This document shows positions 1 through 48,873 of a stretch of DNA of 48,873 nucleotides, piece after piece. A program made the position numbers and the translations under genes. The stretch comes from Anaerolineae bacterium (GTDB taxonomy: Bacteria; Chloroflexota; Anaerolineae; B4-G1; SLSP01), in NCBI GenBank assembly GCA_025454475.1, contig JALOOJ010000005.1:1-48873 (forward strand), in the 5' to 3' direction. Positions within the stretch are counted from its first letter, which is position 1; each line of letters begins with the position of its first letter. A model generated the notes under the pieces. That model saw only the letters and a list, made by a program, of their open reading frames with translations. It did no database searches and had not been told where the DNA came from.

Positions 1-335
1 GCGGACAGGAATGTCAGCAGCGTGGTGGTGCTTGCCGCCATGCCTGAGCTAAAGAGCGCCGCCCCCTCGGCCCCCTCCAGCGTCGCGATCTTCTGCTCGA
101 CGACTTTCAGCGTCGGATTGCTGTAGCGTCCATACTCATCGCGGAGCGAGAGATCGCCGCCAGCTTCCCGGGCCTCCGTACGCTCGGCCTTGCGCTCCAT
201 GAAGGCAAGGACATCAGCCGTATTGGCAAAAGTGTAGGTCGATGTCTGGACGATGGGCGTGGTCAATGCGCCATAGGGCTTGCGCCGCTCCTCACCTGCA
301 TGTACTGCCTGTGTTGCTTCGTGGTCCGATGTCAT
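1..335 (-). CDS. Cystathionine gamma-synthase / Met gamma-lyase family enzyme, 5' part
   Basis: This is the N-terminal 111 residues of a PLP-dependent Cys/Met-metabolism enzyme; the rest lies beyond the window edge. Visible family motifs are TPIVQTSTYTF near residue 27, YGRYSNPT near 70 and LEGAEGAALFSSGMAA near 86. The catalytic lysine would fall outside the window. The start is the ATG at 335, preceded by a strong AGGAGAGGAG Shine-Dalgarno. The family makes or breaks cystathionine, or uses O-acetyl/O-succinyl-homoserine with a sulfur donor, so the exact substrate cannot be read from this fragment. The SAM-I riboswitch, terminator and promoter directly upstream show that expression should drop when S-adenosylmethionine is abundant. 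That fits methionine biosynthesis or transsulfuration rather than catabolism. Confidence 0.9.
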   Translation of the reverse strand, partial: MTSDHEATQAVHAGEERRKPYGALTTPIVQTSTYTFANTADVLAFMERKAERTEAREAGGDLSLRDEYGRYSNPTLKVVEQKIATLEGAEGAALFSSGMAASTTTLLTFLS

Positions 336-513
336 GGTAACTCCTCTCCTGAGCTCTCAACCTTGCGTAGATCACGTGGCACCTGCTCGTGCCGGTGCTT
401 GCGCGAGCGGAGTCGCCTCGTTGATGTGACCGATTCGTAACCTTCGCAAGGTTCACGGCGTGCAGCTTTCCCCTGGCTGAGGGGTGGTTCGCGTCGCGAG
501 AGGAGGGGGCAGC

Positions 514-561
514 AAAAAACCCCTCCAGCGCAGACCCATTGCTGCGGGGCGTCTGAAGAGG
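514..561 (-). terminator. Riboswitch-controlled intrinsic terminator
   Basis: Read on the minus strand, an interrupted stem (CCTC/GAGG, CAG/CTG, CGCAG/CTGCG) is followed by TTTTTT at 519-514. It lies just after the SAM-I aptamer and before the met gene, where the expression platform of a transcriptional OFF switch is expected. Confidence 0.8.
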
Positions 562-581
562 TGCTAAGCCGCTATGGCTTT

Positions 582-711
582 GCTCTCATCTTCCAGAACC
601 CGCTTCCGCCGGGATTCTGTCGGAGTTGGCACCGTCGGAGTCACGCACACTACGCGTGAGGCCGGGTTGCCGAGGTTTCACAGGGCCGGTCCCTCCACCT
701 CTCTCGATAAG
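582..711 (-). promoter_or_regulatory. SAM-I (S-box) riboswitch
   Basis: On the minus strand the sequence reads TTATCGAGAGAGGTGGAGGG, then a GGCCC segment, TGAAACCTCGGCAACC and GGTGCCAACTCCGAC, ending in GATGAGAGC. These are the conserved blocks of the S-box aptamer: P1 closing strand, GA-rich internal loop, the CGGCAACC segment and the GGTGCCAA-TCC junction. P1 can form between CTTATCGAGAG (711-701) and the matching GATGAGAGC strand (590-582). Known behaviour of the class is SAM binding that promotes a terminator and shuts off methionine-pathway genes. The downstream terminator and met gene fit this. Confidence 0.95.
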
Positions 712-722
712 AACCGCGGCGA

Positions 723-750
723 ACTATACCACGTGACCTGCGCGTGTCAA
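723..750 (-). promoter_or_regulatory. Sigma-70-type promoter of the riboswitch transcript
   Basis: On the minus strand a perfect TTGACA -35 (750-745) and a TATAGT -10 (728-723) are separated by 16 bp. The predicted start is around 716, a few bases before the aptamer P1 strand. Confidence 0.8.
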
Positions 751-756
751 TGGCTT

Positions 757-1003
757 GGGGATGGGATAAGGGATTGGGGAAAAGGGAGAAGGGCGGATAG
801 CCGGACAACCGGTCGCTGCCTTGGTGCGGTATCGGGAACAGGTCGAAGACCTGTCATCCCGCTGTCACAGAGCGGCTTTACGCAGCCGCGGGACTTAGCT
901 ACAATCATAATAGGCGGAGGCACTGAGGGAGAAAAGACAGGGGATAGGGGAGAAGGGACGATTGCGACACGGGTCCGACCTTTTCCCTTATCCCCTATCC
1001 CTT
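757..1003. repeat. Family A purine/pyrimidine inverted repeat
   Basis: G+A-rich arms such as GGGATAAGGGATTGGGGAAA (763-782) and AGGGGATAGGGGAGAAGGGA (939-958) are mirrored by the pyrimidine arm TTTTCCCTTATCCCCTATCC (981-1000). The 939-1003 part can fold into a hairpin of about 20 bp. Similar arms with a central CGGACC or TCCGAC element recur near 24600, 35420 and 41700. The space between the arms also holds the Pho-box-like site at 851-868. Confidence 0.6.
851..868 (+). promoter_or_regulatory. Pho-box-like direct repeat before the PhoB-type gene
   Basis: CTGTCAT (851-857) and CTGTCAC (862-868) are two heptamers starting 11 bp apart. This is the spacing and sequence type of the PhoB box. A likely -10 (TACAAT, 900-905) is further downstream than in class I Pho promoters, so direct activation here is less certain than at 3581. 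Autoregulation of the two-component operon is the natural reading. Confidence 0.6.
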
Positions 1004-1020
1004 AACACTCGGATTGCCCT

Positions 1021-1722
1021 ATGACCACAAGAATCCTAGTCGTCGACGATGAACAGCCCATCATTGACGTCCTGACCTACAACCTGAAGCGGGCGGGATA
1101 TCAGGTGCTGGTTGCCTGGGACGGCGAGGGTGCGCTGGCGACCGCGCGCCGTGAGCGCCCCGACCTGGTGATCCTGGACCTGATGTTGCCGAAGCTCGAC
1201 GGCATAGAGGTCTGCCGTACGCTGCGGCGGGAGCAGGCGGACATCGGAACATCCGATGTCCCCATCATCATGCTCACCGCTCGCGACGAGGAGATCGATC
1301 GCGTGCTCGGGCTCGAGCTTGGCGCCGACGACTATGTTGTGAAGCCGTTCAGCGTGCGCGAGCTGCTGGCGCGGGTCAAGGCAGTGCTCCGCCGCACGCA
1401 GGAGTCGCCAGCGGGCGCGCAGACCGTGATCCGCGTTGGCGATCTCCTCGTGGACCGCGGGCGCTACGAGGCGCGGCTCGGCGGCGCTCCGGTCGACTTG
1501 ACGACGCTCGAGTTCGAGATGCTGCACACGCTGGCTGAGAACCGCGAGCACGTCCTGACCCGCGAGCAGCTCCTGCAGCAGGTCTGGGGCTATGAGTACC
1601 TGGGCGACCACCGCGTGGTGGACGCCGTCATCAAGCGCCTGCGCGCAAAACTGCGAGAAGCCGGCAGCGCCGGCGACTTGATCGTCACCATCCGCGGCGT
1701 GGGCTACAAGCTGGAGCCCTGA
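1021..1722 (+). CDS. PhoB/PhoP-type response regulator
   Basis: This 233-residue OmpR/PhoB-family transcription factor has a receiver domain (about 3-120) with acidic pair D9-D10, phosphoacceptor D53 in LVILDLMLPKLDG, T86 and K108 in the VVKPF motif. A C-terminal winged-helix DNA-binding domain (about 135-231) carries DHRVVDAVIKRLRAKL and VRGVGYKLE-like sequence (here IRGVGYKLEP). When phosphorylated by its kinase it should dimerise and bind direct repeats spaced 11 bp. The two CTGTCAY-type repeats at 851 and 3581 are good candidate sites. The histidine kinase gene begins 4 bp after its stop, so the two are co-transcribed. No clear Shine-Dalgarno precedes the ATG. Whether the signal is phosphate is inferred only from the Pho-box-like sites and the overall resemblance to PhoB/PhoP; no pst genes are in the window. 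Confidence 0.9.
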   Translation: MTTRILVVDDEQPIIDVLTYNLKRAGYQVLVAWDGEGALATARRERPDLVILDLMLPKLDGIEVCRTLRREQADIGTSDVPIIMLTARDEEIDRVLGLELGADDYVVKPFSVRELLARVKAVLRRTQESPAGAQTVIRVGDLLVDRGRYEARLGGAPVDLTTLEFEMLHTLAENREHVLTREQLLQQVWGYEYLGDHRVVDAVIKRLRAKLREAGSAGDLIVTIRGVGYKLEP

Positions 1723-1726
1723 GACC

Positions 1727-3271
1727 GTGACGGCGAGCCTCCGCCTCAAGCTGCTGCTGAGTCACATTGGGCTCATCGTCCTGGCGATGGGACTGGCGGC
1801 GATCCTGTTGCTCACGTTCCTGCAGCGCTACTTCCTGGAGGCGACCGAGGAGAGCCTCGCGGCGCAGGCGCGGATCACGGCCCAAACTCTCATCCCGGGC
1901 GCGCTCGCTGTTGGGCCCACGTCGGAGGTACAGACGCCTCTCTCCAACGCGATCCAGCAACAGCAGACGAGAAACCTCGCCCTGCAGGCGGAGAACCTGG
2001 CGCTCCCCGTTGGGGTCGCGACGCTGAGCGATCTTGACCTTGGTTACCTTGCGGACTCCTCGCTCCAACTCGGCGCACAACTCGAGACGCGCATTCGTGT
2101 GTTGGACACATCGGGAATCGTTCTCGTCGATTCCTCTGGCGAACCGGAAGGCGCGAGCCTCCAGGGTGACGCATTGGTCACCTCAGCCCTCGCGGGCCAG
2201 TACGACAGCGGTGCACTGCGCGACGCCCAAGGCACGCTCATTGCAGTAGCGATGCCGGTGCTGGTTGAGGGTGAGCTTGCCGGCGTTGTCTACCTGACCC
2301 AACCGCTGCGCGACGTGGATGCTGTGCTCGCCGATCTCCGCACGCGGCTGACATGGTCCACCGCGATCGCGCTCGTGCTCTCGGGCGCCGTGGCGTTGCT
2401 CCTATCGCGGGCCATCACCCGCCCACTACACCGCTTGACGTCGGCGGCGGGCGCCATCGCCCAGGGGCAGCTCGATCAGCAGGTGCCTGTTCGCTCGCGC
2501 GACGAGCTGGGTCGACTGAGCCGGACCTTCAACGATATGGCATCGAGACTTCGCGCGGCGCGCCAGGCGCAGACGACGTTCGTCGCGAACGTGTCCCATG
2601 AGCTACGCACGCCGCTCACGTCGATCAAGGGGATGGTGGAGACTTTGCGCGACGGTGCGGTCGATGACTTCGTTGTGCGCGACCAGTTTCTGGGGACTGT
2701 CGAGGTGGAGACGGATCGCCTGATCCGCCTCGTCAACGACCTTCTTGTCCTGACCCGCGCCGACGCTGAAGCGCTGAACCTGCGCCGCGAGCCGTTGGAC
2801 CTGGCTGAGTTAGCACGATCGACGATCGAGGGTCTGGGACCGCGGGCTGCAGCTCGCGAGGTGACGATAACGCTGGACGCCAATCCGGAGGCTCCGCTGG
2901 CGTGGGCCGATGGCGATCGTATCGCGCAAGTGCTGGTGAATCTGCTGGACAACGCGATCAAGTACTCGTATCCCGGAGGTACCGTCACGGCGAGCGTGGG
3001 ACCGGATGGTGATGGGACGTTGGTCTCTGTGCGTGACGCAGGCACGGGAATCCCTGCCGAGGATTTGCCGCAGATCGGCCAACGCTTCTACCGCGCGGAC
3101 AGGGCGCGCGCGCGAGCGCACAGCGCCGGGAGATCCGAAGGTGCCCCAAGTGGCAGCGGGCTGGGGCTTTCGATCGCCACCGCCCTCGTCGAGGCGCACG
3201 GTGGGAGCCTCCGCATCGAGAGCGTGGAAGGCGCCGGCACGACGGTCAGCTTCACGCTCCCCAGCGCCTAG
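1727..3271 (+). CDS. PhoR-like sensor histidine kinase
   Basis: This is a 514-residue membrane kinase, the partner of the regulator just upstream. It has a first transmembrane helix (about 12-32), an extracytoplasmic sensor region (about 35-205), a second helix (about 208-227), HAMP (about 228-280) and HisKA with phosphoacceptor H291 in FVANVSHELRTPLTSIKG. The ATPase domain shows N405/N409 in VNLLDNAIKYS, the DAGTGIP box (437-443) and GSGLGLS (476-482). Translation starts at a GTG 4 bp after the regulator stop, giving likely translational coupling. Unlike E. coli PhoR it has a large external domain between two helices and no PAS domain that I can see, as is common in Gram-positive PhoR/WalK kinases. 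The ligand is unknown. Confidence 0.93.
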   Translation: MTASLRLKLLLSHIGLIVLAMGLAAILLLTFLQRYFLEATEESLAAQARITAQTLIPGALAVGPTSEVQTPLSNAIQQQQTRNLALQAENLALPVGVATLSDLDLGYLADSSLQLGAQLETRIRVLDTSGIVLVDSSGEPEGASLQGDALVTSALAGQYDSGALRDAQGTLIAVAMPVLVEGELAGVVYLTQPLRDVDAVLADLRTRLTWSTAIALVLSGAVALLLSRAITRPLHRLTSAAGAIAQGQLDQQVPVRSRDELGRLSRTFNDMASRLRAARQAQTTFVANVSHELRTPLTSIKGMVETLRDGAVDDFVVRDQFLGTVEVETDRLIRLVNDLLVLTRADAEALNLRREPLDLAELARSTIEGLGPRAAAREVTITLDANPEAPLAWADGDRIAQVLVNLLDNAIKYSYPGGTVTASVGPDGDGTLVSVRDAGTGIPAEDLPQIGQRFYRADRARARAHSAGRSEGAPSGSGLGLSIATALVEAHGGSLRIESVEGAGTTVSFTLPSA

Positions 3272-3316
3272 TACAAGATCAGGCTACGTCTTCGGGAAAG
3301 CGACGACGGTCGGCGA

Positions 3317-3375
3317 AGACCTTTGGGGTTCCTTCACAAGCAGGGGTTTCCTCGACAAGGAAACCCCAAAGGTCT
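3317..3375. repeat. Inverted repeat in the 3272-3653 intergenic region
   Basis: AGACCTTTGGGGTTCCTT (3317-3334) is complementary, apart from one bulged base, to the segment at 3357-3375. A third copy of the core, GGGGTTTCC (3343-3351), can compete for the same right arm, so two hairpins are mutually exclusive. Nothing else in this 382-bp gap looks coding. A short plus-frame stretch ending GAGTTIRVRM before a TAG at 3483 resembles a histidine-kinase C-terminus and may be a relic. A GGCGGCTC/GAGCCGTC hairpin follows at about 3484-3509. Confidence 0.6.
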
Positions 3376-3580
3376 CAGCACGGTCGAGGAAGTCATTCCC
3401 GAGGATCTCTTCTGTGCTTGCCCTAGGCGCCCGGAGGCCAACGCCCGTTCCGGGTGCCGGCACGACGATTCGTGTCCGCATGTAGGGCGGCTCGCCTGAG
3501 CCGTCCCACATCCGGACGGACGCGGACTGTAGCGTTGGCCCAGCGGTCGATTCCCAATCTGTCTTCGGAGCATAGAGTGC

Positions 3581-3614
3581 CTGTCACCTTGCTGTCACAG
3601 TGGCCCTCTATAAC
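3581..3614 (+). promoter_or_regulatory. Pho-box promoter of the VIT/VWA gene
   Basis: Two identical heptamers CTGTCAC (3581-3587 and 3592-3598) start 11 bp apart. Ten bases after the second lies a TATAAC -10 (3609-3614). A Pho box replacing the -35 and ending about 10 bp before the -10 is the classic PhoB-activated arrangement. An inverted TGTGACAG sits at 3633-3640, before the start codon. Confidence 0.7.
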
Positions 3615-3653
3615 GAGAGCATAGCTGCATTCTGTGACAGAAAGGAAACTCCC

Positions 3654-6002
3654 ATGGCGCGCGCACGTAGTCTGATCCTATGCTCTCTGACTCTCCTGTC
3701 GTTGTACCTGCCGCAGGCCGTCCTCGCCGACGGCATGGTGTTACCTCTCGAGGCGAGCACGGCTTACCTGGTGGTGCTCTATCATCACGTCACCGTCGAC
3801 ATCGTGGACACCCGCGCGGTGACGCATGTTGAGCAGGCCTTCTACAACCCCCACCCGTTCGAGGTGACGGCGCAGTACCTCTTCCCGGTGCCGCCGGAGG
3901 CGGTGGTCACGGGCTTCGAGGCGGTCGTCGATGGCGAGGCTCAGACGGCAAGCCGACAGGACGCCGCCGCGACGAATGCAGCACTCACTACGCTGGTTGC
4001 ACAGCGGCGCGACCCCTCGTTGTTCCAGTACGCGGACTGGACCGCGCTCACGTTCGAGCTCGTGTTGCCTGCCCACGCCACACGGACGATGTCGCTCGAG
4101 TACGACGAGGTGCTGGCGCCTGCGAACGGCATGGCGCATTACCGCTACATCCTCGGCACCGAGCGCTATACCTCCGAGCTCCTGGATGAGGTCTCGATGA
4201 CGGTGCGTCTGACCTCGTCGCAAGGGCTCGGCACGATCTACTCGTCCTCGCATCCCGTCTCGATCGAACGTCAGGGGGCTGGGCGGGCGGAGGTCACGTG
4301 GGAGGCGGAGGATGTGCAGCCCACGGAGGACTTCCACCTGTTCTTCTCCCCGGCGGAGGGCGGTTTCGGCAGTGGCCTGCTCCTGGGCCGGCAGCCCGAC
4401 GCCGATGGCGAGACGCAGGGCGCCTTCCTGTTCCTCTTTGCACCGGAGAGGGCTCGACACGATAGCCCTGCGCTCCCCAAGGACATCGTATTTGTAGTCG
4501 ATCGGTCGGGCAGTATGGAGGGTGAGAAGATGGTCCAGGCTCAGGACGCTCTGCAGTACATCCTGGGGCAACTCGGGTCGGACGATCGCTTCTCGATCGT
4601 GGGCTTTGACGACCGGTTGGACGTGCTCGCTACGACGCTCCAGCCCGTAACGAGCGAGACGATCCGCGGGGCGCGCGACTTCGTGGATGACCTGTTCGCG
4701 CGGGACGCAACCGATATCGCCGCTGCGCTGGAGGAGGGCTTGGAGGTCCTGCGCAGCAGCGAGCCGCGGCGAGGGGCGATGCGGCTGCTCGTCTTCCTCA
4801 CCGACGGGCTGCCCACGGCGGGCCTGACCGATACCGGCGATATCCTTCGACGGATAGAGCGCGACAACCGCCGGGTGGAGGCGCGTCTGCACGTCTTTGG
4901 CGTCGGCTACGACGTCAACACGCACCTACTGGACCAGCTTGCGACGGCGGGCGGCGGCTCCATCACCTATGTACAGCCCGGTGAGAACCTCGAGCTCGTG
5001 CTCTCAGCCTTCTATGGGCGTATCGCGAGCCCGCTGCTCACGGATCTGGAGATCACGTTCGACGGTATGGTCGTTGAGGACGTGCATCCCCAGTCGCTGC
5101 CGGATATGTTCGAGGGATCCAGCCTCTTGCTGACTGGACGCTATCGCCCGAGAGGCGGCACGGCAACGGTGCATGTGACCGCCCGAGCCGGTGAGGAGAA
5201 GCAAATCTTCGAGTACGACTTCGACCTCGAGGCTGCGGAGACCTACGCCTTCGTGCCACGACTCTGGGCGACGCGTCAGATCGGTCAACTCCTGGATGAG
5301 ATCCGGGTCAAGGGTGAGAGAGACGTCCTCGTCGCCGAGGTGCGTGATCTGGGGCTCACCTACGGCCTCGTCACGCCCTATACCACCTTCGCCATCGCGG
5401 CGCAGGCCGGGGGCGCGGCTTCGGTGGAGAATATGGCGCTCTACGGAGATCAGAGCGCGCTCAACCAGTCGTCCGGTCAGGTCACGATCCAGGCGCGCGT
5501 GCAGAACCAGAGCTACCAGCAGGCCGCACAGGCCAACCTGGCGGGTGGGGCCAACGTGACGCAGAGCGGATACCACAACCTTGCGCAGGTCAACACACAG
5601 CACATCGACCTGACACTACTCCAGGGGCGCGAACACCCGGATGGTCCCGTCACGGAGGCGTGGATCGAGAGGAACGTCGCTGTGGACCGGCAAGTGGACT
5701 TCGGGTCCGAGGCGTACTTCGCGCTGGGTACCGACCCTGAGGCGCGGGCCTTCCTTCAGGCCGGTAACAACGTGCTTTTCAGGTATCGGGGCGAAGTCAT
5801 TCAGGTCATAGACCCTGAGACGCCTGAGGCGGCCTTCGATCTGCAGTCGCCCGAGTCATCCGGCAATATGCGGCCCGAGCAGTCGGTGCCAAGTTACACA
5901 CCGTTGACTGTCGGGCCGCAGTCGTCGAGTAGCCCGTGGACGCGGTTGCTTCAAGCGCTCGTCGGCGCGCTCAGGAGCATCGTCCAGAGCTTGGCGGAGT
6001 GA
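3654..6002 (+). CDS. Secreted VIT and VWA domain protein
   Basis: This is a 782-residue exported protein of the inter-alpha-trypsin-inhibitor heavy-chain type. I chose the ATG at 3654 because a signal peptide follows (basic start, hydrophobic core to about residue 25, AVLA cleavage) and AAAGGAAA precedes it; an in-frame GTG at 3600 would overlap the promoter. A VIT domain occupies about 27-160. A von Willebrand A domain (about 276-450) has a full MIDAS: DRSGS at 283-287 and FLTDGLP. The usual YGLVTPYTTF block follows near 575. About residues 600-660 are rich in Asn and Gln (for example QNQSYQQAAQANLAGG), a composition seen in adhesive or fibre-forming segments. The C-terminal part is unrecognised. 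Likely role is metal-dependent adhesion or protein binding outside the membrane. The Pho-box promoter suggests induction by the adjacent two-component system. Confidence 0.9.
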   Translation: MARARSLILCSLTLLSLYLPQAVLADGMVLPLEASTAYLVVLYHHVTVDIVDTRAVTHVEQAFYNPHPFEVTAQYLFPVPPEAVVTGFEAVVDGEAQTASRQDAAATNAALTTLVAQRRDPSLFQYADWTALTFELVLPAHATRTMSLEYDEVLAPANGMAHYRYILGTERYTSELLDEVSMTVRLTSSQGLGTIYSSSHPVSIERQGAGRAEVTWEAEDVQPTEDFHLFFSPAEGGFGSGLLLGRQPDADGETQGAFLFLFAPERARHDSPALPKDIVFVVDRSGSMEGEKMVQAQDALQYILGQLGSDDRFSIVGFDDRLDVLATTLQPVTSETIRGARDFVDDLFARDATDIAAALEEGLEVLRSSEPRRGAMRLLVFLTDGLPTAGLTDTGDILRRIERDNRRVEARLHVFGVGYDVNTHLLDQLATAGGGSITYVQPGENLELVLSAFYGRIASPLLTDLEITFDGMVVEDVHPQSLPDMFEGSSLLLTGRYRPRGGTATVHVTARAGEEKQIFEYDFDLEAAETYAFVPRLWATRQIGQLLDEIRVKGERDVLVAEVRDLGLTYGLVTPYTTFAIAAQAGGAASVENMALYGDQSALNQSSGQVTIQARVQNQSYQQAAQANLAGGANVTQSGYHNLAQVNTQHIDLTLLQGREHPDGPVTEAWIERNVAVDRQVDFGSEAYFALGTDPEARAFLQAGNNVLFRYRGEVIQVIDPETPEAAFDLQSPESSGNMRPEQSVPSYTPLTVGPQSSSSPWTRLLQALVGALRSIVQSLAE

Positions 6003-6080
6003 GGTGACCGCGGAAAATGCCGGGGCCTGCGGAGCCTCTTGCCAACCTGGTCATGGGCGCTCGTCATCGTAGAGGCAGAA

Positions 6081-6120
6081 GCGCCCAAGGGCCTTCCGCG
6101 GGCCTTGGGCGCGGAAGGCC
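6081..6120. other. Two overlapping, mutually exclusive hairpins
   Basis: GCGCCCAAGG (6081-6090) pairs perfectly with CCTTGGGCGC (6103-6112), while GGCCTTCCGC (6090-6099) pairs perfectly with GCGGAAGGCC (6111-6120). The stems interleave, share bases and cannot coexist. They lie about 80 bp after the VIT/VWA stop with no T-tract, so a simple intrinsic terminator is not supported. Confidence 0.6.
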
Positions 6121-6158
6121 GCGGCGGGGCGATGGGCGAGAGTAGTGATATCGTCTCA

Positions 6159-6203
6159 AGTGCCGGGGACGCGCCTCAGAAGGCGGGGAAAGTCCCCGAC
6201 ACT
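6159..6203. repeat. Family C repeat (GTGCCGGGGAC), copy 1
   Basis: AGTGCCGGGGAC and GTCCCCGACACT flank a centre reading GCGCCTCAGAAGGCGGGGAA. The copy at 43555-43600 shares the arms and nearly the same centre; a shorter copy is at 43015-43046. This is a dispersed palindromic intergenic repeat. Confidence 0.75.
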
Positions 6204-6219
6204 GCAGAAGCTCTCCTGT

Positions 6220-6248
6220 TTGTGGGGTGCACCTCCCAGCCCTATAAT
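6220..6248 (+). promoter_or_regulatory. Promoter of the DUF3160 lipoprotein gene
   Basis: A perfect TATAAT (6243-6248) lies 17 bp after a weak TTGTGG -35 (6220-6225). CTGGAGGTGACCG gives a good ribosome-binding site before the ATG at 6278. Confidence 0.65.
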
Positions 6249-6277
6249 AGGGGTGATCAGCGAACTGGAGGTGACCG

Positions 6278-8947
6278 ATGCATAGGCTCCGAAATCCTAG
6301 AGCGTTGTGGATTGTCGTGGTGGTCGCGCTGCTGTCGATGAACTGCAGCCTGTTCACGAAGGCGCCCTCGACCCCGGTCCCGCCGACGAGTGCGCCGGCC
6401 GATACGCCGGTGCCGGGCGAGGCGACTGCAACGATGGCCCCGGTCAAGCCCGATGTCGAGTTGCCCGACTACCCCAAGCCGAGGTTCGCTGTGTTCCGCG
6501 AGCGGCCCATTGACACTGAGCCTAGCCTGGATATGGAGAAAGTGTCGTCCGATCTGAAGAACGTGGTCAACCCCTTTGTTTTGTCGCCGGACCAAATGGC
6601 ACGCTTGTATGCTGATGGGTTCGTCGTCAGTCCGGGCGCGGAGAAGGAGTTCTTCAGCCTCTATGAGCAGGCGCGCTATCGCAACGTCCCCATCTTCGTG
6701 ACCAGCGACTCCCTCTTGCACATCTACCATCTGCTGTTCGACAAGGTGCTACGTACTGCGGAGGTCGAGTACTTCATTCCCCTGCTGCGCGATCTGAACC
6801 GTGGCCTGTTGACCGAGACCGACGCAAACTATCAGTTGCTCCGGACAACCGACTGGGAGGACCCGGCGCGGCGCACCGTCGCGTTCGTCGCCGTGGCCGG
6901 ACGGCTGCTCGATCCAGCGTTTGAGGTGCCCGACTATGCCCGTGATCTGGTCGAGGGCGAATTGGCCAACATCAAGGCCGCGTCAGGGATACTCTCCTCG
7001 CCTATCTTCCCGGGGTTGCCCTTCGGTGAGGATTACACCCAATATATCCCCCGCGGTCACTACACGATCAGCGAGGACTTGACGGCTTACTTCAAGAGCA
7101 TGATGTGGTACGGGCGGATGACGTTCCGCATAAGCCCGTCTGAAGGGGAAATCAGTCGGGCTGAGACGCGATCGGCCCTGCTCCTCGTCCATGCGCTACG
7201 GGGCGCCGACGCGGGCGGGCGTCCGGCTCTCACTGTGTGGGATGAGCTCTACAATCCCACCGTTTTTTTCGTCGGACGGAGCGATGACCTGACGGCCTAC
7301 CAGTACCTGGCGGTGATGGGCGCCATCTATGGCAAGGAGGTCCCGGTCACCGGCCTGGTCGATGAGGCCAAGCTTGACGAGTTCATTGCGATGGCAGACC
7401 AGTTGCCGCCCCCCAAGATCCTGGGCATCGTCATCGAGGATACGGACGATGAAGAAGGGACGACCAAAGGGTTGCGTTTTATGGGGCAACGCTTCGTGCC
7501 TGATGCCTACATCTTCCGTCAGTTAATCTACCGGAACGTGGGCACGAGGGACGAGCCGCGTGGCCTGCCTATGGGGCTGGATGTCTTCGCCGCGATGGGA
7601 TCCGAGCGAGCCTACGAGCTCCTCGACGAGATGGGCGAAACGTCCTACGCCAACTACCCCGAACAGATGACGGGGGTCCAGTCGTGGCTCGGCGGGCTTA
7701 CTGTCGACGACTGGACCGAGACGCTCTATAACACCTGGCTGTTTACGTTCTACCCCCTGATCGACGTGCCCGGTCAGGGCTATCCCACCTTTATGCAGTC
7801 CACGGCCTGGCTGGACAAGCAGCTCAATACCGTTCTGGGCAGCTGGGCCGAGTTAAAACATGACACGATTCTCTATGCCAAGCAAGTCTACGCTGAGCTT
7901 GGCGGTGGACCGCCTGCGCCCGACCCCATTCCTCCCCGAGGGTACGTGGAACCGGTGCCCACCTTCTACGCGCGTCTGGGGGCGCTCACGCAGATGACGC
8001 GGGAGGGACTCGAGAGTCGCGGTCTCCTGGATGAGCAGGACTCACAGAGCCTCGGCCAACTCGAGGATCTGGTGACGTCCTTGCAGAACATTGCGGAGAA
8101 GGAGCTGCGGGGCGAGGCCCTCACTGAGGATGAGTACAGCCGGATTCGCTACTATGGCGGCGAGCTGGAGCACCTGACCATGGCCGCGGCTGATACCGAA
8201 TCGGAGGGCCCGGGCGGCGGTCCCTTTATGGATGAGGAGCCACAGGCAGCCGTGATTGCCGATGTGGCGACCAACCCAGGGGGCGAGGATGGGCTGACGG
8301 TCCTGGAGGTGGCGGTCGGACGCATCAATGAAATCCACGTCGTGGTGCCCATCGTCGAGGACGATGGCAGCGTCATCCTGCAGGTGGCTCTGGGTGGGAC
8401 CTTCTCCTACTACGAATTTCCGTGGCCCGGGAGCGACCGCCTCACTGATGATGCCTGGCGCAAGATGCTGGATGATGGGACTGCGCCTCCGCAGCCCTCG
8501 TGGACGGCATCGTTCCTCACCGAGGCTGGGGAGTACGGTGAGTTGCAGGAGGCAGTTCTCAGCTTCCAGAAGTCCGTAACAACGGCGTACTGGGAGCAGC
8601 GGGAGGCGTTTCGTGCCGAAGATGAGCCAGCCCTGATGCAGTTCGAAAGCGAGATCCGGGGCTTGACTGCCGCCAACCAGTATATGGGCCACCAACTCGT
8701 GCGCACCCACTTCCGATCCTTTGATTTACAGACGTCAGATCGTGCCGTGGTAACCGTGCGTGAGACCTGGCAGGATGCACTCTACTCCTACGGCGCCTCC
8801 GGCCCGGACTATGGTGAGCTGCCCACGGCAGAGCGGGGACCCTATACGCTGGACGTCACTTATACCATCGAGGCGACGACTTACGAGTGGGGCACAGTGT
8901 GGCAGGTGACGCGGGCGGTGTACGCCAATACGCCGCCGGCATGGTAG
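6278..8947 (+). CDS. DUF3160 family lipoprotein
   Basis: This 889-residue protein has a lipoprotein signal: a basic start, a hydrophobic run (about 10-19) and a lipobox ending at C23 (LSMNC). A Thr/Pro/Ala-rich linker (about 28-60) tethers it to the membrane. The DUF3160 hallmark is the segment from VSPGAEKEFFSLYEQAR to PIFVTSDSLLHIYHLLFDK near 120-150, followed by a long mostly helical body. The C-terminal third contains VAVGRINEIHVVVPI and YTIEATTYEWGTVWQV, suggesting a separate beta-rich region. DUF3160 has no established activity that I can cite. It has its own promoter and a strong ribosome-binding site. The next gene on the same strand, a secreted FG-GAP-like protein, is probably co-transcribed, so the pair may work at the cell surface. 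Confidence 0.85.
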   Translation: MHRLRNPRALWIVVVVALLSMNCSLFTKAPSTPVPPTSAPADTPVPGEATATMAPVKPDVELPDYPKPRFAVFRERPIDTEPSLDMEKVSSDLKNVVNPFVLSPDQMARLYADGFVVSPGAEKEFFSLYEQARYRNVPIFVTSDSLLHIYHLLFDKVLRTAEVEYFIPLLRDLNRGLLTETDANYQLLRTTDWEDPARRTVAFVAVAGRLLDPAFEVPDYARDLVEGELANIKAASGILSSPIFPGLPFGEDYTQYIPRGHYTISEDLTAYFKSMMWYGRMTFRISPSEGEISRAETRSALLLVHALRGADAGGRPALTVWDELYNPTVFFVGRSDDLTAYQYLAVMGAIYGKEVPVTGLVDEAKLDEFIAMADQLPPPKILGIVIEDTDDEEGTTKGLRFMGQRFVPDAYIFRQLIYRNVGTRDEPRGLPMGLDVFAAMGSERAYELLDEMGETSYANYPEQMTGVQSWLGGLTVDDWTETLYNTWLFTFYPLIDVPGQGYPTFMQSTAWLDKQLNTVLGSWAELKHDTILYAKQVYAELGGGPPAPDPIPPRGYVEPVPTFYARLGALTQMTREGLESRGLLDEQDSQSLGQLEDLVTSLQNIAEKELRGEALTEDEYSRIRYYGGELEHLTMAAADTESEGPGGGPFMDEEPQAAVIADVATNPGGEDGLTVLEVAVGRINEIHVVVPIVEDDGSVILQVALGGTFSYYEFPWPGSDRLTDDAWRKMLDDGTAPPQPSWTASFLTEAGEYGELQEAVLSFQKSVTTAYWEQREAFRAEDEPALMQFESEIRGLTAANQYMGHQLVRTHFRSFDLQTSDRAVVTVRETWQDALYSYGASGPDYGELPTAERGPYTLDVTYTIEATTYEWGTVWQVTRAVYANTPPAW

Positions 8948-9020
8948 GAGTCCCGACATCCTGAGGACAGGCGAGACCTCTACGAGAACATCCTGGGCGC
9001 GGCGCCTGCTATGGCTTCTC

Positions 9021-9731
9021 TTGGCCGCAGCAGGCGCCGCGAGTGTTGGGGTTGCCGTTGGCCTGATTCCGACACGAAGTGCCAGTACCAATGTCGTCCA
9101 TATATTCGCTTGCGATGCCGATACCTGCCGGCAGGTCGATGGGCGGCACAGCGGTGCTGCTGGCCGATTCACGTCCGGCGAGATCGACCTGACTGGCGAC
9201 GGCATCCCAGAGGTTGTCCAGCTCGAGGACGCGGCGCTCGTGGTTTTGGAGAGTGGCGACGTTGTGTGGCGCAGCGAGCCTGGTTGGGTCGTGGTCGATG
9301 CGGCGCTGGGGGATCCGAATCAGGACGGGCGGTACGAGGCCCTACTCGCCTTCTGGCGCAACGACGCGACGGGCGTGCCGCGGAGCCAGCCTTTCATCAT
9401 CGGCTACCGCTGGGGACTCTGGCGCACGTTGTGGGGCGGGTCACCGGTCACGGACCCGATCCTCGAGCTCGCGCTCGGCGATGTGGATGGGGATCGGGCC
9501 GAAGACCTCGTGGTCATCGAGGCCACTAATGCAGGCCCGCAGAGGATGGAGGACATTGGCGCGTATGTTGGTATCGCGGACAGGCCCTCGACCGTTGCAG
9601 TCTGGCGCTGGCACGGTTGGGGGTTCAGCCGGATCTGGCGCAGCCCGGTAGGGGTATACCGTGATCTGGTGCTGCTGCCGGGCAAGGACGGTGCGCCTGC
9701 GACGATCGCGGTGATAGGCCTCCCCGAATAG
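9021..9731 (+). CDS. Secreted FG-GAP/VCBS-like repeat protein
   Basis: This is a 236-residue exported protein. Three calcium-loop-like repeats are visible: DLTGDGIPEVVQLED, DPNQDGRYEALL and DVDGDRAEDLVVIE. These are of the FG-GAP or VCBS type that build beta-propellers. The start is uncertain. The TTG given here falls inside a signal peptide, because the frame stays open upstream to a stop at 8907 and encodes RRLLWLLLLAAAGAASVG. No ATG, GTG or TTG exists in that upstream part. The best-placed upstream codon is ATC at 8958, which follows TAGGAG by 7 bp; CTG at 8961 is another option. Either a rare start codon or a base error would explain this. It probably lies in one transcript with the DUF3160 gene and is exported. 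Confidence 0.7.
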   Translation: MAAAGAASVGVAVGLIPTRSASTNVVHIFACDADTCRQVDGRHSGAAGRFTSGEIDLTGDGIPEVVQLEDAALVVLESGDVVWRSEPGWVVVDAALGDPNQDGRYEALLAFWRNDATGVPRSQPFIIGYRWGLWRTLWGGSPVTDPILELALGDVDGDRAEDLVVIEATNAGPQRMEDIGAYVGIADRPSTVAVWRWHGWGFSRIWRSPVGVYRDLVLLPGKDGAPATIAVIGLPE

Positions 9732-9828
9732 CTCGAAAACCCGAGGGGATCCAGGCTCTGTGCGTGTCGAGCAACGATAGCGGGTGCAGGGCACCGGGTC
9801 GGAGCTGCGCAGCGAACTTCTCAAACGG

Positions 9829-10857
9829 CTAATATCGCCGTGGTTGTTTCGTGTAGGTCTGAAAGGGCGTTCGGGGCTCGTGGCTTACCCAATCGCCCGC
9901 AGCGTCAAGCCGCGAGAGCGTTCGCAGTAGGTCGAAGGTCACCCAGCGGGAGGCCTGCGGCGGCGCGACGTCCCAGAGCCCGTAAGGCCCCTGCAGCCCG
10001 CGCACGAAGTCGACGATATCCGCAACCCGCGGGTCCTCCAACGTCGCGCCGACGCGCCGACACAGGTCTAGGACCTGAGCCAGGTCGAAGCGTCCGTAGT
10101 AGGTGAAGAAACCCCGCGTCGGCGTTGCGCCGATGAGCCGCGTGATCTCGAATCCAAGCGTGCTGGCCTCGCGGGTCTCGCGCCCCAGGAGAAGGTCCAG
10201 CGCGCGCCGCGCCTCCGGCCCGCTCCGTCGTTCGGGGTGATACGCCAGACAGAGCAGCGCGCCGGTAGTATTGGATCGGCAGCCCCAGCGGGAATGGGGC
10301 ATCTTGCGATATCCGGCTACGTAGCCACGGGTCCCGCCCGCGGCAATGCCGGTGGGCCAGGCGCCGTCATCGAGCCGCTGTGCGAGAAGCCAATCGTATG
10401 CGCGTTCCGACCGCGGGTCTCGAGCGTGCCCGCACATCGCCAGTGCGCGCAACGGAAGTGCGGTCTGCAGCGGCGCCATCGTGTACCCCTCGGTCCCGTC
10501 GGTCTCAGGTCCGCCTCTCGGCAGCTCCCATGCGCCATCGTCACGCTGAAGCGAGAAGAGAAAAGCTACACCGTGCCTAACAGCGGCATCTTCCGGGCCA
10601 AAGCCTAGGAAGCCGAGTCGCATCAGCGCCAGCATTGTCAGCCGCTGCGCATCGCCAATCCATGCCGGGTCCCCGCGACGCCACGCGCCGTCCTTCTCCT
10701 GCGCCGCGAGCAGAGGGGCCACCAGCGGGTCGCGTTCGCGCAGTGCGGCTAGCTCCCGTACCTCCAGGTCGTCGGGGGGCTTGTCCAGAAGTTCGCGCAA
10801 CACGAGCGCCCTGAGGCACGGCGAGCGATCAGCGAGTAGAAGCGGAAGCCAAGTCAT
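9829..10857 (-). CDS. Prenyltransferase/squalene-cyclase-like alpha/alpha-barrel protein
   Basis: This is a 342-residue soluble protein with no signal peptide. Repeated QxxDGxW-like motifs (EKDGAW near 57, LQRDDGAWELP near 107, AQRLDDGAWPTG near 165, LQGPYGLWDV near 293) mark the alpha/alpha toroid shared by squalene cyclases and protein prenyltransferase beta subunits. The DxDD motif of squalene-type cyclases is not evident, so catalysis as a terpene cyclase is unlikely. The function is unknown. The ATG at 10857 follows a weak GGAGT. Two further, mutually closer paralogues of the same fold lie at 19905-21800. The gene is convergent with the FG-GAP-like gene, and no clear terminator is visible in the 97 bp between them. 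Confidence 0.75.
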   Translation of the reverse strand: MTWLPLLLADRSPCLRALVLRELLDKPPDDLEVRELAALRERDPLVAPLLAAQEKDGAWRRGDPAWIGDAQRLTMLALMRLGFLGFGPEDAAVRHGVAFLFSLQRDDGAWELPRGGPETDGTEGYTMAPLQTALPLRALAMCGHARDPRSERAYDWLLAQRLDDGAWPTGIAAGGTRGYVAGYRKMPHSRWGCRSNTTGALLCLAYHPERRSGPEARRALDLLLGRETREASTLGFEITRLIGATPTRGFFTYYGRFDLAQVLDLCRRVGATLEDPRVADIVDFVRGLQGPYGLWDVAPPQASRWVTFDLLRTLSRLDAAGDWVSHEPRTPFQTYTKQPRRY

Positions 10858-10871
10858 GGGCTAGACTCCGA

Positions 10872-10963
10872 TCAGCGAGTGAGCGAATAAGCGAAAAGGC
10901 GAGAAGGCAGAGAGGCGATTGGACGAGAAGGCGAGAAAGGGAATAGGCGAAAGAGCGTGTGAG
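10872..10963. repeat. Family B repeat, purine arm
   Basis: Iterated units such as GCGAATAAGCGAAAAGGCGA and GAAGGCGAGAAAGGGAATAG fill the space before the prenyltransferase-like gene. The matching pyrimidine arm is at 11135-11186, giving an inverted pair about 315 bp across. The remaining bases between the arms hold the palindrome at 11043-11098 and no gene. Confidence 0.65.
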
Positions 10964-11042
10964 GGACAAGACACCATGGGCAACGTACTCCGTCCAGGTA
11001 TGAAAACGCAATGGGCTGGGAACGCCGTTCCGAAGATGTAGG

Positions 11043-11098
11043 TGGACCGCGGGCGTCCTTGCCCGCATCCGGATGCGGGCGAGGATGCCCGCGGTCCA
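11043..11098. repeat. 56-bp near-perfect palindrome
   Basis: Two 28-bp arms meet without a loop at CATCC|GGATG. TGGACCGCGGGCGTCCTTGC on the left mirrors the right arm with two transition mismatches that would be G-U pairs in RNA. It sits between the two family B arms. Such GGACCGCGGGC palindromes resemble REP-type intergenic repeats. Confidence 0.75.
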
Positions 11099-11134
11099 AG
11101 AGAACTCGTGGGAATGTCGGACTCTCCGGATCTG

Positions 11135-11186
11135 CCTACTCGCCTTTTCGCTCATTCGCTTTTTCGCTTATTCGGCCTATCGCTTA
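11135..11186. repeat. Family B repeat, pyrimidine arm
   Basis: CTCGCCTTTTCGCTCATTCG followed by CTTTTTCGCTTATTCGGCC is the inverted counterpart of 10872-10963. Its distal half lies inside the tandem uvrA frame and encodes that protein's last residues (NKRKSE) and stop codon. Confidence 0.65.
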
Positions 11187-14100
11187 GTTCCCCGCGCAGG
11201 TAGTGCGCCGTCGGCGTATCACCGCCTGCAAGCGCCTCCGGCGCGCCCTGGGCGACGACGCGACCGCCGTCAGGACCGGCGCCCGGCCCGAACTCCACGA
11301 GCCAGTCGCACGCCGCCAGGAGCAACGTGTGGTGCTCCACGACGAAAACGCTGTTGCCGTCGTCCACAACCCGGTGCAGCACCCTGATGAGGCGCGCCAC
11401 ATCCTCCAGGTGCTGGCCCACGGTCGGTTCATCCAGGATGTACAGTGTCCCAGTGTGTGCAGGGCGGCACAGCTCGTCCGCGATCTTGAGGCGCTGCGCC
11501 TCGCCGCCGGAGAGGGAGTAACCCGGCTGGCGCAAGACCAGATAGCCGAGGCCGACGTCCTGGACGGCTCGCAGCTTGCGAGCCAGACTGGGCTCGTCGT
11601 CGAGGTGGTCCCGCAGCAGCACGGCGATCTCGTCGATGGTCTTGCCAAAGGCATCGGGTAGCGCGACGCCGTGCAGGTACACGTCCCAGGACTCGGGTCG
11701 ATACCCCGTACCGCGGCACGTCTCGCACGGCACATGGACGCTCGGCAGGAAGCCCATGTCCAATGTGCTGACACCACACCCACCACAGGTCGAGCAGCGC
11801 TCAGCGAGCGCCTTTGCGTCCAGCCCCAGGACCTGGGCGTCCTCCGTCTCGGCGTAGATCCTGTGCAGCGGTTGCGCTAATCCCAGGAAATCCGCAGGGC
11901 TCGTGACCCCGGCCTTCGCCTGATCCACCACGAGCACTCGAGAGGGTGCGTCCTCGATCGCGTCGTGCGCGCCCGGGTCGATGGGCTCGAAGGCAACCGA
12001 TGTCGTGTGTTTCCGGGGCGCCAGCGCACGTCCCAGCGTGTCGATCAGGAGCGTGCTCTTGCCGGATCCTGAGACGCCGCAGATCCCGGCGAGCACCCCG
12101 AGCGGGAGCCGCACGTCCTCGCCCCGCAGGTTGTTTTCCCTGGCGCCGCGGATCGTCATCCATGCGGCAGGCGCGCGCCTCGAACGCTGCAGGTCAAGCC
12201 CACGGTCACCGCGCAGCCATAGGGCAGTCAAGGTCTGCGACTGGAGGACGGTGTCCGGGGAACCCGCAGCCACAACCTGGCCACCGGCGGCCCCGGCTCC
12301 CGGCCCAATATCGATGAGGTAGTCGGCTGCACGGATCACGCCAGGGTCGTGTTCGACGACGATCACAGTATTCCCCTCAGCGCATAGATCAGTCAGCGCT
12401 CCCGTGAGCGCTACAACCTCCGAGGGGTGCATCCCGCGCGTCGGCTCGTCGACCAGGACCGTAAGCGAGGTCAGGCCGCTGCCCAGCAGCCCTGCCAGCT
12501 TTACACGTTGCGCCTCGCCTGCAGATAACGTGGTCGTGTCACGGTTCAGGTGCAAGTAGCCCAAGCCCACCCGGCTCAGGAAGTGTAGTCGCTCGCGAAC
12601 GGTGTCGAGACTGGCGGTGACCGTGGCGGCGACGTGCCGACCCTCGCGCTCGGTGATCCCGGTGGCGCCAATCTCGCGCATAGCGGCAGCCAAGGACGCT
12701 AGAGGCATCTCGCAGATCGCGTGGAATGGATGCCCTCCTAGCTTGACCGAGGCGTATTCTGGACGCAGTCGGGCACCACCGCAGGCCGGGCAGATCCTGG
12801 TGTCGGTGTAGGTACCTCCCGTGTCCCAGTCGCGAACCCAGCCATAGAATCCCGGACAATGCCCGCGGTGGACCCGCGTCGTGCCGCTGCGGCTCTCGTG
12901 GATGATGTCCAACTCTTCCGGATAGCCAAAGAGGAAGGCGTGCTGGGCCTCAGGGGACATCTCCACCCAGGGTGTCGTAGCCGGATCGAAGCCCAGGGCC
13001 TTTCCAAGCGCCTGTACAGCTTCATAGCCGCCGTTCATCGGCTGGCATAGATAACCCTTGGGGAAGAACCCCGGCGAGTGCATCGCCCCGCCACACAGAG
13101 GCAGTTCGGGATGGACCACCAGCTTATTGGGGTTCGGCTCGCGTAAGGTTCCCAGGCCGTGACAGGTCGTGCACGCGGCTGCATAGACCGACGAGGAGAA
13201 ATGACGGGGTGCCCCTACTTGAAAGGTTGCCGCGCACGTTGGGCATTCCCAGGTGCCGCCGCGCTGTTGTCGCGCAGTGTAGCGGCTCGCTGCGACACGC
13301 AGGAGCGGCGTGCCGCAGTTTGGGCAGTCGCGCTCACCAAGCCAACTGAACAGGACTGCGAGGTGATGAGTCAGGTTCGTCGCCGTACCCACGGTGTTGC
13401 GCCTCCCAAAGTGACCCCGCCCTCCGCCGCCCACGGTGACCGTGACGCCCAGGCCAGTGATGGCGTCGACGTCGGCCTCGGCGCCCTCTCGCGTCCCCTG
13501 GCGCTCGTACATTGAGAGCGTCTCAAGGAACCGGCGGCGCGCCTCGGACTCAAGCACATCCTCCACCAGGCTCGACTTTCCCGAGCCCGATACCCCGGTG
13601 ACCACCGTGAATTTCCCTTTGGGAAACGTCACGTTCAAGTCCTGCAGGTTGTTGGCCCTCGCGCCCTGAACACGGATTTCCCCGACCCCTTGCAAGGTGC
13701 AGAAACTTTGCGAAGGGTCTTCGGAGACGCCATTGCCTCGTGGAGAGACCAATGCCTCGTCGCGCAGCGCCTGCCCCGTGATCGAGCGCTCAACTGCCGG
13801 TAAGCCTGATGGCGGACCTGCATAGAGCAGCTGCCCGCCCTCGGGGCCGGCGCCGGGGCCCAGGTCGATCACCCAGTCCGCCGCGCGGATAATGTCGGTG
13901 TTGTGCTCGACGATGACGACGGTGGCTCCGACCCGAACGAGGCGGTCCAGCACCTTGAGCAGCCCGGAAACGTCCTGCGGATGCAGTCCGGTTGAGGGCT
14001 CATCAAGGATCAGCATTTGATCTGACAGTCCGCGCCGGCCCAGGAACTTCGCCAACTTCACGCGCTGCGCTTCCCCGCCCGAAAGCGTCGGCGACGGCTG

Positions 14101-16128
14101 TCCCAGCGTCAGATATCCTAGCCCGATGTCGCGGAGCGCCTGAAGGATCGGCCCAGCGGCCCGTTTCTGCTGCGGTGTCAGGTATGGGGTTTGCAGCACC
14201 GAAGGCACTACCTCGGCGATCGTGAGACCGTAGAAGTCGGCGATGGTCAGCACATCGTCGCCAAAGGCCACCGTCGCCGCCAGGACCTCGTCGCTGAACC
14301 TTTTGCCCTCGCAGGCGGCGCAGGGGATCCAGGTGGAGGGGAGGTAACGCATAGTCACCTCGACCGCGCCGATGCCCTGGCAGGCCGGGCAGGCGCCCTC
14401 GGGCCGGTTGAACGAGAAGTGCGACGCCGAAAGGCCGGTCGCCTCGGCAAACAGGTCGCGCACGATATCCGAAAGCTTGGTGTAGGTCGCGGGATTGGAG
14501 CGGGGGTTACGTCCGATCGGGCTCTGGTCGACCATCACGGCCTTGAGTGGTGGACCCTCTATCCTGTCACAGCCCACGGGAGCGTTGCCCAGGAGCGAGG
14601 CAGCGAGGACGTCCTCGACGAACGTGCTCTTGCCCGATCCGGAGACGCCAGAGATGACGGTCAGGCGCTCCAGCGGGATGCCCACATCGATTGCGCGCAG
14701 GTTGCGCAGGCAGGCGCCGCGCACCGTCAGGAACGCCTCTGGCGCGGAGCGGAGCTCAGGGAGTGTGACCCGCTCGCGGAGGCTGAAGTAGCGTCCCGTA
14801 GGTGTGTCCGACTCCCAGAGGCCTGCCGGCGTGCCGCTATAGGTGACCTGCCCGCCGGCACGGCCTGCGCCAGGTCCCAGATCGAGCGCGTGATCGGCCG
14901 CTGCGGCTGCGACCCGATCGTGTTCGACGTAAATCACAGGGCCCCCGAGCTCGCGGAAAGCTGGGAGGAGCCGGGCGACGTCGGCGGGATGCTGCCCGAT
15001 GGTCGGCTCGTCGAGCACGTGCACGATGTCCTCAAGGCGACTGGTCAGCGCAACCGCGAGCCGTACGCGCTGGGACTCACCCCGAGACAGGGTCGGCGAC
15101 GGACGATCGAGCGCGATATAGCCCAACCCGACGCGTGCCAGCGCATCCAGTCGCCGCACGATCTCGGCCTCAAGACGTGACGCGGTCGTCGGAAGCTCCG
15201 CTCCGCTCACGAGGTTCTGGATCTCCAGAACCGATTGCCCCAGCAGCTCCGGTAGGCGCAGTCCCTGCCAGCGCACGGCCAGTGCCGCGGGGTGCAGACC
15301 GGTGCTGTCGCATGCCTCGCAGCCGGCGCCATTGCAGGTAGGGCATGGCTGGTGGAAGAGCACGGGCGAGATATCGCCGAACCAGGTGCCGCAGCGAATG
15401 CAGACCGGCGCGCGTGAGAGGGTGACTGTCCGTGCTCCCCGGCAGGCGGACACAGCATTGGCCCCAAGCGCCCACACGTCTGTCAAGGCGCCGCGAACCT
15501 CGCCCACCGCGGCATGGCGTCTCAGATGGGCTACTACGATGTCAAGATCGTGACACTGGCCCGCCTCCAGCGTGGGCGGCGCTGCGGATTCGTCCAGCGC
15601 AACACCATCCACCCACACGGCGCCGGCCCCGAAGGCCTCGATCAACATCGAGAGGAGGGCTGTGTGGCTGCCCGGCGCTTGCCTGATGAGGGGCGCGACG
15701 ACGGTGAGGGGGCCTTCCTCAAGCATGGCAGCCAATCGGCCGAGGATCTCATCCTCGGCGTGCACAGAGACCGGGGCGCCACACACCGCGCAAGCACGTT
15801 CGCCGAAGTGTGTGTAGAGCAGGCGGAAGAAAGGATGGAGACCCGAGGCCGTCGCGAGCGTCGATCCCGGATTACGGTTGAGCAGGTTCTGCCCCACTGC
15901 AACGGTTGGGCCGACCCCTGTGACCGTGCGCACGTCGGCGGGCGATAGGCGCTCGCCCAGCGAGAAGACCTCCAGGAAGCGCCGTCGCGCCTCGTGATAG
16001 AGCGTGTCGAAGACCAACGACGTCTTGCCGGACCCCGAGACCCCCGTCACGACGGTCAGGCCATCGCCGATATCGACATCGACGTCCTTCAGGTTATGCT
16101 CGTTAGCGCCTTCGATGCGGATATGCAA
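11152..16128 (-). CDS. Tandem (double-length) UvrA-like ABC ATPase
   Basis: At 1658 residues this is about twice normal UvrA length and carries four ABC modules. Walker A motifs GVSGSGK(S/T) lie at 29-36, 494-501, 845-852 and 1351-1358. Signatures are LSRGESQ (347), LSGGEAQ (682), LSAGEAQ (1201) and LSGGEAQ (1539); Walker B regions (DEPT/DEPS) follow each. Zinc-finger pairs of the UvrA type lie at 580-606 (CPACQ...FLPSTWIPCAAC) and 1445-1471 (CSTCG...FLPSVHVPCETC). The first half has a region (about 120-235) resembling a UvrB-binding domain; the second half (about 935-1000) replaces it with a short zinc-rich segment. The two UvrA-like units (1-785 and 815-1640) therefore mimic in one chain the UvrA dimer that scans DNA for bulky damage. 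It may act in excision repair or, like DrrC-type UvrA proteins, in drug tolerance. The first signature has R instead of G. The last residues are encoded by a family B repeat. Confidence 0.92.
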   Translation of the reverse strand: MHIRIEGANEHNLKDVDVDIGDGLTVVTGVSGSGKTSLVFDTLYHEARRRFLEVFSLGERLSPADVRTVTGVGPTVAVGQNLLNRNPGSTLATASGLHPFFRLLYTHFGERACAVCGAPVSVHAEDEILGRLAAMLEEGPLTVVAPLIRQAPGSHTALLSMLIEAFGAGAVWVDGVALDESAAPPTLEAGQCHDLDIVVAHLRRHAAVGEVRGALTDVWALGANAVSACRGARTVTLSRAPVCIRCGTWFGDISPVLFHQPCPTCNGAGCEACDSTGLHPAALAVRWQGLRLPELLGQSVLEIQNLVSGAELPTTASRLEAEIVRRLDALARVGLGYIALDRPSPTLSRGESQRVRLAVALTSRLEDIVHVLDEPTIGQHPADVARLLPAFRELGGPVIYVEHDRVAAAAADHALDLGPGAGRAGGQVTYSGTPAGLWESDTPTGRYFSLRERVTLPELRSAPEAFLTVRGACLRNLRAIDVGIPLERLTVISGVSGSGKSTFVEDVLAASLLGNAPVGCDRIEGPPLKAVMVDQSPIGRNPRSNPATYTKLSDIVRDLFAEATGLSASHFSFNRPEGACPACQGIGAVEVTMRYLPSTWIPCAACEGKRFSDEVLAATVAFGDDVLTIADFYGLTIAEVVPSVLQTPYLTPQQKRAAGPILQALRDIGLGYLTLGQPSPTLSGGEAQRVKLAKFLGRRGLSDQMLILDEPSTGLHPQDVSGLLKVLDRLVRVGATVVIVEHNTDIIRAADWVIDLGPGAGPEGGQLLYAGPPSGLPAVERSITGQALRDEALVSPRGNGVSEDPSQSFCTLQGVGEIRVQGARANNLQDLNVTFPKGKFTVVTGVSGSGKSSLVEDVLESEARRRFLETLSMYERQGTREGAEADVDAITGLGVTVTVGGGGRGHFGRRNTVGTATNLTHHLAVLFSWLGERDCPNCGTPLLRVAASRYTARQQRGGTWECPTCAATFQVGAPRHFSSSVYAAACTTCHGLGTLREPNPNKLVVHPELPLCGGAMHSPGFFPKGYLCQPMNGGYEAVQALGKALGFDPATTPWVEMSPEAQHAFLFGYPEELDIIHESRSGTTRVHRGHCPGFYGWVRDWDTGGTYTDTRICPACGGARLRPEYASVKLGGHPFHAICEMPLASLAAAMREIGATGITEREGRHVAATVTASLDTVRERLHFLSRVGLGYLHLNRDTTTLSAGEAQRVKLAGLLGSGLTSLTVLVDEPTRGMHPSEVVALTGALTDLCAEGNTVIVVEHDPGVIRAADYLIDIGPGAGAAGGQVVAAGSPDTVLQSQTLTALWLRGDRGLDLQRSRRAPAAWMTIRGARENNLRGEDVRLPLGVLAGICGVSGSGKSTLLIDTLGRALAPRKHTTSVAFEPIDPGAHDAIEDAPSRVLVVDQAKAGVTSPADFLGLAQPLHRIYAETEDAQVLGLDAKALAERCSTCGGCGVSTLDMGFLPSVHVPCETCRGTGYRPESWDVYLHGVALPDAFGKTIDEIAVLLRDHLDDEPSLARKLRAVQDVGLGYLVLRQPGYSLSGGEAQRLKIADELCRPAHTGTLYILDEPTVGQHLEDVARLIRVLHRVVDDGNSVFVVEHHTLLLAACDWLVEFGPGAGPDGGRVVAQGAPEALAGGDTPTAHYLRGELSDRPNKRKSE

Positions 16129-16157
16129 GTGGCTGCTCCGTGGCGGACGTCAAAAAC

Positions 16158-16309
16158 CGGCGAGTGAGCGGAGAAGCGAGAAGGCGGAAAGGCAAGGCAG
16201 CCGATTCACGAGCAGATCACGGTGTGGATGATGACCCACAAGAACTGGCCTTCCGCTCCTTCGTACCGTATATTCTGCATTCGCTATCTCGCTCATTCGC
16301 TTTCTCGCC
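16158..16309. repeat. Family B repeat pair upstream of tandem uvrA
   Basis: The purine arm CGGCGAGTGAGCGGAGAAGC (from 16158) runs to about 16200. The pyrimidine arm TTCGCTATCTCGCTCATTCG continues to about 16309. The layout matches the pair downstream of uvrA. The right arm enters the metallophosphoesterase frame and encodes its final GRESE and stop. Between the arms there is no gene. Confidence 0.6.
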
Positions 16310-17384
16310 CCGCGGGCACCAGATCGATCACGACCAGCTCCGGGCGGCAGAGAAGCCGGAGGCGGGGGGCGTTGGCGCGCTCCATTCCGATGCCGCGTGA
16401 AACGATAAGCGTCCTGCCGGGTGCGATGGTCGTCACGCCGGCGGCCCAGCTCCTGGGCACGGATGAGAGCGTGAGCAAGGGCCCGATGAGCGGGAGACGG
16501 ACCTGGCCTCCGTGCGTGTGCCCGGCGATAAGCAGGTCAGCCTCCACCGACCCCAGGCTGAAGTTGGGGCTGTGCCCGATGACGATATGGAAAGCATCGT
16601 GCCTCTCAACCCTCTTGTCTTGATCGTATGAGTCCCACAGACTGAGCCCCGTCAGCATAACAGGTCCCAGGTCACGCGAGGTCGTGGCCTCCATCGTTGT
16701 CACTGGTAGCCCGTTGAAGGCCTGGACCCAACCGCCAGGCAGGTCGACGTTCCCTGTAATGGCGTAGGCACCAAGGGGAGCCTGCAGGTGAGCTTCATCT
16801 AGGAGCGCGCGCAGGGTCTCGATCTCTACCTCGTAGCTGCCACTGCGGCGCCCGAGTTGAACATAGTCGCCCAGGAACAGGATCAGGTCGGGATCTTGCT
16901 CCATCGCGGCCCTGAGAACGCGCGCCTCGTAACGCCCCGGTTGATCGGTTTGGATGTCCGCCAGAATCACCACGCGGACCGACTCGGTCAGCCTCGCCGA
17001 GTGTATGGTCAACCTACTCACCTGGAGCCAATGCGGCTCGATGACGGAGGCATCGAGGACGATCAGCCCAAGCACAATCACCGTCGCCCAATGTGCCAGG
17101 GCCAACTTGGGCCACTGCCGCATCTGAATCACTCCGGCACACACAAGGAACAGCGGCACGTGTAGAAACGTCGTCCAGGCCAGCAACTGCGCCATGCCGA
17201 ATACGTCGCCGCCATTGCCGAAGGCGCTGATCAGACCAATCACGACCAGAACGATGAGAGCGCCAAAGGCAGCCAAGGGTCCGACGCCGCCACTGGACGT
17301 CTGCCGCGAGCTGATTCTGTACAAGGCGACCAGCAGGGCGAGACTCAACAGTGACGAAACGATGTTGTGCGCGACTACCCTCAT
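16293..17384 (-). CDS. Membrane-anchored calcineurin-like metallophosphoesterase
   Basis: This 363-residue protein has four hydrophobic N-terminal segments (about 8-22, 36-54, 64-86, 98-112), then a phosphoesterase domain (about 135-360) of the YkuE/YaeI type. Visible motifs are D143-I-Q, GDY (172-174), GNVD (211-214), GHSP (270-273) and GHTHGGQ (288-294). Relatives hydrolyse phosphodiesters of lipids or nucleotides at the membrane. Two positions differ from the usual family pattern: DxH is DIQ and GNH is GNV, so a metal ligand and the general acid are replaced; reduced or altered chemistry is possible. It begins 6 bp after the methyltransferase gene and is probably in the same transcript. 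The last residues and stop codon come from a family B repeat. Confidence 0.85.
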   Translation of the reverse strand: MRVVAHNIVSSLLSLALLVALYRISSRQTSSGGVGPLAAFGALIVLVVIGLISAFGNGGDVFGMAQLLAWTTFLHVPLFLVCAGVIQMRQWPKLALAHWATVIVLGLIVLDASVIEPHWLQVSRLTIHSARLTESVRVVILADIQTDQPGRYEARVLRAAMEQDPDLILFLGDYVQLGRRSGSYEVEIETLRALLDEAHLQAPLGAYAITGNVDLPGGWVQAFNGLPVTTMEATTSRDLGPVMLTGLSLWDSYDQDKRVERHDAFHIVIGHSPNFSLGSVEADLLIAGHTHGGQVRLPLIGPLLTLSSVPRSWAAGVTTIAPGRTLIVSRGIGMERANAPRLRLLCRPELVVIDLVPAGRESE

Positions 17385-17390
17385 TGGGGG

Positions 17391-18605
17391 CTAGACCCCG
17401 AGGGCAGCAAGTGGCTGCGCCAGCAGTTCCGCGAGATACGGCTTCACGTGCCAGGTGTCGGCCAGGCCGTGGTACTCGGCGACGCTCTGGGGATCCCCGG
17501 GAGCGGTCGCCTTGACCGCACGGATCATCAGGTTCTTGGCGGTGTGCTCCGGCGAGATGAACTGCACGACATCGGTCGAATAGCCCAAGATGCGCAGGAT
17601 TTGCGCTCGAAATCCATCCGTGAGCAGGTCGCCCATCCGTTCCTTGAGGATGCCATGCCGCAGCACCGGTTGGAAGGCCACCGGCAGGGCGTTCTGACGC
17701 CCCTGTTCCGCCATCTGCGCCTGCAGGTGGTGGTGGCAGCACGGCGCGCTAAAGATCAGACGGGCGCCCCACCGCACCGCTTGCGCGAGCGCCTCGTCGG
17801 TAGCCGTGTCACACGCGTGGAGCGCTAAAACGATGTCGGGCCGTTCCACGGGCTGATACGCGATGATGCGGCTGACCTCGAACCGTAGGTCGTCCCAGCC
17901 GAGCTCCGCAGAGACTGCGTTCTGCTTGGCCATGAGGTCCGCCCTGACGTCGATCCCCACGGCCTCAGTGGGATGTTTCAGGATGTGGTTGAGATAGTGG
18001 TAGGCGGCAAAGGTCAGGTCCGCACTCCCGCACCCACAGTCGACGATCCGGATTGGGGTGGGCAGGGCGTCCAGCGTGTCAGTTTCCACGATAAGCCGTA
18101 GAAACTCATTGATCTGCCGGAACTTGCGGTGCTTACTGGCCCTGATCAGACCATCGGGGGTCTGGATACCCCTGGCCTGCAGCATAGCGTCCGGTTCGGT
18201 GCCCGGAAGAAGGTAAGGCTTCTCGCGATCGTGCGTCAGAGAGGGCGTATCATCGGGCTCTTCAACACGCCGCCGCGATATGCGGGCGATGCCTTTGCGC
18301 GAGATTCGCACCTGAACCTCGCCCTCGGTGGTCACGACGTGGATCTGGCTGAAGGGCAGCCCCAACAGAGCATCGATCTCAGCCACGGCCTCCTGTCCGA
18401 CGACATTACGAGTATAATCCTGCTTCTCATCAAGGTGAGAGACCTGCAGATAGCGATCTCCCTTGACTAGCACGGGGCGCACCGTGACGCGCCGCCAGGG
18501 CAGCTCATAGCCGCGGCGGCGCCCGCTGAACGTCGCCTTGACGAAGGTCACCTCGTCGCGCAGGGCGTTCTTGACGAGTCTCTGGTACTCAGCATCCATA
18601 GGCAT
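17391..18605 (-). CDS. METTL25/RRNAD1-like SAM-dependent methyltransferase
   Basis: This 404-residue soluble protein has a class I methyltransferase core in its second half: motif I VDCGCGSADL (188-197), acidic end of strand 2 in VGIDVRADL, LALHACDTATDEAL near 260 and FSAPCCHHH near 285. The last resembles the cysteine/histidine-rich block of the METTL25/RRNAD1 group. The N-terminal 150 residues are unassigned. I chose the ATG at 18605 over an in-frame ATG at 18662, because GAGGTG lies 6 bp before it and a TATAAT -10 sits only about 19 bp upstream, inside the longer reading. The substrate (RNA, protein or small molecule) is unknown. Its own promoter separates it from the YcaQ operon. The metallophosphoesterase follows after 6 bp. 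Confidence 0.8.
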   Translation of the reverse strand: MPMDAEYQRLVKNALRDEVTFVKATFSGRRRGYELPWRRVTVRPVLVKGDRYLQVSHLDEKQDYTRNVVGQEAVAEIDALLGLPFSQIHVVTTEGEVQVRISRKGIARISRRRVEEPDDTPSLTHDREKPYLLPGTEPDAMLQARGIQTPDGLIRASKHRKFRQINEFLRLIVETDTLDALPTPIRIVDCGCGSADLTFAAYHYLNHILKHPTEAVGIDVRADLMAKQNAVSAELGWDDLRFEVSRIIAYQPVERPDIVLALHACDTATDEALAQAVRWGARLIFSAPCCHHHLQAQMAEQGRQNALPVAFQPVLRHGILKERMGDLLTDGFRAQILRILGYSTDVVQFISPEHTAKNLMIRAVKATAPGDPQSVAEYHGLADTWHVKPYLAELLAQPLAALGV

Positions 18606-18623
18606 TTCGATCACCTCACCCGT

Positions 18624-18629
18624 ATTATA
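18624..18629 (-). promoter_or_regulatory. -10 element of the methyltransferase gene
   Basis: A perfect TATAAT on the minus strand, with a weak CTGTCA-like -35 about 16 bp upstream. The predicted start is near 18617, leaving a leader of only about 12 bases that contains the Shine-Dalgarno. Confidence 0.6.
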
Positions 18630-18692
18630 CAGTGCCGACTGGCCCTGACAGCTTCGAGGCAAGGGCCTACGCGAGACGCCAGATAGCGTGAA

Positions 18693-19904
18693 CTACACCA
18701 GCGCGACTGTCAGTAGCTCCCTCAGCCGCTGAGGCGAGACCTGTTCTATGGAGACCGTCGGACAGCCGTTGAACGCTGCATAGGCTCTGAGTTCCTCAGC
18801 CAACTCTGGCAGCATCTGGTCGAAGTCAGAGAAATCGGGCTCGAACGTGAGCTGCCTCACAATGAGTGTCCTGCGCTGACGGTCCGCCTTGGTGTCCACG
18901 CGCCCGATGAACCGGTCGCCCCAGAGGATCGGGAGCGCGAAGTAGCCATAGCGTCGCTTTTCCTGAGGTAGATAGCATTCCAGGCGGTAGTCGAAGCCGA
19001 AAACGAGCTCCATCCAGTTCCGGCGGATGGTCAGGTTGTCAAAGGGGGAGAGGATGTGTAGGGCAGAAGGCCCCGGACCGCTTCCGTCCACCGCATCCAG
19101 GGCTTCCGTCCAGGCATACCAGGGCTCGTCGCCCTGACCCTCGACCGACACGGCGGTGATCAGGCCCGCCTCGACTGCAGCCCCAAGCGCGAGGGCGCTC
19201 GGATGGTCGCGTCTCCACCACCAGATCTCCTTCGTCGGGAGCACCCCCAGACTGCCGACCGCTCTTCGGAGGATGAAATCCTCCACCTCCGACCTGGCGG
19301 GCTTGGGTACAGCCGCTCCCTCGGGGATGATACGTGCACTCAGATCGTAGACCCGTTCGAACTTGCGCCGCTCGGAGACAGAGACTACGCCCAGGTTGAA
19401 CAACACCTCGAGCGCACGTTTCGCGGGCTTCCATCCGCTCCACCAGGAGCCACCCTCGTGACCCTCGGGGGCGTCGAAATCTGCCGTTGAGAGCGCCCCC
19501 TCGTCGCGGATGCGCTGTATCACAGTCTCCACGACGTCGTTGTTCTCCTCCCGCCACGCCTTCTGGCCTGACCAGAGCGCCCGTTCTCCCATCCGTGGGG
19601 CGTAGAAGCGGTAATCGGACATCGGGATATAGGAGGCCGCGTGGGTCCACCACTCAAAGACGCGCCGGTCCGCGGCGAGCAGCTCGTGCAGCATCTCCGG
19701 ACGATAGTCGCGGCACCGGCTCCACAGCACGTGATGGTGAGCACGTTGTATCACGTGGATCGTGTCGATCTGGACGTAGCCCAGCCGTTCGATGGTCTGC
19801 GCCACGCCCTCCTTGCCTGAGTGGCACCGCTGTGCACCGTCGAGCCCCTGGCAGTGCAGGGCCAGGCTGCGCGCCGTGGCAAGCGATATCCGTTCCGGTG
19901 CCAT
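18693..19904 (-). CDS. YcaQ/AlkZ-type DNA interstrand-crosslink glycosylase
   Basis: This 403-residue winged-helix protein of the HTH_42 family is close in length to E. coli YcaQ. The signature Q45-I-D47 within GYVQIDTIHVIQRAHHHVL matches the catalytic QxD motif of AlkX/AlkZ enzymes, which unhook crosslinks or remove bulky alkylated bases. EWWTHAASYIPM near 85-96, EIWWWRRDHPSALAL near 228 and LSPFDNL near 284 are further family landmarks. It acts on DNA in the cytoplasm. The stop of the upstream prenyltransferase-like gene directly abuts its ATG (TAGATG), so it is the last gene of the operon that starts at 25492. That operon also encodes an ERCC4/HhH/NucS-like nuclease, and the tandem UvrA lies on the same strand about 2.6 kb further on. 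AlkZ relatives also protect producers of DNA-alkylating antibiotics; such a role here is only inference. Confidence 0.9.
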   Translation of the reverse strand: MAPERISLATARSLALHCQGLDGAQRCHSGKEGVAQTIERLGYVQIDTIHVIQRAHHHVLWSRCRDYRPEMLHELLAADRRVFEWWTHAASYIPMSDYRFYAPRMGERALWSGQKAWREENNDVVETVIQRIRDEGALSTADFDAPEGHEGGSWWSGWKPAKRALEVLFNLGVVSVSERRKFERVYDLSARIIPEGAAVPKPARSEVEDFILRRAVGSLGVLPTKEIWWWRRDHPSALALGAAVEAGLITAVSVEGQGDEPWYAWTEALDAVDGSGPGPSALHILSPFDNLTIRRNWMELVFGFDYRLECYLPQEKRRYGYFALPILWGDRFIGRVDTKADRQRRTLIVRQLTFEPDFSDFDQMLPELAEELRAYAAFNGCPTVSIEQVSPQRLRELLTVALV

Positions 19905-20831
19905 CTATAGCTCCAGCCGATCGAAGCGCTTGAGGATCGTGAGCATGCGCATCGTGAGCCATCCGGACCAGTCCTGCTTGGCTTGCTCCCAGTCCTCGGG
20001 GTAGAGACCTGCCCAATCCCACCTGGGGCGCCAGATGCCATCCTCCGCATGGTGTGCGATCTCGTAATCCAGATTGGCCGACGCCACATCTGCCAGCAGT
20101 CCTGCGAACAGCGAGTCGGTGCCTTGCACAATCTCGATCGGCATCAGGCCATACTCTCCCCACCGTGCGGAATCCTTGATCACTGTCTGATCGACGACGG
20201 GGGTCAGCAGGCGCACGAGCTCCCGCTTCGTACCAGCAAGCAGGCCCGCGCTCTGCGCCAGGCGCACATAGCAGAGGATCTCGTGCATCTCGAGCGTCTC
20301 GGCGTGTGTCGCCAGATACTCCAGCGCTGCGGCGGTAAGGTGATCGCACAGGTCCGGGGGTATCAGCGCCGCATAGTCATGCAGATATCCGACAATCTCT
20401 GCCCTGGGATTGGCCAGGAAGGCGCCCCAACGCTCCGCGACATCCTTGTCATAGATCCACCACGGAGCGTGCGGCGCCTCATTCGCAGCGGGCGGGATGA
20501 TGGGCCATGCCTCGATGGCGGCGTCGTACGTCGCCACCAGATAGCGCATGGCTCCCTGCACCAATGGGTGGTCAGGGGGCGCTCGGAACTCGCGGAGGAC
20601 CTGCAGCCCTACAGTCGTCGCCAGCACCGATGAAACGGGCAGGCGCAGGTCCGGCTCCATCCCGTGCCCGAAGCCGCCATCGGCGTTCTGGAAGGCAGCC
20701 AAAGCCTCCCAGATTCTCTCGACCGGGCTATGCTCAAAGATGACCGTGTATTTCGCCTGCTCCAGAGGACGTCCGTGTTCGAAGATGAAGGCGCGCGCTC
20801 TTTGCTGGGCTTTTCGATTCAGCTTTTTCAC
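19905..20831 (-). CDS. Prenyltransferase-like alpha/alpha-barrel protein, paralogue 2
   Basis: This 308-residue soluble protein carries AFQNADGGFGHGMEPDL near residue 46, the prenyltransferase-beta/squalene-cyclase repeat signature. It is a tandem duplicate of the next gene upstream: by eye well over half of the first 110 residues are identical, and both end in LTMRML/LTVRML followed by ILKRF and RLE. No catalytic zinc ligands of protein prenyltransferases are obvious. It starts at an ATG 39 bp after the sister gene and ends flush against the glycosylase start. The placement between two DNA-damage genes suggests a role linked to them, perhaps as a small-molecule-binding scaffold, but nothing in the sequence proves it. 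Confidence 0.75.
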   Translation of the reverse strand: MKKLNRKAQQRARAFIFEHGRPLEQAKYTVIFEHSPVERIWEALAAFQNADGGFGHGMEPDLRLPVSSVLATTVGLQVLREFRAPPDHPLVQGAMRYLVATYDAAIEAWPIIPPAANEAPHAPWWIYDKDVAERWGAFLANPRAEIVGYLHDYAALIPPDLCDHLTAAALEYLATHAETLEMHEILCYVRLAQSAGLLAGTKRELVRLLTPVVDQTVIKDSARWGEYGLMPIEIVQGTDSLFAGLLADVASANLDYEIAHHAEDGIWRPRWDWAGLYPEDWEQAKQDWSGWLTMRMLTILKRFDRLEL

Positions 20832-20870
20832 TGTATTTCTCCTCTAAGCGGGGTCCGGATCGCACTCGAC

Positions 20871-21800
20871 CTACGTCTCTAGCCGGCCAAAGCGCTTAAG
20901 AATAGCCAGCATGCGCACGGTAAGATACCCGGACCAGTCCTGTCTTGCTTGCGGCCACGCCTCCGGGTACATCCCGTACCAGGTCCACGGGGGTTGCCAG
21001 ATCCCGTCCCCCGCATGTCGCGAGATCTCGTGGTCCAGATAGGCTGACACCACGTCTGCAAGCGGCCCCATGAGAGGCGAGTCGGGTCCCTCCACCAGGT
21101 GGAGCGGCGTCAGCCCGTACTGCCCCCAAAGGGCCGGATCCTTGACGACTGCCCGGTCGACGACAGGCGTAAGCAGGCGAACCAGCTCCGCACGGGTAGT
21201 CTCAGGCAGGGCTTCGGTCTGGGCAAGGCGGACGTAGCTGGGGATTTCCTCGCCGTTGAGCTTCTCTCCACGTGACCTGAGGTCGTGCATGCACGCTGTC
21301 GTGAGGTGATCGCGCAGCGCCTGTGGCACCAACGCAGCATAGTCAACCATGTATCCCACGATCTCGGCCCGCGGGAAGGCCCGGAAGCCGCCGAATCGGT
21401 CCGTGAGTCCCTCGTCGAGAAGCCACCACGGTGCATGGGGTGCGTCATTGGCAGTCGCTGGGATGATGGGCCACACTTCTGTGGCGGCGTCGTAGGTCGT
21501 GAGCAGGTAACGTATGGCGCCCTGTACGAGCGGATGGTCGGGCGGCGCGCCGAACTCACGAAGCACCTGCAGCGCCACGGTTGTTGCGTAGGCCGATGAG
21601 TCGGGCACTTGCAGATCGGGCTCCAGCCCGTGCCCAAAGCCGCCATCGGCGTTCTGGAACGCGGATAGCGCCTCCCAGATCGCCTCAACCGGACTATGCT
21701 CGAAGATGCGTGCGACCTTGGCCTGCTCCAGGGGACGTCCGTGCTCAGAAACGAAGGCTCGCGCTTGTGCCTGCGCTTCTCGACTCAAGATCTTCGTCAC
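20871..21800 (-). CDS. Prenyltransferase-like alpha/alpha-barrel protein, paralogue 1
   Basis: This 309-residue sister of the following gene has the same AFQNADGGFGHGLEPDL block near residue 46 and the same order of conserved segments (HAPWWLLDEG, RAEIVGYMVDYAALVP, VKDPALWGQYGL). Translation starts at a GTG that overlaps the upstream nuclease stop by 4 bp (GTGA), with GGAGGG just before, so it is translationally coupled to the nuclease. It is smaller than catalytic squalene cyclases (about 600 residues) and lacks a DxDD acid motif. The duplication with divergence suggests two non-identical partners rather than simple dosage. The function is unknown. Confidence 0.75.
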   Translation of the reverse strand: MTKILSREAQAQARAFVSEHGRPLEQAKVARIFEHSPVEAIWEALSAFQNADGGFGHGLEPDLQVPDSSAYATTVALQVLREFGAPPDHPLVQGAIRYLLTTYDAATEVWPIIPATANDAPHAPWWLLDEGLTDRFGGFRAFPRAEIVGYMVDYAALVPQALRDHLTTACMHDLRSRGEKLNGEEIPSYVRLAQTEALPETTRAELVRLLTPVVDRAVVKDPALWGQYGLTPLHLVEGPDSPLMGPLADVVSAYLDHEISRHAGDGIWQPPWTWYGMYPEAWPQARQDWSGYLTVRMLAILKRFGRLET

Positions 21801-22891
21801 AGCCCTCCCACATGCGGTTGTCGTTGATTACGGAGTTCCTTGAGCACTGCAATCACGGCAGCTTCATCGACAATGACTGCTTGGATGTCTGTAGACTCCG
21901 GCGTGTAGGTGCACCGAGATACTGTGGCCAGAATCCCGCGAAGGCGGGCGCCCGCCTGCAGGTAGTTGCTGAAGAGGGGTGACTCCTGCGCCGTGGCAAG
22001 GTAACGTCGCAACTGGGTTTCGTGCTCTGAGGTCAGCCCGCCTCGCTTGAGCTCAACGAGGACGAGCGCAGCGTTCTGAGGATCCCAATAAGCGAGGTCC
22101 ACGATGTTACGCTCGACGGCTGCCGTGATGAAGAGGTGCTGGCGAGCCAACAGGTCGACGGGATGATCGAACAACAGCGAAGGCGCAACCTGGATAGCGT
22201 CTTCCAGATTCTGCTCGGTATCGACCGCATCGTAGTCCGCGTGCAGGACGCGATGGATCTCGGCGGCGCGTGCCGCGCCGATGCCGCGAACTTGCTGCAG
22301 CTCGTGGACTGTCGCCCGGACGATGCATTCCACGCTCCCGAAGTGCTGCAGAAGATCGCGGGCCGCCACCCGCCCACAGCTGGGCAGCATCTCGACCACG
22401 CGCCGTTCCAGATCGGGCAGATTGACGGCCTTGCGTTTGGGCACGAGTGAGATCTCGGGGATGCCCACCTGGGCGTGGCGCGCCATCATCGCCAGCAAAC
22501 TGGCGGTCTCCTCAGCGTCGGGCGTGGAGACCACGCTCAGCCCATACTCCAGCATCATCGACGAGAGGGCGCCGCGAATAGCCTGTGGATGGAAGCCGGA
22601 AGCTGCGTAGTTGATGGCACCCTCGACCACAACTACCGGAATTTCGAAGTGCTCGCGGAGGTATATGGCGGATGTGAAGAGCGTCTTGTCCTGGATGCCC
22701 AACAGAAAGGTGCGCGCTGTCCGGCGCTCAACGGCGAGTTGCGGACCGAGCACATAACGATCCACGTCGCCCTCGTCCTCCTCTATGGGGACGACATCGA
22801 GCCCCAGCTCCCACAGCCGGACCGACACCGGGCTCGCAGGCTTCGTCGCCCAGATCCGTAGGCGAGTCACCTCACCGGTCATATTGCCCAC
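21797..22891 (-). CDS. ERCC4-like, helix-hairpin-helix and NucS-like nuclease fusion
   Basis: This 364-residue protein has three parts. Residues about 10-135 resemble the XPF/MUS81 ERCC4 nuclease fold: GD (41-42), VERRTARTFLLGIQDKTLF near 54-72 and IPVVVVEG near 84. The catalytic ERKxxxD block reads ERRTART, so its aspartate is lost and this domain is probably inactive. Residues about 158-215 form tandem helix-hairpin-helix motifs (LPSCGRVAARDLLQHFGS and QQVRGIGAARAAEI) that bind DNA backbone. Residues about 225-345 look like the NucS/RecB-type PD-(D/E)xK nuclease: D265, then E280-L-K282 in ALVLVELKRGG and a distal ETQLRRYLA. It should cut branched, mismatched or damaged DNA. The GTG start is 6 bp after the kinase stop; an ATG three codons in is an alternative. 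Archaeal XPF/Hef pairs ERCC4 with HhH and NucS stands alone, so this combination is unusual to me. Confidence 0.78.
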   Translation of the reverse strand: MGNMTGEVTRLRIWATKPASPVSVRLWELGLDVVPIEEDEGDVDRYVLGPQLAVERRTARTFLLGIQDKTLFTSAIYLREHFEIPVVVVEGAINYAASGFHPQAIRGALSSMMLEYGLSVVSTPDAEETASLLAMMARHAQVGIPEISLVPKRKAVNLPDLERRVVEMLPSCGRVAARDLLQHFGSVECIVRATVHELQQVRGIGAARAAEIHRVLHADYDAVDTEQNLEDAIQVAPSLLFDHPVDLLARQHLFITAAVERNIVDLAYWDPQNAALVLVELKRGGLTSEHETQLRRYLATAQESPLFSNYLQAGARLRGILATVSRCTYTPESTDIQAVIVDEAAVIAVLKELRNQRQPHVGGL

Positions 22892-22897
22892 GGCTGC

Positions 22898-23857
22898 CTA
22901 CAGGTCCAGTTCCACAACGGGTTCATCGGCGATGATCCCGGCGCGTTGAGCGCGCCACCACGCCTGCTGCCAGGCTGGTGCATCGGCGCTGCCCCAGCTA
23001 TCGGCAAACACGGTGAAGAGCAACAGCCGCCGGTAGGCAAGAAAGGTGGGGAGCTCCTTCCACCAACGGTCGTCGAGGTGATTCTCCTTTTCGTACCCAC
23101 CTATGAACGCAGTCAGGAACTGCCGGGCGAACGCCTCTCGGCTGGTCATCCGCTCAGTGGGCGTCATCCATAGTGCGTGGAAGAGCGCAATGCCGATGTC
23201 GGTCATGAACCAATGATGCCCACAGACATCGAAGTCGAAGACAACGATCTCGTCCTGGTTGACCATGAAGTTGTAGGGGTGGAGGTCGTTGTGGATCAAG
23301 CCGTAGCTAACCCGATCCTTGGGCAGGGCGGCAAGGTGATCTCGCATGTTTTCCCAGTGCGGCGATACCTCGGCATCGTGACACCAGGCCATCATCGCGG
23401 CGACCTCGTCGTGCCAGTGCATAATGCCTGCACCTCCCGCGTAGCTCTTCGTAAGCGCGTGCATCCGTCCGACTACCTGTCCCCACCTCGCGAAGAGATC
23501 ATCATTCCATTCCTGTGGATTGTCCGTCCGTGGGTGGCGACCAGGCGCCTTGGCCGCCTTTGTTGCGGCAATAACAACGGTGCCCGAGCGGACGATCTCG
23601 ATCATCGCGCCTTGTGGTGAGGGCAGGGGTCTGGCTACGCGCATCCCAGCATCGGCTAGATACTGGGCGAAGGCCAGTTTCTCCAGTGTTGGAGTGGCCC
23701 CAAGCTCGTCGGTCGGCACCAGTTTGAAGATGAACGCCTCGTCGGCATCCTGGCCCTCGTAAACGTCCCCATCCTCGCCGCCGAGGTACTTGAGCCGTGA
23801 AAGGTCAAGCCCAAACCGTGCGGCACCTTCGTCTGACAGCGTCTTGTCGACCTTCAT
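22898..23857 (-). CDS. Aminoglycoside/homoserine-kinase-like small-molecule phosphotransferase
   Basis: This 319-residue protein is of the APH/choline-kinase fold. The catalytic loop reads LIHNDLHPYNFMV (HxDxxxxN) near 195 and the metal-binding DFDVCG lies near 217; an N-lobe lysine in EAFIFKLVP near 45 would contact ATP. Such enzymes phosphorylate hydroxyl groups of small molecules, including antibiotics, homoserine or fructosamines; the substrate cannot be read from sequence. The ATG overlaps the HAD gene stop (ATGA) and the nuclease follows 6 bp later, so it is an internal member of the operon. Pairing with a phosphatase and a hydrolase may indicate processing of one small molecule. Confidence 0.85.
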   Translation of the reverse strand: MKVDKTLSDEGAARFGLDLSRLKYLGGEDGDVYEGQDADEAFIFKLVPTDELGATPTLEKLAFAQYLADAGMRVARPLPSPQGAMIEIVRSGTVVIAATKAAKAPGRHPRTDNPQEWNDDLFARWGQVVGRMHALTKSYAGGAGIMHWHDEVAAMMAWCHDAEVSPHWENMRDHLAALPKDRVSYGLIHNDLHPYNFMVNQDEIVVFDFDVCGHHWFMTDIGIALFHALWMTPTERMTSREAFARQFLTAFIGGYEKENHLDDRWWKELPTFLAYRRLLLFTVFADSWGSADAPAWQQAWWRAQRAGIIADEPVVELDL

Positions 23858-24567
23858 GCTTCGCTCCCATCGCCACCCGTCACGATCGGCAACAGCTCCA
23901 GGAGGCTTCTGATCTCGTAGCGCACGTCGACCTTGGGGTCGCGTGGTAGGCCTGCCGGGTTGACCCAGCAGGCGTCGATGCCGTAGCGGTTCGCCCCGCG
24001 GATATCGGAAGTCAGACTGTCGCCGATCATCAGGACCTCGCTTCGGAGCGGGTTCCCCATACGGCTGAAGATGACCTCGAAGATGCCTGGATCCGGCTTC
24101 GCCACGCCCTCCTCCTCAGAGATGACCACAGCCGCGAAGTAGGCGTCCAGGCCGGAATACGCCAACCGTGCCCGCTGAACTCTGGTCAGCCCGTTGGTGA
24201 TTAGGGCCAGGTGGGCCTTGCCGGCCAGCGCGTTCAGAACCGTCAAGGCGTCGGGAAGCAGGTCGACACAGGTGCCCAGGATCGTCAGATAGGCGTCCCC
24301 CATCAGCACTGGATCAGGGGTCGGCTCGGACAGCCCCAGTGCATCGAGGAGGAAGGTAAAGCGATCCGTTTTGATGCGGTCAGGGGTGGTCAATCCTTGC
24401 TCGAAGTCGCGCCAGAGCTGCCCATTAACCTGTTGATAGGTTGCTAACACCTCCGGGCCGAACGCCACGCCGAACTGTGCGAGCGTGGCGCTGAGCGCCT
24501 GTTGCTCAGCAGCTTCATAGTCGAAGAGCGTGCCGTCCGCGTCAAAAAGCAGCCAACGATAAGTCAT
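23854..24567 (-). CDS. HAD-family nucleotidase, YjjG-like
   Basis: This 237-residue HAD hydrolase has motif I LLFDADGTLFDYE near residue 6, motif II LITNG near 119, lysine in GVAKPDPGIF near 155 and motif IV MIGDSLTSDI near 177. Overall order and length match the YjjG/YfnB group, which dephosphorylates noncanonical pyrimidine nucleotides such as 5-halo-dUMP. A role in cleaning damaged nucleotides would suit the DNA-repair neighbours but is inference. The ATG lies inside the 3' end of the alpha/beta-hydrolase gene (26-bp overlap) and follows AAGGAGA. Its own stop overlaps the kinase start by 4 bp. Confidence 0.87.
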   Translation of the reverse strand: MTYRWLLFDADGTLFDYEAAEQQALSATLAQFGVAFGPEVLATYQQVNGQLWRDFEQGLTTPDRIKTDRFTFLLDALGLSEPTPDPVLMGDAYLTILGTCVDLLPDALTVLNALAGKAHLALITNGLTRVQRARLAYSGLDAYFAAVVISEEEGVAKPDPGIFEVIFSRMGNPLRSEVLMIGDSLTSDIRGANRYGIDACWVNPAGLPRDPKVDVRYEIRSLLELLPIVTGGDGSEA

Positions 24568-25492
24568 CGATGTGAGTTCTCCTTGAGGAGTGATCAGGGA
24601 CTGGGGCTGGAGATTGGGATCCGGACAGCCCTGGCGACAGGAAACCGACGAGGAGCGGGTTGACCAGGTCCGGACGCTCGAGGTGTGGGACGTGACCTAC
24701 ACCTTCGATGGCATGGAAGTCGGCATTCGGCATAAGAACCCGGACACGCTCGCTCAAGGCAAAAGGCACCGTGCGATCCTCCCGTCCCCAAATCAGGAGC
24801 ACCCGGCGCTCCTGTCGGCCCACGCGGGCGTAGGCATCAGCCATCGAGCCAAGCGGGCCATACCGGATGGTCGAGAGCAGCGCGCGCAGAAACCCCGGAT
24901 ATTGCATCTGGGCCAGGTACGGGTCACGAAAGCGCTCCATCGCCTCAGCCATCGGTCCTGGTCTGTAGAAATCATTTTTCAGCCCCGACACGAGCATATG
25001 CTTGCCGATCGTCGCCATCACCACTTCGCCCAGCAGCGGGATGCGCAGCAGGCCGAGCTTCGAAGACGAGGGTAGCGGAAGGCCAGCAGGATCGATCAGC
25101 GCCAGGCTGCGGACGAGAGTCGGGTGTCGATCTGCAACGCCCGCCGCGATCGCGCCGCCCATCGAGAGGCCCACGAGCCCAACTGCGGGCGCCAGTTCTA
25201 GTGTGGCCACTAGCTCCACCAACTGGCGGTCAAACCGCGCAAGGTCATACCGTCCGTGGGGACGGTCGGAATACCCGCGCCCAAAGAGATCATAGCGCAA
25301 GACGCTGAATCCGGCCTCCGCCAGCGCGGCGAAGGTCGGGTCCCAGATGAAAGCCGGGACCGAGAACCCGTGGATGAGCACGACGGGCGGGCCGGATTCC
25401 GGCCCGGCTATCTCGTAATGGGTGACCCCTTCTGAGAGCCGGACGAACGCGCCGGCAATGGTCCTTCGAACTTGATCGGTCAGGGACGGCAC
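24542..25492 (-). CDS. Alpha/beta hydrolase
   Basis: This 316-residue hydrolase has an oxyanion region LIHGFSVPAFIWD near 39, nucleophile elbow GLSMGGA near 107, acid in IWGREDRTVP near 231 and histidine in GVGHVPHLERP near 258. It belongs to the MhpC-like esterase/C-C hydrolase type; the substrate is unknown. It is the first gene of the operon running to the crosslink glycosylase. The last 30 or so residues after FLSPG are low in complexity (SGSQSPAPVPDHSSRR). They coincide with half of a family A repeat, so the natural C-terminus was probably near residue 285 and the repeat extended it over the HAD start codon. Confidence 0.88.
   Translation of the reverse strand: MPSLTDQVRRTIAGAFVRLSEGVTHYEIAGPESGPPVVLIHGFSVPAFIWDPTFAALAEAGFSVLRYDLFGRGYSDRPHGRYDLARFDRQLVELVATLELAPAVGLVGLSMGGAIAAGVADRHPTLVRSLALIDPAGLPLPSSSKLGLLRIPLLGEVVMATIGKHMLVSGLKNDFYRPGPMAEAMERFRDPYLAQMQYPGFLRALLSTIRYGPLGSMADAYARVGRQERRVLLIWGREDRTVPFALSERVRVLMPNADFHAIEGVGHVPHLERPDLVNPLLVGFLSPGLSGSQSPAPVPDHSSRRTHIDDLSLAAF
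24589..24640. repeat. Family A half-repeat inside a gene 3' end
   Basis: GAGTGATCAGGGACTGGGGC and GATTGGGATCCGGACAG match the left half and centre of family A (compare GATCAGTGATTAGGGATTGG near 41673). It lies within the alpha/beta-hydrolase frame and next to the HAD start. Confidence 0.5.
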
Positions 25493-25515
25493 TTAGCCCT
25501 CCTACTTCGCAAGAG

Positions 25516-25546
25516 CCATCCGGGTTGCTTCGGGCATCCCGGATGG
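25516..25546 (-). terminator. Hairpin before the hydrolase operon
   Basis: CCATCCGGG and CCCGGATGG form a perfect 9-bp stem with a 13-base loop, between the radical SAM stop and the hydrolase start. There is no T-tract, so it may be a weak or Rho-assisted terminator for the upstream transcript. Confidence 0.45.
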
Positions 25547-25557
25547 TGGACGCGGAG

Positions 25558-26361
25558 CTAGTAAGCCTGCACCGGGAAGCCGATGCGTCGCGCGGCGACC
25601 TCTGCCAGCTGGCGTAGGCGAAATGTCGGGACACGCTGCACCGCCACGCTCGGAACGGGATAATCGGTGCTGTAGATCTGTACCTGCGCGGGCCTCAACT
25701 CAGCCAGAACCGCCAGCCATGCCTCAAGAGCATCCCCTGCGGCGTTGGTCACCGAACCGTCGACAAACGCAGTCTGGACCACGAAGTTCGGAACTTGGCG
25801 CATAGCACTGATGACTTGGGCGAAGTCGACCCCTTGCGCGGGGCGGTTGATCCGCCCGAAGGTCACTACGTCGCCCGCGTCCAGTTTTAGGATCGGGGTA
25901 TCGATGGTCTGCAGGCACGCCCGAATCTCGGGCCTGGTGATCGTCGTCGCGTTTGAGAACAGCGACACCTTTGCATTCCGGCAGAACCGATCTCGCAACC
26001 GGCACACTTCGAAGACGATGTCCCGGAAGTAGGGATGCAGCGTCGGCTCCCCATTTCCTGAGAACGTGATGCTGTGTACAGCGTCGTGCGACCGTAGCGA
26101 GGCCTCCACCGCCCTGACCACTTCGCCAAGATTAGGGAAGTCGGCTTCTCGCGTCGCTAGCGCTTCCGGCTCGATCTCCTTGACGTCTGTTGCCCCATAG
26201 TGGCAATAAATGCAGTTGAACGAGCAGACCTTGTGTCGCGAGGGCAGGAGGTTCACGCCCAGCGATCTCCCCAGCCGACGAGACACAATCGGCCCGTACA
26301 CGATTGTCGTCTCCAGGTGGAGCGGACGAGACGTAGCTGACCTTGGCTCTGCGGTCATCAC
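25558..26361 (-). CDS. Radical SAM protein
   Basis: This 267-residue radical SAM enzyme has the 4Fe-4S-binding triad C46, C50, C53 in VCSFNCIYCHYG. A GGE-like block SFSGNGEPTL (here TFSGNGEPTL near 102) and the strand motif ILKLDAGD near 155 follow. The ending QIYSTDYPVPSVAV is typical of the Fe-S oxidoreductase group formerly called UPF0026. Members are annotated only generally and the reaction here is unknown. A GTG start (26361) and an ATG (26358) are adjacent and both lie just after the upstream gene's TGA, so the two genes are coupled. It is cytoplasmic and oxygen-sensitive by nature of its cluster. Confidence 0.87.
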   Translation of the reverse strand: MMTAEPRSATSRPLHLETTIVYGPIVSRRLGRSLGVNLLPSRHKVCSFNCIYCHYGATDVKEIEPEALATREADFPNLGEVVRAVEASLRSHDAVHSITFSGNGEPTLHPYFRDIVFEVCRLRDRFCRNAKVSLFSNATTITRPEIRACLQTIDTPILKLDAGDVVTFGRINRPAQGVDFAQVISAMRQVPNFVVQTAFVDGSVTNAAGDALEAWLAVLAELRPAQVQIYSTDYPVPSVAVQRVPTFRLRQLAEVAARRIGFPVQAY

Positions 26362-27666
26362 TCAGGCATCGACCGCCTGCGTCGAGGCCAACTGCTGATC
26401 CATCCACGTACGGATACTGACACCCGCCGCGCCAGCCTGCGCCAGCAGATCCTTGTGACGTTGTCCCCATCGGTAGAGGCTTGCCGGAGGTTCCAGCACA
26501 ACCTTGTACCAGAGGCACGCGGCAAGCCATCGTTTCACCGGCGCAGGGTCGCCCAAACAAGCATAGACGCGCAGGATCTCGTTCCTGGGATCAAAGCCCA
26601 GATCGGCGTGACCCAGGTCCAGCAGCAGGAACTGCATTGGGATCTCACGCAGCCACGCGTCGAGCCCCAGAGCGTAGCCGAAGAAGAGCCTTCCCAGGCG
26701 CGTGCTCTCGGCGTTCGGCTGGCGCGTGGGGATGTCCCACGTCAGCGTGCCAATGCCGTGAATCCAGCGCTCGATGCGGCGGAGCATCGCGTGATGGCAG
26801 TCCGACAGCTCAGCGATGCAGTCTGCGACATGACAGCTCACCGTGTAAAGCACACGCTTCTGAGGGTCCGCGATGGCGTCCAGCCGCTCGCGGTATTCGC
26901 GGCGGTAGTTGGGTACGATCTTAGGAATCCCGGCTAACGCCGCGATGCGCGCGTCCAGCGCCTTCCCCGGTCCTCCCTCGTCAAAGCAGGTGTGAAGGAC
27001 ATCCTCAGGGACCGGATTGTGCCCGGCGAAATACTCAAAGGGCAGCAGCATTCTCTCCAGCATCAGCCGCTGCACCTCAGACAGGCCCTCGCGGGGCCCC
27101 AGCCAGTCGTAAGCCCGCTCTACGAAACCGCGCGCATAAGGATATTGCGCCAGGAAGGCCACCTGCGGCTGACCGTCAAGATAGCCGCGGAGCACCGTCT
27201 CGATGGCGCGCAGGGCCTCGGTCTGCCTAGGCTGCGTGGTGCGCGTGCTCCGGCTCATCCAGCACCCCGCGTGGAACGCCGACGAGGGCAGCTTGCCGGT
27301 GCCGATCGCGGTCAGCAACTCGTCGATCGTCACCGGCACCCCGTTGTCGCAGCCGACCAGGCTGCCGATCTGCACTCGGATCTCGCGGACACCGTAGTCC
27401 AGAGGGCCAAGCCCGGCCTGCATCGCGTTGATCACGCGGATCTCATCGTCCCATGTGTTCTCGGTCGTCCTATCGAATCCCCAGAGCGACCAGCGACGGG
27501 CGACGTGGCCGTCTTCGTCGGCGAAGAGCGCGGTGTAGGGTCCGAGCGCATCGACGACATCCAGGCTGGTTCCGCCCGTGTAGACCGCCTCGAACCCGGG
27601 TGTGACGAGGTCATAGGGCACCAACACCCCTGGGTCAGGTCTTGCTTCAGTCACAAGCGACTCCAT
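26362..27666 (-). CDS. Protein of unknown function
   Basis: I do not recognise this 434-residue protein. It has no signal peptide and no membrane segments. It looks mixed alpha/beta at the N-terminus (VTPGFEAVYTGGTSLDVVDA, then YTALFADEDGHVARRWSLWG) and largely helical later, with HHAMLRRIERWIHGIGTL and WLAACLWYKVVLEPPASLY. Two cysteine-bearing spots (GAGCW-like HAGCWMS near 160; SCHVADCIAELSDCHH near 300) could bind metal but show no classic motif. The ATG at 27666 is preferred over one at 27744 because the extra 26 residues are Arg-rich and uncharacteristic. It overlaps or abuts the radical SAM gene, which suggests a common pathway. Confidence 0.65.
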   Translation of the reverse strand: MESLVTEARPDPGVLVPYDLVTPGFEAVYTGGTSLDVVDALGPYTALFADEDGHVARRWSLWGFDRTTENTWDDEIRVINAMQAGLGPLDYGVREIRVQIGSLVGCDNGVPVTIDELLTAIGTGKLPSSAFHAGCWMSRSTRTTQPRQTEALRAIETVLRGYLDGQPQVAFLAQYPYARGFVERAYDWLGPREGLSEVQRLMLERMLLPFEYFAGHNPVPEDVLHTCFDEGGPGKALDARIAALAGIPKIVPNYRREYRERLDAIADPQKRVLYTVSCHVADCIAELSDCHHAMLRRIERWIHGIGTLTWDIPTRQPNAESTRLGRLFFGYALGLDAWLREIPMQFLLLDLGHADLGFDPRNEILRVYACLGDPAPVKRWLAACLWYKVVLEPPASLYRWGQRHKDLLAQAGAAGVSIRTWMDQQLASTQAVDA

Positions 27667-27774
27667 CGTCGATCGGACACGCCAAGCCCTCGCCGACAGC
27701 GGTAGAAGCCGCGGGCGCACGTCTCGCCGCCTGCCGCAGGCCACGCTGTTTGGCGCACGCGGCGTGCCGCGCGT

Positions 27775-28221
27775 CTACATCACAACAGGGATGTAGATCG
27801 ACATTTCCGCGCTGAGATTGAACTTCTCGTCGTAGTACTCGAACTCCGGCCCGCCGGCGTGCTTGTAGCCCGACTGCGGGAGCCAAGTCTCGTATATCTG
27901 GCCGTAGGTCTCATGTAGCGTGGGCAGCGTGGTGGGCAAGACCGCATAGGTCTGCGCAGGAATCGCCCAGGAGGTCATACCCTCCGGGATGTGGTCGGTG
28001 GCGCTGACTTCGTACCCGGCGACATAGTCAAACTCCCCCGTGGCTTCGTCGTAGTTTCCCATAACACCATAGGCAACACGCTCATTTACCTTCGCCGGAA
28101 TCTCGTGAGCACGCGGCATGAAGACATCCCAAAGCGCGGGAATCTGGTTGGCCTCATTTCTGCCCCGGTACTTCATACCAACAACCACAAATGCATCCCT
28201 CTTCCGGATCTCCGCTTCCAT
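27775..28221 (-). CDS. GyrI-like / AraC effector-binding domain protein
   Basis: This 148-residue stand-alone ligand-binding domain of the GyrI-like superfamily has an N-terminal strand EIRKRDAFVVVGMKYRG, the central YGVMGNYDEATGEFDYVAGYEV, then MTSWAIPAQTYAVLP and the C-terminal EFEYYDEKFN and MSIYIPV. Such domains bind small hydrophobic or cationic drugs and usually sense them; no DNA-binding domain is fused here. The ATG at 28221 follows AAGGAGG, so an in-frame ATG at 28263 is rejected. The gene lies 16 bp after a BtrH-like gene in the same direction. The 108 bp between it and the next gene hold only a GC-rich palindromic stretch. Confidence 0.85.
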   Translation of the reverse strand: MEAEIRKRDAFVVVGMKYRGRNEANQIPALWDVFMPRAHEIPAKVNERVAYGVMGNYDEATGEFDYVAGYEVSATDHIPEGMTSWAIPAQTYAVLPTTLPTLHETYGQIYETWLPQSGYKHAGGPEFEYYDEKFNLSAEMSIYIPVVM

Positions 28222-28237
28222 CGCAGTGCCTCCTTGT

Positions 28238-29230
28238 CTACCTGATGACATCCAGTGTCGCACGGATACCCTGGATCCCTCTCAAATAGCTGTCGCGCGC
28301 CAGGCTCAACAGCCGGTGAACTTCCTCGACCGCATCAGGACCCAGCACCATTGCTGCCCCCCAGCTGAGATAAGGCTCGCAGGCATCCAACGCGTCCGCC
28401 TCCGCAACGAAGGCATCGGCAGCCTGCAACAGCGAATCACACGCCTCGGGATACTTCGTCGATAACTCCTGCAGAAACCCGGCCGCGGCACGGTGGGTGC
28501 TTCGGTAGATGCCATAGCAGTACCGGCTGCCCATCGACGCCGCGCTCTTGGGATCGGCCTTCAGGTCTTTCACCCAGCGATCATAGCACTGGATGCCCTC
28601 GAGGAATACCCATTCGCCAGTTGGTGAAGGGATTTCCTTGTGCGTGTCGGCGTGCCTCACTGCCTCCTCCAGTGCGGCGATCTCAGCCGCACGGGCATCG
28701 AAGGTACCGGTCTTCTCGCCGATCAGGATCGCCCCGAACGCCGGGCAGAGCTCAACTGCCCTCGTCATCCGCATCTGGTCGGCTGCGGCATAGGCGTCAA
28801 GGCCGGCATAGGAGCCGCGACCAAAGAACTGGTGCTCAGTGTCGTCGAATCCGGCGACGACATCCCACTCGGCGTTTGTGAACGCATGCCACACCAAGAC
28901 GGGCCGTCCGGCGCGGATCTCGTCCTTGACCCGAGCCACGACTTTCGCTCCCTCTGCCGAGAGGTCGATACCCTGGGCATCGAGGGGCAGAGGATCGATC
29001 TCATAGCCGAGTAGCCTGGGAAGTGCTTGGGTGTCCATAGCTGCAGTACAGGTCGGCGCGCAGGGACAGATACCGCCGATGCGGAACGCTGCACCGGAAA
29101 TGCCTTGCAGATAGGCCGGGGAGTAGGGCTCTCCGCGAAATGATAGCGCCACCCGCACACCCTCAAACAGAGCTTCCATAACGCGGTAGCGGTCAACGTC
29201 TTCGAGCAGAACGCGATCCCGGTTTCCCAT
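28238..29230 (-). CDS. BtrH-like (C39-type fold) protein
   Basis: This is about 330 residues. The N-terminal half has SPAYLQGISGAAFRIGGICP and, further on, PVLVWHAFTNAEWDVVAGFD and HQFFGRGSYAG, a layout like BtrH/C39-type cysteine-peptidase folds found in acyl-transfer and amidase-like proteins. The C-terminal half is helical (LLQAADAFVAEADALDACEPYL). The assignment rests on pattern resemblance only. I prefer the ATG at 29230 over the GTG at 29254, because AGAAGGG sits at a suitable distance. The gene precedes the GyrI-like protein by 16 bp and probably shares its transcript. No signal peptide is present. Confidence 0.6.
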   Translation of the reverse strand: MGNRDRVLLEDVDRYRVMEALFEGVRVALSFRGEPYSPAYLQGISGAAFRIGGICPCAPTCTAAMDTQALPRLLGYEIDPLPLDAQGIDLSAEGAKVVARVKDEIRAGRPVLVWHAFTNAEWDVVAGFDDTEHQFFGRGSYAGLDAYAAADQMRMTRAVELCPAFGAILIGEKTGTFDARAAEIAALEEAVRHADTHKEIPSPTGEWVFLEGIQCYDRWVKDLKADPKSAASMGSRYCYGIYRSTHRAAAGFLQELSTKYPEACDSLLQAADAFVAEADALDACEPYLSWGAAMVLGPDAVEEVHRLLSLARDSYLRGIQGIRATLDVIR

Positions 29231-29311
29231 CACACCCTTCTTCTCCCTCGTCACTCACCACACTAGGTTTATGATAGGGCATATACCTGCCAGAATGCGT
29301 CATATTGGAGT

Positions 29312-29343
29312 GGAGTCAATAGGATCTTTGTTCTATTGACTCC
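29312..29343 (-). terminator. Hairpin spanning the GH29-like gene stop codon
   Basis: GGAGTCAATAG and CTATTGACTCC form a perfect 11-bp stem around a 10-base loop. The TGA stop of the GH29-like gene is inside the right arm. There is no T-tract. Confidence 0.5.
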
Positions 29344-30329
29344 AGCTGAGACAACTGGCGCAGGAATGGCTCCGGGATGAGCCCCTCCGGCGTGTGTGGC
29401 ACATCCCACGTGATGACGCCCTGGTTCCGGTTGACGTACTGCGTGTAACCTACCACGAGCGCGTTGGGAAATCGTGGTGGGCCCTGGCACCAATACTGCC
29501 CGAGGAAGGTGAGCACGTGGAACTGCGGCCCGTCGTCACTCCGACCCAAGGGGTGGGCCTGCCAAGGAACGTCCACCGCGACCGGAAGCATATCTGCTAT
29601 CTCGCCGGATGTGTAGTCTTCATACGCCGTGTTGGCATCGAAGGCCTCACGCACCCCGGGGTTGAACGCGACCAAACCTACGGGGTTACCCGCCTTCACT
29701 GCAGCGCGGAAGCTGTGGAAGTTGGGCTCGTCCTCATGCACGTACATGCGCTCCGGAAAGTAACAGCCGTCGAACCACCATCCTGAGACGTGCTCAGCCC
29801 ACCGCAGCGACCACTCCCGGATCACGGCCTCCCAGTTGCGCTGGAAAACCGATAACCGCTCATCTGTCTCTAGTGTCCGCAAGTACCGGCCCGGGCGGAG
29901 CTGCCACTTCGAGGCGTCCCAGGCCGGTGTACACCTGAGGCCCTCCACGGCGAGCCGGTCGTCCGCCGGCGCGTGGCTGGGCAAGTACGCCATCAGCCGA
30001 ATCCCGCGTGGCTTAAGGGCGTGTGCCAGATCGGCAACCAAGTCGCGTTGAGAGCAACGGCTGGGTCGACGTCCCACCAGGATGTCGTAGGTCGCATTGG
30101 GCGAGAGATAGAAGCCCGAATTCTGACCTAGGGTAATGAAGAAGTAGCCGGCCCCTACATCGACCAACTGATCGGCGAGACCAGCAACATCGAAAGCGTC
30201 GACCTGTCGATTCCACGCATCGACCGCGCGTCCCCCTTCGGTACCATCAGGAAAGCTAGGCGCAAGGAAGTGCATGAAGACACCCCAGCGAGCGGCACGG
30301 AACCAGGCCATGTCCGGTCGTTCAACCAT
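29316..30329 (-). CDS. GH29-like (alpha-L-fucosidase family) single-domain hydrolase
   Basis: This 337-residue protein consists of the GH29 (beta/alpha)8-barrel core only. The start MVERPDMAWFRAARWGVFMHF is the typical WFRDAKFGIFIHWG-like entry of GH29. The likely nucleophile is D187 in SGWWFDGCYFPE. GH29 enzymes cleave alpha-L-fucosides with retention; a separate acid/base residue is variable and not assigned here. No signal peptide is visible, so it should act in the cytoplasm. It lacks the C-terminal beta-sandwich seen in full-length fucosidases such as the one at 40171. The 66 bp before it hold no obvious promoter. The PHP phosphatase gene precedes it. Confidence 0.8.
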   Translation of the reverse strand: MVERPDMAWFRAARWGVFMHFLAPSFPDGTEGGRAVDAWNRQVDAFDVAGLADQLVDVGAGYFFITLGQNSGFYLSPNATYDILVGRRPSRCSQRDLVADLAHALKPRGIRLMAYLPSHAPADDRLAVEGLRCTPAWDASKWQLRPGRYLRTLETDERLSVFQRNWEAVIREWSLRWAEHVSGWWFDGCYFPERMYVHEDEPNFHSFRAAVKAGNPVGLVAFNPGVREAFDANTAYEDYTSGEIADMLPVAVDVPWQAHPLGRSDDGPQFHVLTFLGQYWCQGPPRFPNALVVGYTQYVNRNQGVITWDVPHTPEGLIPEPFLRQLSQLESIEQRSY

Positions 30330-30395
30330 AAAGACCTCCCTAACGTAGCCTCGTGCACTTTACCCTTGCGTAGGTGCATGAAACCTTCGCAAGCG

Positions 30396-31214
30396 TTAGC
30401 CAGCAAGGCTCTTCCGCATCCGGTCGAACCGCTCCCGAATCTCATCCGCTGTCAGGAAATCCGAATCGCGGAAGCCCATCGCGCGCGCCCAGTTCATGGC
30501 ACTGTCCAGCCGCTCGAAAGCATCGGGATGATGTGCGTCGGCGGTCACAGTAAAACGCGCCCCCATCGCGCGCGCCAACCTGAAGAACGCCTCGGCGGCC
30601 TCGCGGTACGCAGGGTCCAGCGCGGCGCCACCGTTGATCTCCACAGCAACCTCCCGATCATTGGCCAGCTCGATCAGCTCAGCCTGCGTCGCTGTGCCTA
30701 TTGCGGCCATGATTGGCTCCAGGGGCTGCATCACACTGTCATCGAAGGGGTGCGCCCACACTGTGACACCCGGCACCGATAACATTCCGCGTGCCATGTG
30801 CACCAAGAGGTCGGCCTTGGCTCGTGGTGACTCGTCTGCGGGCTGGGGCGCAGCGGGCAGATGAAAGTGACTTGCCGCACAGATCACGTGCTCCACCAAC
30901 CCCAGTATCTCCAGACTCAGGCATCCGGCACCGGTCAGGGTGTAGTCGGCCTCCACACCTAACAGGATCTCGAAATCGTCAGGGAGTGCCATCGCCTCCA
31001 GCCTCGCGCGCTGCCGGCGCAGCACGTCCGGCTGCTGTCCGTTGTAGAAGCTGCAGCCTGGGACGATGGAAGGGGTCACGTGATCGGCGAAACCCAGAGC
31101 CGCCAGACCCTTCTCGCGCGCTCGCGCGATCATCGCCTCCAGTGTTGCCTCTTTACGCCCGCAGGGCGAGTAGGTCGTGTGAACGTGGAAGTCTGCGTAG
31201 ATCGGATCCGTCAT
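30396..31214 (-). CDS. PHP-domain phosphatase, histidinol-phosphatase-like
   Basis: This 272-residue PHP-family metal-dependent phosphoesterase has metal-ligand motifs DFHVHTTYSPCGR (about 8-20), ALGFADHV near 40, GVEADY near 86, AASHFHL near 114, WAHPFDD near 155 and ADAHHPD near 225. The layout matches HisK-type histidinol-phosphatase and related sugar phosphatases. The ATG at 31214 follows AAAGGGACC; an upstream in-frame ATG lies within the ABC-F gene's 3' end and is less likely. Without other his genes nearby, a role in histidine synthesis is unproven; a housekeeping phosphatase for another phosphomonoester is equally possible. Confidence 0.85.
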   Translation of the reverse strand: MTDPIYADFHVHTTYSPCGRKEATLEAMIARAREKGLAALGFADHVTPSIVPGCSFYNGQQPDVLRRQRARLEAMALPDDFEILLGVEADYTLTGAGCLSLEILGLVEHVICAASHFHLPAAPQPADESPRAKADLLVHMARGMLSVPGVTVWAHPFDDSVMQPLEPIMAAIGTATQAELIELANDREVAVEINGGAALDPAYREAAEAFFRLARAMGARFTVTADAHHPDAFERLDSAMNWARAMGFRDSDFLTADEIRERFDRMRKSLAG

Positions 31215-31260
31215 TTTGGTCCCTTTGCTCCTCTCCTGCCGTGTCTGGGTCGCACAAGAT

Positions 31261-32883
31261 CTAGACCCTATTGCCGGCCTGCCATGTTGTCCAGTTGCCA
31301 CTGATCTCGCGGACCTGCGCGGGTTCCTCGAAGATCAGGAGTTTCGTTGCCACCTTGTCGATAAAGAACCGGTCGTGGCTGACGACGATAACGGCGCCGG
31401 GGAAGTGCGCCAGCGCGCGTTCCATCACCTGAGTGCTGGTCATATCGAGATGGTTCGTTGGTTCGTCGAGGATCACCAGCCCGGCCCCAGAGAGCAGGCA
31501 CTTCGCCAGCGCCACGCGCGCGCGCTGCCCACCAGACAGCGTGCGGATCTTTTGCGCCAGGTCCATCTCCGAGAACTGCATCATCGAGAGGAACCGGTTG
31601 ACCTGCTTGCGCGGCGCGATATATGCCAACCCGACGATGTTGACCGCGTGGCTGACCGTGTCGTCAAGGTCCAGCTCCTCGAAGATCTGGTTGTAATAGG
31701 CATAGCCCACGCCTTTGCCCCAGGTTAGGTGGCCTGAATCTGCAGGCACAAGCTCGCTCAGGACCTTGAGCAGCGTCGTCTTTCCGCAGCCATTCGGACC
31801 GAGGATGGCCACGCGATCGCCGCGATAGACCCCAAAGGTGAGATCCCTGAAGAGTACCTGGTCGCCATAGGCCTTGCCCAGCATCTCCACGGTCAGGATG
31901 TCATTGGGCACGTAGAGCCGATCGTAGATGGAGGTAATGATCTTGTCGACAGGGCGCGGGTCGGCTTGTTTCCTGATGTTGGCTAGCTTTCGCTGCAGTG
32001 CACGTGAGGGGTTCCTGCGCGCCTCCTCGCGATCGGCAATTGCCTCCGCCTCATAGAGCAGCAACTCCGCCTCGTGCTCGTACAGCCGCTCAAGCGACTT
32101 GAGGCGCGTCGGCTTTTCGCGCACGTAGTCACGGTAGTTCCCGGCGTACTCCTGGACGTGGTAGGCCTCGACCTCCACGATCCGGTTGGCAACGCGGTCG
32201 AGGAACTGCCGATCATGGGTGACGAAGATCAGGGCGCCCGGGAAGTCGCTGAACCAGCCCTCCAGCCACGCCAACCCCTCGACATCGAGGAAGTTGGTGG
32301 GCTCGTCCATTAGCAAGATATCCGGGCCTTCCAGGAGGATCTTGGCCAACGCGGCGCGATTGCGCCAGCCGCCGGATAGCGAATCGATTGGACAGGTGCG
32401 ATGCGCCTCGCTGAACCCAAGGCGCGACAGCGCCGTGTCGATCTTGTACTGGTACGTCCACGCACCACTGTGCTCCATAGCCTCGATGAGCGTCGATTGG
32501 TGTGCGATCAGGCGGTCCAGCGCCGCGCCGCCCGGGTTTTCCTCGAACGCGATCTCCACTTCGAGCATGGCCTCTTCCAGCGCGTGGATCTCGGCGAAAA
32601 CATCGTCCAATACCTCCAGGATGCTGAGCGTCCCGTCGAGCTGGGAGAACTGGGAGAAGTACCCGATCCTAACGCCGGCGTCGACATCGATCGTGCCCTC
32701 CGTGGGTGTTTCCAGACCCAGGATCAGCTTGAGCAGCGTGGTCTTGCCGGCGCCGTTCTTGCCGATCAGGCCTACGCGATCGCCCTGGTCCAGGCGGAAG
32801 TAGACCTCGCGCAGGACAGGCACCGGCTTGTCTGGCGCTTCGCCGAAAGTTTTGTGGATATTGTTGAGCCGGATCAAGCTCAT
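31261..32883 (-). CDS. ABC-F family ATPase
   Basis: This 540-residue soluble protein has two ABC domains and no membrane segments. Walker A motifs are GKNGAGKTTLL (near 41) and GPNGCGKTTLL (near 353). Signatures are LSGGWRNRAALAK and LSGGQRARVALAK; Walker B regions are LLMDEPTNFLD and VILDEPTNHLD. The charged linker between the domains (about 240-310, YEHEAELLLYEAEAIADREE) is the arm that reaches the ribosomal tRNA sites in EttA-like proteins. Members resolve stalled ribosomes or protect them from antibiotics. Which subfamily applies cannot be told by eye. Confidence 0.93.
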   Translation of the reverse strand: MSLIRLNNIHKTFGEAPDKPVPVLREVYFRLDQGDRVGLIGKNGAGKTTLLKLILGLETPTEGTIDVDAGVRIGYFSQFSQLDGTLSILEVLDDVFAEIHALEEAMLEVEIAFEENPGGAALDRLIAHQSTLIEAMEHSGAWTYQYKIDTALSRLGFSEAHRTCPIDSLSGGWRNRAALAKILLEGPDILLMDEPTNFLDVEGLAWLEGWFSDFPGALIFVTHDRQFLDRVANRIVEVEAYHVQEYAGNYRDYVREKPTRLKSLERLYEHEAELLLYEAEAIADREEARRNPSRALQRKLANIRKQADPRPVDKIITSIYDRLYVPNDILTVEMLGKAYGDQVLFRDLTFGVYRGDRVAILGPNGCGKTTLLKVLSELVPADSGHLTWGKGVGYAYYNQIFEELDLDDTVSHAVNIVGLAYIAPRKQVNRFLSMMQFSEMDLAQKIRTLSGGQRARVALAKCLLSGAGLVILDEPTNHLDMTSTQVMERALAHFPGAVIVVSHDRFFIDKVATKLLIFEEPAQVREISGNWTTWQAGNRV

Positions 32884-32943
32884 AGGGCGGTGACCTCTTG
32901 TGGCCTTAGTGTAGGCACAGAGCGCAATTCGTCGAACCGTGTG

Positions 32944-33003
32944 AGACCATTGAGCTCTTCTGCTGGAGCAGGTGATTGCTCAACAAGGAGAGCTCAATGG
33001 TCT
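32944..33003. repeat. Perfect 15-bp inverted repeat between comEC and ABC-F
   Basis: AGACCATTGAGCTCT (32944-32958) is exactly mirrored at 32989-33003, enclosing a 30-base loop. It ends 8 bp from the comEC stop and could end that transcript, although no T-tract follows on the minus strand. Confidence 0.7.
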
Positions 33004-33010
33004 GTCCCCG

Positions 33011-35350
33011 TCAGCGGCGGGCACGAATGCGGATGTCGCTGCCGTCCGAGATGACGTCGATCGTGCCTTGCTGCGCCGTACGGTAGAGCGCCACATCCAT
33101 CAGCTTGGCCTCGGTCACACCATCGAGCCGGTCCCCCTGGACAACGGCGACCACGGGCGCAACAGCCTGAAGGAGGGCCACCGAGCAGCATGTCTTGGCG
33201 CCCTGGCGGGGGAGCTGTAGCACCTGGCTTCGCAGGTTCGGACCATACGCCTCGGCGAGCGATGTCTCGACCACAGTCGTCGCGTCGCCCATCAACAACA
33301 TGCGCGTCGTGCCGTAGTCGAGTTCTAACACAAGCGGGCCTTGCTCGTCCGGGGGCGGCCACAGGACGCTGAGCGCCGCGCCCGATCCAAGCTGCCAGAC
33401 ATCCCCCGCTTGCAGCGCGCCGGTCGTCCCCGGCGGGCGTTGCTCCAGTAGAGTGCGCCATCGGGAGTAGGTTGGGTCGACGTGAACCTCTGGGCCGTGC
33501 CCGACGAAGGCGACCTCATAGCGCTCAAGCACGGGCACGAGCCCACCGAGGTGGTCATCGTCAGGCGAGGTCAGGATGACCAGATCCAGACTGCGGTCAT
33601 AGAAGGGCATCTGCCGACCGATCTCGGCCAACGTCTGTCGCGAGTCCCCGCCCCCGTCGATCAACGCCTGTTGCCCTGTGGGCGTCCGGATGAAAACGGC
33701 ATCGCCCTTCCCGGTGTCCAGGAACACCACATGCAGCTTGCCATCCGGCCGCACGGCAAGGAAAATCGCCAGCAGAACAACTACGGCGGCACCCGACGCA
33801 AGGACGTAGGGATTGGCGCACCCCAGAAGCGTGCGCAGTTGGCTGGCCCAAGCTTTCAAGTGCTCCCTGTCCAGGAGTAGTGTCGTCAGCGTCGCGAGGA
33901 GTAGGTAGTACCCCCAGATCAGCACCGGTGGCACCGCGGGCACGGGAACGCTGGCCAGCGGCAGCGAGGCCGTAAGGGTCACTGTTCCCGTTGTGTAGGC
34001 CAGGAAGACCCAAGCGATCCAGGCAAAGAACCGGCCCAGTGGCCACAGGACCAGGCCGAATCCCAACGCCAGGCCGCCGAACACCATGATGAAGGGCTGT
34101 GCCGGCAGGATAAGGAAGTTCGTCAAGGGCGCCACCAGCGGAATGGCGCGGAAGCTGCTGACTGTGATGCCCAGTGTGAGGACCTGGACAGCCAGGGTCA
34201 CGATCAAGACATCGCCTAGCGCGCCCACGATGCGCTCAGCACGCTGCTGGTTGAGCAGCCGCGCGAGAAGTGTCGTGGCCCAAGTTGCCATCAGTGGCGC
34301 ATACACCATCATCCCCAACGTGGCTGCGGCGCTCAACTGGAATCCCGTGTCCCAGAGCACAAAGGGGTTAGCGAGGGAGAGTGCGACGACCGCGGCAGCA
34401 AGGGATGTGGGGCCGTGAGCCCGGCGTTGCTCCTGCTGGCCCAACGCGATCAGCGATGACATCACGCCCGCGCGGAACACCGATGCGTGTGCACCCACCA
34501 GCAGCACATAGCCCCAGATCCCGAGCAGCGCCGCCAGCAACGCGCCTCGCCGCTGGAGTAACCTGCGCGCTATCTGCGTGACTAACGCGGCGACCATCGT
34601 CAGGTTGAAGCCCGAGATCGCGACGATGTGGCTGGTGCCGGTGGTCTCGAAGTCCTCCTTGAGCGCTTGAGGAATCCCCTGTTCGATACCTAGCAGAATC
34701 CCGGCCAACAGCGATCCTTGGGGTTCAGGGAGCAACGACTGCAGGGTTCGATGTGCGTGCTCCTTGAATCGCAGCAAGCGATCGAGGATTGGATTGCCCT
34801 GATGCGACGCTACTACAGTGGCGCCAGTGCTGCGCAGCAGGGCATAGATGCCCTCGCGCGCCAGATAGTCCTCGAAGGAGAAGTCCGCGAACACAGGGGG
34901 TGTTTCCAGATTGCCAGCGACCTGTATGCGATCGCCGTAAGCGACCTCGGGGTAGCGCGGCACGTACACGAGTAGCTTCCCCTCAACGTCCCGAACCCCG
35001 ATGGCGTATGAGCTGATGCGTTCGACGCGGACGCGCAGGCGAGTGTCTGATGTACGCCGATCAGGCTCTGCGACGACCACGCCCTGGATCTCGACCGCGC
35101 CCTGACCGCGGTAGAATGCCACGTGATCGGCCGTGATCTCCGTCCGTGCCGCGCCAAGCCGCAGCGCCCCCAACGCCAGACCTATCAGCATCGCGGCAGC
35201 GCGGCGAGCCATATGACGATCGCCCCAGCCGATAAGTAGCGCCAGCGCGAGCGGGAGGGGCGACAGGAACCAGACGGCGGGGACATCCACCCAGCGGGCG
35301 AGTGCGATACCGCACATCCAAGCTGCTGCGAACAACATCAGGGGCGTCAT
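33011..35350 (-). CDS. comEC: ComEC/Rec2-type DNA uptake channel
   Basis: This 779-residue membrane protein has an N-terminal DUF4131/OB-like part (about 20-180), the competence channel domain (about 205-490) with GTSHIVAISGFNLTM and GAHASVFRAGVMSSL and about ten membrane segments, and a C-terminal metallo-beta-lactamase-like domain (about 537-779). In transformation ComEC passes single-stranded DNA across the membrane. The beta-lactamase-like domain is degenerate: the usual THxHxDHxGG reads TSPDDDHLGG (594-603) and HHGS reads RQGA (715-718), so nuclease activity on the non-transported strand is probably lost or supplied elsewhere. LLMGDA (685-690) remains. No other competence gene is in the window. 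Confidence 0.9.
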   Translation of the reverse strand: MTPLMLFAAAWMCGIALARWVDVPAVWFLSPLPLALALLIGWGDRHMARRAAAMLIGLALGALRLGAARTEITADHVAFYRGQGAVEIQGVVVAEPDRRTSDTRLRVRVERISSYAIGVRDVEGKLLVYVPRYPEVAYGDRIQVAGNLETPPVFADFSFEDYLAREGIYALLRSTGATVVASHQGNPILDRLLRFKEHAHRTLQSLLPEPQGSLLAGILLGIEQGIPQALKEDFETTGTSHIVAISGFNLTMVAALVTQIARRLLQRRGALLAALLGIWGYVLLVGAHASVFRAGVMSSLIALGQQEQRRAHGPTSLAAAVVALSLANPFVLWDTGFQLSAAATLGMMVYAPLMATWATTLLARLLNQQRAERIVGALGDVLIVTLAVQVLTLGITVSSFRAIPLVAPLTNFLILPAQPFIMVFGGLALGFGLVLWPLGRFFAWIAWVFLAYTTGTVTLTASLPLASVPVPAVPPVLIWGYYLLLATLTTLLLDREHLKAWASQLRTLLGCANPYVLASGAAVVVLLAIFLAVRPDGKLHVVFLDTGKGDAVFIRTPTGQQALIDGGGDSRQTLAEIGRQMPFYDRSLDLVILTSPDDDHLGGLVPVLERYEVAFVGHGPEVHVDPTYSRWRTLLEQRPPGTTGALQAGDVWQLGSGAALSVLWPPPDEQGPLVLELDYGTTRMLLMGDATTVVETSLAEAYGPNLRSQVLQLPRQGAKTCCSVALLQAVAPVVAVVQGDRLDGVTEAKLMDVALYRTAQQGTIDVISDGSDIRIRARR

Positions 35351-35370
35351 AGCGCCAAGTCCTCGTCGCA

Positions 35371-35470
35371 GGGATGGGTGACTGGTGATAAGGGACTAGG
35401 GACTTGTAATGAGGGACAAGGGATAGGATGCGTCCGGACCCTTTCCCTGATCCCTGGTCACCAGTCCCTG
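35371..35470. repeat. Family A inverted repeat, copy near comEC
   Basis: GGGTGACTGGTGATAAGGGA (from 35376) is mirrored by TCCCTGATCCCTGGTCACCA (from 35444). The centre carries GCGTCCGGACCC. It separates divergent comEC and STAS genes. Confidence 0.65.
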
Positions 35471-35525
35471 CCGAGCGCATTATAGAGATGAGTGCTATGC
35501 GCGTCAAACAGTCCCCGTCAATACC

Positions 35526-35580
35526 AGTAACGTTGTCGCAACATGCAGGTAACCCCTTACGACCCCGACTGCGCTATAAT
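35526..35580 (+). promoter_or_regulatory. Promoter of the STAS gene with possible 11-bp repeats
   Basis: A perfect TATAAT (35575-35580) has no usable -35. Heptamers AGTAACG, CGCAACA, GGTAACC and ACGACCC start at 35526, 35537, 35548 and 35559, exactly 11 bp apart, ending 9 bp before the -10. This resembles an OmpR/PhoB-type operator, but the match between units is loose. Confidence 0.4.
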
Positions 35581-35643
35581 GAATAGTAAGAGAACGGTAT
35601 GATCGTGTCGAACACAAGTCGCTTCGATGAAACGGAGTTGCCA

Positions 35644-36072
35644 ATGCTACTTGCTGAGTCGCCGGCCCTCCGGCCGCATGAAAGGACGTGGTCATTCATG
35701 ATTGAGCGCACGATTCGGGACATCGCGGATGTGGAGAGGTACGACGACGCGGCCATTGTGACGTTGAGGGATCGCATGGATGCCTTCAGTGCGCCACTCC
35801 TGACCGAGGCGCTTGACCGGTTGCTGGACGCAGGTGTTGTGCGTTTCATCATCGACTTATCCAGCGTCCGGGTCGTCGACGCAGACGGGGATTACCCGCT
35901 CCTGCACCTGCTCAAATGCACGCAGACGAGCGACTGTACGGTCACGCTGGTCTGTCCCGAAGGCAACCCTATCCGGATCTTCTACGAGATGATGCATCTC
36001 GATACGCTGTTTACAATGGCGCCCTCACTGGACTATGCCCTGGCGACCTCGGAGTTCGCCGTCGAAGTGTAG
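35644..36072 (+). CDS. STAS-domain anti-sigma-factor-antagonist-like protein
   Basis: This is about 142 residues. It has the STAS fold: the first strand region RYDDAAIVTLRDRMDAFSAPLL, helix EALDRLLDAG, then VRFIIDLSSVRVVDADGDYPLLHLLKC. In SpoIIAA-like antagonists the loop reads DSSG with a phosphorylated serine; here it is DADG, so the phosphosite is an aspartate and normal kinase control is unlikely. Such proteins regulate anti-sigma factors or act in stressosome-like or lipid-asymmetry modules. I prefer the ATG at 35644 because GGAG lies 6 bp upstream; an ATG at 35599 in the same frame also follows the promoter. A long intergenic region and then htrA follow on the same strand. Confidence 0.75.
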   Translation: MLLAESPALRPHERTWSFMIERTIRDIADVERYDDAAIVTLRDRMDAFSAPLLTEALDRLLDAGVVRFIIDLSSVRVVDADGDYPLLHLLKCTQTSDCTVTLVCPEGNPIRIFYEMMHLDTLFTMAPSLDYALATSEFAVEV

Positions 36073-36098
36073 GGAGGCTCTGGTTGTTGTAGGCTACA

Positions 36099-36143
36099 AC
36101 ACAGAGCGCTCCGAGCATCGGTTATGCCTGGAGCGCTCTGTGT
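36099..36143 (+). terminator. Perfect 14-bp hairpin after the STAS gene
   Basis: ACACAGAGCGCTCC pairs with GGAGCGCTCTGTGT around a 17-base loop, 27 bp after the STAS stop. The following bases are not T-rich, so termination may be partial. Confidence 0.55.
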
Positions 36144-36219
36144 ATTGGGGCGTGATTTCGTTAATAATCGGTTAGGTCCAGAGTGTCTGGGCGTTGGTCT
36201 CCAGTCGGGTCATCCCTGC

Positions 36220-36288
36220 TCTTAGCCGGTTCTCAGCATCCTCTTACCCGTTTCTCAGGGTGTTCTGGTAGGGTGAAGCTGTACAGAC
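36220..36288 (+). promoter_or_regulatory. Five-heptamer operator array 1
   Basis: CTCTTAG, TTCTCAG, CTCTTAC, TTCTCAG and TTCTGGT start at 36220, 36231, 36242, 36253 and 36264: exact 11-bp steps, the period of OmpR/PhoB-family direct-repeat sites. A possible -10 TACAGA lies at 36283. Downstream (36289-36600) there is no convincing gene: an orphan AAAGGAGGTG at 36328 with no start codon at usable distance, and GC-rich hairpins. Confidence 0.65.
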
Positions 36289-36389
36289 TACAAACGACAT
36301 GGATTCGGTGGGGATGCGCTTAGTGTGAAAGGAGGTGCGGTATCGCAGAGCTGACCTAGATGGAACGACACCTGGATGAGACACGGCGA

Positions 36390-36416
36390 GCCAGCCGGAG
36401 TACATGCTCCGGCTGG
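36390..36416 (+). other. 11-bp perfect hairpin in the long htrA upstream region
   Basis: GCCAGCCGGAG and CTCCGGCTGGC enclose a 5-base loop. A second stem, GCTGGC/GCCAGC, spans 36452-36476. Together they make this stretch a candidate structured leader or small RNA, with no known family recognised. Confidence 0.45.
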
Positions 36417-36603
36417 CCTGCTCCCGGACCTCAATCACATTGGGAGGCCGCGCTGGCTCGTCTGGGTTTTGCCAGCTCCTTTCATCAACTCAGCCCTCTC
36501 CCTGAGCTGATCTGAGGATACTCTTCCTTCCGGCGGGCTAGTGAGAGCATTCCGCCTGCTCCCACTGGCCCGCCCCTCTCTGGGCCGGACCGGATAGGCA
36601 GGA

Positions 36604-36659
36604 CTCTCAGCATACTCTTAGTCAGCTTACAGGTAATCTTCAGCCAGATGGGGTAGTCT
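36604..36659 (+). promoter_or_regulatory. Four-heptamer operator array 2 and htrA promoter
   Basis: CTCTCAG, CTCTTAG, CTTACAG and TCTTCAG start at 36604, 36615, 36626 and 36637, again exactly 11 bp apart. Ten bases after the last lies TAGTCT (36654-36659), a plausible -10, in the same geometry as a Pho-type activated promoter. It precedes the htrA start by about 90 bp. Confidence 0.65.
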
Positions 36660-36748
36660 AGTCATAAGAACGCAGGTTGCGAGGGAGACGAGCAGCCACG
36701 CGCAGAATAGAGCGCACGCTATGCGAGCGTGCATTGGGAGGTAATACT

Positions 36749-37963
36749 ATGAAGAACATACGAATCGGCAGATTGGCTAGTGTCGCCATGGTAGTCATAT
36801 TGGGATTGGCGGCCTGCGCACCCTTATCGACTGAGACTGGTCGTATCGGGACAACCAAAGGCTCGCCGCAGGGCGTGACGACAGGCAGGGAGTTGGCATC
36901 AACTCTCACGGAGCGGGTTGACGTCGTGCCCGTGGTGCAGCCGGCTACACCTGAGGTCGAGACAAAGGCGGCGAGTGCAGACGCTGCGACCGTCCTGCAG
37001 GATACGCTGGTCACGCTGTACAAGGAGGTCAACCCCTCCGTCGTCTACATCGCTGTGACCTCCGGCGGCAGTGGTTTCGCCGCATCGGGTGGCAGCGGGA
37101 GTGGTTTTGTTTATGATGAGGACGGCTACATCGTGACCAACAGCCACGTTGTGGCTGCCGGCAACACCTACGAGGTCGTGTTCTCGAACGGCGACCGGCA
37201 AAACGCCGAGCTCATTGGCACCGATCTGGACAGCGACCTGGCGGTCCTGAAGGTTGCGGCCCTTCCAGATGGGGTCAAGGCGGTTACCCTGGCCAGTGCT
37301 CCCGTCGAGGTCGGCCAATACGCAGTCGCTATCGGCAGTCCCTTTGGCGAGCAGGGCACGATGACGCTGGGGATCGTCAGCGGGCTGGGGCGGAGCCTGC
37401 CCTCGCAGCGGACGACCACGACGGGCAGCACCTATAGCCTGCCCCAGGTGATCCAGACTGATGCTCCGATCAATCCCGGAAACTCAGGAGGCCCGCTGCT
37501 CAACCTTGAGGGGGAGGTGATCGGAGTCAACGCCGCCATCGCGAGTACGTCGGGCACCGGCTCAGGTGTCGGCTTCTCGATCCCGATTGATGTCGTCAAG
37601 CGCGTAGCGCCAAGCTTGATCGAGGACGGCGAGGTAACCTACTCCTATATGGGTGTCAGCTTTGACGGTGAGATCACGTTGGCCGACATGGAGCTCTACG
37701 GTGTGTCGCAGACGCAAGGCGCGTACGTGATCAGCGTGACGCCAGGCGGCCCTGCGGATGAGGCAGGACTCGTAGGCGCGGACGTGGAGACGGGGAAGGG
37801 TGGCGATCTGATCATCGAGATCGATGGTCGACCGATCCAGAACTTCTCAGATCTCAACACCTACCTGGTCCTGGAGACCGAGCCTGGTCAGGTACTTGAA
37901 ATCACGGTGCTACGGGGCGACGAGCCGGTCACGCTGTCGGTGACGCTGGGCGCTCGCCCATAG
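36749..37963 (+). CDS. HtrA/DegP-type trypsin-like serine protease, lipoprotein
   Basis: This 404-residue protease is anchored by a lipid: a basic start, hydrophobic core and lipobox LAAC with C23. The catalytic triad is clear: H133 in VTNSHVVAAG, D163 in LDSDLAVLKV and S246 in NPGNSGGPLL. A single PDZ domain (about 305-400) carries GAYVISVTPGGPADEAGL and GDLIIEIDGRPI. HtrA proteins degrade misfolded exported proteins. The ATG at 36749 has GGGAGGT before it and begins the signal peptide; an upstream in-frame ATG at 36677 is rejected. The two 11-bp heptamer arrays upstream suggest control by an envelope-stress-type response regulator. A strong terminator follows the gene. Confidence 0.93.
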   Translation: MKNIRIGRLASVAMVVILGLAACAPLSTETGRIGTTKGSPQGVTTGRELASTLTERVDVVPVVQPATPEVETKAASADAATVLQDTLVTLYKEVNPSVVYIAVTSGGSGFAASGGSGSGFVYDEDGYIVTNSHVVAAGNTYEVVFSNGDRQNAELIGTDLDSDLAVLKVAALPDGVKAVTLASAPVEVGQYAVAIGSPFGEQGTMTLGIVSGLGRSLPSQRTTTTGSTYSLPQVIQTDAPINPGNSGGPLLNLEGEVIGVNAAIASTSGTGSGVGFSIPIDVVKRVAPSLIEDGEVTYSYMGVSFDGEITLADMELYGVSQTQGAYVISVTPGGPADEAGLVGADVETGKGGDLIIEIDGRPIQNFSDLNTYLVLETEPGQVLEITVLRGDEPVTLSVTLGARP

Positions 37964-37998
37964 CAGGTAATCCAGCCAGCTGGGAGCTGGTATAGCGC

Positions 37999-38032
37999 AC
38001 AAGAGGGCGAAGCGGATGCTTCGCCCTCTTGT
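37999..38032. terminator. Bidirectional hairpin between convergent htrA and enolase genes
   Basis: ACAAGAGGGCGAAGC and GCTTCGCCCTCTTGT form a perfect 15-bp stem with a 4-base loop between two convergent genes. T-tracts are short on both sides. Confidence 0.75.
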
Positions 38033-38082
38033 ATTGCGCGACCGATAGGCCGTCGCCATACCGTAATGACGGCGACATGCAC

Positions 38083-39342
38083 CTACGCCGCGTAGCGCCG
38101 TCTGACCTGCTCTTCCCTGGCCCTCGCTCGTTCCCATGCGTGGGGGAAGCGGGGATTAGCCACAGTGTTGGGCCCGGGGATATAGGGGAAGCGCTGCGCG
38201 GGATGGTCGATCAGCTCCATGCCGAATCCTGGCTTGTCGGATAGGGTGATCATGCCATCGACTGGGCGATAGGGGTCCTTGAAAAGGCCATCCCGAAACT
38301 CGTTGGGATACATAAAGAACTCGCACATAGTCCCGTTGGGCACGCCGGCCACCAGATGCGTGTTGGCCATAGTGCCAAGGCTGCTGCTCCAGTTGTGGGG
38401 CACCATCCGCACACCATACACATCGGCGGCACGGGCCACGCGCCAGTTCTCCGTGACTCCAAGCCGGTAGCAGTCTGTCTGTACCGCATCGTAGACTTGG
38501 TGCTCCAGCCAGGGGCGAGCTTCCGATAGCCCTCGGAAGCGCTCACCGCCCCAGAGCATCACGTTGGGCATTCGCTCTTTGATCCTCAGGTAATCCTCAA
38601 ACTGCGCCGGCCCCTCGTCTCCCATCGGTTGCTCGAAGAACAGGAAGCCCAGGTCATTGATGATTGGAGCAATCTCCAGGCATTCATCAAACGTCCAGCT
38701 ATCGTAGCCCTTCTTCTCAAGGCCGAGGTCGAAGTCGGACCCGACTGCTTCTCGGAGCTTTCTGCAGATGTCCCCCAACTTGGTTGGGGTCATCTCGGCC
38801 TCTTCCCAATCGGTTCCGGGACGCCACTTGAAGGTGTCGAACCCCAGCGCTTTGTAGCGCAGCGCCTCCTCGATCAGGGCGTCGACCCCATACGGCTTCC
38901 CGTCGCCGCGATCATAGTAGGTCCACATCACGCCGCCGCTGGCGTAGACGTGGACCTGTGGGTTGGGAGTGGTGTCCGTCGCCAGTAGCGCGTAGACCGG
39001 TTGCCCTTTGGCCTTGCCGATGATATCCCAGCAGGCCACATCGAGACCATTCGCCAGGCTCCGGCGGACCACGTCAAAGGGATTCTCTCCGACCAGGCAC
39101 GAGACGTCGCCTGTAAGCCGTCCCTCTCCAGGACCAATGCCTACCAGGCCCTGAGCCGTGAAGACCTCCACAACGTTGACGTCAACCTTGGTCAGCACCA
39201 CCGGACCGCACTCGTGCACGTAAGAGCCATCGCTGGGGCGGTAGCTGAGGGGAGTTACCCTGATGTCGGTGATCGTGATGTCCTCACGCCCGATGCCATC
39301 GAGCAACGGCTCTGCGATGTCAGTGACTTTCCCGTCGCTCAC
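38083..39342 (-). CDS. Mandelate racemase/muconate-lactonizing (enolase superfamily) dehydratase-like protein
   Basis: This 419-residue protein has the enolase-superfamily capping domain and barrel. Barrel landmarks are K172 in FKWRPG, metal ligands E209 (LGLEKKG), E237 (FFEQP) and E267 (GGER), and a histidine in MVPHNW near 312. The first metal ligand is Glu where Asp is usual. Members dehydrate sugar acids such as L-fuconate, galactonate or glucarate. With a GH29 fucosidase and an Idh-like dehydrogenase in the same operon, an acid made from a liberated deoxysugar is a reasonable guess. The GTG start overlaps the methyltransferase stop by 4 bp (GTGA), so it is the last gene of the cluster. 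It converges on htrA. Confidence 0.87.
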   Translation of the reverse strand: MSDGKVTDIAEPLLDGIGREDITITDIRVTPLSYRPSDGSYVHECGPVVLTKVDVNVVEVFTAQGLVGIGPGEGRLTGDVSCLVGENPFDVVRRSLANGLDVACWDIIGKAKGQPVYALLATDTTPNPQVHVYASGGVMWTYYDRGDGKPYGVDALIEEALRYKALGFDTFKWRPGTDWEEAEMTPTKLGDICRKLREAVGSDFDLGLEKKGYDSWTFDECLEIAPIINDLGFLFFEQPMGDEGPAQFEDYLRIKERMPNVMLWGGERFRGLSEARPWLEHQVYDAVQTDCYRLGVTENWRVARAADVYGVRMVPHNWSSSLGTMANTHLVAGVPNGTMCEFFMYPNEFRDGLFKDPYRPVDGMITLSDKPGFGMELIDHPAQRFPYIPGPNTVANPRFPHAWERARAREEQVRRRYAA

Positions 39343-40142
39343 CGTGATCCCTTACTGGCCAACAGCACGAAGGAAAGCGGGAAGCCGCGGTCGTTCAGGT
39401 GTCCGAATCCTGCGGAGATATCCTCGGGATACTCGTGCATTTCGGCAATCGTCAAGCCGCTCTGGGCAACGGCATTAACGATTGTCTCCATCGTGTATGA
39501 GAAGCTATAGAACGGCTTCGAGGGATAGGTGGTGCCGCCGACGTAGTCCATACCGTCGGTTTCCACCCACGGGTCCGCCCTGAAGTAGGAGTACACGACC
39601 TTGTCGGGATGGTCCGCATCGAAGCCTGGCTCGTCCTTGGTAGCCAGCATATTGACGAAGGGGTGGATCTCGTGGACGAGTAGGTAGCCCTCAGGGGCCA
39701 GGACCTGCGAGGCCTTCTCGAAGAACGCCCCGAGATCCTGAAACCAGGTCATGGCACCGGCAGAGACGAAGACGATATCGAACGCGCCATTATATCCGGG
39801 CGCAATGTCCGCGATGTCGGTACAGACAAAGCGCCCATTTAGCTCCGTCTTCTCGGCGAGCGCCCTCCCTTCCTCGATGAAGTTCGCGGCGATATCGAAA
39901 CCTACACCGGATCTGGCACCCAACTTGACGATCGAGAGCAACTCCCGCCCGTTGTTGCAGCAGAGCTGTCCGACGGCTTTGCCGGCGACGCCGATTTTGC
40001 CGAGGGCCGCCAACACCGGCGCGTCGAGGAACGTTCCCTCGGGGGCCAGAAGCACGTCGACCAGGTCGACCTTTCGGCCCCGCTTATGTACCTCGAAGGC
40101 CTCTTCCCAGGCCTCTTTGTTTGCCGCGGCATAGTTGCTCAC
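39339..40142 (-). CDS. Class I SAM-dependent methyltransferase
   Basis: This 267-residue protein has a methyltransferase core where motif I reads GQLCCNNGRELLS near 58, followed by GVGFDIAANFIEEG, DIVFVSAGAMTWFQDL and VLAPEGYLLVHEIHPF. The Cys-Cys-Asn-Asn-Gly form of motif I is known in a subgroup of small-molecule methyltransferases. The substrate is unknown; in this setting a sugar or sugar acid could be methylated, or the enzyme may be unrelated to catabolism. A GTG start follows AAGGAGG, 28 bp after the fucosidase stop. The 3' end overlaps the enolase-family gene, so it is translationally coupled. Confidence 0.83.
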   Translation of the reverse strand: MSNYAAANKEAWEEAFEVHKRGRKVDLVDVLLAPEGTFLDAPVLAALGKIGVAGKAVGQLCCNNGRELLSIVKLGARSGVGFDIAANFIEEGRALAEKTELNGRFVCTDIADIAPGYNGAFDIVFVSAGAMTWFQDLGAFFEKASQVLAPEGYLLVHEIHPFVNMLATKDEPGFDADHPDKVVYSYFRADPWVETDGMDYVGGTTYPSKPFYSFSYTMETIVNAVAQSGLTIAEMHEYPEDISAGFGHLNDRGFPLSFVLLASKGSR

Positions 40143-40170
40143 AGGGCTCAGGGCCTCCTTATCTATCGCA

Positions 40171-41610
40171 TTAGGCGAACGTGACGTGGAAGCACTGCGT
40201 GTAGTCGCAGGGCTTCTGCTCGGGAAGGTCGATCACTAGCCCGCGCGCCGTTTGCCGGAAGGGCACGGACCCTGCGCCCAGCAGCGATACCGCGGCTACC
40301 TTGGGCACAGCGCCCTGAGCCAGGCTGCGGATTGCGGTCGTCCCGCCCTCTGACCACTTCATCATGAAGGCGTAGACATCCCCGTTCTTGGTGGTAAAGC
40401 GGAAGTCCTCAGTCGTCCAGGCGACGGCATCCTCTCGGAACCTGTCGATGATGACGCCCGAAGGCCCCTCCCCGGACATCTTCCAGGGTCGGGTCCCGTA
40501 GATGCCATCGCCATTCACCTTGATCCAGCGCGCCGTCGAGGTCACGATGTGCATGCACTCGTCATCGAGCGTGCCGTCAGGGCGCTGCGGGATGTTAAGG
40601 AGAAGGTTGCCGTTCTTGCTGACGATATCCACGAGCGTCTCCGCTACGTGCTTGGGGGTCTTGTACACGTCTCTCTTGTTGTAGAACCAATCGCCCACAC
40701 TGGTGTCGGTCTGCCAGACAAAGGGGCGGATGTCGGGCTGGTTGCTGCGCTCCAGATCCAGCACGCCGACGGCAAAGACCTCAGGTTTGCGGTCCTTCTG
40801 ATTGTAGACCGCCTCGTTCTGACCGTGCAGGGCAGCGCTCGAGTTATAGAGGTGCGCGATGATGTTCAGGCCGTAGTCGCCAAAGGGCACACCGCCGTCC
40901 GAGTAGAGCAGATCTGGCTGGAATACGTCGATGATCTCCTTTACGTAGGCATACCACTTCTCGTGCCACCACGGGTTGTCCGTGTACCATTCCCCTCCCT
41001 TGCGCATGTCCGGGGCGTCACTGTTTGGGATGTAGAGATCCGCAAAGGCGGGATCATTGCCGTCATAGGGCACGCCGGCATAGGGTCCAGCAGTGTCCGC
41101 GTTCTTGCTGGGTCGGTTCCAGTGGTAGCTGGCGCCAATATGCTCTGACAGGCCAAAGCGCAGGCCCCGTGCCCGCGCCGCCTCTCCCCAGAGCGCGACA
41201 ATGTCCTTCTTGGGGCCGAAGTTGACCGAGTTCCAGCGGTGATGCGTCGAATTCCAGTTGTGGAAGTTGTCGTGATGCGCTGCCTGAGCAACGAAGTACT
41301 TGGCGCCGGCATCGACAAACAGATCCATCAGTCCCTCAGGGTCAAAGGCCTCGGCCTTCCACTGCTGGACGATGTCCTTGTAGCCGACCTTTGACGGGTG
41401 GCCGTAGGTGCGCCAATGGTAGCGGTACTGGTCGTGGCCCTCCTCATACATGTGCCGTGCGTACCAGTCTCCGTACATGGGCACGGCCTGGGGTCCCCAG
41501 TGCGACCAGATGCCGAACTTTGCATCCCGAAACCAGTCGGGACACGTGAACTCCCGCAATGACGTCCAGGTGGGCTCGAAAGGCCCTTTTGCGATTGCCA
41601 GCTCTGTCAT
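40171..41610 (-). CDS. GH29 alpha-L-fucosidase
   Basis: This 479-residue full-length GH29 enzyme opens with DWFRDAKFGIWSHWGPQAVP near 25, followed by HMYEEGHDQYRYH and AAHHDNFHNWNS near 112, both of which line the active site in the family. The nucleophile is D238 in DLLYSDGG. KNGNLLLNIPQRPDG near 345 and a C-terminal beta-sandwich (about 375-478) complete it. It releases alpha-linked L-fucose. No signal peptide is visible, so it should be cytoplasmic and would need imported fucosides; no transporter is encoded beside it. The ATG follows GGAGGT. The upstream gap holds a family A repeat, downstream is the methyltransferase. Confidence 0.9.
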   Translation of the reverse strand: MTELAIAKGPFEPTWTSLREFTCPDWFRDAKFGIWSHWGPQAVPMYGDWYARHMYEEGHDQYRYHWRTYGHPSKVGYKDIVQQWKAEAFDPEGLMDLFVDAGAKYFVAQAAHHDNFHNWNSTHHRWNSVNFGPKKDIVALWGEAARARGLRFGLSEHIGASYHWNRPSKNADTAGPYAGVPYDGNDPAFADLYIPNSDAPDMRKGGEWYTDNPWWHEKWYAYVKEIIDVFQPDLLYSDGGVPFGDYGLNIIAHLYNSSAALHGQNEAVYNQKDRKPEVFAVGVLDLERSNQPDIRPFVWQTDTSVGDWFYNKRDVYKTPKHVAETLVDIVSKNGNLLLNIPQRPDGTLDDECMHIVTSTARWIKVNGDGIYGTRPWKMSGEGPSGVIIDRFREDAVAWTTEDFRFTTKNGDVYAFMMKWSEGGTTAIRSLAQGAVPKVAAVSLLGAGSVPFRQTARGLVIDLPEQKPCDYTQCFHVTFA

Positions 41611-41646
41611 CGGTCATACCTCCAGGTGTGGTGATGTGATGTGTGT

Positions 41647-41732
41647 CAGTGATTGGGATTTGGTGACGAGGGATCAGTGATTAGGGATTGGGCAAGATCG
41701 GACCTGATCCCCAGTCACCAATCACCAGTCCC
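41647..41732. repeat. Family A inverted repeat, copy at the Gfo/Idh/MocA 3' end
   Basis: CAGTGATTGGGATTTGGTGA on the left is mirrored by CTGATCCCCAGTCACCAATC (41704-41723) and following bases. A central GATCGGACC matches the other copies. The right arm provides the oxidoreductase's last codons. Confidence 0.65.
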
Positions 41733-42953
41733 GTGACTCGCGAGGGTTGTCGTCATATCATAACGCTCGCCGGTGAGCGAGGATTCCAGTGCGCCGGCCA
41801 TCATTTCCGTGATATGCAGGCCCCAGTCGACGTTGACGATGGGCTCGCGGTCCTCCAGGATACAGTCAATCAGGTGTTGTGTTGACGCGTGGTAGTAGTT
41901 GAACGCACCCGGCGTGGGTTGAGGCCACTTTGCCCGGCTCGCATCGCCGCGTGCCGGGATGTGGAACCACCCATCTGCGTCGACATGCGGGAGCAGGGCT
42001 TTGTGCCTGGAGATGATGGACGCAGTGTAGCCGGCGCCGAAGAGCAGGTTGCCGTCGGTACCGAACACCTGCAGCCCACCGCCGCCGGTCCCGGGCAGCA
42101 CCGGGTGGTAGATCCGGCCGACGTGACAAGTGCCCACACTGCCGTCTGCCATCTCGTAGAGCGAGTAGGCCTGGTCGACAGCCTCCATCTGCACGTGCTT
42201 GGTGCGTGGGAGGTCGACGACGACGTCCCAGTAGTTGGCGCGATTGGGGTCCGTCACGCTTGCCAGGAACTCGTCGTACTTCTCCTCCGGCACGATATCG
42301 GCTTCCTTGACGCCGATGGTGGCCTTGGCATAGACGCTCTTGCAGGGTCCCAGGGCTGAGACGATCTGGGTGGGGGCGTAGGGCAGATCGAAGAGGAAGC
42401 CGCCGCTGTCCTTGGTGTAGAAGGCGTCCTGTCCATAGGGATTGCTTCCCAGTGCGGGACCGTAGATCGCAGGCCCGGTCCAGGCGAGGGAGAACCAGAG
42501 AACGTCGCCCAACACGCCCTTCTTCACTAGATCGTGCACGAGGGCGGTGTCCGGGTCGAGGAGCGTATTGGAGCTGGGCTCGATGATGGCCTTGACGCCT
42601 GCCTCGCGGATGGCGGCCGCGATCCTCCGGGCATCGTCCATGTCGGTCGCCATCGGCTTCTGGATCAGCACATGCTTCCTTGCTCCGACGGCCTTCAGCG
42701 TGAACGGCACGTGTGTCCCCGGCGCGGTGAGGATGAAGACGGCCTCGATGTCGGCCCGGTCGATCATGTCATCGTAGTCGAGGTATTGCTCCCTGGCGCC
42801 GAAGAGGCGCGCGGTCGCCGCCGTGCGAGTCTCGTAGCGGTCACAGACGGCGACCAGGTCCACCGTCTCCATGCGCATAAGATAGGGCAGGTAGTAAGCC
42901 GTGGCGACCACGCCGCAGCCTACTACGCCGACTTTCACCTTCTGTTGGGGCAT
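41715..42953 (-). CDS. Gfo/Idh/MocA-family oxidoreductase
   Basis: This 412-residue NAD(P)-dependent dehydrogenase has a Rossmann fold at the start: VGVVGCGVVATAYYLPYL, then VDLVAVCDRYE. The family signature ALGARKHVLIQKPMATDMDD-like segment (here GARKHVLIQKPMATD near 90) contains the conserved EKP-type lysine, with Gln replacing Glu. The C-terminal domain has VVDLPRTKHVQMEAVD. Such enzymes oxidise or reduce sugars and inositols, and this one likely acts on the sugar released by the GH29 enzyme. The ATG at 42953 follows GGAAGG; an upstream in-frame start is not supported. The last residues (SHGTGDW and stop) are encoded by a family A repeat. Confidence 0.9.
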   Translation of the reverse strand: MPQQKVKVGVVGCGVVATAYYLPYLMRMETVDLVAVCDRYETRTAATARLFGAREQYLDYDDMIDRADIEAVFILTAPGTHVPFTLKAVGARKHVLIQKPMATDMDDARRIAAAIREAGVKAIIEPSSNTLLDPDTALVHDLVKKGVLGDVLWFSLAWTGPAIYGPALGSNPYGQDAFYTKDSGGFLFDLPYAPTQIVSALGPCKSVYAKATIGVKEADIVPEEKYDEFLASVTDPNRANYWDVVVDLPRTKHVQMEAVDQAYSLYEMADGSVGTCHVGRIYHPVLPGTGGGGLQVFGTDGNLLFGAGYTASIISRHKALLPHVDADGWFHIPARGDASRAKWPQPTPGAFNYYHASTQHLIDCILEDREPIVNVDWGLHITEMMAGALESSLTGERYDMTTTLASHGTGDW

Positions 42954-43014
42954 AGTGTACCTTCCAGAGGACACTGTGGCAGACGCGCTGCAAGAGACCA
43001 ACGACTATGCTCGC

Positions 43015-43046
43015 GGTGCCGGGGACCTTCCGAGGTCCCCGGCACC
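43015..43046. repeat. Family C repeat, short copy
   Basis: GGTGCCGGGGAC and GTCCCCGGCACC flank 8 bases (CTTCCGAG). It lies between the cupin stop and the oxidoreductase start; perfect 12-bp stem. Confidence 0.75.
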
Positions 43047-43065
43047 TGGGTGGGCACCACTTGGG

Positions 43066-43449
43066 CTAGTGGTCGTGCTCCGCGGCGTCGGCTTCGGCCT
43101 TTGTCTTGTGCACTGTGCCATCCGGGTGGTTGGGCGGCGTGTAGATCGTGTAGAGCCTAAGCCTCTCGGTCGCGGAGGTGTTGATGACGTTGTGCCAGGT
43201 GCCCGCCGGCACTACGACGGCATCGCCATCGCCAACAACATGCTCTTCGGCGCCGCTGAACACGAATTTCGCCTCGCCCTCCTCGATTCGGAAGAACTGA
43301 TCGACATCGCCGTGTATCTCGTTGCCGATCTCCTCGCCCCCTTGCAGGCACATCACGACGAGCTGCAGGTGTTCACCAGTGAACAACACCTGGCGGAAAT
43401 AGCCATTGTCAAGGGTCTGCTTTTCAATCGGTCCAACGTATCCGGTCAT
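43066..43449 (-). CDS. Cupin-domain protein
   Basis: This is a 127-residue single cupin. Motif 1 reads GNEIHGDVDQFFRIEEG, with H46 present and the second histidine replaced by D48 (followed by D50). Motif 2 reads GDAVVVPAGTWHNVIN with the expected histidine. The metal site is therefore altered but possibly functional. Small cupins act as sugar isomerases, dioxygenases or binding proteins. It is the first gene of the block that continues with the Gfo/Idh/MocA oxidoreductase, about 110 bp further on. That gap is filled mainly by a family C repeat, so common transcription is possible but not certain. Confidence 0.87.
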   Translation of the reverse strand: MTGYVGPIEKQTLDNGYFRQVLFTGEHLQLVVMCLQGGEEIGNEIHGDVDQFFRIEEGEAKFVFSGAEEHVVGDGDAVVVPAGTWHNVINTSATERLRLYTIYTPPNHPDGTVHKTKAEADAAEHDH

Positions 43450-43554
43450 AGTATCAGCCTCCTTGTCGCTTGATTACCACGACCTAAGGGTATGCCGCAC
43501 CGGCAGATATGTCAATCCGGTCTCCACGCCGGCTTGCCGCTGAGCTTAGCAGAA

Positions 43555-43600
43555 ACTGCCGGGGACGCGCCTCAGAAGGCGACGGAAAGTCACCGGCACT
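43555..43600. repeat. Family C repeat, copy 3
   Basis: ACTGCCGGGGACGCGCCTCA, then GAAGGCGACGG and GTCACCGGCACT, matching the copy at 6159-6203 in both arms and centre. It lies between the GNAT and cupin genes. Confidence 0.75.
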
Positions 43601-43649
43601 GAGAGCACTCCTGGTGCGCGGTTGGCAAGATGGCGTTCCTCGTACGGCC

Positions 43650-43674
43650 CCTATAGGCGCGCTCGCGCTATAGG
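43650..43674 (-). terminator. Hairpin at the GNAT gene stop
   Basis: CCTATAG-CGCG and CGCG-CTATAGG pair with one bulged base and a 2-base loop. The TAG stop of the GNAT gene lies in the stem. No T-tract. Confidence 0.45.
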
Positions 43675-44582
43675 ACTCTCGTCCAGCAGTTGGTGGTATA
43701 GAGGACCTCGAAGCCGAGCGCCTTGTAGAATCGCTGGTCCGAGCCGACGAAGGCGACGGTGGCGCCCTCTGCGCCGCAACGCCGGATGCCCTCCAGTACG
43801 GCGGCTCTGCCAAGCCCCATCCGCCGGTAGTCGGGATCGGTTGCCACGGGCTCGACGTAGGCGATGGCGTTGGTGCGATCGTGCCACATGCCGCAGAACG
43901 AGACGAAGTCGCCATTCGGCGCCTCGACCACGATCTTGAGGTCGTTACGGTAATTGGGGCTCGACGCCTGCTTCCGCCGCCCCTCGATACCCTCCTCAAC
44001 CGGTTCGCCCGCGTGGTTGAAACCGCGCCAGAGAACCCTGTGAACCTTCCACAGGTCGTTCTCATCGGCGAGGCTTTTCAGCCGGAAGCCCTCAGGGACC
44101 TTGATGGCCGGGAACAGATCCGGTATCATGAACCGAGACATCGGCCTTCCCCAATCCGGTTTCAGCTCATAGCCACGGGCTCGGACCAGGGTCTCGAGCT
44201 CCGTATCGAAGTCATTGACGTAGGCGTGCAGATATCGCTGCCCATCGGGCGTGACGCCATGGAGGTTGGCTTCTGCGTAGGCCAGCATCTCGGGCCTCAG
44301 GGCTTCGTGCCCTGGCTTGACCTGGAAGTAGGCTTCACCGAGCTTGCTTTCGTAGTTCACAACACCCACGATAGCGCCGGCCTCGCCGGTAGGCGACACC
44401 GCTTCCCAGATGCGAATCCTGTCGAGGGCGGTTACGTCGAGATTCGGGTGGGTGTGCATATACTCCCATTCGGGCTGAAGCCAATTGCCGTCTTGGTTGT
44501 TCGGTAGGTAGTGCGCAATCAGGAAGTTGCTGATTGCCGTAAAGTCATCGGGACCTGAGTACTGCCGTGTCTTGACTGTCAC
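43668..44582 (-). CDS. Tandem-domain GNAT acetyltransferase
   Basis: This is about 304 residues. The C-terminal GNAT domain (about 140-300) shows the acetyl-CoA-binding block EPVATDPDYRRMGLGRAAVLEG, and YKALGFEVLYTT near the end. The N-terminal half (about 1-135, VGVVNYESKLGEAYF) looks like a second, degenerate GNAT domain. The substrate is unknown. I prefer the GTG at 44582 because AAAGGATG lies just before it; an ATG at 44612 in frame lacks a ribosome-binding site. No operon partner is obvious: a family C repeat and hairpin follow, and the ABC exporter ends about 76 bp upstream on the same strand. Confidence 0.83.
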   Translation of the reverse strand: MTVKTRQYSGPDDFTAISNFLIAHYLPNNQDGNWLQPEWEYMHTHPNLDVTALDRIRIWEAVSPTGEAGAIVGVVNYESKLGEAYFQVKPGHEALRPEMLAYAEANLHGVTPDGQRYLHAYVNDFDTELETLVRARGYELKPDWGRPMSRFMIPDLFPAIKVPEGFRLKSLADENDLWKVHRVLWRGFNHAGEPVEEGIEGRRKQASSPNYRNDLKIVVEAPNGDFVSFCGMWHDRTNAIAYVEPVATDPDYRRMGLGRAAVLEGIRRCGAEGATVAFVGSDQRFYKALGFEVLYTTNCWTRVL

Positions 44583-44658
44583 TGCATCATCCTTTTCTGG
44601 GTGCGACACCATAGCTTGTGGACACTATGCGAATCACAGACCCGCTGGGTACGCTTGC

Positions 44659-46503
44659 TCAACCCCATATTCGGCGCATCTCCTCGTTTGTGGCCAGGAG
44701 CTCGTCAAGCGTGCCTGCCGCATCGATGCGACCATCCCGAAGCACCAGGATGGTATCGGCGCGGTGGAGCGCCGGGCGACGGTGTGATACGACCAGGCAC
44801 GTCGCGCCTCGATCACCGACTGTCTGAGAGAAGATGCCCTCCCACAGCGCCTGCTCCGTCTCCACATCCAGGGCGCTGGACAGATCGTCGAAGACGAGGA
44901 GCTCCGGCTCCCGCACGAACATGCGCGCAGCGGCTGTGCGTTGGCGCTGTCCGCCCGACAGCCGGACGCCTCTTGGCCCGATGACGGTGTCCAGGCCGTT
45001 GGGCATGTGAGCCATGTCGGGTTCGAGGGCCGCGAGCCGAATCGCCTGGACCAGGTCGACGCGATCCTCCGGGAGGCCCATCAAGATGTTGTCACGTAGC
45101 GATGCACTGAACAGGTGTGGGATCTGTGCGGTGTAGGCCGTGCGAGGCGGAGCAAAAAACGAGGCCGGGTCCTCGACCGGAATTTCGTTCCACAGGGCCG
45201 TTCCGCCTTGCGCGGGAAGCAGCCCCAGTAGGGCCCGCAACAGCGTGGTCTTTCCCGACCCTACGCGTCCGGTGATGACGACAAAGTCCCCCCGGTGTAC
45301 CGTGAAGCTTATGTCCTCAATCCCGTGCGGTGTTCCGTTGCCGTTGGTCATGTACTTATATGTCAGGCCGCGCACGCCAAGCGACGCCAGCCGATCCCGG
45401 GCGTCCCTGTCCGGCATAGTGATCTCGGGAAGTGCGCCGCGCAAGTAGATCGGGTGGGACGCCACAAGCAGCTCGCTGAGCTCGGCTTGTGGGACCGACT
45501 GGGTGTCGCCCTGCATGAGCGCCATCAGGCGTTTGAACGCGACGCCGACCTGCTTGAACCGGGTCGTGAAGCCGCCGGCCTCGACGATGAGCATCGTGAA
45601 ACTGTCCAGGCAGGTGGCAAAGAAGGCGAAGTCACCGATGGTGAAGGTGTCACTACGGATAGCATCCGCGATGAGCATCAGGATGAAACCGGTGCTGAGT
45701 GCGCCGGCTTCTTCGCACATCGAGTAGAGCACCTGGTTGAGCGACCGGTCGCGCACCATCGCATCCTGCCTGCCCTTGGCGAGCCGGTCGACATGCCCTG
45801 CGACGTGGACGTCGGCGCCAGCGACTTTGACTGCCTGCACGGCACCCAGGATCTCGTTCAGGGCTCCACTGAAGCGGGCTGTCGCCGCACGACTGATCTT
45901 CCGGTAGCGCTCGGCATGGGTCGCCATCACGCGGGAGATCAGGATCACGGCGGCAAGCGGGATCAGGGACAGGAGCGCGATCCTGGCATCGATGGCGATC
46001 ATCAGCCCCAGGGTCACGAGCGTATAAGCCATGATCGCGATTTGGTCTGCCAGCCACCCGAGTGTCATCTCTATCTCACCGACGTCGTCACGGATGGTGT
46101 TTAGCGCCTCGCCGGGTGAGTCCGGGATCGCCTTGGCACCGGGCTGGTTCAGGATGCGGGCCAACAGGTTTCGCCGCAGGAGCGATCCTGCGGTGAACTT
46201 GCTTCGCGCGCAGACGACAGCGCCGGTGCCGATGGTGATGATGTGAGCGATGCGTGTGACCAGCACCAGGATGACAATACCCGTGACTCCGAAGCGGAAG
46301 GGTCTGTCGCCGGTGAGTGTGTCAAAGAAGAGCTTGGTCATGATGCGAGGCGCCAGCTCGCCGATATGGATCACCACCCATACGGCGAGGAAGGCGACCG
46401 ACAGCCAGGGCTTGTACGCGATCAGGCGCCAGATCATCTGGCCTGTGCGCAATGCGGGTCTTGCCGCGGGGATACGTGAGGCGCTCTGTGGGATAGCAGT
46501 CAT
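44659..46503 (-). CDS. ABC exporter half, probably the degenerate-site subunit
   Basis: This 614-residue protein has six membrane segments (about 30-330) and an ATPase domain (about 380-610). Walker A is [11 protein letters not shown], the signature [12 protein letters not shown] and Walker [13 protein letters not shown]. The residue after the Walker B aspartate is Asp where the catalytic Glu stands in active sites, so its own site is probably the degenerate one of a heterodimer. The partner gene ends 12 bp upstream and has a proper Glu. Heterodimers of this kind (BmrCD, TM287/288 type) export drugs, lipids or peptides. The substrate cannot be inferred. The two genes are co-transcribed from the promoter at 48573-48601. 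Confidence 0.92.
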
Positions 46504-46515
46504 CGGAAGTCTTCC

Positions 46516-48309
46516 TTATGCGAGCACATCCTGCATGCCGGTCTGCAGGAGATGGTGAAAGTGTGACCCGGGGTCGGCAGCCAGTCGTGCACGGTCGCCG
46601 AACTCAATGCTACGACCGTCCTCCAAGATCAGGATCTTATCGGCGCGCTGAACCGTGGGCAGGCGGTGAGCGATGATGATACCCGTCCTGTCCGCCAGCA
46701 ACAGATCCACGGCGCGCTCGATGAGCTGTTCTGTCGCCGGGTCCAGCCGCGACGACGCCTCATCGAGGATCACCACATCGGGGTTAGCCAGGAAGGCCCG
46801 CGCGAAAGCCAGGAGTTGCGCCTGTCCTGCCGAGAGCCCGCCGCCATCGGAGGCGAGTTCGGTGTCCAGGCCACCTGGAAGCGCGCGCAGCCACTCTCCG
46901 AGGCCTAACTGCAGCAAGGTGCGCTCGATCGCGGCATCGGAGACGGCAGGGTTGAAGAGCGCCAGGTTGTCGCGCACGCTGGCCTGGAAGAGCTGCACCT
47001 CCTGCGTCACCAGGGTGACCCGATCGCGGAGATCCTGAACCGTTGTGTCAGTCAGGGCGCGGTCACCCAGGCGGATCTGGCCCTCGGTGGGATCGTAGAG
47101 GCGTAGTAGGAGCCTGGCGAGCGTGGTCTTGCCGCTGCCGGTGCGCCCGAGAAGCCCCAACACGCGGCCCGGAGCTACATCGAAGGTGAGTGCATGCAGA
47201 ACGCGATCATTGCCATTTGGTGCAGCGCCGTCCGCTGCTGCCAGCGGTGCCTCGACGCGATCGTCATAGGCAAAAGAGACATCGTGGAAGGCGACCGAGA
47301 GTGCGCCAGCGGGCAGCGGACCGCCCGTGCCATCGACCAGCCGTGACCGCAGATCAAAGAGCTGCTGGATGCGGCCGATCCCGGCCTCGGCATGCTGCAG
47401 GTCATTGACCTGCCAGCGGATGTCGGCGATTTGCCCGAAGAGCAACCCCATATAGCTGCCGATCATATAGGCCTCGCCGATGGTGAGCTCCCCGCGGAAG
47501 AAGTAGTAGCCCGAAAGCGCATAGGCCAGCATCTCTCCTGCGGCGACGAGGGCGGCGTTGGTCATCCAGCCGGCATAGCCGGCCAGGCTGGCATTGCGGT
47601 TGATCGGCAGCCATTGTTGAAAGTACTTGTACAGGGAGCGCATGACATAACCCTGGGCGCCGTTAGCGCGGATGTCCTCTGTCCCTGAGAACTGCTCCTC
47701 CAGGAACCCGTAGAACTGGGCCTGGATCTCGTGGAGCCGGGTCCAGAACGGCGTGGCGAGATCGGCGAGCCGGACCAGGACGAGCATCCCGATTACGGCG
47801 TAGAGCGTGAAGGGTACGCCGTAGCGCCACCCCTGCCGGAAGAAGAGGATCAGGATGCCGCCCGCCAGGATGCCGTTTCCGATGATGCTGATGACGAAGC
47901 TTGAGAAGAAGTTCGACAGCGCGTCGACATCGGTGTCGATGCGCTCGGTCAACTCGCCGGGCCGGTGGGCCTTGTGGAACACCATGTCGAGGCCGAGGCA
48001 GTGGCGCAGCAGATCGAGCCGCAGCGCGTTCGTGGCGGTCCACGCTACCCGCTCGCCAACAGTGACGTTGACAATGGTCAGAATCTGGGTCAGGGCAGCG
48101 ATGGCAAGAAAGAACGCCCCATAGCGCAGCAGCGAGGCCGTCGGCGCACCCGCCATGGCCTGATCCAAGAACCCACGCACGATCTGCGGGTTGATTAGCC
48201 GCGACGCGATCTTGAGCGCTAGCAGCAGTGCGAGGACGAGCATCTGTCGCCACAACGGGCGCAGGTACGTGTGCAGCAGCTTCCAGTAGCGGTGTAGCGG
48301 TATCTTCAT
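46516..48309 (-). CDS. ABC exporter half, catalytic-site subunit
   Basis: This 597-residue partner of the next gene has membrane segments (about 20-320) then an ATPase domain with Walker A GRTGSGKTTLARLLL, signature LSAGQAQLLAFA, Walker B VVILDEASSRLD with catalytic Glu, and H-loop IIIAHRLPTV. The signature has Ala for the second Gly, common in asymmetric exporters. A leader with a 9-codon ORF and an intrinsic terminator 23 bp before its ATG suggests that expression is controlled by premature termination. The arrangement recalls bmrB-bmrCD of Bacillus, where a translated leader ORF governs read-through to a heterodimeric drug exporter. Confidence 0.92.
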   Translation of the reverse strand: MKIPLHRYWKLLHTYLRPLWRQMLVLALLLALKIASRLINPQIVRGFLDQAMAGAPTASLLRYGAFFLAIAALTQILTIVNVTVGERVAWTATNALRLDLLRHCLGLDMVFHKAHRPGELTERIDTDVDALSNFFSSFVISIIGNGILAGGILILFFRQGWRYGVPFTLYAVIGMLVLVRLADLATPFWTRLHEIQAQFYGFLEEQFSGTEDIRANGAQGYVMRSLYKYFQQWLPINRNASLAGYAGWMTNAALVAAGEMLAYALSGYYFFRGELTIGEAYMIGSYMGLLFGQIADIRWQVNDLQHAEAGIGRIQQLFDLRSRLVDGTGGPLPAGALSVAFHDVSFAYDDRVEAPLAAADGAAPNGNDRVLHALTFDVAPGRVLGLLGRTGSGKTTLARLLLRLYDPTEGQIRLGDRALTDTTVQDLRDRVTLVTQEVQLFQASVRDNLALFNPAVSDAAIERTLLQLGLGEWLRALPGGLDTELASDGGGLSAGQAQLLAFARAFLANPDVVILDEASSRLDPATEQLIERAVDLLLADRTGIIIAHRLPTVQRADKILILEDGRSIEFGDRARLAADPGSHFHHLLQTGMQDVLA

Positions 48310-48331
48310 CGATGGTCCTTTGTGTGTCCGG

Positions 48332-48369
48332 AAAACAAAAGGCCGCGGACGTCACAGACGTCCACGGCC
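48332..48369 (-). terminator. Leader terminator before the ABC exporter
   Basis: On the minus strand a 13-bp stem (GGCCGTGGACGTC with GACGTCCGCGGCC, one G-T mismatch, 3-base loop) is followed by TTTTGTTTT. It stands 23 bp before the exporter ATG, so read-through is needed for expression. Confidence 0.85.
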
Positions 48370-48514
48370 CAGAGATCAATACGCACGAAGAGACGCACTG
48401 CGACAGCGCACTCCCGCAACACCGACGGCGCCGGACCCGATTCAGGGGCCTGGCGAACCACGACCATGGGCAGCACCTGCGTGGGCTATCACGCAGATTC
48501 CCAAGGATCTTGGG

Positions 48515-48544
48515 TTAGTGTCGGGAGTTGCTGTCGGTCACCAT
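48515..48544 (-). CDS. Nine-codon leader ORF of the ABC exporter
   Basis: ATG to TAA encodes MVTDSNSRH. GGAGG lies 11 bases upstream (48560-48556), and the transcription start is predicted near 48566, so this is the first ORF of the transcript. A CCCAAG/CTTGGG hairpin (48514-48500) starts right after the stop codon, a GC-rich structured stretch follows, and the leader terminator ends the region. Placement and size fit a regulatory leader peptide. There is no run of a single amino acid codon, so a drug- or stress-responsive ribosome stall is more likely than amino-acid attenuation. Confidence 0.5.
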   Translation of the reverse strand: MVTDSNSRH

Positions 48545-48572
48545 CGGATCAGATACCTCCAGAACTATGCAC

Positions 48573-48601
48573 AGTATAAAGGTGAGGCGCGGAAATGTCA
48601 A
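48573..48601 (-). promoter_or_regulatory. Sigma-70-type promoter of the ABC exporter operon
   Basis: Minus strand TTGACA (48601-48596), 17 bp, then TATACT (48578-48573). Near-consensus promoter. It leaves a leader of about 257 bases before the exporter ATG. Confidence 0.85.
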
Positions 48602-48642
48602 TCTGGAACTCGGCAGTCCGGCGATCCTGAGTCCCCGCAGAG

Positions 48643-48873
48643 TCAGGAAAGAATGTGTTGCAGAAACGCGCGAAGCTCGGGTGTCTGAGGGTCTGTGAAG
48701 AGTTGTTCGGCCGGCCCGTGTTCCACCAGCTTGCCGCCATCGATATACAGCACATGGTCGGCGGCGATCCGGGCGAATGCCATCTCATGGGTCACCAGGA
48801 TCAGGTCGCGACGCTGCTGCTTGAGCGCCAGGATCATATCCAGCACTTCGTGCGTGAGCTGGGGGTCGAGGGC
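48643..48873 (-). CDS. Amino-acid-type ABC transporter ATP-binding protein, 3' part
   Basis: These are the C-terminal 76 residues of an ABC ATPase; the start lies beyond the window. The visible part runs from ALDPQLTHEVLDM (just after Walker B) through the H-loop LVTHEMAFARIAADHVLYID to GGKLVEHGPAEQLFTDPQ and ends PELRAFLQHIL. This spelling is typical of GlnQ/HisP-like polar amino-acid importers. The exporter promoter follows about 40 bp after its stop, so the exporter is separately transcribed. Confidence 0.88.
   Translation of the reverse strand, partial: ALDPQLTHEVLDMILALKQQRRDLILVTHEMAFARIAADHVLYIDGGKLVEHGPAEQLFTDPQTPELRAFLQHILS

Follow-up and report, generated by a model that had tools for sequence, protein, structure and literature searches.

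Leader region of the exporter operon

Near one end of the window, i.e., the 48,873-nt stretch of Anaerolineae bacterium DNA (contig JALOOJ010000005.1) analysed here, a promoter, a nine-codon open reading frame (ORF) and an intrinsic terminator precede a pair of ABC transporter genes, which raises the question of whether transcription of these genes depends on a ribosome reading the short ORF. An earlier note on this DNA proposed such ribosome-dependent attenuation, and all the parts that it listed are present at this place on the minus strand. Pfam and PDB sequence matches identify the downstream genes as ABC half-exporters. The first (46516..48309, minus strand; 597 aa; ABC_membrane and ABC_tran) encodes a protein with a canonical Walker B glutamate and an LSAGQ signature; the second (44659..46503, minus strand; 614 aa) begins 12 nt past the first, and in its product FDDL replaces the Walker B glutamate. 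The combination of FDDL in the 614-aa half and LSAGQ in the 597-aa half indicates one degenerate ATP site, as in heterodimeric exporters, so the earlier description of the operon as encoding a heterodimeric exporter holds. A gene encoding a 314-aa GNAT-family protein (43668..44612, minus strand; Pfam Acetyltransf_1, 3e-9) lies 46 bp downstream of the second half-exporter and is a possible third gene of the operon. Directly upstream of the promoter, the window contains the 3′ end of a gene for an ABC importer ATPase of the amino-acid type (TcyN/HisP-like; 48643-48873, minus strand), truncated where the contig ends; a SAM riboswitch (RF00162, 83.5 bits) was found towards the opposite end, at 583-713, minus strand.

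The promoter (48573..48601) consists of a −35 TTGACA (48601-48596) and a −10 TATACT (48578-48573) separated by a 17-bp spacer. The scan gave 11 of 12 matches to the consensus; taken alone, this is modest evidence, since 0.4 such sites are expected by chance per shuffled 1.5-kb region. The Shine–Dalgarno (SD) sequence GGAGG (48560-48556) is followed, after a long gap of 11 nt, by the leader ORF MVTDSNSRH* (48544-48515; ATG GTG ACC GAC AGC AAC TCC CGA CAC TAA), which confirms the predicted nine-codon ORF with its SD sequence. Terminator T1 (48332..48370), found by scanning and supported by covariation, is a 14-bp hairpin (48370-48340; GGGCCGTGGACGTC-TGT-GACGTCCGCGGCCT) with a U-tract reaching about 48332, thus ending, as noted earlier, about 23 bp from the exporter ATG at 48309. 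It starts (48370) 145 nt after the leader stop (48515), and the exporter ribosome-binding site (RBS) sits beyond its U-tract.

The hairpins that the earlier note placed after the leader stop do exist, but they are mostly enclosed in a larger helix between the leader ORF and 48423-48399; neither this helix nor the element at 48405-48390 appeared in that note. Four strands can be distinguished. Strand 1 (48518..48536, minus strand; CGACAGC and CTCCCGACAC) lies within the leader ORF and pairs with strand 2 (48390..48423, minus strand; GGTGTTGCGGGAG...GCTGTCGCAGTGCGTCTC) in the protector helix P1, the duplex with the 48423-48390 region having an energy of −32.2 kcal/mol. Strand 2, supported by near-invariance and a permutation test of pairings, contains the element TGTCGCAGTGCGTCTC, also given as UGUCGCAGUGCGUCUC, which is nearly invariant across the family described below. 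Strand 3 comprises the 5′ arm and loop of T1, and strand 4 its 3′ arm. The spacer enclosed by P1 (48424..48514, minus strand) folds into two to three hairpins and is specific to the window-type variant.

Copies of the leader and relatives of the exporter

A search of the same genome with the leader DNA revealed a second copy of the promoter-to-terminator stretch (L003), 77% identical, which precedes a gene unrelated to the exporter, that of a SpoU-family rRNA methyltransferase. The best solved relatives of this protein include 5kzk, an RNA methyltransferase of the TrmH family, and the rRNA methyltransferase 1x7o, which we take to be the avilamycin resistance enzyme AviRb. In a congener, the layout recurs with 76% identity before the orthologous exporter (L005). 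Recurrence at these levels of identity shows that the window layout is more than chance. The −35 box and the SD-region sequence GAGGTAT are kept in both copies, and the leader ORF has the same length in each, although the peptides (MVTDSNSRH in the window, MLSDGFSRA in L003 and MSNDSTSRH in L005) have little protein sequence in common. Common to the three loci are the terminator, the element GCTGTCGCAGTGCGTCTC, which hardly varies, and the long helix between the leader ORF and a region some 100 nt further downstream; P1 was also found in the folds of both copies, and for the SpoU paralogue it was taken from the fold, the duplex energy being disregarded. In total, the genome of the window contains three copies of the attenuator, two of the window type (C197 and C34) and one of the canonical type (C321), the latter before a GNAT gene.

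Relatives of the window exporter are often without this attenuator, and none was found upstream of the orthologue in another congener (L092). The exporter relative of a Ktedonobacterales genome (L011, 52% identical) is preceded by an unrelated 16-codon leader, MLRYINTPNDSKITLV (3715-3780), which is flanked by GGCACAC/GTGTGCC and is not matched by the covariance model described below; this leader may represent another kind of attenuator for the same gene. Other short leader ORFs with strong terminators, e.g., MSTSRAVFMWGLLARGESLPARCSV, MIYRPILPNQKLNLFRSAPINRL and MFCFIRTNQHPGDWNLR, were seen upstream of exporter homologues at L104, L107 and L110, loci that could not be clearly assigned to the family. 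Near one attenuated exporter (L165, 747-1063, minus strand), a T-box leader scored 90.1 bits against a gathering threshold of 93.

A family of probable attenuators in one class of Chloroflexota

DNA similarity searches found three close copies and weak matches, two of the latter being family members (L007 and L008), in which the element lies 50–70 nt before a terminator, ahead of a double GNAT or a DrrA-like ABC ATPase. A pattern search with the element yielded 13 exact matches among 149 relatives, 12 of them followed by a terminator (that of L127 judged by eye; the exception is L151). In distant genomes, one-mismatch matches were about as frequent as matches to reversed-pattern controls, so only loci supported by a terminator or by a covariance model were counted. 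The model, built on the core from the element to T1, matched 86 of 396 genomes of the class at E ≤ 0.001, and 41 of 233 among the better genomes. The family almost never occurs outside this class: of 400 genomes drawn from the phylum, 12 were matched at E ≤ 1e-4, only two of them from other classes, and among 49 genomes sampled by way of named loci from many phyla matches were confined to the congener and two ‘Anaerolineales’ genomes, which makes Anaerolineae the probable identity of the class.

This family of about 100 attenuators is uncatalogued and absent from Rfam. An Rfam search over the window leader gave no match at the gathering score and no explanation at E ≤ 1; over the attenuators of 13 loci, nothing reached the gathering score, and two sub-threshold suhB matches were obtained. 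A literature search among freely accessible papers found none on such attenuators in Chloroflexi or Anaerolineae. Premature terminators were surveyed in 2010, with many ABC-transporter attenuators among them; Chloroflexi are mentioned neither in that survey nor in one of RNA motifs from 2021.

The anatomy of the family was derived from 98 loci, L104 and L098 being left out for their weak covariance-model scores. The canonical order is TTGACA, SD sequence, leader ORF, element, T1, often a second terminator (T2), and the gene, with T1 of the form GGCCGYGG...CCRCGGCC plus a U-tract; virtually every member has a strong terminator. The leader ORF usually starts 45–75 nt before the element and ends just past or inside it. 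The window represents a variant with a nine-codon ORF, extra hairpins and one terminator. A plausible leader ORF, with an SD match of at least 4 nt or an ATG right after the TATA box, was found in 94 of the 98 loci. At three loci before ABC-F genes (L253, L255 and L256), the leader ATG lies only a few bases past the TATA box, and these leaders are probably translated from leaderless mRNA.

Most leader peptides end in LPCRSAPxxR*. In the in-frame leaders that keep these residues, Ser is encoded by AGT in 58 of 58 cases and Ala by GCG in 60 of 60, and other leaders have the element in another frame or stop at a TAG inside it; the invariant codons and the differing frames argue that the constraint acts on the RNA and not on the peptide. 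A supposed difference in frame between L007 and L008 was rejected, as L007 starts with GTG, the true frame differences being found at other loci. The R/K-x-R/K stalling motif occurs in 29 of 94 leaders, about twice the 14.4 ± 3.0 expected, kinship not being corrected for in this comparison; for some members, this excess is a hint of macrolides. The motif is missing from the window leader.

The 93 proteins encoded downstream include 48 with a match to ABC_tran (the membrane domain of exporters is matched by 17 proteins and the ABC-F extension by 8), 23 with a match to Acetyltransf_1, 6 to HAD and 3 to MFS_1, as well as two ABC-2 permeases and one SpoU methylase. DrrA-like ATPases are also present among the ABC genes, and further attenuator loci were seen before ABC-F-like genes and an exporter. 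By family resemblance, these genes can be described as putatively of resistance type. Genes of HAD-family phosphatase-like proteins (MIKAVIFDxGGVLxRT) follow the attenuator repeatedly (L193, L194, L221, L230, L234, L249 and L126).

Alternative pairings of the element

The element and the bases following it can pair with the 5′ arm and loop of T1, forming an antiterminator helix (AT) that excludes T1 through the common use of the T1 5′ arm. Over 94 loci, the mean AT energy is −22.8 kcal/mol (z from −2.3 to −2.4 against shuffles). The T1 loop lengths vary too much for a column-based search, and AT was tested by duplex permutation: among 62 non-redundant loci, elements paired with their own partners better than with permuted ones (z −9.8, 0 of 2000 permutations), and P1, formed by the element and the start region of the leader, behaved likewise (z −9.0, 0 of 2000; 62 non-redundant loci). 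Kinship among the loci somewhat inflates this significance, but two control pairings, put through the same test at the same loci, gave no own-partner excess, which argues against relatedness as the cause of the AT and P1 signals. In an alignment of 22 sequences, the AT helix was paired in 90.1% of cells, compared to 23–48% when slid, and T1 in 95.9%. The covariation in relatives named earlier as a check was thus found both for T1 and for the helix between the element and T1; in the window lineage, the element change C19 to U, the T1 5′ arm change G75 to A and the T1 3′ arm change C88 to U (alignment columns) are coordinated in such a way that both AT and T1 are kept.

In silico, the nascent RNA of the window, folded up to the T1 loop, forms P1, and with the leader ORF masked it forms AT. 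When the leader was masked at 63 loci, the expected number of AT pairs rose from 10.7 to about 14 and that of P1 pairs fell from 6.1 to 1–2, a gain of more than two AT pairs being seen in only 23–26 of the 63 loci, with P1 weak at equilibrium in many members; covering the element abolished AT.

Proposed mechanism and alternative explanations

We consider it probable (about 0.7) that the leader attenuates transcription in cis according to how a ribosome advances along the short ORF. The parts, their conservation and their covarying pairings are supported by comparison of the sequences, from which we infer the order of events, the ribosome as the sensor, antibiotics as the signal and drug export as the output. 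Strand 1 would lie in the start region of the leader or in its ORF, the element would serve as strand 2, and the arms of T1 as strands 3 and 4. In canonical members, an unhindered ribosome would run over the element to the stop codon just downstream, blocking the 2:3 pairing and letting T1 (3:4) terminate transcription; with no ribosome, the 1:2 pairing would also conceal the element. Stalling of a ribosome near the beginning of the leader, e.g., by a translation inhibitor, would mask strand 1 or block the 1:2 pairing, and the freed element could then pair with the T1 5′ arm, so that RNA polymerase would continue into the gene of resistance type. In the window variant, 109 nt separate the end of the ORF from the element, and therefore only the strong 1:2 helix would keep the element off T1; a free ribosome would let P1 reform and T1 terminate. 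Against this account speak the weakness of P1 in many members, the long SD-to-ATG gap and the missing stalling motif of the window leader, and the L092 orthologue with no such attenuator. By comparison of sequences, the earlier proposal is well supported as regards a translated leader, an antiterminator and a terminator before a heterodimeric exporter, but its exporter-centred view was too narrow, since the window is one variant member of a class-wide family standing before several kinds of genes.

Might the leader codons, and not a drug, be what is sensed? An attenuator answering amino-acid shortage or general translation status through particular leader codons, e.g., those for Cys or Arg in LPCRSAP, would fit the commonness of this peptide, and the example of whiB7 indicates that starvation, too, may act on leaders of this sort (PMC12121999). 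The conserved codons, however, lie in the element, and a ribosome stalled there would sit on strand 2, which would favour termination; moreover, the wobble positions and frame changes reflect a constraint on RNA, no amino acid forms a run in the window leader, and the targets are of resistance type and not biosynthetic, all of which makes this explanation unlikely. Still less probable is a protein or small ligand that binds the element or leader in place of the ribosome and switches P1 and AT: the strong conservation of the element is what a binding site would show, but the need to pair with two partners explains it, leader ORFs accompany nearly all the loci, and no Rfam aptamer was found.

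Translation attenuation of the ermC type, acting on the exporter RBS with the terminator secondary, has in its favour that P1 hides a ribosome-binding sequence in canonical members. The hidden site, however, is the RBS of the leader itself and not that of the resistance gene, and the position of the exporter RBS past T1 and the near-universal terminator make this mechanism very improbable. Any single part of the arrangement could have arisen by chance, but the same layout with covarying alternative pairings in about 100 loci before different genes, together with the permutation tests, leaves hardly any room for a fortuitous assembly of a promoter, a small ORF and an ordinary terminator.

A wider reading of the ribosome-dependent attenuator is more tentative, and we hold it at somewhat below even odds: within this Chloroflexota class, it would be a transplantable unit forming a drug-responsive cis-regulon (ABC exporters, ABC-F proteins, acetyltransferases and rRNA methylation), with a domino of T1 and T2 in addition. 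In members with two terminators, antitermination at T1 would free its 3′ arm, which could capture the 5′ arm of T2 and disable it. At 47 non-redundant loci, the T1 3′ arm pairs with the T2 5′ arm of its own locus at −19.9 kcal/mol, against −16.1 kcal/mol for permuted partners, an affinity that may instead come from common descent of T1 and T2.

Comparison with known systems

The best reading is that the style of the mechanism is that of bmrB and vmlR, and that the family is a separate one, class-wide and modular. In Bacillus subtilis, bmrCD attenuation follows a similar logic of leader stalling and antitermination, with the terminator inside the bmrB coding region, and an anti-anti-terminator role of bmrB is unproven (PMC4191407). 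The comparison with bmrB-bmrCD drawn in the earlier note is apt as a functional likeness and for the heterodimeric exporter; the relation is not a familial one, as the window terminator lies well outside the leader and the window element, unlike bmrB, is common to about 100 loci before other kinds of genes. In vmlR of B. subtilis, a stalled ribosome on a very short upstream ORF (uORF) is described as preventing an anti-antiterminator, so that an antiterminator beats the intrinsic terminator; the target is an ABC-F resistance factor, a kind of gene also found in the Chloroflexota family, whereas the uORF has three codons, its sequence is unrelated, and no element common to many kinds of genes appears in that description (PMC9226507).

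The suggestion that such a system would be new outside Bacillota was too strong, since the whiB7 uORF of Actinobacteria and toiL-topAI of E. coli already sense ribosome-targeting antibiotics; toiL, however, acts through the topAI RBS and Rho, whereas the Chloroflexota family uses an intrinsic terminator, and whiB7 is a single regulator gene acting in trans, whereas here the attenuator stands on each target gene (PMC12121999). The logic of a 1:2 protector, a 2:3 antiterminator and a 3:4 terminator is that of attenuators of the trp/his type, from which the family differs in having no regulatory codon run, in using the leader start region or ORF as strand 1, and in its resistance-type targets.

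If the switch works as proposed, a little-studied phylum would possess a common sensor of translation inhibitors. One searchable RNA motif would then mark the genes that these bacteria treat as antibiotic defences, including unassigned GNAT and HAD-family genes; attenuators would be able to move between genes as modules, and the switch would offer a portable reporter for ribosome stalling.
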